Assembly: GCA_022572725.1 (NCBI GenBank)
Contig: JACZVJ010000004.1
Coordinates: 1 to 54,832 of the forward strand
Length of the DNA stretch: 54,832 nt
Direction of reading: 5' to 3'
Source: Nitrospinota bacterium
GTDB taxonomy: Bacteria; Nitrospirota; Nitrospiria; Nitrospirales; UBA8639
Positions 1 to 54,832 of the stretch are shown here, piece by piece. How positions within the stretch are numbered: position 1 is the first letter of the stretch; each line of letters begins with the position of its first letter. The notes under the pieces were generated by a model that was given only the letters and a program-made list of their open reading frames with translations, was not told the DNA's origin and searched no databases. The position numbers and the translations under genes are program-made.

Positions 1-84
1 AGCCATTAAGGTTTTTTGAAGCTGCCAGGCCACTTCGTAGGGGAGTTGCGGAAGATTGAGGAGAACACCAGATCGAGGACCCAT
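1..84 (-). CDS. lipB: Octanoyltransferase LipB, N-terminal fragment (runs off the left edge)
   Basis: Read on the minus strand, the first 84 bases encode an open N-terminus with the motif LNLPQLPYEVAWQLQKTL. This matches the start of LipB proteins (a leucine-glycine or similar, a tyrosine, then AWxLQ), the enzyme that transfers octanoyl from acyl carrier protein to lipoyl domains. Only about 28 residues lie in the window, so the catalytic Cys and Lys cannot be seen. The ATG at 84 gives a normal N-terminus; in-frame GTG codons at 111 and 126 are alternatives. The call rests on one short motif and would be settled by the adjoining sequence. Confidence 0.5.
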   Translation of the reverse strand, partial: MGPRSGVLLNLPQLPYEVAWQLQKTLMA

Positions 85-287
85 CAGTGGATCATCCCAA
101 ACCAGCGTCACTCCAGCAAGAGCCACCCGCTCTCATCAAAACCCAATCAATCTTGGGTGGTGAAATCGGGAAACCGGTTTTTTGATTTTCAGGATTTCTC
201 CGAAACCTGGGATTTAGATTGGGGTTTCTTAGCACGGGGATGAGAGGAGCATTGGGAGGGAACTGAAAAGGGTGGAAATGTTCATTT

Positions 288-328
288 AAAAAACAACGTT
301 GGGAGCAGGTGGCCCTGCTCCCAACGTT
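288..328 (-). terminator. Rho-independent terminator after the first mini-histone-like gene
   Basis: A perfect 15-bp inverted repeat (295-309 with 314-328, loop TGGC) is followed on the minus strand by a T tract (complement of 288-293). It lies 18 bases beyond the stop codon of the small gene at 347-439. The hairpin resembles the one at 1150-1179 in layout and core sequence. Confidence 0.85.
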
Positions 329-346
329 TATGTTGGCAGGAGAGAG

Positions 347-439
347 TTACCTCTTCCTTTTAGCGGCTGGCTTTTCCTTCGCTGCGGGTTTTTTCGCTGC
401 GGGTTTTTTCGCTGGTTCCTTCTTTTTCGCAGTGGCCAA
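347..439 (-). CDS. Lys/Ala/Pro-rich histone H1-like small protein, copy 1 (30 aa)
   Basis: A 30-residue, strongly basic protein built on AKKPAAKKPAAK repeats, like the C-terminal tails of histone H1 and of bacterial H1-like or AlgP-type proteins, which bind DNA without sequence specificity. It starts with TTG at 439, eight bases after a GGGGG Shine-Dalgarno-like run, and ends before a strong terminator. The ribosome-binding region, coding repeat and terminator all align with a second copy at 1200-1274, which argues that this is a real gene rather than a chance reading frame. An in-frame GTG nine bases upstream is an alternative start. Nucleic-acid binding is inferred from composition only. 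Confidence 0.7.
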   Translation of the reverse strand: MATAKKKEPAKKPAAKKPAAKEKPAAKRKR

Positions 440-1149
440 TTCTCTCACCCCCTTTCGAGTTTTGCCAAAACGCTTCTCCAATTATTTGCAAAACAAATGA
501 TCAAAAAATTTTCCATCCATCGTTGTGATCTTCTTACTCCATTAAAATTTTTTTTGCAATCATTTCTTCTTCGAAATCACAAGCCAAAATTTGTGAGTTC
601 GCTGTGCAAATTTGAACGAACACTATTCGAATTTCACTTTACCTATTAACCCTACCTGATTTTTTTCCTTAACCCAAGAGAAAAGGGGGGATCAGTGCTT
701 GGCCTCTCCACTCCACTGATGGATGTTTGATTGATGAGGTGAGTGTGATTGATTCAACAATTCCATTATCACAATAGCCCACATGAGAATCATTCTCCGG
801 ATTCTTCCCTCAGAGCAATTTGCCTTGAAATTTTTTCCCTTTGTTCTTACCCGCCTCTACGTGACAACCCATCAATTTGTTTCTGCTCGGTGATGGAGTC
901 TTCTAACTGAGGCACACTTTCATTAGCCGGATCCGACATTAAGATTCTCATGTCTCCACACACCAACTGGAGTGCTTGAGTTCCGTCGCAAACGAGGTGA
1001 AAGATTAGGGCTAGTGGTTTTCATTCCTTATAGAGTCGCTCCCGTGACTTGTTAGCCCCGACCTAACCTCAAAATCCCTTGACAGCCCATATGTCGATGT
1101 GAAGATGTTGGTGCACTCAATTAATCTGAGGGTGAAACCTTGTGAAACA
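440..1149. other. Intergenic, 710 bp, no gene seen
   Basis: No credible reading frame on either strand. The part next to the TTG start (about 480-660) is AT-rich and probably holds the promoter and leader of the minus-strand gene ending at 347, but I could not pick a convincing -35/-10 pair. There is no duplicate of the HARE-HTH gene here, so the first mini-histone-like gene stands alone. Confidence 0.6.
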
Positions 1150-1179
1150 CATCGGGAGTAGGGGGCCCTACTCCCGATG
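1150..1179 (-). terminator. Terminator-type hairpin after the second mini-histone-like gene
   Basis: A 30-base near-perfect palindrome (arms 1150-1163 and 1166-1179) lies 20 bases downstream of the minus-strand stop codon at 1200. It has the same position and the same GGGAG...CTCCC core as the hairpin at 295-328. Its T tract is weak (TGTTT), so efficiency is uncertain. Confidence 0.6.
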
Positions 1180-1199
1180 GTACTGTTGGCGGGAGGAAG

Positions 1200-1274
1200 C
1201 TATCTCTTTTTCTTCGCAGCCTTCTTTGCAGCAGGTTTCTTCGCAGCTTTCTTTGCGGGTTTCTTTGTTGCCAT
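1200..1274 (-). CDS. Lys/Ala-rich histone H1-like small protein, copy 2 (24 aa)
   Basis: A 24-residue protein, starting MATKKPAKKAAKK and about half lysine, with ATG at 1274 preceded by a near-ideal AAGGAGGTGAG ribosome-binding site. It is the paralogue of the gene at 347-439: upstream bases, KKPA repeats and downstream hairpin all correspond. The gene begins 52 bases after the stop codon of the HARE-HTH gene on the same strand, so the two are probably cotranscribed. The family resemblance (H1-like, PAKKAAKK tails) suggests DNA or RNA compaction; there is no direct functional evidence. Its size puts it below usual gene-finder cut-offs. Confidence 0.75.
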   Translation of the reverse strand: MATKKPAKKAAKKPAAKKAAKKKR

Positions 1275-1326
1275 TCCACTCACCTCCTTTCAAGTCTTGG
1301 GCGACACACCGGCCGCTTGTTAAAAC

Positions 1327-1857
1327 TCACACAGCATGTGTGAGCGATGGGTCTGGCTCTCCTCGCCTTTCAAAGGTGTTCGGGGCGACCTTTTTGAATC
1401 GTGGGTCTCTCTTTAGGGAAGTGGCCACGGAGGTTATGGGCGTTTTCCCCCGAATTTGCATCCCGCCTTCCATTAAGCGTTGACAGAGCTCCTTGGCATG
1501 CATGGGGCGATGGGCTTCTCGTAGGATCCTATGGGCAGCATCCGGCATGCTCATACCGACGTACTTGCTTCGCCCCAGGAGGATTTCCCGTGATTGGTCG
1601 GTGACGTCCGCAACCGGCGAGGGCAGACTTCCCTTTTCATCCGTAATGATTTGGCTGGAAAGGCTGGCCAGTTTCGCTTTATCCGCTTCCACGCGGTACA
1701 AGGTTTTTGCCAACTCAAGGTATTTCTCGATGGTCGCAACTTCCTCATTCAGACGCTCCCGCTTTTTTTTAAGATCCTTAAGCTTGGTATCATAGGCGCT
1801 AATTCGCTGCTCAAGGCCGACTGTTATATCCCTTAGCTCATCTTTTTGCTCTTCCAT
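1327..1857 (-). CDS. Coiled-coil protein with C-terminal HARE-HTH domain
   Basis: The 176-residue product has two parts. Residues 1-75 are charged, heptad-rich and likely coiled coil. Residues from about 100 to 165 (starting MSMPDAAHRILREAHRPMHA) match the HARE-HTH winged-helix domain, seen in HB1/ASXL proteins, the RNA polymerase delta subunit and some restriction enzymes. The role is unknown; a DNA-binding or transcription-associated dimer is the reasonable inference. ATG at 1857 was chosen because the promoter at 1886-1914 would place the transcript start about 20 bases upstream; TTG at 1863 is an alternative. The mini-histone-like gene at 1200-1274 follows on the same strand. Confidence 0.75.
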   Translation of the reverse strand: MEEQKDELRDITVGLEQRISAYDTKLKDLKKKRERLNEEVATIEKYLELAKTLYRVEADKAKLASLSSQIITDEKGSLPSPVADVTDQSREILLGRSKYVGMSMPDAAHRILREAHRPMHAKELCQRLMEGGMQIRGKTPITSVATSLKRDPRFKKVAPNTFERRGEPDPSLTHAV

Positions 1858-1885
1858 AGCCAAGCTTTAATCATTGCTTGCTTGC

Positions 1886-1914
1886 TTTTTATCAAACAAA
1901 TAAGTCTTTGTCAA
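1886..1914 (-). promoter_or_regulatory. Sigma70-type promoter for the HARE-HTH gene
   Basis: On the minus strand a perfect TTGACA (complement of 1909-1914) is separated by 17 bases from TAAAAA (complement of 1886-1891). The predicted transcript starts some 20 bases before the ATG at 1857. It lies within very AT-rich DNA. Confidence 0.6.
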
Positions 1915-2352
1915 CAAATTTTTTAAATCTTTTATGTTATAAAAGCTTTCATCTAAATATCATCATAAATGTATTTTCATTATATTCATTCATTTTATTT
2001 ACTAATATGACGAACCTGTGATTATAGATCGCAATGATTTTACTATGACTTGCTATATTTCATTTTTAATAAGCCTAGATATTGTGGATCATAAAATTAT
2101 CTTACCCTGGATCTGAGAGGCTAACCTTGATTAGGGTTTTAAAGCGCTGTAACCTAGATGGGCTCCACAAGGGACTCCTTCTACAGCTTTAGACCATCCC
2201 CCACTGGACTGAACCAATCCTTGCTGTTATGGGCAAAGGAAAGCCTTGGAAATTCCACAGTTTACCCTTGTTTTCCCCTCCATTGCTCCCCTTGTGGGGA
2301 ATTTTATCCCTATGGTAGGGTATATTATGCTCTTAAACCTCATGGCCGCCCA
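1915..2352. other. AT-rich intergenic island between divergent genes
   Basis: About 1880-2110 is far richer in A and T than the surrounding genes and has no reading frame of note. It separates the divergent HARE-HTH gene and rlmN. The part from 2158 to 2352 is open in the rlmN frame but has no homology-like character and would make RlmN unusually long, so it is treated as leader. It ends with AT-rich, -10-like sequence near 2320-2330. Confidence 0.5.
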
Positions 2353-3399
2353 ATGCTGTTACTATCCCCTCTACCCATAAATCTCTTGGCTCTAGACTTT
2401 CCAGGGGTGACCGCCTTTGTTTCCAAGCTTGGGTGGCCCAAGTATCGGGCTCGGCAAATCCTTCGCTGGGTGTACCAAAGCCGGATCCGGGATATTCACC
2501 AAATGACTGACCTCGCCCTCCAGGATAGGGAATACCTTCAGTCATTCGTGACAATTGGACGAGGTTCGAAACCAAGGGTTCTCCAATCTGGCGATGGGAC
2601 CAGGAAATTTCTTCTGCCCCTTGAAGACGGAGGCACCATTGAGAGTGTGTTGATCCCCGAGGGGCGAAGGGTCACATTGTGCGTATCCACACAGGTGGGG
2701 TGCACGCTGGATTGTACCTTTTGTTTGACGGGCCAAATGGGATTGAAACGAAACTTGAGGGCCCATGAAATCGTCGAACAGGTCTTGACGGCTCAGGACC
2801 ATCTCTCCCCTTCTGGCCATATCACCTCTCTTGTGTTTATGGGGATGGGTGAGCCACTGGCCAACCTGGATGAGGTGTCTGACGCCATCCACCGCTTGAC
2901 CAATACCCAATGGGGTCTGGGCTTCTCACCTCGACGTATCACGATTTCCACCGCCGGCCTTGCCACGCGACTCCATGAAACGGCTGGCCTTGGGGTGAAT
3001 CTTGCCATCTCGCTCAACGCGACGACCAATGAGCAGCGTGGTCGCCTGATGCCAAGGGTGAACCAACTACACCCGCTCCCCGAACTTCTTGATGCCTGTA
3101 GGACTTACCCCCTGTCCAGAGGTCGTCGCCTGACCTTTGAGTATGTGTTGTTGGGAGGCGAAAATGATTCTGCCACTGACGCCAAGCGGTTAGCCAAGCT
3201 GCTGAAGGGCATTCGGTGCAAAATTAACCTGATCCCATTTAATGAATTCCCAGGCAATCCCTTCCGCCGTCCGGACGAGGCGGTGGTGATCCAGTTTCAA
3301 TCACTGTTGCGCCAATCCCATTTTGATGTGTTTATTCGGAAAAGCCGGGGCCGCGACATCCTCGGCGCCTGTGGTCAATTGGGGGATCTTCCCCTGTGA
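2353..3399 (+). CDS. rlmN: Dual-specificity 23S rRNA/tRNA (adenine-C2)-methyltransferase RlmN
   Basis: Radical SAM enzyme that methylates C2 of adenine 2503 in 23S rRNA and A37 in some tRNAs. The CX3CX2C cluster motif is CTLDCTFC at C117, C121 and C124. The two further cysteines needed by the ping-pong mechanism are present: C110, seven residues before the cluster as in the E. coli enzyme, and C340 in GACGQL near the C-terminus. Starting at the ATG at 2353 gives 348 residues, the usual family length; the frame is open further upstream without RlmN-like sequence. Its stop codon overlaps the GTG of larE, so the two are translationally coupled. Confidence 0.93.
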   Translation: MLLLSPLPINLLALDFPGVTAFVSKLGWPKYRARQILRWVYQSRIRDIHQMTDLALQDREYLQSFVTIGRGSKPRVLQSGDGTRKFLLPLEDGGTIESVLIPEGRRVTLCVSTQVGCTLDCTFCLTGQMGLKRNLRAHEIVEQVLTAQDHLSPSGHITSLVFMGMGEPLANLDEVSDAIHRLTNTQWGLGFSPRRITISTAGLATRLHETAGLGVNLAISLNATTNEQRGRLMPRVNQLHPLPELLDACRTYPLSRGRRLTFEYVLLGGENDSATDAKRLAKLLKGIRCKINLIPFNEFPGNPFRRPDEAVVIQFQSLLRQSHFDVFIRKSRGRDILGACGQLGDLPL

Positions 3400-4262
3400 A
3401 GTCTAAAGCCCAAGCAACCGACAACGGCGTTATGAAGAATCTGGTTGGTGCGTCACTGGAATCCTCCCTGCAGGAAAAGTTCCTGGAGCTCCGAAAACTG
3501 TTCCATGACATGGGCGCCGTTCTAGTCGCGTTTTCTGGTGGGGTCGACAGCACACTCGTCCTAAAATTGGCTCATGATACGCTTGGGTCTCGGGCGATTG
3601 CAGTCACCGCGGTTTCTCCAACCTTCCCCGAAGTCGAGCTTGACACTGTCCGCCAACTCAGCCAAGAAATCGGAGCTCGTTTAATCATCACCGAAACCAA
3701 TCAACTCCAGATGCCCCACTTCGTTCGCAACGATGGGATGCGCTGTTACCATTGCAAAACCGATCTGTATCATCTTCTCGGCGATATCCAAAAGGATTTG
3801 GACATCCCAAGCGTTGTGGATGGAACCAACAGGGATGACTTGAGCGACGAGCGACCGGGGATCAAAGCGGCTCGGGAATTCAGCGTGCGGAGCCCCCTCG
3901 TCGAGGCGAGTATGGGCAAGGCAGACATCCGGACCCTCGCCAAAGCCCTCGGGCTTTCAAATTGGGACAAACCAGCAGCGGCGTGCCTGTCTTCAAGAAT
4001 TCCAAGAGGGATTATGATTACACATGAGAAGTTACGACGAGTGGAGAAGGCGGAAGCCTTTCTGTTAGATGAAGGCTTCCGGCAGGTTCGGGTCCGTGAC
4101 CATGAGGGTCTCGCCCGGATTGAATTGGATTCAGAAGATCTCTCCGCTTTCCTTGATCCAGACCGTCGCCAGAGGGTGACCCAAGCTTTGAAGAACGCCG
4201 GCTTTCGCCGAGTGACGCTGGATCTTGAAGGTTATCGGCAGGGTGGCGGAAACGCCAGGTAA
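3396..4262 (+). CDS. larE: LarE-type ATP-dependent sulfur transferase (PP-loop)
   Basis: An ATP pyrophosphatase of the LarE family, which makes the thiocarboxylates of the nickel-pincer nucleotide used by lactate racemase and related enzymes. The PP-loop motif SGGVDS is at residues 47-52. Three cysteines stand out: C117 and C120 (CYHC) and C197 (AACLSSR). Sacrificial LarE of Lactiplantibacillus uses a single cysteine, while three-cysteine homologues such as that of Thermotoga bind a [4Fe-4S] cluster and act catalytically, so this one is predicted to be the cluster type. GTG start at 3396 overlaps the rlmN stop. No larB or larC is in the window. Confidence 0.88.
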   Translation: MKSKAQATDNGVMKNLVGASLESSLQEKFLELRKLFHDMGAVLVAFSGGVDSTLVLKLAHDTLGSRAIAVTAVSPTFPEVELDTVRQLSQEIGARLIITETNQLQMPHFVRNDGMRCYHCKTDLYHLLGDIQKDLDIPSVVDGTNRDDLSDERPGIKAAREFSVRSPLVEASMGKADIRTLAKALGLSNWDKPAAACLSSRIPRGIMITHEKLRRVEKAEAFLLDEGFRQVRVRDHEGLARIELDSEDLSAFLDPDRRQRVTQALKNAGFRRVTLDLEGYRQGGGNAR

Positions 4263-4383
4263 ATAATCTCGCGATTCGCCGCTTCAACCTTCTACTCTAC
4301 CTCAAATTGCCAAAGCAATAGTGCAGAGGAAAAGAGGGCTTCTAGGGGATGGGGCCAAGTCCAGGCATTTCCAATGAAGGATG

Positions 4384-4899
4384 CTAGGGCTGGCTTTTGG
4401 AAGGGTTCTCTCCGACGGCCTCCAGAGCCTCTTCCGCCAGTCGTCGATGATCATCGTCGGTGAGACTCCTCGCCAGGACTTTTTCGGCAACGAGTATTGC
4501 CAGATCAGCCGTTTTGTGCCTGATCTCCTGTAACGCTTTCCGTCGCTCCCGCTCAATTTCTTGTGTGGTCTCTTCTCTGATTCTGGCCGACTCTGCTCGA
4601 AGGCGCTGTTCATTGTCTTCCAGAAGCCGTTGGGCTTTGGTCTTGGCTTCAACCATAATAGCTTCGACCTCCCGCGCGGCTCCTAGTAACTTCGCCTCAT
4701 ACTCCCTCAGCCGCTGTTCCGCGGTTGCCCGATTCTGTTCAGCCTGCTCGATGCTATCCCGGATTTTCCGCTCGCGCGTTTCCAGGGCTTCCACGATCGG
4801 CGGGAGAGCGAACTTGTAGAGAACCCAAAACAAAATTCCAAAGGAGACCACCTCCCAAAAAATAAGAGACGAGAAAAAATGGGTATCGAATTGTGGCAT
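4384..4899 (-). CDS. atpF: ATP synthase F0 subunit b
   Basis: A 171-residue subunit b, the peripheral stalk that ties F1 to subunit a. One N-terminal membrane helix (about residues 10-30) is followed by a long charged coiled coil rich in E, R and A. It is last in a minus-strand run atpZ/I-like, atpB, atpE, atpF. No delta, alpha, gamma, beta or epsilon gene follows; the next genes point the other way (larE, rlmN). A single b-type gene is present rather than the b/b' pair of phototrophs. Confidence 0.92.
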   Translation of the reverse strand: MPQFDTHFFSSLIFWEVVSFGILFWVLYKFALPPIVEALETRERKIRDSIEQAEQNRATAEQRLREYEAKLLGAAREVEAIMVEAKTKAQRLLEDNEQRLRAESARIREETTQEIERERRKALQEIRHKTADLAILVAEKVLARSLTDDDHRRLAEEALEAVGENPSKSQP

Positions 4900-4911
4900 G
4901 CCGGATTGATC

Positions 4912-5142
4912 CTATTTCCTCAGTCCCATGATGATAAAGGCGATCACCAGTCCATACAGTGCAATGGCTTCCACCAGGGCGAACCCGATCCACATGTATT
5001 TTCCGACACGGGCCTCAGCTTCCGGTTGCCGGGCAACCGCCTCAATCATCTTGCCAAAAATATAACCGATTCCGATCCCGGCGCCTGCAAAGCCAGCCGC
5101 TGCCAGGCCCATACCCAGTAATGCCGATGCTGCTGAGTCCAT
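4912..5142 (-). CDS. atpE: ATP synthase F0 subunit c
   Basis: A 76-residue two-helix proteolipid that forms the rotor ring. The glycine-rich first helix (GAGIGIG), the RQP loop (38-40) and the ion-binding glutamate E58 (ALVEAIALY) are all visible. Residues that mark sodium-type rings, such as the Ser after the Glu and the Gln in helix 1, are absent, so proton coupling is inferred. The ATG at 5142 has a strong GGAGGAAGGG ribosome-binding site, fitting the high expression this subunit needs. Confidence 0.95.
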   Translation of the reverse strand: MDSAASALLGMGLAAAGFAGAGIGIGYIFGKMIEAVARQPEAEARVGKYMWIGFALVEAIALYGLVIAFIIMGLRK

Positions 5143-5199
5143 TGTGTTCCCTTCCTCCCCTTTGTGGGATTAATAATTCACTGCCACGGGTATGCCAGT

Positions 5200-5925
5200 T
5201 CAGTGGAGATGGATCGCATCTCCGATGTACACGCAGGTTAAAATGGTAAAAATGTAAGCTTGAATGAAGGCAATACCCAGTTCCAAAGCATAGAGGGCAA
5301 CTGTAAACGCAAAGGGCAACCACCCAATCACCAGTCCTCCTGCAATCGTCAATCCAAATAAGACACCGAGAATCACATGTCCCGCCGTCATGTTCGCGAA
5401 AAGCCGCACGGAAAGGGAGAGCGGTCTAGCCAGATGGCTAATCAGCTCTATTGGAATCATCAGAGGGATGAGCCAACCAGGAGTACCGGGAGGAACAAGA
5501 ATGCTGAGAAACCTTATTCCATGGAGCCTGAAGCCCACCACCACGCTCAACGTATACACCCCAACCGCAAAGACCCCTGTGACCACTAACTGACTAGTCA
5601 CCGTATAGGAGCCGGGAATCAGTCCTAAAAGGTTGCAAAACAGAATGAACAAAAAAAGCGAGCTGATCAACGGGAAAAAACGCATGCCTTCCTGGCCCAT
5701 GGTCTCTCGAATTATTCCCCTGATAAACTCCACAAGGATTTCTGCAAGGCTTTGCAACCTGGTAGGAACCAATTGCCTTGAGGAACCAGCGCGAACCAAC
5801 AGGCCGATGACCAACGCCACAGCCACGAACATCATGACCACGGCCTTATTCAAGGAAATATCCAGTCCGAAGAGGGAGAGAGGAATCAGAGCGTGCAGCT
5901 CAAAGGGATGCAGCGGATCTTCCAA
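5200..5925 (-). CDS. atpB: ATP synthase F0 subunit a
   Basis: A 241-residue membrane protein forming the proton half-channels. The essential arginine is R174 in PLSLSVRLFANMTAGH, the family signature. The C-terminal pair of helices ends with FIQAYIFTILTCVYI. Translation most likely starts at TTG (5925), with an AAAGGGAAAGAG stretch just upstream; no in-frame ATG gives a complete N-terminus. It is followed by atpE and atpF on the same strand. Confidence 0.93.
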   Translation of the reverse strand: MEDPLHPFELHALIPLSLFGLDISLNKAVVMMFVAVALVIGLLVRAGSSRQLVPTRLQSLAEILVEFIRGIIRETMGQEGMRFFPLISSLFLFILFCNLLGLIPGSYTVTSQLVVTGVFAVGVYTLSVVVGFRLHGIRFLSILVPPGTPGWLIPLMIPIELISHLARPLSLSVRLFANMTAGHVILGVLFGLTIAGGLVIGWLPFAFTVALYALELGIAFIQAYIFTILTCVYIGDAIHLH

Positions 5926-5946
5926 GGAACACTCTTTCCCTTTAAG

Positions 5947-6165
5947 TTAGGTTTCCCACCGCTGTGCGGTTCGGTATGCGTTTCGGATGCCCGTGACGAG
6001 CCCGAGGATCAGTCCCACAACCAACCCCCATGGCCCCGAGCTAAACAGGTAGGTATCAACCACCCAGCCCAGTCCCCCACCCACAATCAAGGCAGCAAGC
6101 AGTTCCGTGCTCACCCTGACCGCCTGCCCCAGCCCCGCGAACAATGGATCCTGAGAAGGAGGCAT
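5947..6165 (-). CDS. AtpZ/AtpI-family small membrane protein
   Basis: A 72-residue protein with two membrane helices and a glycine-rich LLAALIVGGGLGWVVD segment, typical of the AtpZ/AtpI group found first in ATP synthase operons. Family members help insert or assemble the c-ring or conduct Mg/Ca ions. The position, 22 bases before atpB on the same strand, supports the call. It is predicted to head the F0 operon. Whether it is better called AtpI or AtpZ cannot be decided from sequence alone. Confidence 0.8.
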   Translation of the reverse strand: MPPSQDPLFAGLGQAVRVSTELLAALIVGGGLGWVVDTYLFSSGPWGLVVGLILGLVTGIRNAYRTAQRWET

Positions 6166-6331
6166 AGCCCTGTAATATCAATGGGAGCGCGCCATTCAAA
6201 CAAAACGTGATAATCTTGTCAAGCAAACAGCCATTGCGCGTGGAACTTCTATCGATTAATTTTGAAAAAGGCTTCCCCAGCCTTTTTCCTGGTGGTTATG
6301 CTGGTGGTTATGTTAGATAATAGAGGCACAG

Positions 6332-6928
6332 ATGGAACGTTTTTTCTATATCGTCATCACAACCATTCTGGCCATGACGATTTACTCCCCCGGGGGAGCC
6401 GAAGACCAATTGTCAGATCTTACCGGAGGAGTCATTCCCCTTGTATCTTTTGACCCCGCCGACGCCCTTAGTCCTGGAGGTGAGTTATACGCAAGCGGTG
6501 AGTTAACGACACGCAGTGACCTTCGGTACTCCATACGGGTGAAAAATCAAACCGGGGACCCGATTCTCGCCTCGTCACTGATAATTGTGGTTGACAAAAT
6601 CGTTGAGGTCGCACGGGGGAGAGACGTCATCAATCAGCTTGAAGTCATCGGTCACGATGGGTACACCGAAGAAGGAAAACCGTTTTTTCGAATTCCGCCT
6701 GGAAGTTCCACTGAATTGGCCCCTTTTGCGGAAAGTCATCCGGTTCTCGTGCAAATTCGTAACCCTGATCTGCTTCGCCTATCCACCCCAATCCTTCGTG
6801 TCCGAGGAGTGCGGGTAGATGCTATAAAACAAATAGAAGAGCTTGGCCGGGTGTTGATTCAAAAAGGGCTGCTCTCCCCAGAAGAAGCCGCGGACCTCTT
6901 GAAGTCCACCGCTTCCGCCAATCAATGA
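6332..6928 (+). CDS. Secreted protein of unknown function
   Basis: A 198-residue protein with an N-terminal signal peptide (hydrophobic residues 4-19 followed by SPGGAED). The mature part is predicted to be mostly beta-strand (YSIRVKNQTGDPILASSLIIVVDKI looks like an immunoglobulin-like or Fn3-like strand pattern, quoted here only as far as visible) and ends in a helical tail around LSPEEAADLLKS. I do not recognise a named family. ATG 6332 follows an AGAGG ribosome-binding site. It lies 12 bases before pabB on the same strand and may share its transcript, without an obvious functional link. Confidence 0.7.
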   Translation: MERFFYIVITTILAMTIYSPGGAEDQLSDLTGGVIPLVSFDPADALSPGGELYASGELTTRSDLRYSIRVKNQTGDPILASSLIIVVDKIVEVARGRDVINQLEVIGHDGYTEEGKPFFRIPPGSSTELAPFAESHPVLVQIRNPDLLRLSTPILRVRGVRVDAIKQIEELGRVLIQKGLLSPEEAADLLKSTASANQ

Positions 6929-6940
6929 CCTTCGTCTGCC

Positions 6941-8428
6941 ATGCCGCAGTTTGCCCTCTCTCCTCACGAATCGACCCCGAGCCGTTCATGTCTATTCCCG
7001 CTTGTCCATTCCAAACCTCTCCCCCACCCGGATGTCTATGAACTGTTTTCCCGAGTGGCTTCGCCTGCTAAGCCATCGTTCCTCTTGGAAAGTGGGAAGG
7101 GATCCGCCGTCATCGCGCGCTATTCTTTTTTCGGAACCGCCCCTTACCTCGTTTTTTCTGGGAAAAATGATGGATATGAAATCCGGACCCAAGAGAGCGT
7201 GGTCCAAAAATCCGGTGATCCTTTCTCTGCCCTTATCGCCCTACTCAAACCCAGCCTCATCACCCGCCCCCCGAATCTCCCTCCTTTCCTCGGCGGTGCC
7301 GTTGGCTTTTTTAGCTACGATCTGATCCGACGATTTGAGCACCTTCCTGAAGTGGCGAAAGACGATCTCCAACTCCCTGATCTAAAGTTCCTTTTTGTGG
7401 ATCTCCTAGCGGCAGTTGATCATGACACCCACACTCTTCACCTCATCTTTACCCCACCCCCAGAAAGGCTGCTGACAGAGTCCCACGACAACCTCTATCG
7501 GGAAGGAGAAGAGCGGTTGGCCGAATTCGAAGATTTGCTGTCCAGGCCTCGAAAACACCGAAATGGGACAGACTTTTCTATTTCCCCAAGCGCTATTCAG
7601 GCCGATCAATCACGATCGGACTATATGCAGCGCGTCCTGGAATGCCAATCGTTCATCGGCGCCGGGGATATCTATCAGGCTAACCTGTCCCATCGCTTCA
7701 CAATCCAGGTGAATGATCACAACGAAGGGACTCTTCAAGAATCAGCCCACCTTCTTTACCAACGGCTTAGGAAGGTCAATCCTTCCCCGTTTTCCGCCTT
7801 GCTAGACTTGGGCGAGGTAGCCCTCGTGTCTTCTTCACCGGAACGCTTAGTATGTTTACAAGGTCCCCGAGCAGAGACCCGACCCATCGCGGGGACCCGC
7901 CCGCGGGGGCGAACTCCCTCCGAAGACCAGGATCTGGTCGGAAGTCTCCTCACCAGTAGGAAAGAACGGGCAGAACACCTCATGTTGGTGGATTTAGCAA
8001 GGAACGACCTCGGTCGGGTGTGTCGGTACGGAACGGTCAAGGTTGATGAGTTTATGGCTGTTGAACAGTATTCCCATGTCGCCCATTTGGTCTCGAATGT
8101 ATCGGGGTTTCTTCGCGAACCGCTGAAAGGTAACGACCTGATCCAGGCCATTTTTCCGGGGGGCTCAATTACCGGCGTTCCGAAAATTCGCTGTATGGAA
8201 ATTATTGAACATCTGGAACCGGTTCGCCGAGGACCTTACACCGGATCGATTGGGTACCTGAGTTGGACCGGAGACATCGACCTCAACATCGTGATTCGAA
8301 CCCTCCTTTTGACGCTCCAGTACGGATACCTCCAGGTCGGCGCCGGAATCGTCGCCGATTCGGACCCTGGCCGCGAATTCGAAGAAACCATGTATAAGGC
8401 TCAAGCGCTATTCCAAGCGCTCCAGTGA
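6941..8428 (+). CDS. pabB: Aminodeoxychorismate synthase component I
   Basis: Chorismate-binding enzyme of the TrpE/PabB family, 495 residues. The C-terminal domain holds the conserved PIAGTRPRG, the basic DLARNDLGRV segment, GGSITGVPKIR and GPYTGSIGYL motifs of the active site. PabB converts chorismate and ammonia to 4-amino-4-deoxychorismate for folate. Assignment to PabB rather than TrpE rests on the adjacent pabC-like gene and the absence of trp genes. The glutaminase partner PabA is not in the window. Translation begins 12 bases after the preceding stop codon. Confidence 0.88.
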   Translation: MPQFALSPHESTPSRSCLFPLVHSKPLPHPDVYELFSRVASPAKPSFLLESGKGSAVIARYSFFGTAPYLVFSGKNDGYEIRTQESVVQKSGDPFSALIALLKPSLITRPPNLPPFLGGAVGFFSYDLIRRFEHLPEVAKDDLQLPDLKFLFVDLLAAVDHDTHTLHLIFTPPPERLLTESHDNLYREGEERLAEFEDLLSRPRKHRNGTDFSISPSAIQADQSRSDYMQRVLECQSFIGAGDIYQANLSHRFTIQVNDHNEGTLQESAHLLYQRLRKVNPSPFSALLDLGEVALVSSSPERLVCLQGPRAETRPIAGTRPRGRTPSEDQDLVGSLLTSRKERAEHLMLVDLARNDLGRVCRYGTVKVDEFMAVEQYSHVAHLVSNVSGFLREPLKGNDLIQAIFPGGSITGVPKIRCMEIIEHLEPVRRGPYTGSIGYLSWTGDIDLNIVIRTLLLTLQYGYLQVGAGIVADSDPGREFEETMYKAQALFQALQ

Positions 8429-8453
8429 GCTCATTCATTCGTCCTCTAACCCT

Positions 8454-9323
8454 ATGTGGGTCTTTTTGAATGACCAGTTTGTCAAAAAGGATCAGGCACT
8501 CATCTCAGTCTTCGATCATGGATTTTTGTACGGAGCCGGCGTCTTCGAAACCCTGCGTGCCTATGGGAAACGGATATTTTTGCTAGATCGTCATCTCGCC
8601 CGACTCCATCGATCCTGCGATCTGATAGGGCTGATTCCCTCCATTCCCGAAGAAAAATTGGCATCCCTCCTGGGCGAAATCCTTCATCGCAACAACCTGG
8701 TTGATGCCTTGCTTCGCCTCACCATTTCCAGAGGTGCGGGCACCACTGGGTTGGATTCTCCCTCCAACGGTCAGCCGACCACAGTCATTTTCGCTCGTCC
8801 GCTTCCAAACTTTCCCCCGGACCTATGGAACCATGGTGTCCGTTTGGTCGTGGTTGGGATTCGTCGGAATTTGCCATCGGCCCTCCCTCCTGAAATTAAA
8901 TCATTAAATTATTTGAACAACATCCTAGCCAAACAGGAAGCCACCCAGGCGCAAGCCTTTGATGGTCTGATGCTGAACGCTCATGGATACTTGGCCGAGT
9001 GCACGACCAGCAATGTTTTTTTCATTAAAAGCGAACGGCTCTATACCCCGGCATTCGAGTGTGGGATTTTGCCGGGTCTCACCAGGGAAGTGGTCATTCA
9101 GTTTGCCGGTGAATTGGGGCTGTCGGTTGAAGAGGGAAACTACTATCCCGAGCAACTCGCTCAGGCCGATGAATGTTTCATCACCAACACCGGACTTGAG
9201 ATTATGCCGGTTCGGGAATTGGGAAACAGCAAAATTGGTCCCAGTTCACCTGGACCGATCACGAAGAGGCTTCAGGACAGGTTTAAAACCAATATTGAGC
9301 AGCTTCTCGCCCAGTTGAGCTAG
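8454..9323 (+). CDS. pabC: Aminotransferase class IV, probable aminodeoxychorismate lyase
   Basis: A 289-residue fold-type IV PLP enzyme. The PLP lysine is K149 in PPEIKSLNYLNN, with the usual downstream ECTTSNVFF and GILPGLTRE motifs. In this superfamily the same fold makes branched-chain or D-amino-acid aminotransferases, so the lyase role (aminodeoxychorismate to 4-aminobenzoate and pyruvate) is inferred from its place 25 bases after pabB. With folK further along the window, this supplies early folate synthesis. IlvE-like activity cannot be excluded. Confidence 0.8.
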   Translation: MWVFLNDQFVKKDQALISVFDHGFLYGAGVFETLRAYGKRIFLLDRHLARLHRSCDLIGLIPSIPEEKLASLLGEILHRNNLVDALLRLTISRGAGTTGLDSPSNGQPTTVIFARPLPNFPPDLWNHGVRLVVVGIRRNLPSALPPEIKSLNYLNNILAKQEATQAQAFDGLMLNAHGYLAECTTSNVFFIKSERLYTPAFECGILPGLTREVVIQFAGELGLSVEEGNYYPEQLAQADECFITNTGLEIMPVRELGNSKIGPSSPGPITKRLQDRFKTNIEQLLAQLS

Positions 9324-9364
9324 GAACATTGACAAATTAATTGGAGTTGGAAGAAGAGCGCGGG

Positions 9365-10996
9365 TCATCCCGCTCGATGATTTTGGGGCAGGGATTGGAG
9401 CGGCGAAGCTGTTCGTTGAATCCGACTGTGGGTTTTCCAGGCAAAGCCTTTACGGTCCGGGAAATCTGTCCGGAAATGGGCCCCTAGACTGTTTTCTCTC
9501 CACAAAGCCGCTTCAGCAATGCAGCGGCCCACCTGGACCATATTTTTGACTTCCAAGTCCGATCGAGTTCGAAGGGGCCCATCAACGAGGTGTTCCCACC
9601 GAGAGAGCTGGGCCAACGCACCCACCAGTGAATCCCCAGTTCTGACCAGGCCAACCTTTCCCCACATCACACGGCGCAAGGAATTTCGAAGCTTTTCAGC
9701 ATCTTCTAAAGATCGTGGGGGAGCCCCCTCGACACCGGCCAGGACTTGGAGGGTCGGCCGGATATCCTTCCTTATGGTCCCCATAGTTGTGGCCGACTTC
9801 GCAGCCCGTACCCCAAAGACTAATCCCTCAAGCAGGGAATTGCTGGCCAGCCTATTAGCACCGTGAACCCCACTGCAGGCTACCTCCCCCGCGGCAAACA
9901 GGCCTGGGATGCTTGACTCCCCCCCAACCCCCGTTCGTATTCCCCCCATGAAATAGTGAGCGCTCGGGGAGACGGGAATCCATTCTTCTGTGATATCGAT
10001 ATCAAACCGGAGACACGTGGTGTAAATGGTAGGAAACCGTTTCTTGATAAAGGCTCCATCGAGATGGGTGACATCCAGGTACACGTGCCGTGATCGGGTG
10101 GCCGCCATTTCCGACCAAATGGCTCGCGCGACAATATCCCGCGGCGCTAATTCAGCTTCGGGGTGATAGCGTTTCATAAACAATTCCCCTTTTCGATTTC
10201 GAAGCAGCCCGCCTTCCCCCCGCATCGTCTCGGAAAGGAGAAACGGCGGACAAGAGGGGAGATAGAGCGAAGTAGGATGGAATTGGACGAATTCCATATC
10301 TTCGAGAACCACTCCAGCCCGAAATGCCATGGCAATGCCATCTCCCGTTGCAACAGCAGGGTTGGTAGTTCTCGCGAAGACCTGACCGGCCCCACCGGTT
10401 GCCAGTAATACTGAGGTAGCCGGAAGAATAAGATGTTGCCCCGTCGACTCATCCAGCACAACAGCGCCCCAACACCGGCCTTCGGCCACCAGCAGGTCAA
10501 CGCTGAAGTGGTGATCCAGCCATTTGATTTCCCTCTCCTTGCGGGCCCTGGCCAACAAAACCCGGACAATTTCATTGCCCGTCGCATCCCCATGGGCCCG
10601 GAGCACTCGACTGCGACTGTGAGCCCCTTCCTTGGCAAAAGCAAACTTCCCGTTGACCTTATCAAATTGGGTGCCCCACGCGATTAACTCTTGGATCCTG
10701 GCTGGACCGTCCTCCACCAAAACTCTGGTGGCTGCCTGCCGGCCAAGCTGGTGCCCCGCTCGTATGGTGTCGTTGAAATGCAGGTGGACATCATCTTCCC
10801 CATTGAGGGCAACTGCCACCCCGCCCTGTGCGTATATTGAGCTGCTTTCCCACGGGCTACCCTTCGTGACAATCACCACCCGTCCATGCCGACAAAGTTC
10901 AATAGCAGCTCGAAGGCCAGCTACCCCACTGCCGACGACCAGGAAATCACATTCCGGCCCCCAATTCCATTGATGAGGACCTTTTCTAACGGCCAT
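9365..10996 (-). CDS. nadB: L-aspartate oxidase
   Basis: Flavoprotein that oxidises L-aspartate to iminoaspartate, the first step of NAD synthesis; quinolinate synthase NadA is also in this window at 24134-25237. The N-terminal FAD-binding GSGVAGLRAAIE motif, the GGAGQVF segment and SAHYFMGGI and GANRLASNSLLEGLVFG stretches of the succinate dehydrogenase/fumarate reductase flavoprotein family are clear. ATG at 10996 has GGAGA eight bases upstream; an ATG at 11011 would add five residues without a ribosome-binding site. About 543 residues, the usual length. Confidence 0.93.
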   Translation of the reverse strand: MAVRKGPHQWNWGPECDFLVVGSGVAGLRAAIELCRHGRVVIVTKGSPWESSSIYAQGGVAVALNGEDDVHLHFNDTIRAGHQLGRQAATRVLVEDGPARIQELIAWGTQFDKVNGKFAFAKEGAHSRSRVLRAHGDATGNEIVRVLLARARKEREIKWLDHHFSVDLLVAEGRCWGAVVLDESTGQHLILPATSVLLATGGAGQVFARTTNPAVATGDGIAMAFRAGVVLEDMEFVQFHPTSLYLPSCPPFLLSETMRGEGGLLRNRKGELFMKRYHPEAELAPRDIVARAIWSEMAATRSRHVYLDVTHLDGAFIKKRFPTIYTTCLRFDIDITEEWIPVSPSAHYFMGGIRTGVGGESSIPGLFAAGEVACSGVHGANRLASNSLLEGLVFGVRAAKSATTMGTIRKDIRPTLQVLAGVEGAPPRSLEDAEKLRNSLRRVMWGKVGLVRTGDSLVGALAQLSRWEHLVDGPLRTRSDLEVKNMVQVGRCIAEAALWRENSLGAHFRTDFPDRKGFAWKTHSRIQRTASPLQSLPQNHRAG

Positions 10997-11098
10997 ACAT
11001 ACGATCTCCATTGAAGGCTATTGAAAATAGCCTGTGTGGGGAAAGCCTGTTTTCAAAACACTTGGGGAAGCACAGTGTGGAAGTTTTCCATCACCCGG

Positions 11099-11575
11099 CT
11101 AGGACATGGCCCGTCGCGTGGCCATTCCAAAAGGTAAATCGCCCTCTAGACCTGTGAGTAAGATGACCTGGGTCCCGCTCCACAGTAAAATTCCGTGGCC
11201 TCGCCCCTCTACCCCTATTTCTTCTGGAGACCGCCTCCACTTCCCCTGCCATCTGATAGACACCGTGATCAGATCTCCGGTGATATTGATCCGCTCAATG
11301 AAAAGATTGAGGGAAATCATTGAAAAGGTCGAAAAGTCTTTGCGGATTTCTTCTTCCAAGCGTTCGAGACGTTCCAACGGCAACAGCAGGTCTTCCACTG
11401 CGGCTTCATCCTTCTCGACATAGGCCTTCCGAAGGGACTCGACAGCCCCAACGATTCGTTCAAAACGAGCATGCTCTTCAGGATTCTTAGGAGGATTAGA
11501 GCTGCACCCGAAAAGAACAATCAGAAGACAGGGGAAGAGAAATCGAGGGAGCCGTTCACTTGCGATCCATCCCAT
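11099..11575 (-). CDS. Lipoprotein of unknown function
   Basis: A 158-residue protein with a lipoprotein signal: basic start, hydrophobic LFPCLLIVLFGC with a lipobox before the modified Cys, then SSNPP. The middle (VESLRKAYVEKDEAAVEDLL) looks like the first helices of NTF2/SnoaL-like proteins, but catalytic residues cannot be placed. A promoter with a perfect TATAAT ends only five bases before the ATG, so the transcript may be leaderless. Stands alone between nadB (same strand) and the divergent COX24-like gene. Confidence 0.7.
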   Translation of the reverse strand: MGWIASERLPRFLFPCLLIVLFGCSSNPPKNPEEHARFERIVGAVESLRKAYVEKDEAAVEDLLLPLERLERLEEEIRKDFSTFSMISLNLFIERINITGDLITVSIRWQGKWRRSPEEIGVEGRGHGILLWSGTQVILLTGLEGDLPFGMATRRAMS

Positions 11576-11580
11576 TGGCC

Positions 11581-11611
11581 ATTATAGCGATGAGGTTACA
11601 GGATTGGTCAA
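11581..11611 (-). promoter_or_regulatory. Promoter of the lipoprotein gene
   Basis: Minus strand: TTGACC (complement of 11606-11611), 19-base spacer, TATAAT (complement of 11581-11586). The expected transcript start falls at or next to the ATG at 11575, predicting little or no leader. The spacer is longer than optimal. Confidence 0.45.
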
Positions 11612-11668
11612 GGCGGGAGTCATTCTCCTTATTCGACCCAAGATGACTCGCTCACCGCAGTTCATTTC

Positions 11669-11698
11669 TTGACACTTCTTGTGAGCCTGTGATACGTG
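11669..11698 (+). promoter_or_regulatory. Possible promoter for the COX24-like gene
   Basis: A perfect TTGACA (11669-11674) is followed after 18 bases by TACGTG (11693-11698), a weak -10. The same TTGACA-18-TACGNN arrangement occurs before the TPP riboswitch. It would give a leader of about 100 bases before the ATG at 11806. Confidence 0.35.
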
Positions 11699-11805
11699 TG
11701 AAGGCCTTTTCCACTTGGTCAGAGGACGCACCTGTTTTCATCTCCTCCTTTGCCAGCTACAACGATGATTAAAAATTTGCCTTCCCAGGAAGGATTGGGG
11801 TAGGA

Positions 11806-11901
11806 ATGGCGAGTGTTGTTAAAAAGAGACGGAAAAAAATGCGGAAGCATAAGCATAAAAAGCTCCGTCGACGAATGAAGTTTGCTCGACGACGCCATTA
11901 A
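11806..11901 (+). CDS. AURKAIP1/COX24-domain small basic protein (31 aa)
   Basis: A 31-residue protein, MASVVKKRRKKMRKHKHKKL then RRRMKFARRRH. The KKRRKKMxKHKxKKxxRRxR pattern is the AURKAIP1/COX24 domain, whose mitochondrial member (mS38) is a small-subunit ribosomal protein; bacterial versions of this length are annotated in several phyla. A role bound to 30S ribosomal RNA is inferred from that family. It is too short for most gene finders. A small conserved gene follows 30 bases later on the same strand. Confidence 0.85.
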   Translation: MASVVKKRRKKMRKHKHKKLRRRMKFARRRH

Positions 11902-11931
11902 GGCTGATGACAAGTCGATAAGGTGGGGTCC

Positions 11932-12153
11932 ATGCACTTGGGGAAAAAAACCAAGATTCGTGTCCGGACTGCACTGAGTACTTATACGGGGAATCTGTTC
12001 ATTCCCTCCATGCGCAATCGGGTGTCGGACCTTTTTAATGACGATGCGGTGTTTTTCATTACCCTCACCGACGTGGTCATAGACGGCAAAGAACAGGCTG
12101 ACTTCGTCGCACTAAACAAAAACATGATCGAATCTGTCACCCAATTGGAGTGA
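11932..12153 (+). CDS. Small conserved hypothetical protein (73 aa)
   Basis: A 73-residue, mostly beta-strand protein starting MHLGKKTKIRVRTALSTYTG, with a later FFITLTDVVIDG segment. The pattern (short basic start, paired strands, no signal peptide or membrane helix) suggests a small beta-barrel, perhaps PilZ- or Sm-like, but I cannot name a family with confidence. ATG at 11932 is preceded by AAGGTGGGG at good spacing; the in-frame GTG at 11923 lies within that site and is less likely. It sits 30 bases after the COX24-like gene, probably in one transcript. Confidence 0.75.
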   Translation: MHLGKKTKIRVRTALSTYTGNLFIPSMRNRVSDLFNDDAVFFITLTDVVIDGKEQADFVALNKNMIESVTQLE

Positions 12154-12271
12154 CTCTGGCCAGAAACCTCTCGGCCTCCATTCTGGCTTGACCCCTGCCT
12201 ATGACTTCTCCCCCTACTTTCTCCGGCCTTACCCGATCTCAACCTTCGTTCGTGACTTTCTGAAACGACCA

Positions 12272-14056
12272 ATGTCGTCTTTCTCGCGGTTTTACCCCTT
12301 CTTCCGTCCACACCTTTCCCACATGGTCATGGCAGCCCTGATGGTCATGATGGTCGCCGCCCTCAATCTGTTGTTGGTTCGCCTTGCTGGCAAAATGTGG
12401 GACATCATTACGATTCAGCGTAACTACCAGCTCATGACCCAGACGATTTTTGTGTTTCTGGGGATCGGGGTGGCCCAAAGCATGTTATCCATGGGGCATG
12501 GGTACATGACCACGAGGGTCACGCAACATCTCATCGCCGACTTTCGAACACACCTCTTTAGCCATCTTCAGGGGCTATCACTCAGCTTTTTTGCCAAACG
12601 GAGGACCGGGGAAATTCTCTCCCGTCTCATGAATGATGTGGGCATCATTAAAACAACTGTGAAGGAGGCCCCCATCGATTCGGCCAAACATCTGGTCACT
12701 CTGATTGGCGGAATTGGATTTCTGCTGGTCATGAACTGGCAATTATGTATGCTCATCCTTCTTCTGCTCCCCATCTTGGTTGTGGTGGCTAGATTGTTCG
12801 GTCGGCGGCTCAAAGCCCTCTCAACACAAATTCAGGACCAAAAAGCCTCGGTGACCACCTTGATCGAGGAAGTGCTCTCGGGCATTCGAGTCGTCAAGTC
12901 CTTTGTCCAAACTCGGCGGGAAACAGGTCGGTACCGATTGGCCTTACAGGCCGGGGTGGCGATGTCCCTTCGGCGGTCCGTCATCCTGTCGGTGTTTATT
13001 CCGATCATCACATTCCTCACCTTCGCCATGGCATCCGTCGTCCTCTGGTATGGTGGAAAACAAGTCATGGAAGAGACGATGACCCCAGGCGACTTGTTTG
13101 CCTTTATCCTGTTTGCCGGGATCCTGATTGGGCCCTTCGGGTCAGCCGCACGGATTTACTCACAAATAAAAGAGGCTCAGGGCGCCATGCAACGGGTGTT
13201 TGAATTGTTGGACACCAAGCCGGAAGTCACTGACCAGCCCAACGCCCGTATCCTACCGACTATTCAGGGCCATGTGTACTTTTCTCATGTGGGGTTTGCC
13301 TACGATTCCCGGCAACCGGTTCTCTCGGATGCCTCATTTGAGGTGCAGCCAGGTGAAATGGTGGCACTGGTAGGGCCTACCGGCTCTGGGAAAACCACCA
13401 TCGTGAATCTCCTGCACCGTTTTTATGATCCCACCGAAGGGTTTATTTCCATCGATGGGTATGACCTCCGCGAGGTGACCTTGGAGAGCCTGTATCGCCA
13501 AATTGCTCTCGTCCCTCAGGAATCCATCTTATTTGGCGAGACCATTTTAGAAAACATCCGGTACGGGCGGGAATCAGCGACAGAAGAGGAGGTCTTGAAG
13601 GCAAGCCAAGCGGCCAATGCGCATGCTTTTATCACCGCATTGCCGGATCAATACCAGACCTTGGTGGGAGAAAAGGGTGTCAACCTTTCGGGAGGGCAGC
13701 GACAGCGCATCGCCATTGCTCGGGCCATTTTGAAGAATCCGCGGCTGCTTATTCTAGATGAAGCCACCTCGGCTTTGGATTCGGAGTCCGAAATGTTGGT
13801 GCAGGAGGCTTTAAGTCATTTAATGGCGGGGCGTACGACGGTGGTTATTGCCCACCGTCTCACCACCATCCAACAGGCGAACCGAATTCTCGTGGTTAAT
13901 AGAGGGAGCATCGTAGAGGAAGGAACGCATTCGGTTCTCATGCAATTGGGAGGGCTGTACCATCATCTGTATACCCTCCGCATGGCCGAATGGGAGGTGC
14001 AGGATACAACTGCGGGGACTGAACGCCCATCCCCACTCTCCAGGGGAATGGGCTGA
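12272..14056 (+). CDS. MsbA-like ABC exporter (fused membrane and ATPase domains)
   Basis: A half-size ABC exporter of about 594 residues, expected to work as a homodimer. The N-terminal half has six predicted membrane helices. The ATPase domain carries Walker A GPTGSGKTT, Q-loop LVPQE, signature LSGGQRQRIAIARA, Walker B LLILDEATSALD and H-loop IAHRL. The sequence most resembles lipid A/phospholipid flippases of the MsbA type, though multidrug exporters share this design. ATG at 12272 is the first in frame and gives a normal N-terminus; a TTG at 12188 would add 28 residues. No lipid A genes adjoin, so the substrate is uncertain. Confidence 0.85.
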   Translation: MSSFSRFYPFFRPHLSHMVMAALMVMMVAALNLLLVRLAGKMWDIITIQRNYQLMTQTIFVFLGIGVAQSMLSMGHGYMTTRVTQHLIADFRTHLFSHLQGLSLSFFAKRRTGEILSRLMNDVGIIKTTVKEAPIDSAKHLVTLIGGIGFLLVMNWQLCMLILLLLPILVVVARLFGRRLKALSTQIQDQKASVTTLIEEVLSGIRVVKSFVQTRRETGRYRLALQAGVAMSLRRSVILSVFIPIITFLTFAMASVVLWYGGKQVMEETMTPGDLFAFILFAGILIGPFGSAARIYSQIKEAQGAMQRVFELLDTKPEVTDQPNARILPTIQGHVYFSHVGFAYDSRQPVLSDASFEVQPGEMVALVGPTGSGKTTIVNLLHRFYDPTEGFISIDGYDLREVTLESLYRQIALVPQESILFGETILENIRYGRESATEEEVLKASQAANAHAFITALPDQYQTLVGEKGVNLSGGQRQRIAIARAILKNPRLLILDEATSALDSESEMLVQEALSHLMAGRTTVVIAHRLTTIQQANRILVVNRGSIVEEGTHSVLMQLGGLYHHLYTLRMAEWEVQDTTAGTERPSPLSRGMG

Positions 14057-14154
14057 GGATTAGAACTCACGTCGTGGTAAGTTGAAGGGGATACGTGGAC
14101 CAAGAGGGACAGGGTTTCTTTCCAAACGAGGGGACTGCTAGCCCCCTCTCGTAT

Positions 14155-14820
14155 TCACTTGATCTTGGAAAAATCCGCCTCGAGGCTGATGAGCTGCCCG
14201 TCGGGGAAAAATACGACTATGTTTGTTTTGGCCCTGGGGTCAAAATCCTGATACGCAAACCGGGCGGAAAATCGAGAAACGTAATCAGAGGCGGTGCCGG
14301 GGACCTTTCTCCCACGACTGGGCTTCCCTTTGTCCACCGGCATAATGTTTTTTGACCCTTGTTGCAAGGCCACGTCGGCTCCATCAGCAAAAAATTCTTC
14401 CTTCCCACACAATCCCATTTCAATTTCCAGGTTGGGCATCGCCAAAATTTCCTGGATCTTGGTGTCTGGCATTCTAATGTCCCGCTTCTGCCGCTTGGAT
14501 TCTGCGGCTTCACGGCGACCAAAATACTCCAGCCAGTAAAATTTTGTTTTCAAAATCGCACTAGGCCCACAGGGATCCGTCTCTGGGTCTGCCCCAATTC
14601 GAATCGCCTTGTCGGCCGCTTTGAGCACCTTGATCACTTCCTCCGGGGTCTGCGCTTTATCCAATGGTTCACGACCTGCAGCCAAAACCTTCTTGGCTTT
14701 CTCTAACGTCATAGTGACGTCGATAGCCAAAATGGGGGACGGGGTCAGGCTCCACCCGACAAGAAGGGCCCCCAGCGTCAAGGCAATTATTGGCTGCCTC
14801 ATTTTCGATGATGAGCCCAT
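14155..14820 (-). CDS. Secreted protein of unknown function
   Basis: A 221-residue protein with a signal peptide (MGSSSKMRQP, then a hydrophobic stretch ending PSPILA). The mature part starts with a helical, lysine-rich segment and holds only two cysteines, in DPCGPS and GLCGKE, which could pair. No family recognised. The start is secure: ATG 14820 lies four bases after GGAGGAG. Convergent with the exporter gene, stopping about 100 bases from it. Confidence 0.75.
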   Translation of the reverse strand: MGSSSKMRQPIIALTLGALLVGWSLTPSPILAIDVTMTLEKAKKVLAAGREPLDKAQTPEEVIKVLKAADKAIRIGADPETDPCGPSAILKTKFYWLEYFGRREAAESKRQKRDIRMPDTKIQEILAMPNLEIEMGLCGKEEFFADGADVALQQGSKNIMPVDKGKPSRGRKVPGTASDYVSRFSARFAYQDFDPRAKTNIVVFFPDGQLISLEADFSKIK

Positions 14821-15197
14821 GGGACTCCTCCTTTTCCGTAAGTCGTAACGAAGCCCTATCTCCAATTCATGGTAACTCGCCCGCTCCCAAGCCCGAGGAC
14901 GGGTGGATTGTAAGTGACAATCCAACCCTTTGCAATCCCCACACCACCCATCTTAAATTTGAGGTGTCCTAGTCATATGACCCCTATGGAAACGGCGTGA
15001 TCTCAATAGTTGACTCCCTCAATTAAGTCAGTTACATTACGCCCGCTTTACCGCCCAGGTGGGCTCTTCAGTTTTTCTTGTATGAGTTCGGGACTCCAGC
15101 CTTACCAGCAAATCCTCATTTCACTTTTGAATCCATGCGAGGCTCAAATCAGCGAGAATTGGGTGTAGGAGTGGGAAGGCGTCATAACGGAAAAGCC
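14821..15197. other. Intergenic, 377 bp, between divergent genes
   Basis: Holds the ribosome-binding site of the minus-strand secreted protein at its left end and a plus-strand promoter at 15010-15038. No small gene or conserved RNA seen. The frame of the methyltransferase is open upstream to 15078, but that part has no family character. Confidence 0.5.
15010..15038 (+). promoter_or_regulatory. Sigma70-type promoter upstream of the methyltransferase
   Basis: TTGACT (15010-15015), 17-base spacer, TACATT (15033-15038). It would give a leader of about 150 bases to the ATG at 15198. Confidence 0.45.
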
Positions 15198-15845
15198 ATG
15201 AACCTACAAACCCTTGAGCGCGTGTACACCAATTATGCCTCGGTGTACGACCAGACCTTCGGGAGAGTCTTCCATCAATCCCGGGAGTCAGCAGTCCGTA
15301 GGCTGCAGGTTTCCCCACGTGAGCGCATCCTGGAAGTTGGAGTGGGGACCGGAATGTCACTTCCCCTTTACCCCAGGGACTGCGAAGTAGTGGGGATTGA
15401 TTTATCCTTAGGGATGCTCCGAAAAGCCCAAAAACGGATTGAGGATCACAAATTAGACAATGTCACTCTTCAGCGAATGGATGCGGGGGATATGGATTTC
15501 CAGGATAATTCTTTCGACATTGTCATGGCAGCCTACGTGGTGACTGCTGTCCCGGATTACAGAAAATTGGTATCGGAGATGACCCGAGTGTGCCGACCGG
15601 GGGGACGAATCGTCATGCTGAACCACTTCAGCAATGGGAATAAATTCATAGCCACGTTGGAAAAGATGATCTCTCCCATGTGCATGCACATGGGATTCCG
15701 CACCGACCTATCCTTACACCACGTCCTTGAAGGTACCTCACTGCTGGTTGCACGAGAGGAAAAAGTCAACCCCTTCCGATTTTGGCATCTGGTTGAGTGC
15801 GTCAACACCAAAAATGCCCATCCTGCGTTCCAAGGCAGCGTGTAA
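15198..15845 (+). CDS. Class I SAM-dependent methyltransferase, PmtA/UbiE-like
   Basis: A 215-residue Rossmann-fold methyltransferase. Motif I is ILEVGVGTGMSLPLYP, followed by the acidic VVGIDLS strand end, MDAGDMDF, and the post-I FDIVMAAYVVTAVPD. The overall look, including the MLNHFSNGN and C-terminal segments, is close to phosphatidylethanolamine N-methyltransferases of the Rhodobacter PmtA type and to UbiE; the substrate cannot be fixed from sequence. ATG 15198 gives the usual length. It precedes a decayed amidotransferase gene. Confidence 0.8.
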   Translation: MNLQTLERVYTNYASVYDQTFGRVFHQSRESAVRRLQVSPRERILEVGVGTGMSLPLYPRDCEVVGIDLSLGMLRKAQKRIEDHKLDNVTLQRMDAGDMDFQDNSFDIVMAAYVVTAVPDYRKLVSEMTRVCRPGGRIVMLNHFSNGNKFIATLEKMISPMCMHMGFRTDLSLHHVLEGTSLLVAREEKVNPFRFWHLVECVNTKNAHPAFQGSV

Positions 15846-15903
15846 TGCTTCCCCTGGACCGTAAGTACATCAGCCTCTTTCCGAGCTAAAAAATCCCTCC
15901 GAG

Positions 15904-16600
15904 AGGCAAGCCCTCTGCCTTCAGCACACTGATTTTGAGGGGCCCGGCATCTTTAGGACCTCGCTTTCCAGCCACCACTACGACGTTCGAACCTGCCTTG
16001 TGCCAGCAGAGGGTCTACTGTCAAATCCCGCGGATTTTCTCCTGATCATGGGAGGCCCTATGTCCGTGAATGATTCCGAGCCATGGATAATCAAGGAGAT
16101 TGAGTTTATTACGCACACGGTAAAACGCGGGGCCCCGGTCTTGGGGGTATGCTTAGGGTGCCCAACTATTGGCCAAGGGACTAGGAGCACCAGTGAAACC
16201 GGGGCCACCAGTGAAACCGGGGCCAAGGATGGAACTTGGGCCCAAGCTGATTACCGTTACCCAGGAAGGGCAGGGGGATCGGGTATTTAGCAACTTCCCA
16301 AAAACCTTTGAGGTGTTTCAATGGCATGGTGAAGGATTTGATCTCCCGGAGGGTGCTGTCTCTCTCGCCTCATCTGATTTGTATTCTCCTCAGGCCTTTC
16401 GATTTGGCCGTCGGGTGTATGGTCTTCTCTTTCATCTCGAGTTGGAAGCCAAGGGGATCGAAGCGTTATGCCGAGAATGCCCCGACGCTGTGCACCACGG
16501 TGGCACCACCCCAGAATTGTTGCTTTCAGCGGGATCCAAAATCCTGTCCCGTTGGCATGAATGGGTCGATCGACTGATTGCCCATATGTCTGTGAATTAG
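15904..16600 (+). pseudogene. Type 1 glutamine amidotransferase, decayed (lost start, frameshift)
   Basis: The family N-terminus LQHTDFEGPGIF is readable, but the codon where the initiator ATG should be (15904-15906) is AGG, and no other start lies in the open frame. The nucleophile motif CLGCQLLAKGLGA is only restored by removing one C from the CCC at 16161-16163; as it stands the frame shifts there. Downstream, in the new frame, FHLELE keeps the catalytic His and Glu. An 18-base in-frame duplication (16189-16224) follows the shift. Intact relatives are GMP synthase-like class I amidotransferases. Two independent lesions point to a true pseudogene; a sequencing error could explain only the C. 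Confidence 0.8.
16189..16224 (+). repeat. 18-bp exact tandem duplication in the amidotransferase pseudogene
   Basis: Two identical, adjacent 18-base units (16189-16206 and 16207-16224) repeat six codons (PVKPGP) in frame. This is likely a replication-slippage duplication in a gene no longer under selection. Confidence 0.9.
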
Positions 16601-16743
16601 CCAATCAATTCGCCTGCTCAAGTTTGCTGAGGCCGTCTTGAGCTTCCTTGATTACTCCAGGGCTGCTGAAGTAACGTGGGGCTTCCGTCAAGTTGGCCTA
16701 TTTTTTTGGCCTCGAACCAACGCAAAGAAGGGAGTACAGACGA

Positions 16744-17919
16744 ATGGGCGGATTCCCCATTACGTATGCGGAACGCATTCAGAAGCTACCACCGTACCTC
16801 TTTGCCGCCATCGATGAGATGAAGCAAAAGGCCATGGCGAGAGGCGTGGACATCATCAACCTCGGCATAGGCGATCCGGACTTGCCTACTCCAGCACCGA
16901 TCATCGATCGCCTCAAGAAAGCTGCGGCCGACCCCAAGCACCACCAGTACCCCTCATACGATGGAATGCTGTCATTTCGCACGGCGGTTTCCCGGTGGTA
17001 CAAAAAACGATTCGGGGTGACTGCGGACCCGGCCACGGAAGTGCTGACCCTCATTGGCTCCAAAGAGGGCATTGGGCATGTGCCCCTGGCGTTCATCGAT
17101 TCAGGAGATGTCGTCCTGGTGCCGAGCCCAGGTTATCCCGTCTACCCTGTGGCTGCCAGCTTTGCAGGTGGGACGTCCTACACCATGCCGCTCCTCAAGC
17201 AGAATGGGTTCCTGCCGGATTTGAATGCCATTCCCAAGGGCATCGCCCAGCGGGCCAAGCTCATGTTTCTCAATTCACCGAATAACCCCACTTCCGTGGT
17301 GGCCGACCAAGAATTCTTTAGTCGAGTTGTGGCTTTTGCACAGGAGCACCACATCATTGTCTGCCACGATGCCGCCTATTCGGAAATCTATTTCGACGGG
17401 AAACGACCCACGAGCTTTTTGGAAGCCGAAGGCGCGATGACCGTAGGGATCGAGTTTCATTCACTCTCAAAGACCTTTAACATGACCGGCTGGCGGATCG
17501 GGTTTGCCGTGGGGAACAGGGAAATCATAGCAGGCCTTGGAAAGGTGAAAAGCAATCTGGATTCCGGAGTATTTCAAGCTGTGCAGGAAGCAGGCATTAC
17601 CGCGCTGGATTCCGACGACCAACTGACAGAAGGACTCCGCAAAATTTATCAGGAACGACGGGATGTCCTCGTGCCGGGCCTTCAAGCACTTGGGCTGGAG
17701 TTGGACCCCCCAACTGCTGCCTTTTACGCATGGATCACAGTCCCAAAGGGATATACGTCTACCTCTTTCACTGCACATTTATTAGAAAAGGTAGGCATTG
17801 TGACCACGCCGGGGAATGGGTTTGGAGATCCAGGCGAGGGCTATATCCGCATGACGCTTACAACCTCGAAAGAACGGCTGGCGGAGGCTATTGAGCGAAT
17901 TCAAAAGGTGGGGTGGTAG
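16744..17919 (+). CDS. dapL: LL-diaminopimelate aminotransferase
   Basis: A 391-residue fold-type I PLP aminotransferase. Substrate and cofactor motifs include INLGIGDPDLPTP, the SPGYPVYP loop, LNSPNNPT, HDAAYSEIYFDG and the PLP lysine in HSLSKTFNMTGWRIGF. The N-terminus (RIQKLPPYLFAAIDEMK) is typical of the DapL group that makes LL-diaminopimelate directly from tetrahydrodipicolinate, bypassing the succinylase steps. General aspartate/alanine aminotransferases are close relatives, so the substrate is inferred. ATG 16744 follows a GAAGGGAG site; an upstream in-frame start at 16693 lacks one. Confidence 0.8.
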   Translation: MGGFPITYAERIQKLPPYLFAAIDEMKQKAMARGVDIINLGIGDPDLPTPAPIIDRLKKAAADPKHHQYPSYDGMLSFRTAVSRWYKKRFGVTADPATEVLTLIGSKEGIGHVPLAFIDSGDVVLVPSPGYPVYPVAASFAGGTSYTMPLLKQNGFLPDLNAIPKGIAQRAKLMFLNSPNNPTSVVADQEFFSRVVAFAQEHHIIVCHDAAYSEIYFDGKRPTSFLEAEGAMTVGIEFHSLSKTFNMTGWRIGFAVGNREIIAGLGKVKSNLDSGVFQAVQEAGITALDSDDQLTEGLRKIYQERRDVLVPGLQALGLELDPPTAAFYAWITVPKGYTSTSFTAHLLEKVGIVTTPGNGFGDPGEGYIRMTLTTSKERLAEAIERIQKVGW

Positions 17920-17979
17920 TTTGTCCTGTTAAAAATGAAGGTGAATGTATTTCTTAGACCAGAAATTCGGCAATCTTTT

Positions 17980-18003
17980 CCCTCTCCCCATTTGGGGAGA
18001 GGG
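17980..18003. repeat. Short palindrome (intergenic hairpin)
   Basis: Perfect 10-bp arms CCCTCTCCCC and GGGGAGAGGG with loop ATTT, between dapL and folK. This type of sequence is often repeated between genes in bacterial genomes; no T tract follows, so it is not a typical terminator. Confidence 0.7.
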
Positions 18004-18051
18004 TGAGGGGGATTCTGGGAATCCAGGAACTTGTCCCAACACCGGAAGACC

Positions 18052-18600
18052 ATGGGCCAAGAAACGGTCTTCATCGGCTTCGGGTCCAATATGGGTGATC
18101 GCCAGGATTTTTGTGATCGCGCCATCGCCCTCATGAACCTTCTACCCGCCTCCCAACTCACTGGAGTGTCCTCCTATTACGAAACAGAGCCCATCGATCC
18201 AACCAGTGAACTCGGCTCCACTTGGTTCTATAACGGCGTGGTCCGAATTGAAACCAAATTAACCCCGCGTAAGCTCTTGGAAATTTGTCAGGAAACGGAA
18301 CGCAGCCTTGGCCGAGATCCTGAACACCGCAAGGGGCCGCGGACCATGGACCTCGACATCTTGTTTTACGGACAGGAAAAGATTGACCAACCTGGGCTCA
18401 CCATCCCTCATCCCCGGCTGCACCTTCGCCGGTTTGTCTTAGTCCCCTTAGCGGAACTGGCTCCGGAATGGAACCACCCTACCTTCAATCAATCCGTCAA
18501 AGACCTGCTCGATTCACTCGACGACCCCGGTCAGGTCAGAAAATCGGACATCCTCCCAGGCTCCAGCTATGGAGCCCGTCCGACCTGTACCCCATCCTAA
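18052..18600 (+). CDS. folK: 2-amino-4-hydroxy-6-hydroxymethyldihydropteridine pyrophosphokinase
   Basis: HPPK transfers pyrophosphate from ATP to the pterin in folate synthesis. The protein (182 residues) shows FIGFGSNMGDR at the N-terminus and the family signature RKGPRTMDLDILFYG, with the two metal-binding aspartates in DLDIL, followed by IPHPRLHLRRFVL. ATG 18052 follows GGAAG; an upstream TTG would add seven residues. The stop codon abuts the ATG of panC, so the two are coupled. The C-terminal 20 residues are variable. Confidence 0.93.
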   Translation: MGQETVFIGFGSNMGDRQDFCDRAIALMNLLPASQLTGVSSYYETEPIDPTSELGSTWFYNGVVRIETKLTPRKLLEICQETERSLGRDPEHRKGPRTMDLDILFYGQEKIDQPGLTIPHPRLHLRRFVLVPLAELAPEWNHPTFNQSVKDLLDSLDDPGQVRKSDILPGSSYGARPTCTPS

Positions 18601-19452
18601 ATGCGCATTCTCCGCTCAGTCAGGGCCCTACAAGCCTGGAGGCGGCAGCAAATACCTCAAACAGGAACAATCGGCTTTGTCCCAACCATGGGCGCACTTC
18701 ATGAGGCCCACCGCCATCTTATTCAGCGGGCAAGGCACTCGTGCCAAACTGTGGTCGTCAGCATCTTCGTCAACCCCCTCCAATTTGGGCCGACTGAAGA
18801 CTACAAACGGTATCCCCGATCACTCAAAGCCGATACAGCCCTCTGCCGTGCTGAAGGGGTTGATGTTCTGTTTGTTCCGTCCTTAAAAGACATCTATCCA
18901 CCGGGATTTCAAACGAGGGTGACGGTGACCGAACTAGCCAACCGGTGGGAAGGGGAACACCGCCCAACCCACTTCCAGGGAGTCGTCACCGTCGTGTTCA
19001 AATTGCTTAACCTGGTTACACCGGGCTGGGTGTTTCTGGGCCAGAAGGATTACCAGCAAACGCTCTTGGTCCGGCAGCTTAGCAAAGATTTACACCTGGA
19101 CGTGAAAATCGCGATGTGCCCGACGGTGCGGGAACCAGACGGGCTGGCCCTCAGCTCCAGAAACCAGTACCTCACAGCAACGCACCGGCGAAAAGCGTCA
19201 CTCTTGTATCAGGCCCTGAAAGCAGGAAAAGGGGCAATTCAGAGAACCGGGTTAAGAAAGGCTGAAAAAATTCGGCAAGTGATGCTGAACCAATTGTCGG
19301 GGGAACCTCTCGTGTCGATAGAGTACCTCGCGGTGTGCGATGCTCAAACGCTCGAGCCGCTTCACCATGTCAAGGGTAGGGTGGTTCTCCTTGGAGCCAT
19401 CTGCCTGAGCAACGTGCGCCTAATTGACAATGTGGTTCTTCGGGTACCCTGA
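18601..19452 (+). CDS. panC: Pantothenate synthetase
   Basis: Joins pantoate and beta-alanine with ATP hydrolysis in coenzyme A synthesis. The 283-residue protein has the HIGH-type GFVPTMGALHEAH, VSIFVNPLQFGPTEDY, the FLGQKDYQQ segment and the LALSSRNQYL motif (KMSKS equivalent) of the family. It begins directly after the folK stop codon. The linker residue pattern is normal. No panB or panD neighbours. Confidence 0.94.
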   Translation: MRILRSVRALQAWRRQQIPQTGTIGFVPTMGALHEAHRHLIQRARHSCQTVVVSIFVNPLQFGPTEDYKRYPRSLKADTALCRAEGVDVLFVPSLKDIYPPGFQTRVTVTELANRWEGEHRPTHFQGVVTVVFKLLNLVTPGWVFLGQKDYQQTLLVRQLSKDLHLDVKIAMCPTVREPDGLALSSRNQYLTATHRRKASLLYQALKAGKGAIQRTGLRKAEKIRQVMLNQLSGEPLVSIEYLAVCDAQTLEPLHHVKGRVVLLGAICLSNVRLIDNVVLRVP

Positions 19453-19637
19453 AGTTCTTCCCCTGGCCATTTCTTGGACAATACCCCAAAAGGCCCCATC
19501 ACGTGGAAGCCATGGTGTCCTTCCGGTTCTAATTAAAGTCGATGGAAATTTAGGCGCTTTCCCACCCTCAGCCTTTCCCCTCTTTAAGCTTCTCTGATCC
19601 TCCGAATCTCATAAAACCTTTGGAGAAATGTTTCGTT

Positions 19638-20133
19638 TTAAGAATCATAAAATTCCTGAAGCCACTTTCGGATGTAGTCCAGGTGCACTGCCTCATTCTT
19701 CAAAAGAACGGATCGAACGTCTTCAAGGTCCCGGGGCCGTCCGGCAATGATTTTGTGAATAATGACGTCTTCCACTGAAGCAAAGTGAACTGCCGTGTCT
19801 TCCATTTTTACTTTCCGGACACGCCCCATTGCTCGCCGTTCATACAGGGGAAAAAAATGAAATCCACCCGAATCGCAGCAGCGGAATCTTCACAAGGAAA
19901 GACCATAGTTTCACGAGAAAACGTTTCCGCATCAACCATTGCTGAAGGTCAATACTTTTTACCATATCGATGACTTTGGAAAGGTTTTCGAGGTCAACCC
20001 CTAAAGTAATGTCGATGCCTTTGGTCAAGAGCGGTTCCCCATATAGGAGGACGGCTTGGCCCCCAATGACCATGTACGGGATTTCAGCCTTGTTGAGTGC
20101 CGTCGCGATCTTTACTAGCAGACGTTCGAACAT
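19638..20133 (-). pseudogene. Nucleotidyltransferase (AbiEii/DUF6036-like), frameshifted
   Basis: The N-terminal part, from ATG 20133, shows the nucleotidyltransferase start NKAEIPYMVIGGQAVLLYGE and the metal-binding D-x-D region as GIDITLGVD. After about residue 65 the frame is lost; the next segment (ETFSRETMVFPCEDSAAAIR) is readable one frame over, and the last (ERRAMGRVRKVKMED, then ASVEDVIIHKIIAGRPRDLE) in a third frame. Each shift corresponds to one missing base, near 19940 and at the T/C run near 19850. Intact relatives are toxin-antitoxin-type or orphan nucleotidyltransferases. It follows the decayed small gene at 20084-20320. Confidence 0.8.
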
Positions 20134-20320
20134 TGATCACCTTGGCCAGGCGAATGTCGATCTCGATTCCTTCGAGAGGATCCTTGAGCGGGAACACCCC
20201 GAGGGATCAAGCCTCCCGGTACAGGGCCTCAAAGATTTGTCAATTGCGGAAATAATCCGGGTGGGTTCAACGGAGAAGAGAGTTCTCGAAGTTTTTGACC
20301 AGCTCAGGGTTCTTTAGCAT
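20084..20320 (-). pseudogene. Remnant of the small partner gene of the nucleotidyltransferase
   Basis: Starts as MLKNPELVKNFENSLLR then stops at TGA. The rest can be read only in other frames: NPPGLFPQL, then FEALYREA, an in-frame TGA, and SLGVFPLKDPLEGIEIDIRL. The pattern matches the short helical protein often encoded just upstream of such nucleotidyltransferases, as I recall it; the name of the family is not certain. It overlaps the start of the nucleotidyltransferase remnant by 50 bases, as the intact pair would. Confidence 0.5.
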
Positions 20321-20373
20321 TTTCCATCCCAATTGAATGCCTGTGCATTTTATCCATTTGACAATCCTTCACC

Positions 20374-20523
20374 TCAACCGTCCTGCGCTTGGCCTTTGGC
20401 CCGGCCTCGCACGAATTGCTTCCGGTTTTCTTCTTGGACAATTCCCTGGCAGGCCTCACACAACTCCCCATGACCTTCGGTTATAAAGACTTCCACCAAT
20501 TCCCCGCAGCGATCACAGATCAT
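20374..20523 (-). CDS. Zinc-ribbon small protein (49 aa)
   Basis: A 49-residue protein with two CxxC pairs, CDRC (3-6) and CEAC (24-27), spaced as a one-metal zinc ribbon, then a basic helix rich in K, R and Q. ATG 20523 follows two GGAG sequences. It lies 62 bases after lspA on the same strand and may be the last gene of the ileS-lspA operon. Zinc ribbons of this size often belong to DksA/TraR-like or nucleic-acid-binding proteins, but no specific family is evident. Confidence 0.7.
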   Translation of the reverse strand: MICDRCGELVEVFITEGHGELCEACQGIVQEENRKQFVRGRAKGQAQDG

Positions 20524-20585
20524 GGTCTCCGCTCCGTAAAGCTAAAAGGGTCATTTTGGCAGGCCAGGGGAGCACAAGCGGACGA

Positions 20586-21116
20586 TCAGGACTGATTCTC
20601 CTGTGGAGCGGGTTCACTCGCTGGACTCCCTTTCTTTTTTTCCATCGCAAACAAAATGAGGAGGGAGATTACCCCAACGGTGATGGCGCTATCAGCCACA
20701 TTGAAGGCCGGCCAATGATACACTCCCACATAAAAGTCCAGGAAATCCACCACTTCTCCAAACCGTAACCGATCGATTAAATTCCCAATGGCACCGCCGA
20801 AAATACTCGCGATAGTGAGATGGCCCCACCAGTCTTCCAATCGGAGCCGATAGAAAATCGTCCCCAGGAGCCCCAAGGCAAATATCGAGGTTATCACAAA
20901 AAACACGGTGCGGAACGCGCTGCTGCTCGAAGCGAAAATGCCGAATGCCGCCCCTGGGTTTCGGATGTAGGTCAAGTTAAAAAGCCGGGGAATAACGGGA
21001 ATTGACTCATGCAAATACATCGTGTGCATGATATAGGCCTTTGTTGCCTGATCCAAGGCCACAATGGCCAGGCTGACCACGGCCAGGAGGGAATACCGGT
21101 GTGGCAATGCGGTCAT
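20586..21116 (-). CDS. lspA: Lipoprotein signal peptidase (signal peptidase II)
   Basis: Inner-membrane aspartyl protease that cleaves lipoprotein signal peptides after lipidation; this window encodes several lipoproteins. The 176-residue protein has four predicted membrane helices and the signatures [17 protein letters not shown] and VVDFLDF then [11 protein letters not shown], with catalytic aspartates D115 and D142. The start overlaps the ileS stop by four bases, giving the common ileS-lspA pairing. The C-terminal tail is charged and variable. Confidence 0.95.
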
Positions 21117-23974
21117 CCGACCACCTCAACACAGCGGTTGCACAAGGTGGGATGCTGGGTGGAGGTGCCAACTGAAGGCCGGTAGTTCCAGCACCGTTCA
21201 CACTTCTGGTCTTTGGCTTTCTCGACATTCACCATCACCCCTAAGGTGGGATCAGCGGTTGGATGCCCATTGGCAGGTTCGATGTGGACCTCCTCCAATG
21301 TCACCTGGGAAACAATGAACAGGGTGGGGAGGTCTTGCTCGTACATCTTCAAGAACGTGTAGCGGTCACCCTGTGTGTGGAGAACCACTTTGGCCTCCAG
21401 GGAGGAGCCAATGATTTTCTCCCTTCTCTGCTGTTCCAGTGCACCTAGAACTAAAGCTCGGACCGCTAACAACTCTTTCCAATTCTTTTCCAAGGTTTCT
21501 TGATTTCCCAAGGGCACCGGCGAGGGGAAAGACGCTAAATGGACACTTGGCACTTCCTGGTTTTCCAGGACGGCCTTTGGGAGCATTTGCCAAATTTCCT
21601 CGGCGGTAAAGCTGAGGATCGGCGCCATGAGCTTGGCCAAATCCACGAGGATTTCCAGCAACACCATCTGTGAGCCGCGCCGCAGTGGAGATTCCTTGGG
21701 AAAGGTGTACAGCCGATCTTTCAAAATATCCAAGTAGGTGGCGCTCATATCCACGGCGCAAAAGTAATCCAGCTCGTGCACGATTTGGCGAAAGTCAAAC
21801 GTTTCGTAACTTCTTCGCACATTGGCAATCAGATTGCTCAGTCGCAGAAGAGCCCAGCGGTCTAGCTCAGGTAACTGCTCAACTGGCCGTGCATGGATAG
21901 CGGGGTCATAATCGTACAAATTGCTGAGCAGGTACCGGCAGGTGTTCCGGATTTTCCGATAGGCCTCTACCAACTGCTTCAAAATTTCCGGGGAGAGGCG
22001 AAGGTCTTCCTGGTAATCCTGCGCAGCGACCCACAAACGAAGAATTTCGGCTCCGTATTGCTTCATGACTTCCTGAGGGGTCACGACGTTTCCGGCCGAC
22101 TTGGACATTTTTCTCCCTGCGCCATCGACCACGAACCCATGGGTCAACACAGCTTGGTAGGGCGCCCGTTTATCCGTCGTGACTGAAGCCAGCAGAGCGC
22201 TATGAAACCACCCACGGTGTTGGTCCGAACCCTCCAAATACAGGCTGGCCGGCCACCAACCCGGACCTCGTGGTTTTAACACCGCGGCATGGCTCACGCC
22301 GGATTCAAACCAGACATCCAGAATGTCTTGCTCCTTTTTAAACTCCGATCCTCCACAATTCCGACAGGAGGTTCCTGGGGGCATCAACTCTTCGGTGGTC
22401 TTCTGAAACCACACATCGGCTCCACTCTCTCCAACCAGATCGGCAATGTGGGTAATGACCTTGGGGTCGGCCAAGGTCGCCTCGCACTTCATACACGTAA
22501 AACATGGAATCGGGGTACCCCAGGTCCGTTGTCGGGAGAGACACCAGTCGGGCCGGTTGGCGATCATGCCATAGATCCGGTCTCGACCTCTTGATGGGAT
22601 CCACTTGACTTGGTCGATTTCCTTCAGAGCCCGGGCGCGCAAATCATCCTTCTCCATTGACACAAACCACTGTTGGGTGGCTCGGAAAATGACCGGGTTT
22701 TTGCACCGCCAACAATGCGGGTAGGAATGGTCCAGGAAGCCTTGGCCGGCCAACACCCCCCGGTGCTTTAATTTTTCAATAATTGTGGGGTTGGCCTTCA
22801 AAACATGCTGTCCCCCGACATCCTCAACACTATCTTCGAAGCGTCCGTCATCACGGACGGGTACCACAACCTCGATAGGTTGGGAGACTTTGCCCCCCCC
22901 CATACTGGCGTTATATTTGAGCGCCAGGAGATAATCCTCCATGCCATGGCCTGGGGCAATATGGACACAGCCTGTCCCCTGATCCAGGGTTACAAACTCT
23001 CCCAGTAAAAGGGGAGAAAGGCCTTGAGTCAACGGGCGCCGACAGAGAACGCCCTCAAATCCCTCTTTCCCTTTTTGAGTTCCAAGAATTTGGTAGTTTG
23101 TCATCCGACAGGCCTTGGTCACCTCTCCTACTAACTTTTCGGCAATGATCCATACCTCTTCTCCAACTTGAACGAAGGCGTAATCAAGGTCCGGATGCAG
23201 GGCGAGCGCTTGATTGGCTGGAAGCGTCCAGGGAGTGGTGGTCCAAATCACGATGGAAACCGTTTTGACCGTAGAGGAAATGGAAACCCCTAACCACTTT
23301 TCCAGCGCGTCACCCGGATTTCTCCATTCCATGGGGAACTTTACGTAAATGGATGGGGAGGTGTGGTCTTCGTACTCCACCTCTGCCTCCGCTAAAGCGG
23401 TTTGATCAACCGTGCACCAGAGGACAGGTTTCAGGCCTTTATAGACACCTCCTTTTTCGACAAACTTCCCAAATTCCCGGATGATGGCTGCTTCATACTC
23501 CCGATCCATGGTGAGGTAAGGGAGTTCCCAATCCCCCAAGACTCCCAACCGTTGAAATTCCTCCCGCTGGATTCGATAGAACTTCTCAGCATAGTCCCGG
23601 CATAACCGCCGCAGTTCGACCGCACTCAGACCTTTCTTTTTTGGTCCTAGCTCCTTGGTGATCTGATGCTCAATCGGGAGACCATGGCAGTCCCAACCCG
23701 GAACATAGGGGGCTTGGTACCCCTCCATCGTTTTGGATTTGACGATGATGTCTTTGAGAATTTTATTGAGGGCATGACCAATGTGAATATGGCCATTGGC
23801 ATAAGGTGGGCCGTCATGGAGGAGGTAGAGTGGCCGACCGGTTCCTGCCTCTTGAATCCGGTGATACAGCTTTTGCTCAGCCCACCTTGCAAGGATTTCA
23901 GGCTCCCGCTGGGAGAGGTTGGCCTTCATGGGGAAACCCGTCTGGGGCAAATTAAGGGTCGCTTTGTAATCCAT
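21113..23974 (-). CDS. ileS: Isoleucyl-tRNA synthetase
   Basis: Class I aminoacyl-tRNA synthetase of 953 residues. The HIGH motif is GHIHIGH (61-67), and KMSKS appears as [10 protein letters not shown] about two thirds along. The editing domain (CP1) includes the [11 protein letters not shown] region. The C-terminus carries the zinc motif CERCWNYRP with a second pair CNRC, typical of the bacterial mupirocin-sensitive type. Translationally coupled to lspA. Confidence 0.96.
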
Positions 23975-24133
23975 GTGGGGGAGGTATCGGTTGGCTTGGT
24001 TTGGTTAGAAGGGCATTCTAACGGGCCACTGGAGACCGGTCAAACAAAGGCTGGGCCTCAATGAACCTGCTTTGGGGGTTTTATTCTGGAAATCTTGTGG
24101 GAGAATCGAAAGCCCTAGCCGGCAAGCACAGGA

Positions 24134-25237
24134 TCAGCACAGAGCCATCATACGGTCCAGCGCGACCCTTGCAGGGGCTTTGTCATCATCGGGGACGGAA
24201 ATGTGATTGACCACATGGCCTTGAACAAGATTTTCCATGCTCCAGCATAGATGAACCGCGTCAATGCGAAACATCGTCGCGCACCGGCAGACCATGGGAG
24301 AAAGGAAGAAAACCTGCTTGTCAGTTTGCTCATTTTTCAGGCGATTGACCAAGTTTAACTCGGTCCCAACGGCCCAAGAGGTTCCCGCAGGAGCCTGGCT
24401 CACGGTTCGAATGATAAATTCAGTTGACCCGACCAAATCTGCCTGATTGACGACATTCTCATGACATTCGGGATGCACAATCACCTGAATGCCGGGGTAA
24501 GTCCTCCGGAAATAGGCCACATGGGCGGGTTGAAACATTTGGTGAACGCTGCAATGACCCTTCCACAGAATGAGCCTGGCCTTGCGGATTGCCTCTGGTG
24601 TGTTTCCTCCACAGGTCAGAAAAGGATCCCAGACAATCATTTGATCTCGAGGGAGCCCCATTTTATTCGCGACGTTGCGACCCAAGTGCTCGTCGGGGAA
24701 AAAAAGGATCTTTTCTCGGCGTGCCCAACACCACTCCATTACCACCCGCGCATTAGACGAGGTGCAGGTGATTCCACCGTGTTCCCCACAAAATGCTTTG
24801 AGGACAGCCGCCGAATTCACGTAAACAGCCGGTGTCACGGCCTCTTCGACTTGGAGGACCTGCCCTAGCTCCTCCCAGCATTGATCCACCTGCTCAATCG
24901 CGGCCATATCAGCCATGGAACACCCAGCCGCCAGGTCCGGAAGGATCACCGTTTGATTTGACCGACTAAGAATATCAGCGGTTTCTGCCATAAAGTGGAC
25001 CCCGCAAAATACTACAAAGGGATGGTGCGATCGGGTGGCTGCCATTTTCGACAATATCAAGGAATCCCCCCTAAGGTCCGCATGGACAATGACCTCATCC
25101 CGCTGATAGTTGTGCCCCAGCACTAGGACCTGCTCCCCAAGCACTCCTTTAGCGGTCACCGTTCGTTGGAACAGTTCCTCGGGAGACAGCGCCTGGTAAT
25201 TCGCAATCGGCAACGCTAGTGTTTCCAATGTATTCAC
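24134..25237 (-). CDS. nadA: Quinolinate synthase
   Basis: Condenses iminoaspartate with dihydroxyacetone phosphate to quinolinate; partner of NadB at 9365-10996. The [4Fe-4S] ligands are likely C106 (LAAGCSMAD), C258 (VHPECHENV) and C317 or C319 (PMVCRC). HNYQRDEV near the start and TCTSSNA are also typical. 367 residues from a GTG start (25237) with AGAGGTG five bases upstream. The nadC gene is not here. It is divergent from the thiamin locus. Confidence 0.94.
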   Translation of the reverse strand: MNTLETLALPIANYQALSPEELFQRTVTAKGVLGEQVLVLGHNYQRDEVIVHADLRGDSLILSKMAATRSHHPFVVFCGVHFMAETADILSRSNQTVILPDLAAGCSMADMAAIEQVDQCWEELGQVLQVEEAVTPAVYVNSAAVLKAFCGEHGGITCTSSNARVVMEWCWARREKILFFPDEHLGRNVANKMGLPRDQMIVWDPFLTCGGNTPEAIRKARLILWKGHCSVHQMFQPAHVAYFRRTYPGIQVIVHPECHENVVNQADLVGSTEFIIRTVSQAPAGTSWAVGTELNLVNRLKNEQTDKQVFFLSPMVCRCATMFRIDAVHLCWSMENLVQGHVVNHISVPDDDKAPARVALDRMMALC

Positions 25238-25330
25238 GAATACACCTCTATCCTCTCATACCTCATTATAACTTCAACACCGTCATTCTAAAATACAGAT
25301 GGTGGTTCCCGCTAACCAGTGGAGAAAGCA

Positions 25331-25406
25331 ATGCTAGGGAATTCTAACAAATATTCCCTTTCTTATAAATGCTAGGGAATTCTAACAAATATTCCCTTTC
25401 TTATAA
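25331..25406. repeat. 38-bp exact tandem duplication upstream of the thiamin locus
   Basis: Units 25331-25368 and 25369-25406 are identical. Each holds a small inverted repeat (GGGAAT...ATTCCC) and ends in TTATAA; the second copy continues to TTATAAT, a perfect -10 (TATAAT). No good -35 precedes either. Confidence 0.9.
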
Positions 25407-25515
25407 TAGTCGGGGAATAGGGGATCTTGCCCTGACCGCCTTCCTCGTTCATTCTAGAAAGCTTCCCTATAGGTCCCTTTGCCTACCTTCCCTAATGGGT
25501 AGGCCAAAAAGCCAA

Positions 25516-25545
25516 TTGACAAATGAAAAATTTCAGGGGTACGAT
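25516..25545 (+). promoter_or_regulatory. Sigma70-type promoter of the thiC operon
   Basis: Perfect TTGACA (25516-25521), 18-base spacer, TACGAT (25540-25545). The expected start near 25551-25553 coincides with the first stem of the TPP riboswitch. Confidence 0.7.
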
Positions 25546-25548
25546 GTT

Positions 25549-25641
25549 ACCCTATACGAGGCTAGGGGGGCCGAAAGGCTGAGAGTCGACTTCGGAGACA
25601 ACCCTTAACACCTGAACTGGGTAATACCAGCGTAGGGAAGC
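25549..25641 (+). promoter_or_regulatory. TPP riboswitch (THI element)
   Basis: The conserved core is present: GGCTGAGAG, then ACCCTTAACACCTGAACTGG, GTAATACCAGCG and TAGGGAAG. The first stem pairs CCCTAT near 25550 with the TAGGG near 25633. Binding of thiamin pyrophosphate is expected to lower expression of thiC and the downstream genes. It is followed by an intrinsic terminator, so control is probably by transcription termination. Confidence 0.95.
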
Positions 25642-25670
25642 GGCCACCAGCTTGAAAAGGGAACTGCGAG

Positions 25671-25698
25671 CCGCACTCTTTCTGGTGCGGTTTTTTTT
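25671..25698 (+). terminator. Riboswitch-controlled intrinsic terminator
   Basis: CCGCAC pairs with GTGCGG (25671-25690 overall) and is followed by eight T (25691-25698). It lies 68 bases before the thiC ATG, the usual place for the expression platform of a terminating riboswitch. Confidence 0.85.
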
Positions 25699-25753
25699 AC
25701 CTGAAATACCTTGCCAGGCATAGGCTCCAAACATCATTTTTCTGCACAGGTGA

Positions 25754-27706
<1,953 letters not shown>

Positions 27707-27715
27707 GAGTTACAC

Positions 27716-28516
27716 GTGGATCCATTGAAACCGGCACCATTACGTGAGCGGGACATTACCCGCCACATCGCACGGGAATTCTATAAAGAATTCGATCAAC
27801 TCATTGAAAGCGATGTCATTGTCGTGGGCGGTGGACCTTCCGGCCTCATCTGCACTCGCGATTTGGCGTCGATGGGTTTTCGAACTCTCCTGCTTGAACA
27901 AGGGCTAGCACTCGGTGGTGGATTTTGGTCGGGCGGGTACCTCATGAACAAAGCTACCCTCTGCGAACCGGCCAACGAAATATTAGAAAGCTTGGGTGTC
28001 CCTTGCAAACCCATTAAGGAATGCAGTGGTATGACGATGGTCGACCCTCCGCATGCGACCGCCCGCCTGATCGCCGCCGCCTATGAATCAGGAGCCAAAG
28101 TGTTGAATCTAACGAAAGTCCTGGATCTGATTCTCCACGATGAAGGGGTCTTGGAAGGGGTGGTCGTCAACAATACGACAGCGGAAATGGCGGGACACGA
28201 CATTATCCATGTGGATCCTATCGCATTGGAGAGCAAAGTCGTTGTGGATGCTACTGGCCATGATGCCGTCGTGGTTAATTTGCTCCACCGGCGAAACCTT
28301 TTCCAAAAAGTTCCTGGAAATGGGGCGATGTGGGTTGCGCGCTCCGAGGCCATGGTCGTGGAAAATACCCGGGAGGTCTATCCCAATTGCTTTGTGACTG
28401 GCTTGGCTGTCGCGGCCGTGGATGGATCGCCGCGGATGGGTCCCGCCTTCGGGTCCATGATTCTCTCCGGACGGAGGGCGGCTGAACTGGTGCGTAAGAA
28501 ACTCAAGAGAGAGTGA
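27716..28516 (+). CDS. thi4: Thi4-family thiazole synthase (His type, sulfide-dependent)
   Basis: A 266-residue flavin/NAD-binding protein of the Thi4 family, which builds the thiamin thiazole from NAD and glycine. The Rossmann motif VVGGGPSGLICTRDL and DATGHDA are clear. At the position of the suicidal cysteine of yeast Thi4 there is a histidine, H165 in IIHVDP, as in methanogen enzymes that use sulfide and turn over many times. This replaces the ThiG/ThiS route; thiG is not in the window. GTG start at 27716 with GGAG six bases upstream. Second gene after the TPP riboswitch. Confidence 0.88.
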   Translation: MDPLKPAPLRERDITRHIAREFYKEFDQLIESDVIVVGGGPSGLICTRDLASMGFRTLLLEQGLALGGGFWSGGYLMNKATLCEPANEILESLGVPCKPIKECSGMTMVDPPHATARLIAAAYESGAKVLNLTKVLDLILHDEGVLEGVVVNNTTAEMAGHDIIHVDPIALESKVVVDATGHDAVVVNLLHRRNLFQKVPGNGAMWVARSEAMVVENTREVYPNCFVTGLAVAAVDGSPRMGPAFGSMILSGRRAAELVRKKLKRE

Positions 28517-28556
28517 TGGACACTTTTTTTGACTTCGACAATCGAGGAATTCGTTG

Positions 28557-29072
28557 ATGGATTTACAGGACTTTTCGCAACAGGGTGAAGGGCAGGAAGA
28601 AGATAAAGTCGTCGCCTGGAATTTCTTTCAACAGGCATACGAATCTCAAATGAAAGGCCATCTGGATGAAGCTTTGAGATTATATAAAAGTTCGATTGAG
28701 GTGTTTCCCACTGCGGAAGCCTACACGTTTCTCGGGTGGACCTATAGTTTCAGAGGTGAACTGAATGAGGCTATTGAAGAATGTCATCGAGCCATTCGGA
28801 CTGATCCCAATTTTGGGAATCCTTACAACGATATTGGGGCTTATTTAATCGAGTTGGATCATCTGGACGAGGCGATACCTTGGTTGGAACAGGCCACCAA
28901 AGCGAAGCGGTATGAAAGTCCTGCATTTCCTCATATGAATTTAGGGCGAATTTATGAACGAAAGGGCGATTGGGACCGGGCTATTGATTTTTATAAGGAA
29001 GCCGTCACGCTGAATCCCAAATACGCGCCCGCCAAACAGGCGATGATGCGGTTGATCACCTTCATGAATTGA
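28557..29072 (+). CDS. Tetratricopeptide-repeat protein
   Basis: A 172-residue soluble protein made largely of TPR units, for example AFTFLGWTYSFRGELNEAI-like, PYNDIGAYLIELDHLDEAI and PHMNLGRIYERKGDWDRAI, spaced 34-36 residues apart. TPR proteins bind other proteins; no catalytic part is present. ATG 28557 follows GAGG at nine bases. It lies 40 bases after thi4 and 34 before the degenerate receiver gene, so all may be cotranscribed. A link to thiamin is not evident. Confidence 0.8.
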   Translation: MDLQDFSQQGEGQEEDKVVAWNFFQQAYESQMKGHLDEALRLYKSSIEVFPTAEAYTFLGWTYSFRGELNEAIEECHRAIRTDPNFGNPYNDIGAYLIELDHLDEAIPWLEQATKAKRYESPAFPHMNLGRIYERKGDWDRAIDFYKEAVTLNPKYAPAKQAMMRLITFMN

Positions 29073-29106
29073 TGCCGCTGAGCCCCCCACCGTCAGAGGT
29101 GTTTCC

Positions 29107-29493
29107 ATGGAAAACAAAAAAACGATTCTCATTGGGGTGAGTGATGTGTTTTTTTACACGAAGATCCGCGATGCCCTTCGCCCCCAAGGTTTCTCGCTGG
29201 AGCGGATTCGAAAGCAAGAGGAGGTGATTCCAAAAGCCTCGACCCTCCAGCCGCTGGCTGTCATTCTCAACATGAACGATGATAACCTGAACGCCACCCA
29301 AGCCCTTCAGGCCCTTAAGGGGGACAATCGCTTGAAGCACCTTCCGGTCCTAGCCTTTGCCAACCATGAAGAAGTGGACACGTGGCGGAAGGCCAAAGAG
29401 CTAGGTATTAACAAAATTGTCTCTCGGAATGAGTTCTCCGCCAGAACACTGGCTTTATTGGAAGAAGTCACAAGGCAAGCTGAAGCCTCATGA
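29107..29493 (+). CDS. Degenerate response-regulator receiver protein
   Basis: A 128-residue single receiver-like domain: strand 1 KTILIGVSD, strand 3 AVILNMND, then LPVLAFANHEE and KELGINKIVSRNEF in the expected order. The phosphorylated aspartate is replaced by N55, so ordinary phosphotransfer is unlikely; the fold may have become a binding module. The stop codon overlaps the next gene's ATG (ATGA), so translation is coupled. It may work with the TPR protein before it. Confidence 0.7.
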   Translation: MENKKTILIGVSDVFFYTKIRDALRPQGFSLERIRKQEEVIPKASTLQPLAVILNMNDDNLNATQALQALKGDNRLKHLPVLAFANHEEVDTWRKAKELGINKIVSRNEFSARTLALLEEVTRQAEAS

Positions 29494-30587
29494 AGCAGTC
29501 CCCTTTACATGCCCACCATCAAGCCCTTGGAGCCGCTTTCGAGACCACTGGGGAGTGGGAAATGCCGGCCCATTACGGAGATCCCATAGCTGAACACCTA
29601 GCAGTGCGTAATGGGCTCGGGATTGCTGACCTCTCCCTCCGCGGCAAGATCCAGGTCACTGGCGAAGACCGCGTCACATGGCTCCAAAGCATTATCAGTA
29701 ACGACATCCTACCTCTCAAACCTGGGCAAGGGCTGTACTCCACCTTCATGACCCATAAGGGCAAAATGCTGAGTTACTTCCGGGTCTACATGTTGGAAGA
29801 CTCCGTGATGGTTGAGGATGTGGGGGAAATTGGTGGGTTCACCTTTCAGACATTTCGAAAATTTTTGCTCTATGGAACCAAAGCAAAGATGAATAATTGC
29901 CTTGAGACCTGGGGCATTCTCCTGGTCAGCGGCCGAGCGGCAGGGACATTAATTCAAGATACCTTTGGCCTTGATGTGACAAACCTGCCATCTCTCTCCT
30001 CTATCCTCCATCCCATCGGTAACCATCACGCGTTGATCGTCAAAACAGAAGAAACCGGTGAATTAGATTTTGAAATTCTGACCCCAGTCGGAGCACTTTC
30101 TGTTGCATGGGACCAATTATGGGCGGCGGGAAAATCAATGGGACTTCGTGCTTTTGGAACCACAGCGAGGGAATCCCTACGGGTGGAAGCGGGTATCCCC
30201 AAAGCCGGACCCGATCTGAACGAAAACATCGTTCCTCCCGAAGCCAATCTCGAAGGGAAAGCCTTTAGCCTGACGAAAGGCTGCTATCCAGGTCAGGAAG
30301 TGGTGGCCCGTATGGATACTTATGGTTCAGTGAAACGGCGCCTCGTGGGGCTGGTCATTGAGACCCCTGACGCACTCGTTCCCCCTGAAGGAACGAAGAT
30401 CTATAATGAGGATCGCGAACTGGGTTGGGTCAGCAGCGCAGTGCACTCACCGACCCTGAAAAAAACCATTGCCTTCGGGTTTCCCCTTCGTGATTTTGCA
30501 AAGCCGGACACCGAACTGACCGTTGACATCAATGGCCAACGGCACCGGGCAGTGGTTCAAACCCTCCCCTTCTATTCCGTCCCTTAG
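29490..30587 (+). CDS. ygfZ: YgfZ/GcvT-family folate-binding protein
   Basis: A 365-residue GcvT-like protein with the YgfZ signature KGCYPGQEVVAR, whose cysteine is essential in E. coli. YgfZ-type proteins (IBA57 in mitochondria) bind tetrahydrofolate and help keep Fe-S enzymes active, particularly radical SAM proteins. The glycine-cleavage aminomethyltransferase lacks this motif. Position in an operon with thiC, an Fe-S radical enzyme, fits that role. It is coupled to the receiver-like gene by a four-base overlap. Confidence 0.85.
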   Translation: MKQSPLHAHHQALGAAFETTGEWEMPAHYGDPIAEHLAVRNGLGIADLSLRGKIQVTGEDRVTWLQSIISNDILPLKPGQGLYSTFMTHKGKMLSYFRVYMLEDSVMVEDVGEIGGFTFQTFRKFLLYGTKAKMNNCLETWGILLVSGRAAGTLIQDTFGLDVTNLPSLSSILHPIGNHHALIVKTEETGELDFEILTPVGALSVAWDQLWAAGKSMGLRAFGTTARESLRVEAGIPKAGPDLNENIVPPEANLEGKAFSLTKGCYPGQEVVARMDTYGSVKRRLVGLVIETPDALVPPEGTKIYNEDRELGWVSSAVHSPTLKKTIAFGFPLRDFAKPDTELTVDINGQRHRAVVQTLPFYSVP

Positions 30588-31245
30588 AATTCCTTCTTTT
30601 CAATAACCACACCATCCCTAACGGTTTACGGAAACTCCTCAAAGACGTAGCTGTTCAAATGATTGTGGATACCCTTGTGGATGGAGTTGGGGCCAAGGGC
30701 TGCAGAAGTCGGGCCCTACCCATTCATGGCCAATTGGCCGGATCAGGACAAGGAGAATACTTGGAACCGGGAGCCGGAGCTAAACTCCTTTCCCTCCTCC
30801 GTGATCACCTGGGCCACGAAAAAACGGGGTTTAGCCAGGAGGGCTTTAATGCCGGCTGAGGTGGGGCTCGTCCCATGGGCAGCATACGCCGGAGTGCGTA
30901 TTTCCTAATATGAGCTCTCGTGCAAAACTAACGATACAAGCGCACCCTCCTGTGTGCAGGCTCACCGGGGAAACCCGGTGGGCCTTTTTTTCATTCTTGG
31001 CGCTTCCCCCGCCCCTCGAGTAGGGACCCGGACCGAGAGTTTCACGGTGTTTTCAAGGAGACCCAAGGAGATGTAACCAAACACCTGCTCACGCTACACT
31101 GGTCGGCCCCCTCAAAGGTAGGGGGTTAGGGGTCCCCCTAAAAAATAGTCCAGGAGTCTGGTCCCCCACAGCGCCCAATTTTGAATTTTCCAAGGTGAGT
31201 TGGCATTGAACAAGGCCAAGCTAACCCTGAAACACGAGAATTCTT
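30588..31245. other. Intergenic, 658 bp, possible small RNA
   Basis: No coding frame with gene-like character. The segment from about 30640 to 30958 has several local inverted repeats and runs into a strong terminator (30959-30991) that is 370 bases away from the nearest upstream gene, which would suit a stand-alone RNA. I do not recognise a known RNA family. The rest (30992-31245) shows only GC-rich short repeats around 31105-31140. Confidence 0.4.
30959..30991 (+). terminator. Rho-independent terminator
   Basis: An 11-bp stem (GGCTCACCGGG with CCCGGTGGGCC, one G-T pair), loop GAAA, then seven T. Orientation is plus. It may end the thiC-ygfZ transcript or a separate RNA. Confidence 0.85.
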
Positions 31246-31719
31246 TTATCGTTCGGGATGACAGGCAGTGACGACCGCTTCGGTGAAGGCCAGGACGCTT
31301 TTCCGCTGTTCCTCGTTGATGGCCAGTAAGATATGTGCTTCATCTCCATGCATCAGCCGGAGACTTAAAAACGGCTCTTCCTGGCGCTTTTCTCGGTTCT
31401 CCCACACCGCATCAATGCTTTGTACCTTGTCCAGATCACCCGCTGAAAACACATCGTAACGGAAATATGAATCCCCGATGACCATGTCAAACAACACCTT
31501 TCCTTGGGTGATTGCCACCGCGTTAAAGCGGCCCTGATCTTCGTACCCCTCGGGAAGGTGGTTATTGATATGCAACAACGCGACTTTTCGATCGCCAAGG
31601 GCGGCCTGGATTTTTACCTCCAGTGCGGGATAATCAATTTGCAAGGCCCGTTCATCCGGGCCAGTGGCTGCCAAGGCTGCTTCTTTCACTTTTTCAATAA
31701 CCTCTTTCGACGTTAACAC
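31246..31719 (-). CDS. Hypothetical protein (157 aa)
   Basis: A soluble alpha/beta protein without signal peptide, cysteine cluster or membrane helix. It opens with a helix (SKEVIEKVKEAALAATG) and continues with strands such as KVALLHINNH and GKVLFDMVIGDSYFRYDV, ending in a helix (EEQRKSVLAFTEAVVTA). I do not recognise the family. GTG 31719 has GGAGAG upstream at good spacing. The next gene upstream on the same strand is the PhoD-like phosphatase, whose stop codon lies about 165 bases away. Confidence 0.65.
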   Translation of the reverse strand: MLTSKEVIEKVKEAALAATGPDERALQIDYPALEVKIQAALGDRKVALLHINNHLPEGYEDQGRFNAVAITQGKVLFDMVIGDSYFRYDVFSAGDLDKVQSIDAVWENREKRQEEPFLSLRLMHGDEAHILLAINEEQRKSVLAFTEAVVTACHPER

Positions 31720-31883
31720 AATCTGCTCTCCTTTCTTCCTAAACTTTTTGGGCCAACTGATGAACGCCTGGTGCTACGATAGCTGGAGCCACACTTCGAA
31801 TGCAAGGCGAACAGGTGTGGACCGAAGCACCATGCAGGCAGAAGCCACCTCCGGGAAGGGCTGGGTGGAGCCCATCCCCTCCA

Positions 31884-33353
31884 TTACCTTGCGGGCAAGG
31901 AAAATTGAAACTTGGTTGCCCCGGTGCCATCAATAATTTGTAACCGAAGGGAAGACCCGTCAATGTCTATCTGGCCAAAGTTAAAAAAACCCCCCTCTTC
32001 ATAAAGGACGGTGGGATTTAACGATGGCTCTGGTGGGCCGGGAGAAAGTGGTCGGGCTGAGAGGGGACCACAAATGAACTCATGAAAATCCGGTTCGCCG
32101 TCGGAATCGGGATCATAGGCGAGAACCTGGGCAAAATGGACATCTGTTGTCAACCACACCACATTGCGGATGTGTCCAGCTAGGATTGCTCCCACAACCT
32201 TTGCTCGCTCGGAATGGAAGCCTGTCCCGCCTCTCCCTCGGGCCCAAGAATCATTGGCGGGCTTTTCTTCGGTCCCCCCTTTCTGAAACGAAAGTGAGAC
32301 GCTACTGACGATCACTTTCCAAGTGGCTCGGGAGCTGGTCAGCCCCTCAATGAGCCAATTCCGTTGGGTCCGGCCGAGCATGGTCTTTTCCTCTCCATCC
32401 GGTTCCCCATTCAAGCTACGATATTGGCGCGTGTCCAAAATGAAAACGTCCAGGTCCAACCCACGGTGAACTTTACGGTACAAGCGATGAGGAGCCTCTA
32501 CCGAAATTTCAATCGGCCAATACTCCAAAAATGCCTGGCGTCCTGCCGGCATTTGAGGGTCATGCGGGCCTGAGAAATCATTCCGAACTTCATGGTCATC
32601 CCATATCGCGTAGACGGGAACGGCGGCTAAAAACCTCTGCAAGGCGGGATCCTCACGCTGGTAACGATGTTTGGCCCGAAATTGGTCTACGGTGGTAGAC
32701 ACAAAGTCACTGCCAGAAAGGTTAGGAGGGGATAGGCAGGGATCATCACCGTAAATGAGGTCTCCGAGCAGAAGGGCAAAATCCGGCTTTGCTTTAAGCA
32801 TGGGAGTGAAAATTTCGTAGCCCTCCCCAGGCGTCCGGCACCGGCTTTGTCCCCCCAGATCACCCCCCCAGACAAACCTCACGGGCCTTGAGGCCCTCGA
32901 AAGTGGAGGGGTCACAAACCGCCCCACCGCTTCGGGATGACCTGATACCTTTGAAACTGATCCTTTCCCCTTCTGAGCGAAAATCCGATAGTGGTAGGCT
33001 CTGTCCGGAGTCAACCCCACGAATGGCATAACCCCTGTGTGGTCCCTCTCAGGGCTGATCTCAAGGCGGTGAACCCCATGTAGACGTATGGGTTCTTCAG
33101 GAGCCCCTTCAAAAAGGTGAATTTCGACCGCTGCCATGTCTTCTGCCCGAACCCACACCAGCGCTGATTGGTCTGTCACCTCCGTGGTCGCGATCCCCTG
33201 CCTTAATGCTGAAAATTCAGGGATCAAGCCAAAGGGCGGAATTTCCTGGAAAGTCGACCCCCTGTCTGGAACGGCGCAACTCGATTGGACCACAAAAATG
33301 GCAAATAGCCAGACCACGGAACAACGATAAAAAAGGGACAACCAGTAGCTCAT
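31884..33353 (-). CDS. PhoD-family alkaline phosphatase/phosphodiesterase, exported
   Basis: A protein of about 489 residues with a signal peptide ending near SSCAVPD, so exported, possibly as a lipoprotein. The N-terminal Fn3/PhoD-N-like domain (ALVWVRAED...) is followed by the metallophosphatase domain with WGGDLGGQ, LGDLIYGDD, YAIWDDHEVRND and TDVHFAQ, the metal-binding motifs of PhoD enzymes. Members hydrolyse phosphate mono- and diesters, including teichoic acids and phospholipids. ATG 33353 was preferred because the frame upstream to 33440 lacks signal character. Confidence 0.82.
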   Translation of the reverse strand: MSYWLSLFYRCSVVWLFAIFVVQSSCAVPDRGSTFQEIPPFGLIPEFSALRQGIATTEVTDQSALVWVRAEDMAAVEIHLFEGAPEEPIRLHGVHRLEISPERDHTGVMPFVGLTPDRAYHYRIFAQKGKGSVSKVSGHPEAVGRFVTPPLSRASRPVRFVWGGDLGGQSRCRTPGEGYEIFTPMLKAKPDFALLLGDLIYGDDPCLSPPNLSGSDFVSTTVDQFRAKHRYQREDPALQRFLAAVPVYAIWDDHEVRNDFSGPHDPQMPAGRQAFLEYWPIEISVEAPHRLYRKVHRGLDLDVFILDTRQYRSLNGEPDGEEKTMLGRTQRNWLIEGLTSSRATWKVIVSSVSLSFQKGGTEEKPANDSWARGRGGTGFHSERAKVVGAILAGHIRNVVWLTTDVHFAQVLAYDPDSDGEPDFHEFICGPLSARPLSPGPPEPSLNPTVLYEEGGFFNFGQIDIDGSSLRLQIIDGTGATKFQFSLPAR

Positions 33354-33540
33354 GGTGCCCCGCGGTATCCGAAAAGCCCCTGTCTGGTCGTCTTTCCCCT
33401 TGTTCACTGGGTCAACGGCACCAATCAAAAATGGGATCAAGTCCTCTTCCCATGTTGCCCATCCGTTGCAATCCCGTTAAAGAGTCGGGCATACTTTCCT
33501 TGCCTAGGGAAAGAACCCTCAGAATAAATTGGAGACCGTT

Positions 33541-33756
33541 ATGAGCGAACCAAGTTGTTTGATTGGTGGGTGTACCAATCGTGTTTATGCTCCCGCGGGG
33601 ACCGGATCCATCTGCAAGGAGCATTTTACTGACTTTGTGAAATGGCGTAGAAAAAAGGGCGGCATGGGCATGTTCCGAAAATATAACGGCATGACTATGG
33701 GGGAACGTGACACCATCGTGGAGGAATGGGGGAAATCTGTCACCGTCACCCCCTAA
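33541..33756 (+). CDS. Cys-rich small protein (71 aa)
   Basis: A 71-residue soluble protein. Its first third holds CLIGGC, then SICKEHF, giving a C-x4-C-x13-C-x2-H pattern that could bind zinc. The rest is basic and aromatic (FVKWRRKKGGMGMFRKYNG). No family recognised. ATG 33541 has GGAG seven bases upstream. It stands alone, divergent from the phosphatase gene. Confidence 0.65.
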   Translation: MSEPSCLIGGCTNRVYAPAGTGSICKEHFTDFVKWRRKKGGMGMFRKYNGMTMGERDTIVEEWGKSVTVTP

Positions 33757-34140
33757 AGATAACGTCCTCCTTTCCCGATGGAATCCCGGAAAGGGTAGAA
33801 CCCGAGAATTTCATTGACTCATTCCCCTGAGGTCGAAAGGCACCTATAGAAAAACCCATTTTGGCCTCTCCTCTCATTTCCCAATTTCTTCTTCCTCACC
33901 ATCAACAATTTTGGAACATTGAGCGTTCCAAGGCCTACAGGAAATCGGCCATTTTCTGACGGCCCTCCATAATTCTCAAAGGGCTTTTGGGAGCAACAAA
34001 ACACAAGAGGACCAATTTGGAAGCCACAGCCGTTTTTATCGTGGCCAAGTTACTCCACATTGGCCCCATAGAGGTGGTCAAATTTACGTCGTAATTTTGG
34101 GAAACAGAGAAACCCTTGAGACTGTTTTGAGTACCAAACG
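33757..34140. other. Intergenic, 384 bp, nothing recognised
   Basis: Lies between two convergent genes. A weak imperfect hairpin (CTTTCCCG...CGGAAAG near 33770-33795) may help to end the plus-strand gene but lacks a T tract. No other feature. Confidence 0.4.
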
Positions 34141-34551
34141 TTATTCCATGAGGGGGGACCCGTGGTGATGGATTATCTTCCAAGAGTCTTCCAATCGTTC
34201 ATAGAGATTGGTGGCGACAATACGACTATTTTGGGTCGTTTCACCATGTCGGCTCGTGATGTTCTCTGTACAGATGACCCAAGCTAAGTCCCCGGCTACT
34301 TGGACTTGGAGTTCCGTCAAGGAAAACGCCATGGAAAAAACATTATTAAAAATCACCACCCAGGAATCACGAACCCCGGGCCATCCCACTCTGATGTTCC
34401 AACCGGGGTGAATACACGTCACATATTCTTGATGCGCCCAAATCCCATCCATCCGAGCAATATCTAAACTCTCAAACGCCCTATAGAACGACTCATTGGC
34501 CTGGGTCACTTCCTCAATCCGTTCTTTCAACATGACGGTTTCCTCATTCAT
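34141..34551 (-). CDS. NTF2/SnoaL-like protein
   Basis: A 136-residue cone-shaped alpha+beta protein of the nuclear transport factor 2 superfamily. The pattern is classic: two N-terminal helices (ANESFYRAFESLDIARMDGI), then WAHQEYVTCIHPGW, a helix GVRDSWVVIFNNV and long strands ending in WKIIHHHGSP. Close relatives include calcium/calmodulin kinase association-like and DUF4440 proteins. The histidine-tryptophan pocket suggests ligand binding, but no reaction can be named. No clear ribosome-binding site before ATG 34551. Confidence 0.75.
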   Translation of the reverse strand: MNEETVMLKERIEEVTQANESFYRAFESLDIARMDGIWAHQEYVTCIHPGWNIRVGWPGVRDSWVVIFNNVFSMAFSLTELQVQVAGDLAWVICTENITSRHGETTQNSRIVATNLYERLEDSWKIIHHHGSPLME

Positions 34552-34862
34552 GGCTGTTTAGAAGATGGGGACTGGCTCCGGCACAGAAGGGGGACAGACC
34601 CTGATCAGGACAGTCCCCGCCGGCCTGTCCCCATTTTCATCATGCATGGGTGGCCCACAGGGCTATGAGGAACTGCTGGGTGTGCTGCTCATGCCTTTGG
34701 ATTTCCTGTTAGTCTACCACTCCCCTGCCTGTTCCAACAAAGGTGGAGATGTTCATGGCTTTCATCACCACCACCCCAGGCAAGAAATGTGGGTATCCCC
34801 CAAGCACTCAAGACGCTTATTGCCAATCAAAGAGTTAGATTGACCTAACAAGCTTAGGAACT
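34552..34862. other. Intergenic, 311 bp, contains a REP-like palindrome
   Basis: Apart from the nested palindrome at 34565-34634 nothing gene-like is seen; an open frame here is of low-complexity, non-protein character. Confidence 0.4.
34565..34634. repeat. REP-like nested palindrome with GGGGAC/GTCCCC arms
   Basis: Outer arms ATGGGGAC (34565-34572) and GTCCCCAT (34627-34634) enclose a second GGGGAC...GTCCCC pair and a central CTGATCAG palindrome. GGGGAC-GTCCCC palindromes are typical of REP elements moved by REP-associated tyrosine transposases. No transposase gene lies nearby and no second copy was seen in the window. Confidence 0.55.
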
Positions 34863-35762
34863 TCATGAGCTGCCAGAGGTCCGATTCACCAGCCAAACTC
34901 CACCTAGAATCAATGCGATACCGGCTAATTCCCCCATTCCAACCGTCTCACCAAGAATCAAAACCGAAAGCAACAAGGCTGACACAGGAATAAGATTGAC
35001 GAAAATCCCAGCCCGTGACGGACCAATTCTGGAAACCCCATACAGCCACGCCTGTTGGCCCAAAGCGGTGGCAAAGATGATGACATAGACCAGCGCCATC
35101 CACCCGGACAAAGGAATGGTGGCTACTCCTGCCCCTATGGCTTTGTGATCTATCCACAATAAGGGTATTTGAAACAAGATCGAAATCAAAAGCGTGGTCC
35201 AATTGACCGTGAGGGGAGACACTCGTTCCATCGCTCGGCGACTTCCGATCGTATAGAGGGCCCAACTTACTAAGGCCAGTAGGACAAGTGTTCCCCCAAG
35301 CAAAGGGTTTCCGCCCGTGGCGCTTTCCGGTTTCATCCCGGATACCAAAGCGACTCCAACAAAGGACAGGGCACACCCACCCCATACCGCTTGAAAGGGA
35401 ACATCCTTAAGAATCAAGGAGGACAAGAAGGCTGTAATGGCCGGGCTAGCCCCAATAATCACACCGGCGGCACCAGCCCCAATATACTGCAGCCCAAACA
35501 ACACCAGGAGGTGGTTGCCCAGGACACCAAGCCCAAGAGCCGTAAATACTCCAATATTGCGGGCGGACCATTGAATGACGGAGCGGTCCTGCCACCACCA
35601 AAGCGGAATAAGAATCCCGAGAGCGCCTATCCCTCGGAACACCGAGACCTCAACTGGGGAGAAGGGCCCTAGAGCCACCTTCTGCGCCACGACAGATCCT
35701 CCCCAAACCACAGCAGCTGTCAGTAAGGCGGCATTAGCCATTGGTTCACGAGGGTTGGCCAT
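34863..35762 (-). CDS. EamA/DMT-family transporter
   Basis: A 299-residue inner-membrane protein with ten predicted helices in two homologous EamA halves. Typical features are AAVVWGGSVVAQK in helix 1, the conserved PAITAFLSSLILKD in the first half and the matching IPVSALLLSVLILGE in the second. EamA proteins export amino acids or other metabolites; the substrate is not predictable. ATG 35762 is taken as start; a TTG 15 bases upstream sits too close to GAGGGG. Confidence 0.85.
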   Translation of the reverse strand: MANPREPMANAALLTAAVVWGGSVVAQKVALGPFSPVEVSVFRGIGALGILIPLWWWQDRSVIQWSARNIGVFTALGLGVLGNHLLVLFGLQYIGAGAAGVIIGASPAITAFLSSLILKDVPFQAVWGGCALSFVGVALVSGMKPESATGGNPLLGGTLVLLALVSWALYTIGSRRAMERVSPLTVNWTTLLISILFQIPLLWIDHKAIGAGVATIPLSGWMALVYVIIFATALGQQAWLYGVSRIGPSRAGIFVNLIPVSALLLSVLILGETVGMGELAGIALILGGVWLVNRTSGSS

Positions 35763-36568
35763 GTTTACGAAGAACAAGCCCCTCTAGGCAGCAACCCAGG
35801 AGCTTGTCCAAACTCCCCTTAGTTCTTGCAGGTAAAAAAGTCAGAGGGAAAAGGAAAGGTCCTTTTCAGTTAGTAGCACTCGCTGAGGATTCAATGCGAT
35901 AGGTTGCTTACAGGCAATGATCTCGTTACAGGAAAAACTTGAAGGCAGCCAGTAAATTAATATTCCTACCCAGGCCTAAAACTTACCAAACTCTTGTCCC
36001 GTGAAGGCACAAGTTCTCCTTTCTACCAGAGTTCCACACAAAACTTAATTTTGACGGTCATACTGAAATTTCACATAGGTTAATGCGTGGGGCGGGATTT
36101 TAGGCTCACAGGCCCGACACCTGCAACACTTTTGGATTCTCCCCACCCCATTTCTGCAAGACCTATCCCTCTTTCCCAACCCCACTAGAAATCAGAGCCG
36201 GTTTATGGCCCCTGGCAAGGGGCAGGGAATCTGAATCGACCGTCCTATCCCATTTGCCATTTCTATGCCGGCAGACCTCATCGGCAACCACTTCTGGCAC
36301 CCGTTGAACCTTGCCGTATTTCACCTCGTTCATTTGCTGGGCCTTGTTGGACCTGCCCAACACCAATACCCGAGCCGGCATCCGGCAACCTAGCAGCCCA
36401 AATGGCTTATTTGGATAGGCCTTCCGTCCCGTTGACGACGGATACCTCTACCCTTAAAATGTGACCATACCAATTGCAGTCCATGGGAAAATTTAAAGAA
36501 ATGAATCACTTCCCCCGAAGGACTCCTTTTAGAAATTCATTTACGGTTGATAACTTGAAGGAGGGGCT
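35763..36568. other. Intergenic, 806 bp, no gene recognised
   Basis: The longest gene-free stretch. A 72-codon minus-strand frame at 36163-36381 has no recognisable character and no ribosome-binding site. No inverted repeats of mobile-element size were found. The right end holds the strong GGAGGGG site of the ferredoxin gene. It may contain decayed coding DNA. Confidence 0.4.
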
Positions 36569-36916
36569 ATGTCTTTACTGATAACCGAGGAATGTATCAA
36601 TTGTGGGGCCTGCTTGCCGGAATGCCCCAACGAGGCGATATTCGAAACCCGAAGCGGTGCGGAAGAAAAAGGGAACCAGGTTGGCGAGGGTCAAGGGGAA
36701 GGGGACACTGTATATGTAATTACCTATGATCGGTGTACCGAATGCGTTGGGCACTTTGACGAGCCTCAATGTTCCGCAGTGTGCCCCGTGGATGACTGTT
36801 GCATAGCCGATCCTGCTGTGCCCGAAACTACAGACGTTCTTCTTGAAAAAGCAAGGACACTTAATCCAGATAAGGAAATCGATCCCGCCAAAGTGTGGAG
36901 TGGGGTGAGGAACTAA
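36569..36916 (+). CDS. 2[4Fe-4S] ferredoxin, YfhL-like
   Basis: A 115-residue ferredoxin with two cluster motifs: C9, C12, C15, C19 (CINCGACLPECP) and C56, C59, C68, C72 (CTECVGHFDEPQCSAVCP). The enlarged second motif, with eight residues between the second and third cysteines, is typical of YfhL/Alvin-type low-potential ferredoxins. ATG 36569 has a strong GGAGGGG site. It lies about 140 bases before the radical SAM gene and could be its electron donor, although the family is common on its own. Confidence 0.92.
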   Translation: MSLLITEECINCGACLPECPNEAIFETRSGAEEKGNQVGEGQGEGDTVYVITYDRCTECVGHFDEPQCSAVCPVDDCCIADPAVPETTDVLLEKARTLNPDKEIDPAKVWSGVRN

Positions 36917-37054
36917 TCACCTCTGCCGAATTCCCCTCCTTGACTTTTGGGGGTTCTCGCCTCGTAACCTTCTCAGGCGGGAGCCCCCTTTTCATTTTTG
37001 GGAAGGATGGGCAAATTGGTTTCCAGCATTCAAATTGAGGAAAAGCAGGCACTG

Positions 37055-38611
37055 ATGCGACAACCGGGTGCCATTTTGCTAATTTCCTGCTATGAGCTTG
37101 GGCACCAACCCATTGGCATTGCTCAACCAATGGCCTTCCTTGAGCAAAAAGGCTATGCCCCAACCGCAATGGACATTGCCGTGGAAGATTTTGATGTTAA
37201 GCGAGTGCAACAGGCGCGTTTCATTGGCATCTCCGTCCCCATGCATACCGCCCTGACCCTTGGGCTTCAGGTGGCCAAGCGAGTGCGGGAGAGTAATCCA
37301 AGCGCGCATACTTGCTTTTATGGTCTTTATGCCTCCCTTAATGCGGATTATTTGCTCCGTTGGGCAGCGGATTCCGTGATTGGAGGCGAATACGAACTCC
37401 CCCTCCTGAACCTCATTGACCACCTGGCAGACCACGTACGGGATTCAATCCAAGGAGGTGGCTCCAAGAACCAGGTAAACGTCCCGATCGAAGGGGTTAG
37501 CACCAAGCACCACATCTCAGCCCCTTACCTCAAACGTGTCTCTTGGGCAACCAACCGGAGAGATGGAAAAGATGGCGATCGTCCCCGGTTCCCAATTCCC
37601 AGCCGTAGGCAACTTCAGAGACTCGAGCGGTATGCTCGGCTGGAGCACCACGGGCGCCAGGAGTTAGTCGGTTATGTAGAGGCAAGCCGTGGTTGCTTAC
37701 ACCACTGTTTACACTGCCCGATCGTTCCTGTGTATCAGGGACGGTTTTTTCTCATGCCAGAAGAAAGTGTATTGGGGGATATTCGTCAGCACGTTCAAGC
37801 CGGGGCAACTCACATTACCTTTGGTGATCCAGATTTTCTCAATGGCCCCGGCCATTCTCTGAATATCCTTCGCTCGATGCACCAGGAGTTTCCGCACCTG
37901 ACATTCGATTTTACCGCCAAAATCGAGCATATTCTGAAACGACACACCCTCTTTCAGGAGCTAAGCGATCTCGGATGCCTTTTTGTGATTTCCGCCGTGG
38001 AATCCTTTAGTGATACCGTCTTGTCTCACTTGCAAAAGGGTCACACCCGTAAGGATGTCCTCGCGGCTCTCAATATCGTTCGTTCTGCGGGGATTGCCTT
38101 ACGCCCCTCCTTGGTGTCCTTTACCCCCTGGACGACGTTGGCCGATTACCTGGAAATGTTTGACCTCATCGAAAGGTATGACCTTATCGACGCTATCGAT
38201 CCGGTGCACTATACGATTCGCCTTCTGATCCCACCTGGATCCGCCTTGCTTACTTCACCTATCCCTCATCCCTCCCCCATCCATGAGTTTCTGGGGCCAC
38301 TGGATCAAGAAAAGTTCCAATACCAATGGCGGCACCCGGATCCCCGTATGGATCAACTCCACCGGGTTGTCACGAAGATCGTGGAAAAGACAACAAAAAA
38401 CGGTGAAGAGCCCGAACAGATCTTTTGCCACTTGTGGAACATAACCCATGAGGCTGTGGGGAAAACAGCTCTCAAGAAGAAATCCCCTCTCTCCATAGTA
38501 AAAGCAGGTCGGCAAAAACTTCCCCGTCTTACCGAATCCTGGTTCTGTTGCGCCGAACCCACCACCGCTCAATTCGAGTCGGTGGACTACAAGCCAAACG
38601 GTGCGGGTTAA
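37055..38611 (+). CDS. B12-binding-type radical SAM protein with CCAEP C-terminal tail
   Basis: About 518 residues. The N-terminal third resembles a cobalamin-binding Rossmann domain (ILLISCYELGHQPIGIAQPM) without the cobalamin-ligand DxHxxG. The radical SAM cluster motif is C214, C218, C221 (GCLHHCLHC). The TIM-barrel part follows (THITFGDPDFLNG, FVISAVESF). Near the end is FCCAEP (C498, C499), the tail of the family I know as CUAEP/CCAEP-tail radical SAM (seleno)protein, where relatives have selenocysteine at the second position; here it is TGC. An ATP-grasp gene follows 39 bases later. Function unknown. The start is uncertain: TTG 36998, ATG 37007 and TTG 37016 lie upstream. Confidence 0.88.
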   Translation: MRQPGAILLISCYELGHQPIGIAQPMAFLEQKGYAPTAMDIAVEDFDVKRVQQARFIGISVPMHTALTLGLQVAKRVRESNPSAHTCFYGLYASLNADYLLRWAADSVIGGEYELPLLNLIDHLADHVRDSIQGGGSKNQVNVPIEGVSTKHHISAPYLKRVSWATNRRDGKDGDRPRFPIPSRRQLQRLERYARLEHHGRQELVGYVEASRGCLHHCLHCPIVPVYQGRFFLMPEESVLGDIRQHVQAGATHITFGDPDFLNGPGHSLNILRSMHQEFPHLTFDFTAKIEHILKRHTLFQELSDLGCLFVISAVESFSDTVLSHLQKGHTRKDVLAALNIVRSAGIALRPSLVSFTPWTTLADYLEMFDLIERYDLIDAIDPVHYTIRLLIPPGSALLTSPIPHPSPIHEFLGPLDQEKFQYQWRHPDPRMDQLHRVVTKIVEKTTKNGEEPEQIFCHLWNITHEAVGKTALKKKSPLSIVKAGRQKLPRLTESWFCCAEPTTAQFESVDYKPNGAG

Positions 38612-38650
38612 AGAACAACCCCCAGGCCTCTGAAGTAGGCTGAGCCTTCG

Positions 38651-39934
38651 ATGCCCCGGCTGCTCCTTCTGTTACCAGCACTGACCTACCGCGCAGAAGC
38701 TTTCCTCAAGGCAGCTCAGAAGATAAACGTCAACCTGACTGTAGGGAGTGAAGATCCCGTCCATCCTTTCGGACCGGCCTTCAGCAATTGGCTCAGGTTG
38801 GATTTCAGCAACCTGGAGGCTACCACCGCAGTTGCCGTGGAGTTCGCCAAAACCAATCCAATCGATGCCGTTGTCGGGGTGAATGATAACACGACTGTTT
38901 TCGCCGCCATGATTTCGGAGGCCCTGAACCTTCCCCACAATTCCGTATCTTCGGTTTTGGCTGCTCGAAATAAGCACCGCATGCGGCAAATCCTCAAAAG
39001 CCATGGATTGCCGACGCCTCAATTCTCAGTCTGTGCGATTGATGAAAATCCAGAAGTCGTGCTCCCACGCCTCAACTTCCCCTGCGTTGTCAAGCCCCTT
39101 ACCCTCTCGGCCAGTTGCGGGGTCATCCGAGTGGATGATCCCCAGGGCTTTCGAGAGGCTTTTGCACGGGTAAGAACCCTGTTAAAAAAATTAGGGCTAC
39201 AGGACCGAGAAGAGGCAGGCCGGCAAATCCTTATTGAAGACTTCCTCCCTGGCGTTGAGGTGGCAGTGGAAGGACTGCTCACAAATGGGGCCCTTCGAGT
39301 TTTGGCCATCTTTGATAAGCCCGATCCCCTTGACGGCCCATTTTTCGAGGAAACAATTTATGTGACACCCTCACGCTTTCCCCCAGAGACCCAGAACCAG
39401 ATCGGTGAGACCTTGGCGCAAGCCGCCTTAGCGTTGGGCCTCCGAGAGGGACCGATCCACGGGGAACTGCGAATAAACCAGAAAGGAATATGGGTCATCG
39501 AGGTTGCCGCTCGGTCCATAGGCGGTCGGTGCTCTCAGACCCTGCGGTTCAGCACCGGTCTTTCACTTGAAGAGTTAATCCTTCGTCATGCGCTGCGAAT
39601 GAACCTCTCCACCCTTGAACGAGAAGCCAAACCGGCTGGGGTCATGATGCTGCCTATCCGGCAGGGAGGGATTTTGGAACGAATCGAGGGACAGGAAAAA
39701 GCCTTCAAAGTCGCGGGAATCGAAGAGCTCACCATAACGGCACAGCCTGGTGATCTCTTGGTCCCATTACCGGAAGGAACCCGTTATTTAGGGTTTTTGG
39801 TGGCCCGAGGGGAAAGTCCTGAAGAAGTAGAGTTGGCGCTTAGAGAAGCTCACCGTCACCTCCACGTGGTCGTGAGTCCTGCTTCTCCTGAACGCCAGAG
39901 CTCAACGCCGCGTTTTGGGGTCATCCAGGTCTAA
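38651..39934 (+). CDS. ATP-grasp ligase (carboxylate-amine ligase type)
   Basis: A 427-residue ATP-grasp protein. Visible motifs are the pre-ATP-grasp start (LLLLPALTYRAEAFLKAA), FPCVVKPLTLSASCGVIRV for the adenine/phosphate site, LIEDFLPGVEVAVEG, and the metal-binding GELRINQKGIWVIEVAARSIGG. The C-terminal part is the extra domain seen in L-amino-acid and peptide ligases. It probably joins a carboxylate to an amine, perhaps making a peptide bond in the product of the neighbouring radical SAM enzyme. Same strand and close spacing support a pathway link; substrates are unknown. Confidence 0.88.
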   Translation: MPRLLLLLPALTYRAEAFLKAAQKINVNLTVGSEDPVHPFGPAFSNWLRLDFSNLEATTAVAVEFAKTNPIDAVVGVNDNTTVFAAMISEALNLPHNSVSSVLAARNKHRMRQILKSHGLPTPQFSVCAIDENPEVVLPRLNFPCVVKPLTLSASCGVIRVDDPQGFREAFARVRTLLKKLGLQDREEAGRQILIEDFLPGVEVAVEGLLTNGALRVLAIFDKPDPLDGPFFEETIYVTPSRFPPETQNQIGETLAQAALALGLREGPIHGELRINQKGIWVIEVAARSIGGRCSQTLRFSTGLSLEELILRHALRMNLSTLEREAKPAGVMMLPIRQGGILERIEGQEKAFKVAGIEELTITAQPGDLLVPLPEGTRYLGFLVARGESPEEVELALREAHRHLHVVVSPASPERQSSTPRFGVIQV

Positions 39935-39938
39935 TTAA

Positions 39939-40367
39939 TCAGGAAGGAACAATTTCCTTTGCGGTCTCAACAACCCAGGTTTTGAGACTGTCAGATTGAG
40001 CAGCGACATCCGAGATGCCGGAAAGGTCATGGGTCCATACCCCCAGGACCTCCTCTCCCTTATCCACGATTTCCTTCTTGATAGCCTCAATCTCATTGTC
40101 AAACCGCTCCTGGGGTTGAGCGTGAATGCGCCGAATTCGACGCTTGCCATACATGGTGCCATCGGGATCAAGGTCGCAGATAAAATAAACGAGGTCTAGC
40201 TTGCCATCGGGTAAGGTTTTCGCAACCATTCGGTAGGTGGTCCCCTGCTTGGAGTGAACAAAGGCTGCTTTGTATAAACGTTCGCCTTGACCAGGATCTA
40301 CTTCCACAGCACTGAGGTCCATCATTGGCTTTGCCGGAGTGGCAGAGGCGGTATCAACTTCACCCAT
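39939..40367 (-). CDS. Hypothetical protein (142 aa)
   Basis: A soluble protein without signal peptide. It has a beta-rich middle (RMVAKTLPDGKLDLVYFICDLD) and a helical C-terminal part with QERFDNEIEAIKKEIVDKGE. I do not recognise the family. ATG 40367 follows a strong GGGGAGG site. Its stop codon is four bases from that of the ATP-grasp gene on the other strand. It sits downstream of smc but 180 bases away. Confidence 0.65.
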   Translation of the reverse strand: MGEVDTASATPAKPMMDLSAVEVDPGQGERLYKAAFVHSKQGTTYRMVAKTLPDGKLDLVYFICDLDPDGTMYGKRRIRRIHAQPQERFDNEIEAIKKEIVDKGEEVLGVWTHDLSGISDVAAQSDSLKTWVVETAKEIVPS

Positions 40368-40546
40368 AAACTTTTCCTCCCCTTCAGAGTCAAAAATAAA
40401 ATGACACGACTATTGAAAAAAGACTATCAGAGGATAGGGCAGATGGGCAAGGGCTCGGATGCCCCCCCAACCACTCAGCGCTGGGGCCGAGAGGCGTCAA
40501 AAACTCACCATGCGATGAAAACTGGGGGTAGAAGGGGAAGAACTGA

Positions 40547-43500
40547 TCAGGCTTGTTGCAGTTCCTTGAGACGCACCGACACAAATTTGGAGACACCTGG
40601 TTCTTCCATGGTGACGCCAAAGAGCGAATCGGCGATCTCCATGGTGCGCTTGTTATGGGTGATCACCACGAATTGGGAGTGGTCGGCCATTTGATGGAGA
40701 AACCTTCCAAAACGGACCACGTTTGGCTCATCTAACGGACCGTCCACCTCATCAAGAATGCAGAAAGGCGAGGGGTTAATAAGAAAACTGGCAAACAGCA
40801 GCGCCAAGACCGTTAAAGCTTTTTCCCCTCCGGAAAGCATTGACAAATTTCTTAATCGCTTCCCCGGTGGCTGTGCCACAATATCCACTCCAGGGTCTTC
40901 CACAAACCCTCCAAGCCCCTGGTCAGGCTCAGGCGCCACAAGCACCAATTCCGCTTTTCCACCAGCAAATAACGCGGCAAAGACCTCGCCGAATTTTTCT
41001 TGAAGTGCCTGGAAAGTTTCCTCAAATTTCCGATGCGTGTCGCGATTGAGACGGATGATGATTTCTCGAATCGATGTTATCGACTCTGCCATATCTTGAT
41101 CTTGCTTGGACAGGAACCCGTGTCGTTCTTCAAGTTCCCGATGTTCCTCAACGGCAGCTAAATTGACGGGGCCTATCCGGTCCAACCGGGCTCGAATCTC
41201 TTGAAGCTGTTCACGCCACGTTTCGGGATGACCATCACCTGAGGGTTGACCCTCCTCGCCTTGGGACTTCTCGGTCAGTACTTCATCTATAGACCGCCCG
41301 TAGGTACCAATGAGAGTCTGCTCCAACGTCTGCTGTCGCGTCCGGACTTCGGCTAAACTCACTTCCCCAGCAGTCCGTTTCTCCCGGGTACGAGCCAAGC
41401 TGGGACGAAGTTCGGCGAGACTGTGCTCTAACCCACGCGTTTGCGCCAGGCTCTCAGCATATCGCTCTTCAACAGATCTCAGCTCCAATTGAATCAAATC
41501 CTTTTTCTGTTCCAATTCCTGGAACTGAGTTTCTGCCTGAGCTCCCTCATCTTGGCTCACCTGAATTTGTCTAAGGAGACCTTGAAGTTGATCTTCCAGA
41601 ACTCCCAGGCGGAGCCCCCGAGCCTGCTCCTCGTGCTTGAGGCGGGTGAGATCAGCCTGGTGATGGTTCCGTCGCTCACGGAGCGAGGTTAGAGCCAACC
41701 GAGCCTCCGTGAGCCGGTTGGACAATTCGGAGGCCTCGCTATCAAACTCCCGCAATAAAAGAATCAACCCTTCCAATTCGCTTTCCCGCTCCTTCCATTC
41801 CTGATTCAATTGCACCAGGTGGCTCTGCCCGGATTCCAAATCTCGTTCAATTTGGTCCTGGTCGTTTCGACAGAACTCCAGCTCTTTACGCACAGCTTGT
41901 TCGTTCTGCTCCAAATCTTCGAGGATCTGCTCGAGTGCCGCTGTTTCCCTTTCTGCCATCATGAAGTGTCTCTCCGATTCCTTGGTCGAATCGTCGAGAG
42001 TTTGAGCCCGATTCTTGGTGGATTCCCAATCTTGCCCCAAGGTCTCACGGGTCCGCTGGTTCTCTTCTACGGTCGAGGTCAACGTCTGAATATGTTGCTC
42101 CAGTGTCCGAACCTCTCGACGCCTCTGAAGAAGCCCACTGGAATCCCCCGCTGACCCTCCGCTCACCACCCCGAAGGAATCAACCACTTCGCCCTCCAAG
42201 GTGACGAAGATTGGGCTATCGAAGCCATCCCCCTCCTGTTTGTGCAAGAGGGCAAAAGCAGTCTGGAGATTTTGAACGATCACCACACGTCCCAAGAAAC
42301 AAGAGAGGGCGGGTTTGATATCATCCGGAGCGTGAACGAGCTCGAGAGCCCGGCCAAGGACTCCATTTCCTTCCTGTAAGAAAGGCCACCAGGATGGGGT
42401 CTCGCCAACCTTCTTCCCTCCGGCTGAATAAGGCTGGAAGGGAACAAATGTCCCACGCCCAAGGCGGTGCCGCTTCAAAAAGGCAATCGCGTTGTCCACA
42501 TTGTTGACACCATCCACAACCCAAGCCCGAATCTTTTCCCCCAGCACCGCTTCAATCGCCTGCTCAAACTCCTGAGGGACCTCCAATCGTTCGGCAATCG
42601 CTTCTTGGATCCCTTGGCAAGCCTCCCGAAGCGCCGGGACTTCCCCTTCCCCCCCACGGCCATACCCAAATTCCTCGTGAAGAATAGACTGAAGCGCGCG
42701 GAGCCGTGACTCGGCAGCCGCACGATCGGTTTGCTGGGAGACCAGTTGTCGATCGGTCCCTTGAATTTGCGTTTCCAGGGCCTGGATCGTCCCCCTAATC
42801 TGGTCATGGGAGACACGGGCCACCTCAAGGCAGCTCGCAAGTTCCTGAACACGACTCCGGCGATCAACGAGTTCGGCAAGGGTGGATTCTCGTTTGGCCT
42901 CCAACCCACGTTCGTCCTCTCCCAGTTGATCAAGTTGATCACTCAACGCGTTCTGACGGTCTTTCAAACTTTTCCATTGATTCTCCTTCCGAGCCTTTTC
43001 AACGGCCAGTTCCAAAATCCTTTGGCGTGCACACTCGACCTTTTCCTGAGTTGAAGACCGCCGGAGCATAAGATCCCGATCTCGAGTTTCGAGTTCACCT
43101 AACACTCCATCCTGACGAGCACTCTCGGCGTCAAACTGGCTGAGTTGCCTTTCCAACTCGGTAATCGAAGCTAAAACCCCTTCGGATTCCAGAGCAAGGC
43201 GACCTTGTTCTTCAAGGGCCTGATTCTGTTGCTGCTGGTAGCCTTGTACACGGTTCCTTTGCACTTCAACTGTCGTAAGCGTCTGCCCCATGTCGTGTTC
43301 CAGCTTCGTCAGTTCCCCCTGCAGGCGACTGGCAGTTGCCCCCTCACCCAAGAGTGTCGCCTTTGCCTGTTCATGTGTGGCCATGAAGCGGGCTTCTTCC
43401 GCTACCTGGGAGGCTTCTTGGAGTTCACCGTCAGCCAACTCTTCCTCAACCGCCCTTCGACTCTCGGCAAGGTTTTGAAAATCCCAGACTAGCAATTGCA

Positions 43501-44206
43501 CTTCGAGTGCCCGGGATTCCTGTTGAAGAGCCTGGTATGTTTGGGCTTGACGAGCCTGTCGCTCTAATGAACGGAGTTGTTTGCGGACCTCGCCAATAAT
43601 ATCCCTGACTCGGAGCAAATTTTGTTCCGTCGCATCCAGTTTTCGAAGGGCTTCAGCCTTTTGCTTCTTAAATCGCCCGATGCCGGCAGTCTCTTCTATG
43701 AAGCTCCGCCGATCCTGAGGGGAGCCTGAAAGGAGCTGGTCGATGTTTCCCTGTTCAATAACGGTATGGCCCTTTGTGCCAGCTCGAGCCTCCAAAAATA
43801 AACTGCGGATATCTTTGAGCCGGCAGGGAATCTTATTGATGAAATACTCACTTTCTCCTTCTCGATAGAGGCGGCGGGTGACCATCAATTCCTTGGATCC
43901 AGGGAGGTCTTGGCCCAATCCTGAGATAGCCTCCAACTCTTGACTGGTCACATTATTCACCACTAAGGAAACCTCAGCCATTCCCAGTGGCTTTCGGGAC
44001 TCGGTCCCATTGAAAATGACATCCTCCATCCGGTCACTGCGCAACGCCTTGGTGCTCTGTTCTCCTAACACCCACAAAATGGCGTCAACCACATTACTCT
44101 TTCCTGCCCCATTGGGCCCCACCACCGCAGTGATCCCTTTAGGGAACTCAAGCTTAGCCTCAGGAAACGACTTAAATCCTGTAATGATTAGGGAATGAAG
44201 CTGCAT
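40547..44206 (-). CDS. smc: Chromosome segregation protein SMC
   Basis: A 1219-residue structural-maintenance-of-chromosomes ATPase that forms a dimer with a hinge and works with ScpA/ScpB. Walker A is GPNGAGKS at residues 30-37; the C-terminal head has the LSGGEKALTVLALLFA signature and ILDEVDGPLDEPN Walker B. Between them lie two long coiled coils and a globular hinge near residues 520-650 (GVVSGGSAGD). ATG 44206 follows GGAAAGGTGTG. A large inverted repeat lies just upstream. scpA and scpB are not adjacent. Confidence 0.96.
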   Translation of the reverse strand: MQLHSLIITGFKSFPEAKLEFPKGITAVVGPNGAGKSNVVDAILWVLGEQSTKALRSDRMEDVIFNGTESRKPLGMAEVSLVVNNVTSQELEAISGLGQDLPGSKELMVTRRLYREGESEYFINKIPCRLKDIRSLFLEARAGTKGHTVIEQGNIDQLLSGSPQDRRSFIEETAGIGRFKKQKAEALRKLDATEQNLLRVRDIIGEVRKQLRSLERQARQAQTYQALQQESRALEVQLLVWDFQNLAESRRAVEEELADGELQEASQVAEEARFMATHEQAKATLLGEGATASRLQGELTKLEHDMGQTLTTVEVQRNRVQGYQQQQNQALEEQGRLALESEGVLASITELERQLSQFDAESARQDGVLGELETRDRDLMLRRSSTQEKVECARQRILELAVEKARKENQWKSLKDRQNALSDQLDQLGEDERGLEAKRESTLAELVDRRSRVQELASCLEVARVSHDQIRGTIQALETQIQGTDRQLVSQQTDRAAAESRLRALQSILHEEFGYGRGGEGEVPALREACQGIQEAIAERLEVPQEFEQAIEAVLGEKIRAWVVDGVNNVDNAIAFLKRHRLGRGTFVPFQPYSAGGKKVGETPSWWPFLQEGNGVLGRALELVHAPDDIKPALSCFLGRVVIVQNLQTAFALLHKQEGDGFDSPIFVTLEGEVVDSFGVVSGGSAGDSSGLLQRRREVRTLEQHIQTLTSTVEENQRTRETLGQDWESTKNRAQTLDDSTKESERHFMMAERETAALEQILEDLEQNEQAVRKELEFCRNDQDQIERDLESGQSHLVQLNQEWKERESELEGLILLLREFDSEASELSNRLTEARLALTSLRERRNHHQADLTRLKHEEQARGLRLGVLEDQLQGLLRQIQVSQDEGAQAETQFQELEQKKDLIQLELRSVEERYAESLAQTRGLEHSLAELRPSLARTREKRTAGEVSLAEVRTRQQTLEQTLIGTYGRSIDEVLTEKSQGEEGQPSGDGHPETWREQLQEIRARLDRIGPVNLAAVEEHRELEERHGFLSKQDQDMAESITSIREIIIRLNRDTHRKFEETFQALQEKFGEVFAALFAGGKAELVLVAPEPDQGLGGFVEDPGVDIVAQPPGKRLRNLSMLSGGEKALTVLALLFASFLINPSPFCILDEVDGPLDEPNVVRFGRFLHQMADHSQFVVITHNKRTMEIADSLFGVTMEEPGVSKFVSVRLKELQQA

Positions 44207-44261
44207 GACACACCTTTCCAGCTACCTTTCAACGGATGTTAGCAAAAGCCCTTTGGGGGTA

Positions 44262-44319
44262 TTGTGTATCACACAATTGGGGAAAAATCAAAGCATGACC
44301 ACAATATACAGTGTGATAC
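44262..44319. repeat. Inverted repeats upstream of smc
   Basis: TTGTGTATCACACAA (44262-44276) is a perfect 15-base palindrome with a central A/T mismatch-free axis. GTATCACAC (44266-44274) also pairs with GTGTGATAC at 44311-44319. The pair lies 56 to 113 bases before the smc start, where an operator could sit. No regulator is implied by neighbours. Confidence 0.5.
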
Positions 44320-44427
44320 CTATACCAAGATGTCAAAATGTTGTGGATTAATAAGGTAGGGGAACGGGGTCAACCTAAACCCGTGAGCGTGAAGGCCGTT
44401 GAAAATGCCCTTAGGAAGGTCTTTTCA

Positions 44428-45366
44428 TCACTTCGGCTGTGGGTTAAGCAATTCTTTTGGGAGGAGAAATTCCACGTCCTCTTCAACCACCGTCATTTCC
44501 TCAACGTCTTCCGCGCCCAATCTCTTCAAGTAAGACACGACTTCCGTGACGAGAACCTCTGGAGCGGAAGCCCCTGCTGCAATGCCGATGGAATGGACAT
44601 TCTCCAGCCACTCCGGTTGGATGTCCCTATAGGAATCAATTAAATAAGATGCAATCTCGAAGCGCTCGGCCAATTCCCGGAGGCGGTTGGAGTTTGAGCT
44701 ATTGGGGGAACCGATCACGAGAATCACATCCACATATTTGGCCAATTCCTTAACAGCATTCTGCCGGTTTTGGGTGGCGTAGCAAATATCTTCCTGATGG
44801 GGCCCTTTAATCCCGGGAAACCGGCGGTGCAACGCGTCAACGATCTCTCGACATTCGTCAACGCTGAGGGTGGTCTGGGTCACATAGGAAAGGTGGTCAA
44901 AATTTTCCACCTTAAGATTTTCTACATCCACAACAGAGGAAACCAAATGGATCTTATCGGGAGTTTGCCCCAAGGTCCCTACGACTTCCGGGTGTCCCGC
45001 ATGCCCAATCAAAATTAGCTCATAATTATTGGCGTGGTCCCTGTTCACTTCGTTATGAACCTTAATAACCAAGGGACAGGTGGCATCAATAACCTTTAGT
45101 TCCCGCCGTCGAGCTTCTTCCCAAACCTCCTTTGCGACTCCATGGGCGCTAAAGATCACGATAGCCCCATTTGGAACTTCGTCCAATTCCTCCACAAACA
45201 CTGCTCCCCGCTCCCGAAGAGAATTAACCACCTGTCGGCTGTGAACAATTTCATGGCGTACGTAAATCGGAGCCCCATATTTCTGGAGGGACAGGTCAAC
45301 AATATCAATCGCCCGATCAACACCAGCACAAAACCCCCTCGGGTTTGCCAGATATATTTTCTTCAC
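44428..45366 (-). CDS. ispH: 4-hydroxy-3-methylbut-2-enyl diphosphate reductase
   Basis: Last step of the non-mevalonate isoprenoid route, making isopentenyl and dimethylallyl diphosphate. The three cluster cysteines are C13 (GFCAGV), C97 (ATCPLV) and C195 ([10 protein letters not shown]). Conserved histidines (HEIVH, SAHGV, GHAGHPE) are present. GTG 45366 follows AAGGAGG four bases upstream; the open frame continues eight codons further with no homology. 312 residues, the usual length. Confidence 0.95.
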
Positions 45367-45559
45367 ATTGCCTCCTTGCTCTGGACTCAAGCCTAATGGG
45401 CCGAGTTATCTGAGAACACCACACTCAGAATATGCTCAAGTGTACACCTTATGTAAACACAGCCTATCTCGTCAACTGGATTGATATTCCAGAAACCTTA
45501 GCCAGGATCACGAAGCACCGTCCTGGCACTCTGAGATCCAGGGACAATTTTCAAGCCCA

Positions 45560-46564
45560 CTACCAGCGAACGAGGGCCGCTCCCCAGGTAAGCCCTCCAC
45601 CGAAAGCTCCCAGGAGAATAAGATCGCCTGCATTGAATATCCCCTGGCGATGGGCAAAGTCGAGAGCAATGGGAAGGGAAGCCGAAGAAGTATTGCCATA
45701 TTCTTCGAGGATTGAAAACATGGTACCCTGAGGGATTTGCAATCGTCTCGCAATAGCCGCCAACATCCGACCATTGGCCTGATGAGCGATCACCCGTTTA
45801 ATATCGGCAGGCCGGAGGTCAAACTCACCCAAAAGGTCCTGGATCGCTTGGCTCAACCGCTTGACCGCAATTCGAAACAAGACCCCGCCCTTCATTTGAA
45901 GGGTATGAAGGCGATTCCGGACTGTGTCAGAACTGACAGGAAGCCGAGACCCCCCCGCCGGAACCGTAATGAGGTGGCTGTACGTTCCATCTGCATAAAG
46001 GCGTACACCAAGAATACCCGGAGGTTCACGCCTCTTTCCGATGTCCTCGCGAATGACCACTGCCGCTCCAGCCCCATCCCCAAATAAAATCGCACAGGCA
46101 CTATTCTCTGAATCCAGGTACCGGGATTTTATCTCTGATGCGACGACAAGGCACCGATTGAACTGACCCGATCGAATGAAACAATCCGCCATGGACAGAC
46201 CATAAATGAACCCTGAACAGGAAGCAGATACATCAAACGCTGCCACATTGCGCGCTCCCAATCGCCGCTGGAGGTGGCACGCTGTCGACGGGAGAATGGT
46301 ATCCGGCGAGGTCGTCGACACCAGGATGGCATCTATGGAATCGGTGGTCAGGCCAGCCGATTCCAGCGCACGCCGACTTGCCTCTTCGGCCAATTGAGAG
46401 CATTCATCATGAGGAGCCGCCCAGCGACGGGCTCGAATCCCTGTTAATTGAAACACGTCCTCCTCCCGGAGGTGAACCGGTCGTGCCACCTCGGCATTCC
46501 CGACCGTCCGGGTTGGGAGATGAGACCCCGTTCCTACAATCCTACTGCAATATCCTTGGTTCAT
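45560..46564 (-). CDS. fabH: 3-oxoacyl-[ACP] synthase III
   Basis: Starts fatty-acid synthesis by condensing acetyl-CoA with malonyl-ACP. The catalytic triad is visible: C116 in VSASCSGFIYGL, His in RVIAHQANGRML and Asn in EEYGNTSSASLP. The C-terminal GLTWGAAL motif of the family is also present. ATG 46564 gives a standard N-terminus (GYCSRIVGTGSHLP); an upstream start adds seven residues. No plsX or fabD adjoin, and the family also includes secondary-metabolite enzymes, so FabH itself is likely but not certain. A MITE lies 42 bases upstream. Confidence 0.85.
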   Translation of the reverse strand: MNQGYCSRIVGTGSHLPTRTVGNAEVARPVHLREEDVFQLTGIRARRWAAPHDECSQLAEEASRRALESAGLTTDSIDAILVSTTSPDTILPSTACHLQRRLGARNVAAFDVSASCSGFIYGLSMADCFIRSGQFNRCLVVASEIKSRYLDSENSACAILFGDGAGAAVVIREDIGKRREPPGILGVRLYADGTYSHLITVPAGGSRLPVSSDTVRNRLHTLQMKGGVLFRIAVKRLSQAIQDLLGEFDLRPADIKRVIAHQANGRMLAAIARRLQIPQGTMFSILEEYGNTSSASLPIALDFAHRQGIFNAGDLILLGAFGGGLTWGAALVRW

Positions 46565-46605
46565 GGTTCGAGAGCTACAGGACACACCAGAAAAAGGCCA
46601 GCAAG

Positions 46606-46774
46606 CTAGGAGGCTGTCCGAGATTAGTGATCGTCACGAGGTTGTGTCGGTTTGAGACAGATTTTTCGATCGTTTGAGGCGAATAGTGGGGCCTATTGAA
46701 CGAAAAGGATCGGAGAATCTGGCCAAATCCGGGGCAACCGTAGTAGATCAATCTAATCTCGGACAGCCTCCTAG
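46606..46774. mobile_element. MITE, 169 bp, IS5-like ends
   Basis: The two ends are 22-bp perfect inverted repeats (46606-46627 and 46753-46774) that read CTAGGAGGCTGTCCGAG inward. CTAG at each outer end fits the 4-bp YTAR target duplication of IS5-type elements, leaving GAGGCTGTCCGAG as the terminal repeat, a common IS5-family end. The interior has further pairing (CAGATT with AATCTG, CGATC with GATCG) so the whole element can fold. It has no coding capacity and lies 42 bases upstream of fabH. Confidence 0.85.
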
Positions 46775-46895
46775 GACTGAAAAAGGAGGATTGCTTCACC
46801 GATAAGGATGTTAACGGGCATAAACCTTGCCTTGAAAATAAATGATCTGGTAGGGTGTATTTCCCTTTCGCTGCTACCCGAAAGGAACCCTCTTC

Positions 46896-47921
46896 ATGTC
46901 GAAACCTCTGCGACTTCCAAACCTCATCTCCCTAATCCTCACAATGGCTGGGATTCTTGGCTTTTCGGCGGGGTGTTCAGGGACGCCTCAACAATCGTCT
47001 TCAGATCCCCCATTCCTGGGCGATACTGACGAGCAGATTTTCGTGGGGGATTCCCTTGAAATGAACTACGACCCCAATGTCATTATGAAACGGGCCGAAT
47101 CCTTCTATGAAAAGGAATCATACCCGGAGGCCCTTGTCGAATACCAACATTTCCTTGATCTCCACCACACCCATATCCTGGCTCCTTATGCCCAGTATAA
47201 GCTTGCACTGAGCCACTTTAAAATGATCCAAACCATTGATCGAGACATCAATCCAATTCACAAGGCCTTAGAGGAGCTCCAGAAACTCTCAGAAGCCTTT
47301 CCTGGAAGCCGTTATGAAACGGAGGCCAAGGAAAAAATCCAAGAGTGTCACGCTCTCCTGGCTCAACATCATCTTTTTGTGGGAAAATTTTACTATCGAA
47401 AAGAATCGTACTTGGCTGCGGCAAAACGATTTACGACGGTGGCGGAGACCTACCCTCATCTCGACGCAGCGGCAGAAGCCAAATACCGCCTCGCTCAGAC
47501 TTACAAACAATTGGGGGCACCTGAATGGTCTCGGGACTGGTTGGAGGCCCTCCTCCGTGAAAACCCCAACCACTCGTTTCGAAAGGAAGGGTTAGAGTTA
47601 TTGGCGGAACTTCAGAAGGAAAACCCCACATTGGTGGTTGCCCAGAATCTCGATTCCTTCCAACAGGCGTTTCAAGGGAACGGGAATTCTTCAGTCAATG
47701 GTTTTGCCACACCCTCTCCTTCTGTGCCAATCAGTCTCACCTCTGGGTCGAAATCCCCCGTCAACGGCTTTTCCGTGAACCAGCCCAGTCAGGTCTATAA
47801 CCAGGTGACAGACTGCCCTCTGGGAGTTTGGTGCGACACAGCCTCAATTTCCAGCGCTTTGCCCTTTCCTCGTGATCCTATTCCCAACACCGGCATTTGC
47901 CGACCAGGGGAATGGTGCTAA
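46896..47921 (+). CDS. bamD: BamD-like outer-membrane assembly lipoprotein
   Basis: A 341-residue lipoprotein: signal peptide with lipobox LGFSAGC (C27), then TPR-like repeats such as RAESFYEKESYPEALVEYQ and YAQYKLALSHFK. This is the pattern of BamD/ComL, the essential lipoprotein of the beta-barrel assembly machine. The C-terminal 80 residues are low-complexity and Ser/Pro/Asn-rich, an extension that BamD usually lacks, ending in two short cysteine-containing stretches (CPLGVWCD, CRPGEWC). BamD is inferred; other TPR lipoproteins such as YbgF are similar. Confidence 0.78.
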   Translation: MSKPLRLPNLISLILTMAGILGFSAGCSGTPQQSSSDPPFLGDTDEQIFVGDSLEMNYDPNVIMKRAESFYEKESYPEALVEYQHFLDLHHTHILAPYAQYKLALSHFKMIQTIDRDINPIHKALEELQKLSEAFPGSRYETEAKEKIQECHALLAQHHLFVGKFYYRKESYLAAAKRFTTVAETYPHLDAAAEAKYRLAQTYKQLGAPEWSRDWLEALLRENPNHSFRKEGLELLAELQKENPTLVVAQNLDSFQQAFQGNGNSSVNGFATPSPSVPISLTSGSKSPVNGFSVNQPSQVYNQVTDCPLGVWCDTASISSALPFPRDPIPNTGICRPGEWC

Positions 47922-48005
47922 TAACTTCTCCCCGTCACCACTGGAATTGAGTCATTTCAATTTCTTCCCCCAACAACCTGAGAAAGGCTCAGAAAGATAA
48001 GGGAC

Positions 48006-48048
48006 AAAAATCCCACCCATTGGGGAAACCACGATTGGTGGGTTTTTT
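48006..48048. terminator. Bidirectional terminator between bamD and ccdA
   Basis: CCCACC (48012-48017) pairs with GGTGGG (48037-48042). It is followed by six T on the plus strand (48043-48048) and five A precede it (48006-48010), giving a T tract on the minus strand. It can end both convergent genes. Confidence 0.65.
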
Positions 48049-48060
48049 CTGAATACAGGT

Positions 48061-48810
48061 TTATTGCCCGATGTACCAGCCAATTCCATTCCGCTCAAGA
48101 AAGCTGGTCAGACGGGCGAAAGAGTCCACGTAAATCAATGCCCCGACCACGACCAAAAATCCCCCGCTGACCACCGACACTCCCCCTAAGTACGCCCGGG
48201 CCTTTTTAAATGAGGTGAGAAAGGTATCGACACTGAAGGCGGTGAGAAAAAGAGGCAGCCCCAACCCGGCTGAATAAGAAGCAAGAAGCGCCACCCCCGC
48301 CTGCGTCGACTCGGTGGTGCTGGCATAGAACAGGATAGTCCCGAGGATAGGTCCAACACAGGGGGTCCACGCCGCTGCAAAAGCGGTCCCAATTAAAAAG
48401 GAGCCGACATACCCAACCGGCCTATTCGAAAACTGGATGAGTCGGCGCTCTGTCATGAGAAACCTCATCTTGAGCATACCTATGAGGTAAAGCCCAAACA
48501 AAATAATGAGGATTCCTCCTACCTTTCTAATCAGGTCCTGATACTCAAACAAAAGCTGCCCTACCAAACTGGCCGAGGCTCCAAAAGCAATAAACACAAC
48601 CGAGAACCCCGCGATAAACAATAATGAGTTGAAAATGATGCTTTTACGAAACCGTCGTCGTTCAGCCACGTCGGACAATTGTTCAATGGACAGGCCAGTA
48701 ATGTAGGAAACATAGGAAGGGACCAATGGCAACACGCAAGGAGAAACAAACGAAAGGACGCCTGCAGTAAAGGCAGCGAAGATCGATACCTGGTTGAGCG
48801 ATTCAATCAT
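48061..48810 (-). CDS. ccdA: Cytochrome c biogenesis protein CcdA
   Basis: A 249-residue, six-helix membrane protein that carries electrons from cytoplasmic thioredoxin to the periplasmic side. The two redox cysteines are C25 (SPCVLPLVPSYVSYITG) and C151 (AWTPCVGP). Its start lies four bases after the stop of resA on the same strand, so they form a small operon: CcdA reduces ResA, which reduces apocytochrome c. These are divergent from the ccm operon. Confidence 0.92.
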   Translation of the reverse strand: MIESLNQVSIFAAFTAGVLSFVSPCVLPLVPSYVSYITGLSIEQLSDVAERRRFRKSIIFNSLLFIAGFSVVFIAFGASASLVGQLLFEYQDLIRKVGGILIILFGLYLIGMLKMRFLMTERRLIQFSNRPVGYVGSFLIGTAFAAAWTPCVGPILGTILFYASTTESTQAGVALLASYSAGLGLPLFLTAFSVDTFLTSFKKARAYLGGVSVVSGGFLVVVGALIYVDSFARLTSFLERNGIGWYIGQ

Positions 48811-48813
48811 GAG

Positions 48814-49395
48814 TTATGAGACCCTTAGAAGTCCCTGAATGAGCTCCCTCGCCTTTGGGCTATTCCAATCGCGGGCGCCAAAAACCCGGTGCCGGATGGT
48901 TCCCTGACGGTCAACCAAGAAACTCATCGGCAAGGTTCTCACCCCATAAGTAGCCATCACACGATAATCCGAATCATGCAGAATGGGAAAGGTCAGGCCA
49001 TTGGTTTCTATAAAAGGCCGAGTGACAACCATCCCTTGAGGGTCGGATGAAATGGCGAGCACCTCAAAGCCTTTACTTTTCAGTTCTTGATACACCACTT
49101 CCATGCCCGGCATTTCTACCCGGCAAGGCCCACACCAGGTAGCCCAAAAATTCAGAAGGACCACTCTCCCCTGATAGTCAGAAAGGGAAGCCCAATTCCC
49201 ATCCAAATCCAAAAGGGTAAAGTTCGGGGCAGCTGTTCCCACCTGGGGCCGGCCCATTTGTAAGGCGCCGGCCTGGCTTGCTCCGGAACCCTCGGGTGGT
49301 TCCGTAAGGCTGCCGTCGCATCCAAGCCCTAGGACCAACGTGACAATCAGGGCAACCCCCCCCAGAATGAACCATACTGGATTCCACCCCTTCAT
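48814..49395 (-). CDS. resA: ResA/TlpA-like thiol-disulfide oxidoreductase (lipoprotein)
   Basis: A 193-residue periplasmic thioredoxin with lipobox ending at C26 (VLGLGC). The redox motif is FWATWCGPC, C88 and C91, and the cis-Pro region is VRTLPMSFLVD. Proteins of this kind keep the CxxCH cysteines of apocytochrome c reduced, or act in copper-site assembly. ATG 49395 was chosen over 49482 because it gives a proper signal sequence. Coupled to ccdA. Confidence 0.85.
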   Translation of the reverse strand: MKGWNPVWFILGGVALIVTLVLGLGCDGSLTEPPEGSGASQAGALQMGRPQVGTAAPNFTLLDLDGNWASLSDYQGRVVLLNFWATWCGPCRVEMPGMEVVYQELKSKGFEVLAISSDPQGMVVTRPFIETNGLTFPILHDSDYRVMATYGVRTLPMSFLVDRQGTIRHRVFGARDWNSPKARELIQGLLRVS

Positions 49396-49657
49396 ATCCG
49401 CCAGTTCGCTACAAGAGGGCGTTAAAAGTAGCCTGCACTTGGGGAAAAGGGATCTGGAACCTACCCTGTGGAGAGGTATCATTCGTGTTCCACTGGCTTG
49501 ATTTCATCATATTCTGCTCCTTCTCACAGCGTCAACTTGGAAAAGCCTTCTGAAAGGGCGGGGCTGTCCGTCTAGGATTTCACACGATCTCCTGTATCCT
49601 GGACAAGAAAATTTCCTTCAAGTATATTACGTAGAAGTGGGAACGCATTGCTAAGAA
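49396..49657. other. Divergent intergenic region between resA and the ccm operon
   Basis: 262 bases, likely carrying promoters for both directions. The resA frame stays open to 49482. No clear -35/-10 pair was found with confidence. Confidence 0.4.
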
Positions 49658-49804
49658 ATGAGTGAAGCTGTTCTATATTTTCGGCTGATAGAGGCTGTTC
49701 CCGGAGAGGCCCAAGAAACCCCAAGCTCTTTCGTCATCTTGTGTACGACCCCCCATGGTCTCGAGCAGGCCGGCACCCTCAAGGTGGGAAACCATACCCT
49801 ATGA
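49658..49804 (+). CDS. Possible 48-aa protein translationally coupled to ccmA
   Basis: An open frame starts at ATG 49658 and encodes MSEAVLYFRLIEAVPGE and further to GNHTL, 48 residues. Its TGA overlaps the ATG of ccmA (ATGA), the arrangement of coupled genes. The ribosome-binding site is weak, and I know no family. It could be a short leader peptide setting ccmA translation, or chance. Confidence 0.35.
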   Translation: MSEAVLYFRLIEAVPGEAQETPSSFVILCTTPHGLEQAGTLKVGNHTL

Positions 49805-50475
49805 TCGCAATTTCCGGCCAAGAAATCAGTAAAACGTATGGATACTATCAAGTGTTACGAGAGGTGAACCTCGAGGTGGGCTGCGGAGAATGCTATGCAT
49901 TGTTCGGGCCAAATGGGGCCGGCAAGACCACTCTTCTCAGAATTCTTGCAACCCTTCAGCGGCCTACCACTGGACGATTTGAAATTTTGGGACGGGATGG
50001 GGTGAAAGAAAGAGACACGGTTCGTGCAACCCTCTTACTTCTCGCCCACGGGTGCCACCTGTACGAGGACCTCAATGCGTGGGAAAATGTGCAGTTTGCC
50101 TTGGCCTTACGAGGCCTGTCTCTCGCTCAACGGCAAGTAAAGGCAGTGTTGGACCGGGTTGCCATCGGCGCCTTTGCGGACATGAAAGTTCGTTTCTTCT
50201 CCGCGGGAATGAAGAAACGCCTTGCCCTCGCCAAAGCCATGCTGGCTCAACCAAAAGTCCTGCTTCTGGATGAGCCCTTTTCCACTCTGGACAAGGCGGG
50301 GATCGAAATCCTGAAACAGTTCATTCTTGAGACACTTGCACGAGGAGGAGGTGTCCTCATGGCCACCCACAATCAAGAAAAAGCCGCTGAGGTAGCAAAG
50401 CGGGCTGGGGTCCTCAGCCATGGTGCCTTGAAGCCTGTGCCACTCCAGGATCTGAAAACTCATGACTTTTCTTAA
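49801..50475 (+). CDS. ccmA: Haem exporter ATPase CcmA
   Basis: ABC ATPase subunit of the CcmABCD complex that releases holo-CcmE in System I cytochrome c maturation. Walker A is GPNGAGKTT (36-44), the signature FSAGMKKRLALAKA, Walker B VLLLDEPFSTLD and the H-loop MATHNQ. 224 residues; the usual length is about 200-210. ATG 49801 is inside the stop of the short frame before it. Its end overlaps ccmB. Confidence 0.9.
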   Translation: MIAISGQEISKTYGYYQVLREVNLEVGCGECYALFGPNGAGKTTLLRILATLQRPTTGRFEILGRDGVKERDTVRATLLLLAHGCHLYEDLNAWENVQFALALRGLSLAQRQVKAVLDRVAIGAFADMKVRFFSAGMKKRLALAKAMLAQPKVLLLDEPFSTLDKAGIEILKQFILETLARGGGVLMATHNQEKAAEVAKRAGVLSHGALKPVPLQDLKTHDFS

Positions 50476-51139
50476 GGTTATCCGGTGGATGGTCTGGAAA
50501 GATCTCATCAGCGAGGTGCGGAGCCGGGAAACGATTTCCTCCATGTTTTTTTTCGCCCTGATCGTCATCTTGGTGTTCAGTTTCAGCTTCTCCATGGATC
50601 AACAAGCCGCTCGGGAACTTATTGCGGGAATCATTTGGGTGGCGTTTGTCTTCACCGGAATCATTGGGCTTGGCAGGTCTTTTTCAGTGGAACTCCAAAA
50701 CGACTGCCTGGAATTTCTTCAGATGAGCCCAGCATCCAAAGGGGCTATGTATCTGGGGAAAGTCATGGCGAATCTTATCTTTATGCTCACGGTGGAAATC
50801 ATCCTTTTCCCGATGTTTGTCATTTTTTTCAATCTGGACGTCATTGAAGAAATTCACATCCTTCTGTTAATATTTTTTTTAGCCACATTTGGTCTCTCCG
50901 CCGTCGGCACGCTGTTTTCCGCGCTGACGGTCCAGATTCGGGCGCGCGAGGTCATGCTCCCGATTTTACTCCTCCCTCTGGTGGTTCCAGTGATGATTGC
51001 CGCCGTCGAAGCCACCAAGGGCGCCCTCAATGGGGATCCTCTCGCAGGGTATTGGCAATGGCTGGAGTTGCTGGCCATCTTTAACGTGGTCTTTACCGTC
51101 GTGTCCTTTTGGATGTTTGAATTCGTCATGGATTCCTAA
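50462..51139 (+). CDS. ccmB: Haem exporter permease CcmB
   Basis: A 225-residue, six-helix membrane protein; ABC-type permease partner of CcmA. The N-terminal WKDLISEVRSRETISSMFFF and the LPLVVPVMIAAVEATKG segment are typical of CcmB. The ATG lies within the last codons of ccmA (14 bases overlap), so expression is coupled. ccmC follows after seven bases. Confidence 0.93.
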   Translation: MTFLKVIRWMVWKDLISEVRSRETISSMFFFALIVILVFSFSFSMDQQAARELIAGIIWVAFVFTGIIGLGRSFSVELQNDCLEFLQMSPASKGAMYLGKVMANLIFMLTVEIILFPMFVIFFNLDVIEEIHILLLIFFLATFGLSAVGTLFSALTVQIRAREVMLPILLLPLVVPVMIAAVEATKGALNGDPLAGYWQWLELLAIFNVVFTVVSFWMFEFVMDS

Positions 51140-51146
51140 CCCCGTG

Positions 51147-51869
51147 ATGAACAAAGTCATTCGTCGCATTCAGCGGTATCAGGGCTGGTTCGGGGCGGGA
51201 GCTGCCGGATGCTTGCTTGTAGGTTTGTACCTCGGATTGATCGCCTCGCCGCCGGATTACTACCAGGGAGAGGTTGTGCGGATCATGTATATCCACGTAC
51301 CGTTAGCCCACACCTCCTTGTTGGCCTATACCGTCCTGTTCGGGGGGAGCGTCTGGTATTTATGGAAACGAGACCCCCTCGTGGACAATATGTGTCATGC
51401 CGCTGCGGGGCTCAGTGCAGTCTTTACCAGCTTAGCCCTGTTCACGGGCATGATTTGGGGGAAGCCAACGTGGAACACGTGGTGGACGTGGGACGCCCGG
51501 CTGACTTCTTTTACCGTCCTGTTATTGATCCTCATTGGGTACTTGATGCTCCGTACCTTTATCGACGACCCTGAACGGGAAGCACGGTTTGCAGCGGTGG
51601 TCGCCATTATCGGGTTCGTCGATCTGCCGATCGTCCATTTTTCTGTCGAATGGTGGCGTACACTCCACCAACCACAATCCTTTTCTCTCCGGGGGGTCAG
51701 CATTTCCTCTGATCTGCTCTTTCCGCTGATCATGATGAGCATCGGAATGTCCCTTCTGTTCACTTACATGCTTCTGGTCCGAACCCAGATGTTGTACCTG
51801 ACGAACCTTCTCCACGCCAAAAAAGGCCGGCTTCTTGGCCAATTCCACCTTTCCAAAGCCGATTCATGA
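51147..51869 (+). CDS. ccmC: Haem transporter CcmC
   Basis: A 240-residue membrane protein with the tryptophan-rich WWD motif TWNTWWTWDARLT (108-120), and the flanking histidines in YIHVPLAH and IVHFSVEWW that ligate haem. CcmC loads haem onto CcmE. ATG 51147, with GTG 51144 as alternative. Its stop overlaps the next gene's ATG (ATGA). Confidence 0.95.
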   Translation: MNKVIRRIQRYQGWFGAGAAGCLLVGLYLGLIASPPDYYQGEVVRIMYIHVPLAHTSLLAYTVLFGGSVWYLWKRDPLVDNMCHAAAGLSAVFTSLALFTGMIWGKPTWNTWWTWDARLTSFTVLLLILIGYLMLRTFIDDPEREARFAAVVAIIGFVDLPIVHFSVEWWRTLHQPQSFSLRGVSISSDLLFPLIMMSIGMSLLFTYMLLVRTQMLYLTNLLHAKKGRLLGQFHLSKADS

Positions 51870-52375
51870 CCGCATTTTATCTGCGATGGGGTATACTAGT
51901 CGTGGGGGCAACAATATTGGTTGTTCTTACATACAGAAATTACGAGGAAAATTTGGCCACCATGACGCCTGAACAGGTTTTGGCCAATTCTCCCACAGAG
52001 GAGATTCGGGTGAAGGGGCTTGTACGGGGAGGGACGTTAAGGGGAGAATTAGAGGAGGGCCGGGCCTCGTTTGATCTAGCCGGAGAGAAGGATACGTTGC
52101 CGGTTCAGTACGAGGGGCCACCACCGGAAAATCTCCGTGAATTAAAAACCTTAATTCTGATTGGGAAATGGAAAACCCCAACCCGAACCTTCCAGGCACG
52201 AGAGATGGCCCTCGTGACAAATTATGGATTTGTGATGGGTGCGTATATCGTTGGCCTAATTCCTCTGGCCCTGTTCCTTTTTTTTATGGGTCGCAAGGTC
52301 TGTCTGCTGTACGACGAAATTAAACAATCCACATTGTATCAATCGGAATCGGACACCCATGTGGACTCGCGGTAA
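51866..52375 (+). CDS. CcmE-like OB-fold protein fused to a CcmD-like tail, no haem His
   Basis: A 169-residue protein in the place of ccmD. An N-terminal membrane helix (8-22) leads to an OB-fold domain like CcmE (EEIRVKGLVRGG, then DTLPVQYEGPPPENL and LILIGKW). Where CcmE has the haem-binding HxxxY, it has ALVTNYGF and no histidine. Directly after this comes NYGFVMGAYIVGLIPLALFLFFMGRK, quoted in part as VMGAYIVGLIPLALFLFF, a helix and basic end resembling CcmD. So it looks like a CcmE paralogue without the haem site, joined to CcmD. A true ccmE follows, overlapping it. Confidence 0.75.
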   Translation: MTAFYLRWGILVVGATILVVLTYRNYEENLATMTPEQVLANSPTEEIRVKGLVRGGTLRGELEEGRASFDLAGEKDTLPVQYEGPPPENLRELKTLILIGKWKTPTRTFQAREMALVTNYGFVMGAYIVGLIPLALFLFFMGRKVCLLYDEIKQSTLYQSESDTHVDSR

Positions 52376-52814
52376 AAAGACCGGGTTTCTCGTCAGTATG
52401 CTGATGGTGGGGGGGGCGCTCAGTTATCTGGCGCTGGGAAATTTTGGGGAAAACCTTGTCTACTTTTTTACTCCCTCGGAGGTGAAAGCGTTCACACCTG
52501 AGTATTATCAGAAAAAAATCCGCGTCGGTGGGATGGTGGTCAAAGGAAGCGTCAAATCCCATCCAGACCCTGTGGGGTTGAGTTTTGAGCTGACGGACGG
52601 TGCCGCGACCATACCTATCAATTTTGAGGGCATCCCACCCGATCTCTTTAAAGAAGGCCAGGGAGCCGTCGTGGAGGGCTATTGGGCGGCGAATCATCAG
52701 TTTCACTCCAACCTCATCATGGCCAAGCATTCAGAGGACTACATGCCGATGGAGCTCAAGAGGGCCGGAGTCGAACTGCCCAAAAAAGATTTCATGAAAT
52801 CCCTCGTGGAATAA
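52359..52814 (+). CDS. ccmE: Haem chaperone CcmE
   Basis: A 151-residue periplasmic haem chaperone anchored by one N-terminal helix. The OB-fold shows KKIRVGGMVVKGSV and INFEGIPPDLFKEGQGAVVEG. The haem-binding motif is H124-x3-Y128 in AKHSEDYMP. CcmC attaches haem covalently to the histidine. The gene overlaps the CcmE-like/CcmD-like gene by 17 bases and precedes ccmF by 19. Confidence 0.95.
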   Translation: MWTRGKKTGFLVSMLMVGGALSYLALGNFGENLVYFFTPSEVKAFTPEYYQKKIRVGGMVVKGSVKSHPDPVGLSFELTDGAATIPINFEGIPPDLFKEGQGAVVEGYWAANHQFHSNLIMAKHSEDYMPMELKRAGVELPKKDFMKSLVE

Positions 52815-52833
52815 AGAGGAGAGTCTCAGTCCT

Positions 52834-54783
52834 ATGGTTATCGAAATTGGGCATTTTGCTGTCGTGATAGCCCTGGTTCTGTCCGTCTTGGGGATCGTCT
52901 CCTCACTCATCGGGGTACGGACCAGAAATATCGACTGGGTCAGGATGGGGCGCATAGCTATTACGCTCATCTTCGGGCTCCTCGCCATCGGCATGGCCTC
53001 GCTGGTCTACTCGTTCCTCGTTCGAGATTTTTCCGTCCAATACGTCGCTGCCACCTCCAATTCAAAGCTCCCGTTGTTCTATACCATTGCCGCCGTTTGG
53101 GGCGGACACGAAGGGTCACTCCTGTTGTGGGTCTTCATCCTCTCAGCCTTTAGCACCATTGCCGTCTGGCTGCACTGGCGCACCCAGCCCGTCATCATGC
53201 CGTATCTCATCGGGATGGAATGCCTGATCATATTTGGCTTCCTGTGCCTCATTGTCTTTCTCTCGAGCCCCTTTGAACGCCTGATCCCTGCCCCGATAGA
53301 TGGCCAAGATCTCAATCCCCTCCTGCAAGATCCGGCTATGGTCATGCACCCCCCCATGCTCTACTTGGGATACGTAGGCTTTTCGATACCCTTCTCATTT
53401 GCCATGGCAGCTTTATTCTCAGGCCGCTTGGGTGAGGAATGGATTAAGGTGACGCAACGGTGGACGGTGTTTGCCTGGATGTGTCTCACCACCGGCATTT
53501 TGATGGGTGGGTATTGGGCTTACTACGAATTAGGCTGGGGGGGATATTGGGGATGGGATCCAGTCGAGAATGCCTCCTTTATGCCCTGGCTCGTCGGCAC
53601 GGCTTTTCTCCACTCCGTCATGGTGCAAGAAAAGCGAAAGATGTTCAAAGTCTGGAATCTCTTCTTGATCATCGTGACGTTTTCCCTGTCCTTAATTGGC
53701 ACCTTCCTCGTTCGCAGCGGGGTGTTGACCTCGGTGCATACCTTCGCCACGGACCCCGACCGAGGCTTGTACATTTTGATCTTCGTCGCCACCATCATCG
53801 GGCTCGCGTTTGGCACATTGATGATTAGAGCCAACAAGCTGACAAGTCAGGTCGAAATGGACTCCATGGTCTCCCGGGAATCGGTTTTTCTCTTCAACAA
53901 TTTGTTTTTCTTGGTCGCCGCCGCCACCGTTTTCCTTGGCACACTCTACCCTTTGATGATCGAAACCTGGCAGGGGGCTAAGGTCACCGTCGGACCGCCT
54001 TACTACAACGCCGTGTTCATGCCCATCGCCTTGGGGCTCCTATTCCTGATGGGCGTAGGTCCCTACATTCCTTGGCGCAAAGCCTCCTTAGCCAACCTCA
54101 AGAAAACCTTTTTGGTACCGGCCATCGTCGGGGTAGGGTCCATCACGGCCCTGTTCCTGCTCGGGATTCGCAGCGCCTTTGCCCTGGCCGGAGCTTTTGT
54201 GGTGGGGTTTGCAGGCACGGCCATTATTGTGGATTTCGGAAAAATCTCCGCCATCTATTCCCGGCGCGACCACATCAATTATCTCCAAGGTTTCCTGTCC
54301 GCCTTTAAAAACAACCAGCGCCGCTACGCCGGAATGGTCACGCACATAGGAGTCCTGGTCCTGGTTGTCGGCATTATCGCCTCAACGGTCTATCAAACCG
54401 AAAAGGTGGTCTCTATGCGGGTCGGGGACGAATTTCTCATCGATGAGTACCGGATAAAGCTCCTCAAAATTCACGAGGTAGAGGGGGTAAATTGGACGGC
54501 CCAGGAAGGGGTATTCCGGGTTTTTCGCGGAGATCAGCTCATCACCGAACTCCGCCCCCAAAAACGAATGTACCCCGTATCTCAAACGACAACGACGGAA
54601 TCCGCCATCCATGCCATCAATATGGGGCACATTTTTTTAACCATGCCGGAGGTTTCCCCCGATGGAGTCGCCGTCGCCCGTGGAGTCATCAATCCTTTGA
54701 TTCTCTTGGTGTGGGGCGGTGGAGGCATTATGGGATTGGGTGTCTTGCTCAACATTTTCCGACCGCGTAAACAGGGTGAGTAG
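52834..54783 (+). CDS. ccmF: Cytochrome c haem lyase CcmF
   Basis: A 649-residue, many-helix membrane protein that attaches haem to apocytochrome c. Typical parts are WGGHEGSLLLW (89-99), MHPPMLYLGY (171-180) and the WWD motif GWGGYWGWDPVENASF (234-249), with a soluble domain near the end (VSMRVGDEFLIDEYRIKLLKI, quoted to show strand pattern only in part). Ribosome-binding site AGGAGAG. The neighbouring start at 54793 probably belongs to another ccm gene. Confidence 0.95.
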   Translation: MVIEIGHFAVVIALVLSVLGIVSSLIGVRTRNIDWVRMGRIAITLIFGLLAIGMASLVYSFLVRDFSVQYVAATSNSKLPLFYTIAAVWGGHEGSLLLWVFILSAFSTIAVWLHWRTQPVIMPYLIGMECLIIFGFLCLIVFLSSPFERLIPAPIDGQDLNPLLQDPAMVMHPPMLYLGYVGFSIPFSFAMAALFSGRLGEEWIKVTQRWTVFAWMCLTTGILMGGYWAYYELGWGGYWGWDPVENASFMPWLVGTAFLHSVMVQEKRKMFKVWNLFLIIVTFSLSLIGTFLVRSGVLTSVHTFATDPDRGLYILIFVATIIGLAFGTLMIRANKLTSQVEMDSMVSRESVFLFNNLFFLVAAATVFLGTLYPLMIETWQGAKVTVGPPYYNAVFMPIALGLLFLMGVGPYIPWRKASLANLKKTFLVPAIVGVGSITALFLLGIRSAFALAGAFVVGFAGTAIIVDFGKISAIYSRRDHINYLQGFLSAFKNNQRRYAGMVTHIGVLVLVVGIIASTVYQTEKVVSMRVGDEFLIDEYRIKLLKIHEVEGVNWTAQEGVFRVFRGDQLITELRPQKRMYPVSQTTTTESAIHAINMGHIFLTMPEVSPDGVAVARGVINPLILLVWGGGGIMGLGVLLNIFRPRKQGE

Positions 54784-54792
54784 GAGAGGCCA

Positions 54793-54832
54793 GTGACTCG
54801 AGGGACACAGCTGACCATTGGTGTCATATTGT
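54793..54832 (+). CDS. Start of a further gene, cut by the right edge
   Basis: GTG 54793 follows GGAGAGGCCA and opens VTRGTQLTIGVIL, which looks like the beginning of a signal anchor. It starts ten bases after ccmF. In System I operons ccmF is commonly followed by the thioredoxin ccmG (dsbE) or ccmH, so one of these is likely, but 13 codons are too few to tell. Confidence 0.5.
   Translation, partial: MTRGTQLTIGVIL

Follow-up and report, generated by a model that had tools for sequence, protein, structure and literature searches.

The beginning of the window, by which we mean the whole 54,832-nt stretch of Nitrospirota DNA analysed here, raises the question whether two very short lysine-rich reading frames behind a gene for a HARE-HTH protein are genes at all and, if so, what their peptides might do. 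On the minus strand the order is HARE-HTH gene, 24-codon ORF, 30-codon ORF. The first small frame (copy 1 of what we call the mini gene; 1200..1274, minus strand) encodes MATKKPAKKAAKKPAAKKAAKKKR from an ATG. The other (copy 2; 347..439, minus strand), which starts about 760 nt further in the direction of transcription, encodes MATAKKKEPAKKPAAKKPAAKEKPAAKRKR from a TTG. As a preliminary description had stated, frames of 24 and 30 residues with near-identical ribosome-binding sites can be read directly in the window: the long Shine-Dalgarno of copy 1 is AAGGAGGTGA (10 nt; 1280..1289, minus strand, pattern match 1272-1289; upstream sequence AAAGGAGGTGAG), that of copy 2 is GGGGGTGAG (444..452, minus strand, pattern match 432-452; upstream sequence AAAGGGGGTGAG). 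The genome (3.17 Mb) contains four perfect copies of AAGGAGGTGA in front of a start codon and its reversed control six, so that the Shine-Dalgarno alone is no evidence for a gene; its conservation across species is, and the site of copy 1 is also present in relatives.

Hairpins lie behind both frames on the minus strand, at 1150..1179 (GGGAGTAGGGCCCCCTACTCCC; z = -4.2 for the 78 nt downstream of copy 1) and at 295..328 (GGGAGCAGGGCCACCTGCTCCC; 15 pairs and a T run; z = -5.7 downstream of copy 2). They had been proposed as matching terminators, and their stems are indeed alike, but a good U tract is found only after copy 2, which makes the terminator-like hairpin of copy 1, with its weak U tract, the weaker of the two. 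A search of Rfam returned no known RNA element at E values up to 1. The mini gene cannot be read as a frameshifted tail of the HARE gene, since a stop codon, a gap and its own Shine-Dalgarno intervene. The duplication recurs in other genomes of the window's family, where second tandem copies were found at L003, L005, L008, L013, L042, L045, L046 and L050.

The upstream gene (ORF 1327..1863, minus strand; likely start an ATG at 1857, 176 aa) had been taken to encode a coiled-coil HARE-HTH protein directly before the 24-residue frame, and this holds: the product matches Pfam family PF05066 with 47 bits against a cut-off of 25.9 (E = 3.4e-12), and its AlphaFold model (mean pLDDT 80.8) comprises a coiled-coil helix (residues 2-71), joined by a linker of low prediction quality to a C-terminal winged helix (104-164). 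The good promoter and the AT-rich island noted earlier are likewise borne out. A putative sigma70 promoter, TTGACA-17-TAAAAA, is read from the sequence at 1886..1914 on the minus strand, and G+C drops to 22-28% at 1801-2100 versus about 50-58% in coding DNA. In most relatives, too, a strong -35/-10 pair lies upstream of HARE, with at least 10 of 12 positions matching at 79 of 97 loci (not deduplicated, and without a shuffled control). Searched against phages and plasmids, the HARE protein had no match, and in viral contigs no match could be confirmed; the DNA of positions 1-2000 matched no phage either. On these searches a phage or plasmid origin was rejected.

Conservation of the frames and starts in relatives had been chosen beforehand as the point on which the proposal stood or fell, and both are conserved. 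The HARE protein search identified 36 loci in Nitrospirota genomes (alignment of 31 sequences), and matches were present in 106 of 296 genomes sampled across the phylum. Wherever a fetched HARE locus was intact and its DNA readable, the HARE stop codon is directly followed by a lysine-rich ORF; at L004, L009, L041 and L047 the mini gene is merely broken by runs of N. At L016, which belongs to Nitrospira defluvii, the mini gene is located near FP929003.1:135605-135661. The site in front of it is AAAGGRGGTGA or close to it, and 58 of the 63 distinct coding sequences start with TTG. The peptides mostly begin with MATxKK, end in nearly all cases with KKK, KKR or RKR, and range from 12 to 113 aa by variation in repeat number. 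The hairpin 3' of the mini gene is conserved as well (median z = -4.2; 86% of 102 sites below -2). A GCCA loop is common in these hairpins within the Nitrospiria (L099, L101, L103, L016, L036 and 295-328 of the window); in the window, perfect hairpins of 7 bp showed no enrichment of this loop.

That the peptide, rather than an RNA string, has been maintained can be read from the codons. Third positions hold most of the differences among same-length copies in most length classes, and synonymous codon differences outnumber non-synonymous ones by 124 to 59 in the 12-aa class, 23 to 5 in the 18-aa class, 26 to 6 in the 27-aa class and 149 to 8 in the 44-aa class; random single changes would yield about 19% synonymous. 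These counts refer to pairs of related sequences of the same length and are not independent events. The 33-aa class is near parity (34 to 31), and non-synonymous differences prevail in two further small classes, those of 14 and 43 aa. The dominance of synonymous third-position changes among close same-length copies argues for selection on the peptide, and the use of all four alanine and both lysine codons indicates that it is the peptide which is selected and not a conserved purine-rich RNA string. Judged by their sequences, both small ORFs are genuine, conserved genes; they appear to belong to a family that is widespread in the Nitrospirota and has for the most part been inherited at a single locus. 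The literature contains, as far as our searches reached, no paper with these peptide strings from bacteria (one string occurs in a paper on Leishmania) and none that joins Nitrospira with lysine-rich small proteins; the family thus seems to be undescribed.

Whether the mini gene depends on its neighbour can be judged from genomes that have lost HARE. In six Nitrospirales genomes from four genera (L099-L104; a count of genomes, not of independent losses on a tree) HARE is decayed or gone and the mini gene is intact in the stretch from the usual upstream neighbours to lpxC. Broken fragments of HARE remain at L104, only its first codons at L101 and L102, of which L101 also keeps the promoter, and no recognisable remnant at L099, L100 and L103. 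All six loci retain a mini gene with site, TTG, stop codon and hairpin, encoding the 12-residue peptide MATKKAAKKKKK or one that differs in one or two residues. At L101, upstream of position 3443, the HARE promoter and first codons are joined to an open sequence unlike HARE, which stops just before the Shine-Dalgarno of the mini gene. Another family of the class (L090/L145) encodes MAKKKAAKKKKK, also without HARE. No mini gene was found at lpxC in seven HARE-less genomes of the same order or class (G165, G239, G139, G159, G175, G163 and G233), nor beside lpxC in G047, a genome of another class; the mini gene therefore is dispensable in some lineages. Taken together, the mini gene without HARE and the absence of both occur, and intact HARE without the mini gene was not seen.

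The gene also extends beyond the range of HARE. In another class, which we take to be Thermodesulfovibrionia-like, a pattern search matched in at most 78 of 150 genomes, an upper figure because some matches, starting with MAVKK or MAIKK in some families, presumably are ribosomal uL2; the reversed control gave almost none. There the mini gene has an ATG start, faces a convergent lpxC and usually stands behind a winged-helix protein of about 181 aa, which has an ArsR-type HTH according to Pfam and, by our own reading without a Pfam match, a nucleotidyltransferase-like C-terminal part. In class f13 a strict second pattern had no hits although the mini gene is present there, so this pattern was too narrow. 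In f13, too, the mini gene lies next to a convergent lpxC, and it stands behind a winged-helix protein of the same kind that is paired with a helical one of 149 aa, which looks like HEPN by eye only. At L140-L142 the winged-helix protein upstream of the mini gene measures about 189 aa and is followed by a helical one of 149 aa; by eye the two resemble a nucleotidyltransferase/HEPN pair, for neither of which Pfam gave a match. Loci read in other classes include MATKKAAKKPAKKAAAKKKK, MAAKKKAAAKKKKK and tandem pairs. On a wider view it is lpxC that recurs as neighbour, convergent in Nitrospira and in other classes. The window's family is an exception: instead of lpxC, lipB or other genes lie downstream, and lipB, although on the same strand, has no constant position. 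Since the mini gene stands beside lpxC in most lineages and the winged-helix genes differ, it is the constant element and the upstream DNA-binding gene the exchanged one. The module with HARE-HTH that had been suggested therefore stands only in part: a mini gene accompanies every intact HARE locus seen, but it survives the loss of HARE and has a different winged-helix gene upstream in other classes. Outside the Nitrospiria, a stem-loop just before the Shine-Dalgarno (z below -1.5) was present at 81% of 26 sites, compared with 10% of 73 sites in the Nitrospiria set; it lies about 38 nt upstream of the Shine-Dalgarno at L147-L166 and is perhaps a processing or stability element.

The peptides resemble histone H1-like proteins (Chlamydia Hc2/PF07382, Bordetella BpH1, NF038053), which likewise consist of K/A/P/T repeats with evenly spread charge. 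Hc2 also varies in size through the number of its lysine-rich repeats (PMC2848022), at 165-237 aa as against 12-113 aa for the mini proteins, and the mini gene differs from all of these in having a conserved locus with HARE-HTH or lpxC. Profile matches stay below the respective thresholds: the 113-aa form reaches 23.4 bits with PF07382 (cut-off 40; E = 7e-5) and E = 0.004 with NF038053, below the curated cut-off; the 74-, 30- and 24-aa forms do not match PF07382, and of the two short proteins in the window the 30-mer alone matches a histone H1-like model, very weakly (E = 0.026). The earlier term "mini-histone" accordingly fits by composition, that is, by H1-tail-like K/A/P repeats, and by nothing else, and this likeness is weak evidence of homology. 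The same repeat composition is found in the C-terminal KPAA domains of AlgP and PhaF from Pseudomonas, where the repeats form a tail on a folded protein (a helical domain of 124 aa in AlgP); the mini protein is the tail alone. The AlgP tail resembles histone H1, and peptides made of its KPAA repeats show DNA binding in vitro (PMC9239181).

In layout the HARE protein is like Rok, the xenogeneic silencer of Bacillus, with an N-terminal part for oligomerisation, then a linker and, at the C-terminus, the winged helix; Rok and other H-NS-like proteins have these parts in the same order (PMC6936261). Rok (5zuz) was also the best hit of a PDB fold search with the HARE model, although the match is weak (E = 4e-3) and winged helices are common; a sequence search for solved relatives gave nothing convincing (one at E = 0.96). 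The winged helix of Rok has N-T-R minor-groove residues, with a key Asn at the start of helix 3 (PMC6212790); in HARE the region at the start of helix 3, located from alignment and model, reads K-T-P-x-T-S. That the HARE protein might bridge DNA is a guess from its layout. With the delta subunit of RNA polymerase it shares the HARE-HTH domain, but we reject an identification as delta: the delta model TIGR04567 gives 13.9 bits (cut-off 42), the long acidic tail of delta is lacking, and the domain, N-terminal in delta, here comes last, after an extended coiled coil.

On balance we favour, with some reserve, the reading that the mini genes encode a family of stand-alone, nucleic-acid-binding peptides like histone H1 tails, which in this lineage come last in the HARE operon. 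Transcription would start at the sigma70 promoter upstream of HARE, pass into the mini gene as last gene of an operon with the HARE-HTH DNA-binding protein, and stop at the hairpin 3' of it; the small ORF, often duplicated in the window's family, would be translated from its own long Shine-Dalgarno. The product would be an unstructured polycation, comparable to the tail of histone H1, that binds DNA, possibly RNA, by charge and contributes to compacting or neutralising nucleic acid, alongside the winged-helix protein encoded upstream and not dependent on it. Binding of nucleic acid is considered most likely because of the H1-tail composition, the DNA binding of KPAA peptides and the repeat variation of Hc2; from this we infer a role in the nucleoid. 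A bolder version, which we regard as possible and no more than tentative, is that free-standing H1-tail proteins down to 12 residues were selected phylum-wide for a function of their own and are paired with class-specific winged-helix proteins as a lineage-specific chromatin module.

A cation of 12 residues could equally bind ribosomes, mRNA or polyphosphate. We consider it unlikely that the peptide works as a basic protein on RNA or the ribosome, matching the smallest ribosomal proteins in size and charge, instead of as a nucleoid component. Small size, extreme basicity, the long Shine-Dalgarno and long conservation would suit such a role, and Hc2, alike in composition, binds RNA too (PMC2848022); a length that ranges with the number of repeats between 12 and 113 aa, however, is unlike that of a part fitted into the ribosome, and the neighbouring genes encode winged-helix proteins and no translation factors. 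A place on granules is hardly probable, the least so of the readings considered: AlgP, with its K/P/A repeats, is located on polyphosphate granules in Pseudomonas (PMC9239181), but the locus contains no pointer to polyphosphate or PHA metabolism.

The delta subunit, in which a lysine tract and an acidic tail interact, offers a comparison for a further explanation, namely that the peptide is a dedicated partner of the winged-helix protein, either binding the acidic coiled coil or the linker of HARE-HTH or modulating RNA polymerase together with it. The lack of any intact HARE without a mini gene is consistent with this, as are the weak fold matches of the HARE model to delta (8x6g, 2krc; E = 0.02 to 0.25) and the occurrence of HARE-HTH in Bacillus subtilis, Lactococcus lactis and a Thermus, whose genomes served as controls. 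Persistence of the mini gene in the six genomes with decayed HARE, the unrelated winged-helix protein beside it in other classes and the low score of the delta model make this partnership quite improbable. Still more doubtful is a cis-acting leader, in which the ORF and hairpin would regulate by attenuation or translational coupling, with a peptide that has no activity. A small lysine-rich ORF followed by a terminator does recall amino-acid attenuators, but with lpxC convergent in Nitrospira and other classes there is nothing to attenuate, the ORF persists without HARE and reaches 113 aa, and substitutions preserve the peptide. With lpxC convergent and lipB inconstant in place, no regulated gene on the same strand emerges, and an amino-acid attenuator is largely refuted.

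If the bolder version is correct, few conserved proteins known to work on nucleic acids would be as small as the mini proteins, and should the peptide compact DNA, it would present the function of the H1 tail isolated in its smallest form. The natural decay of HARE shows that tiny ORFs can be selected as proteins; a 12-codon gene that keeps start, Shine-Dalgarno and terminator after decay of its partner is a rare natural experiment. Such small lysine-rich proteins likely escape gene finders, and also trypsin-based proteomics, since trypsin can cut at almost every other residue. Nitrite oxidisers could thus possess a chromatin or ribosome factor that has gone unnoticed. Several Nitrospira genomes contain other pairs of ORFs, about 550 nt apart, that start with M/L-ATKK behind GGGTGAAG (G117, contig C21, 19905-20477, and similar places in G257, G281, G287 and G110).
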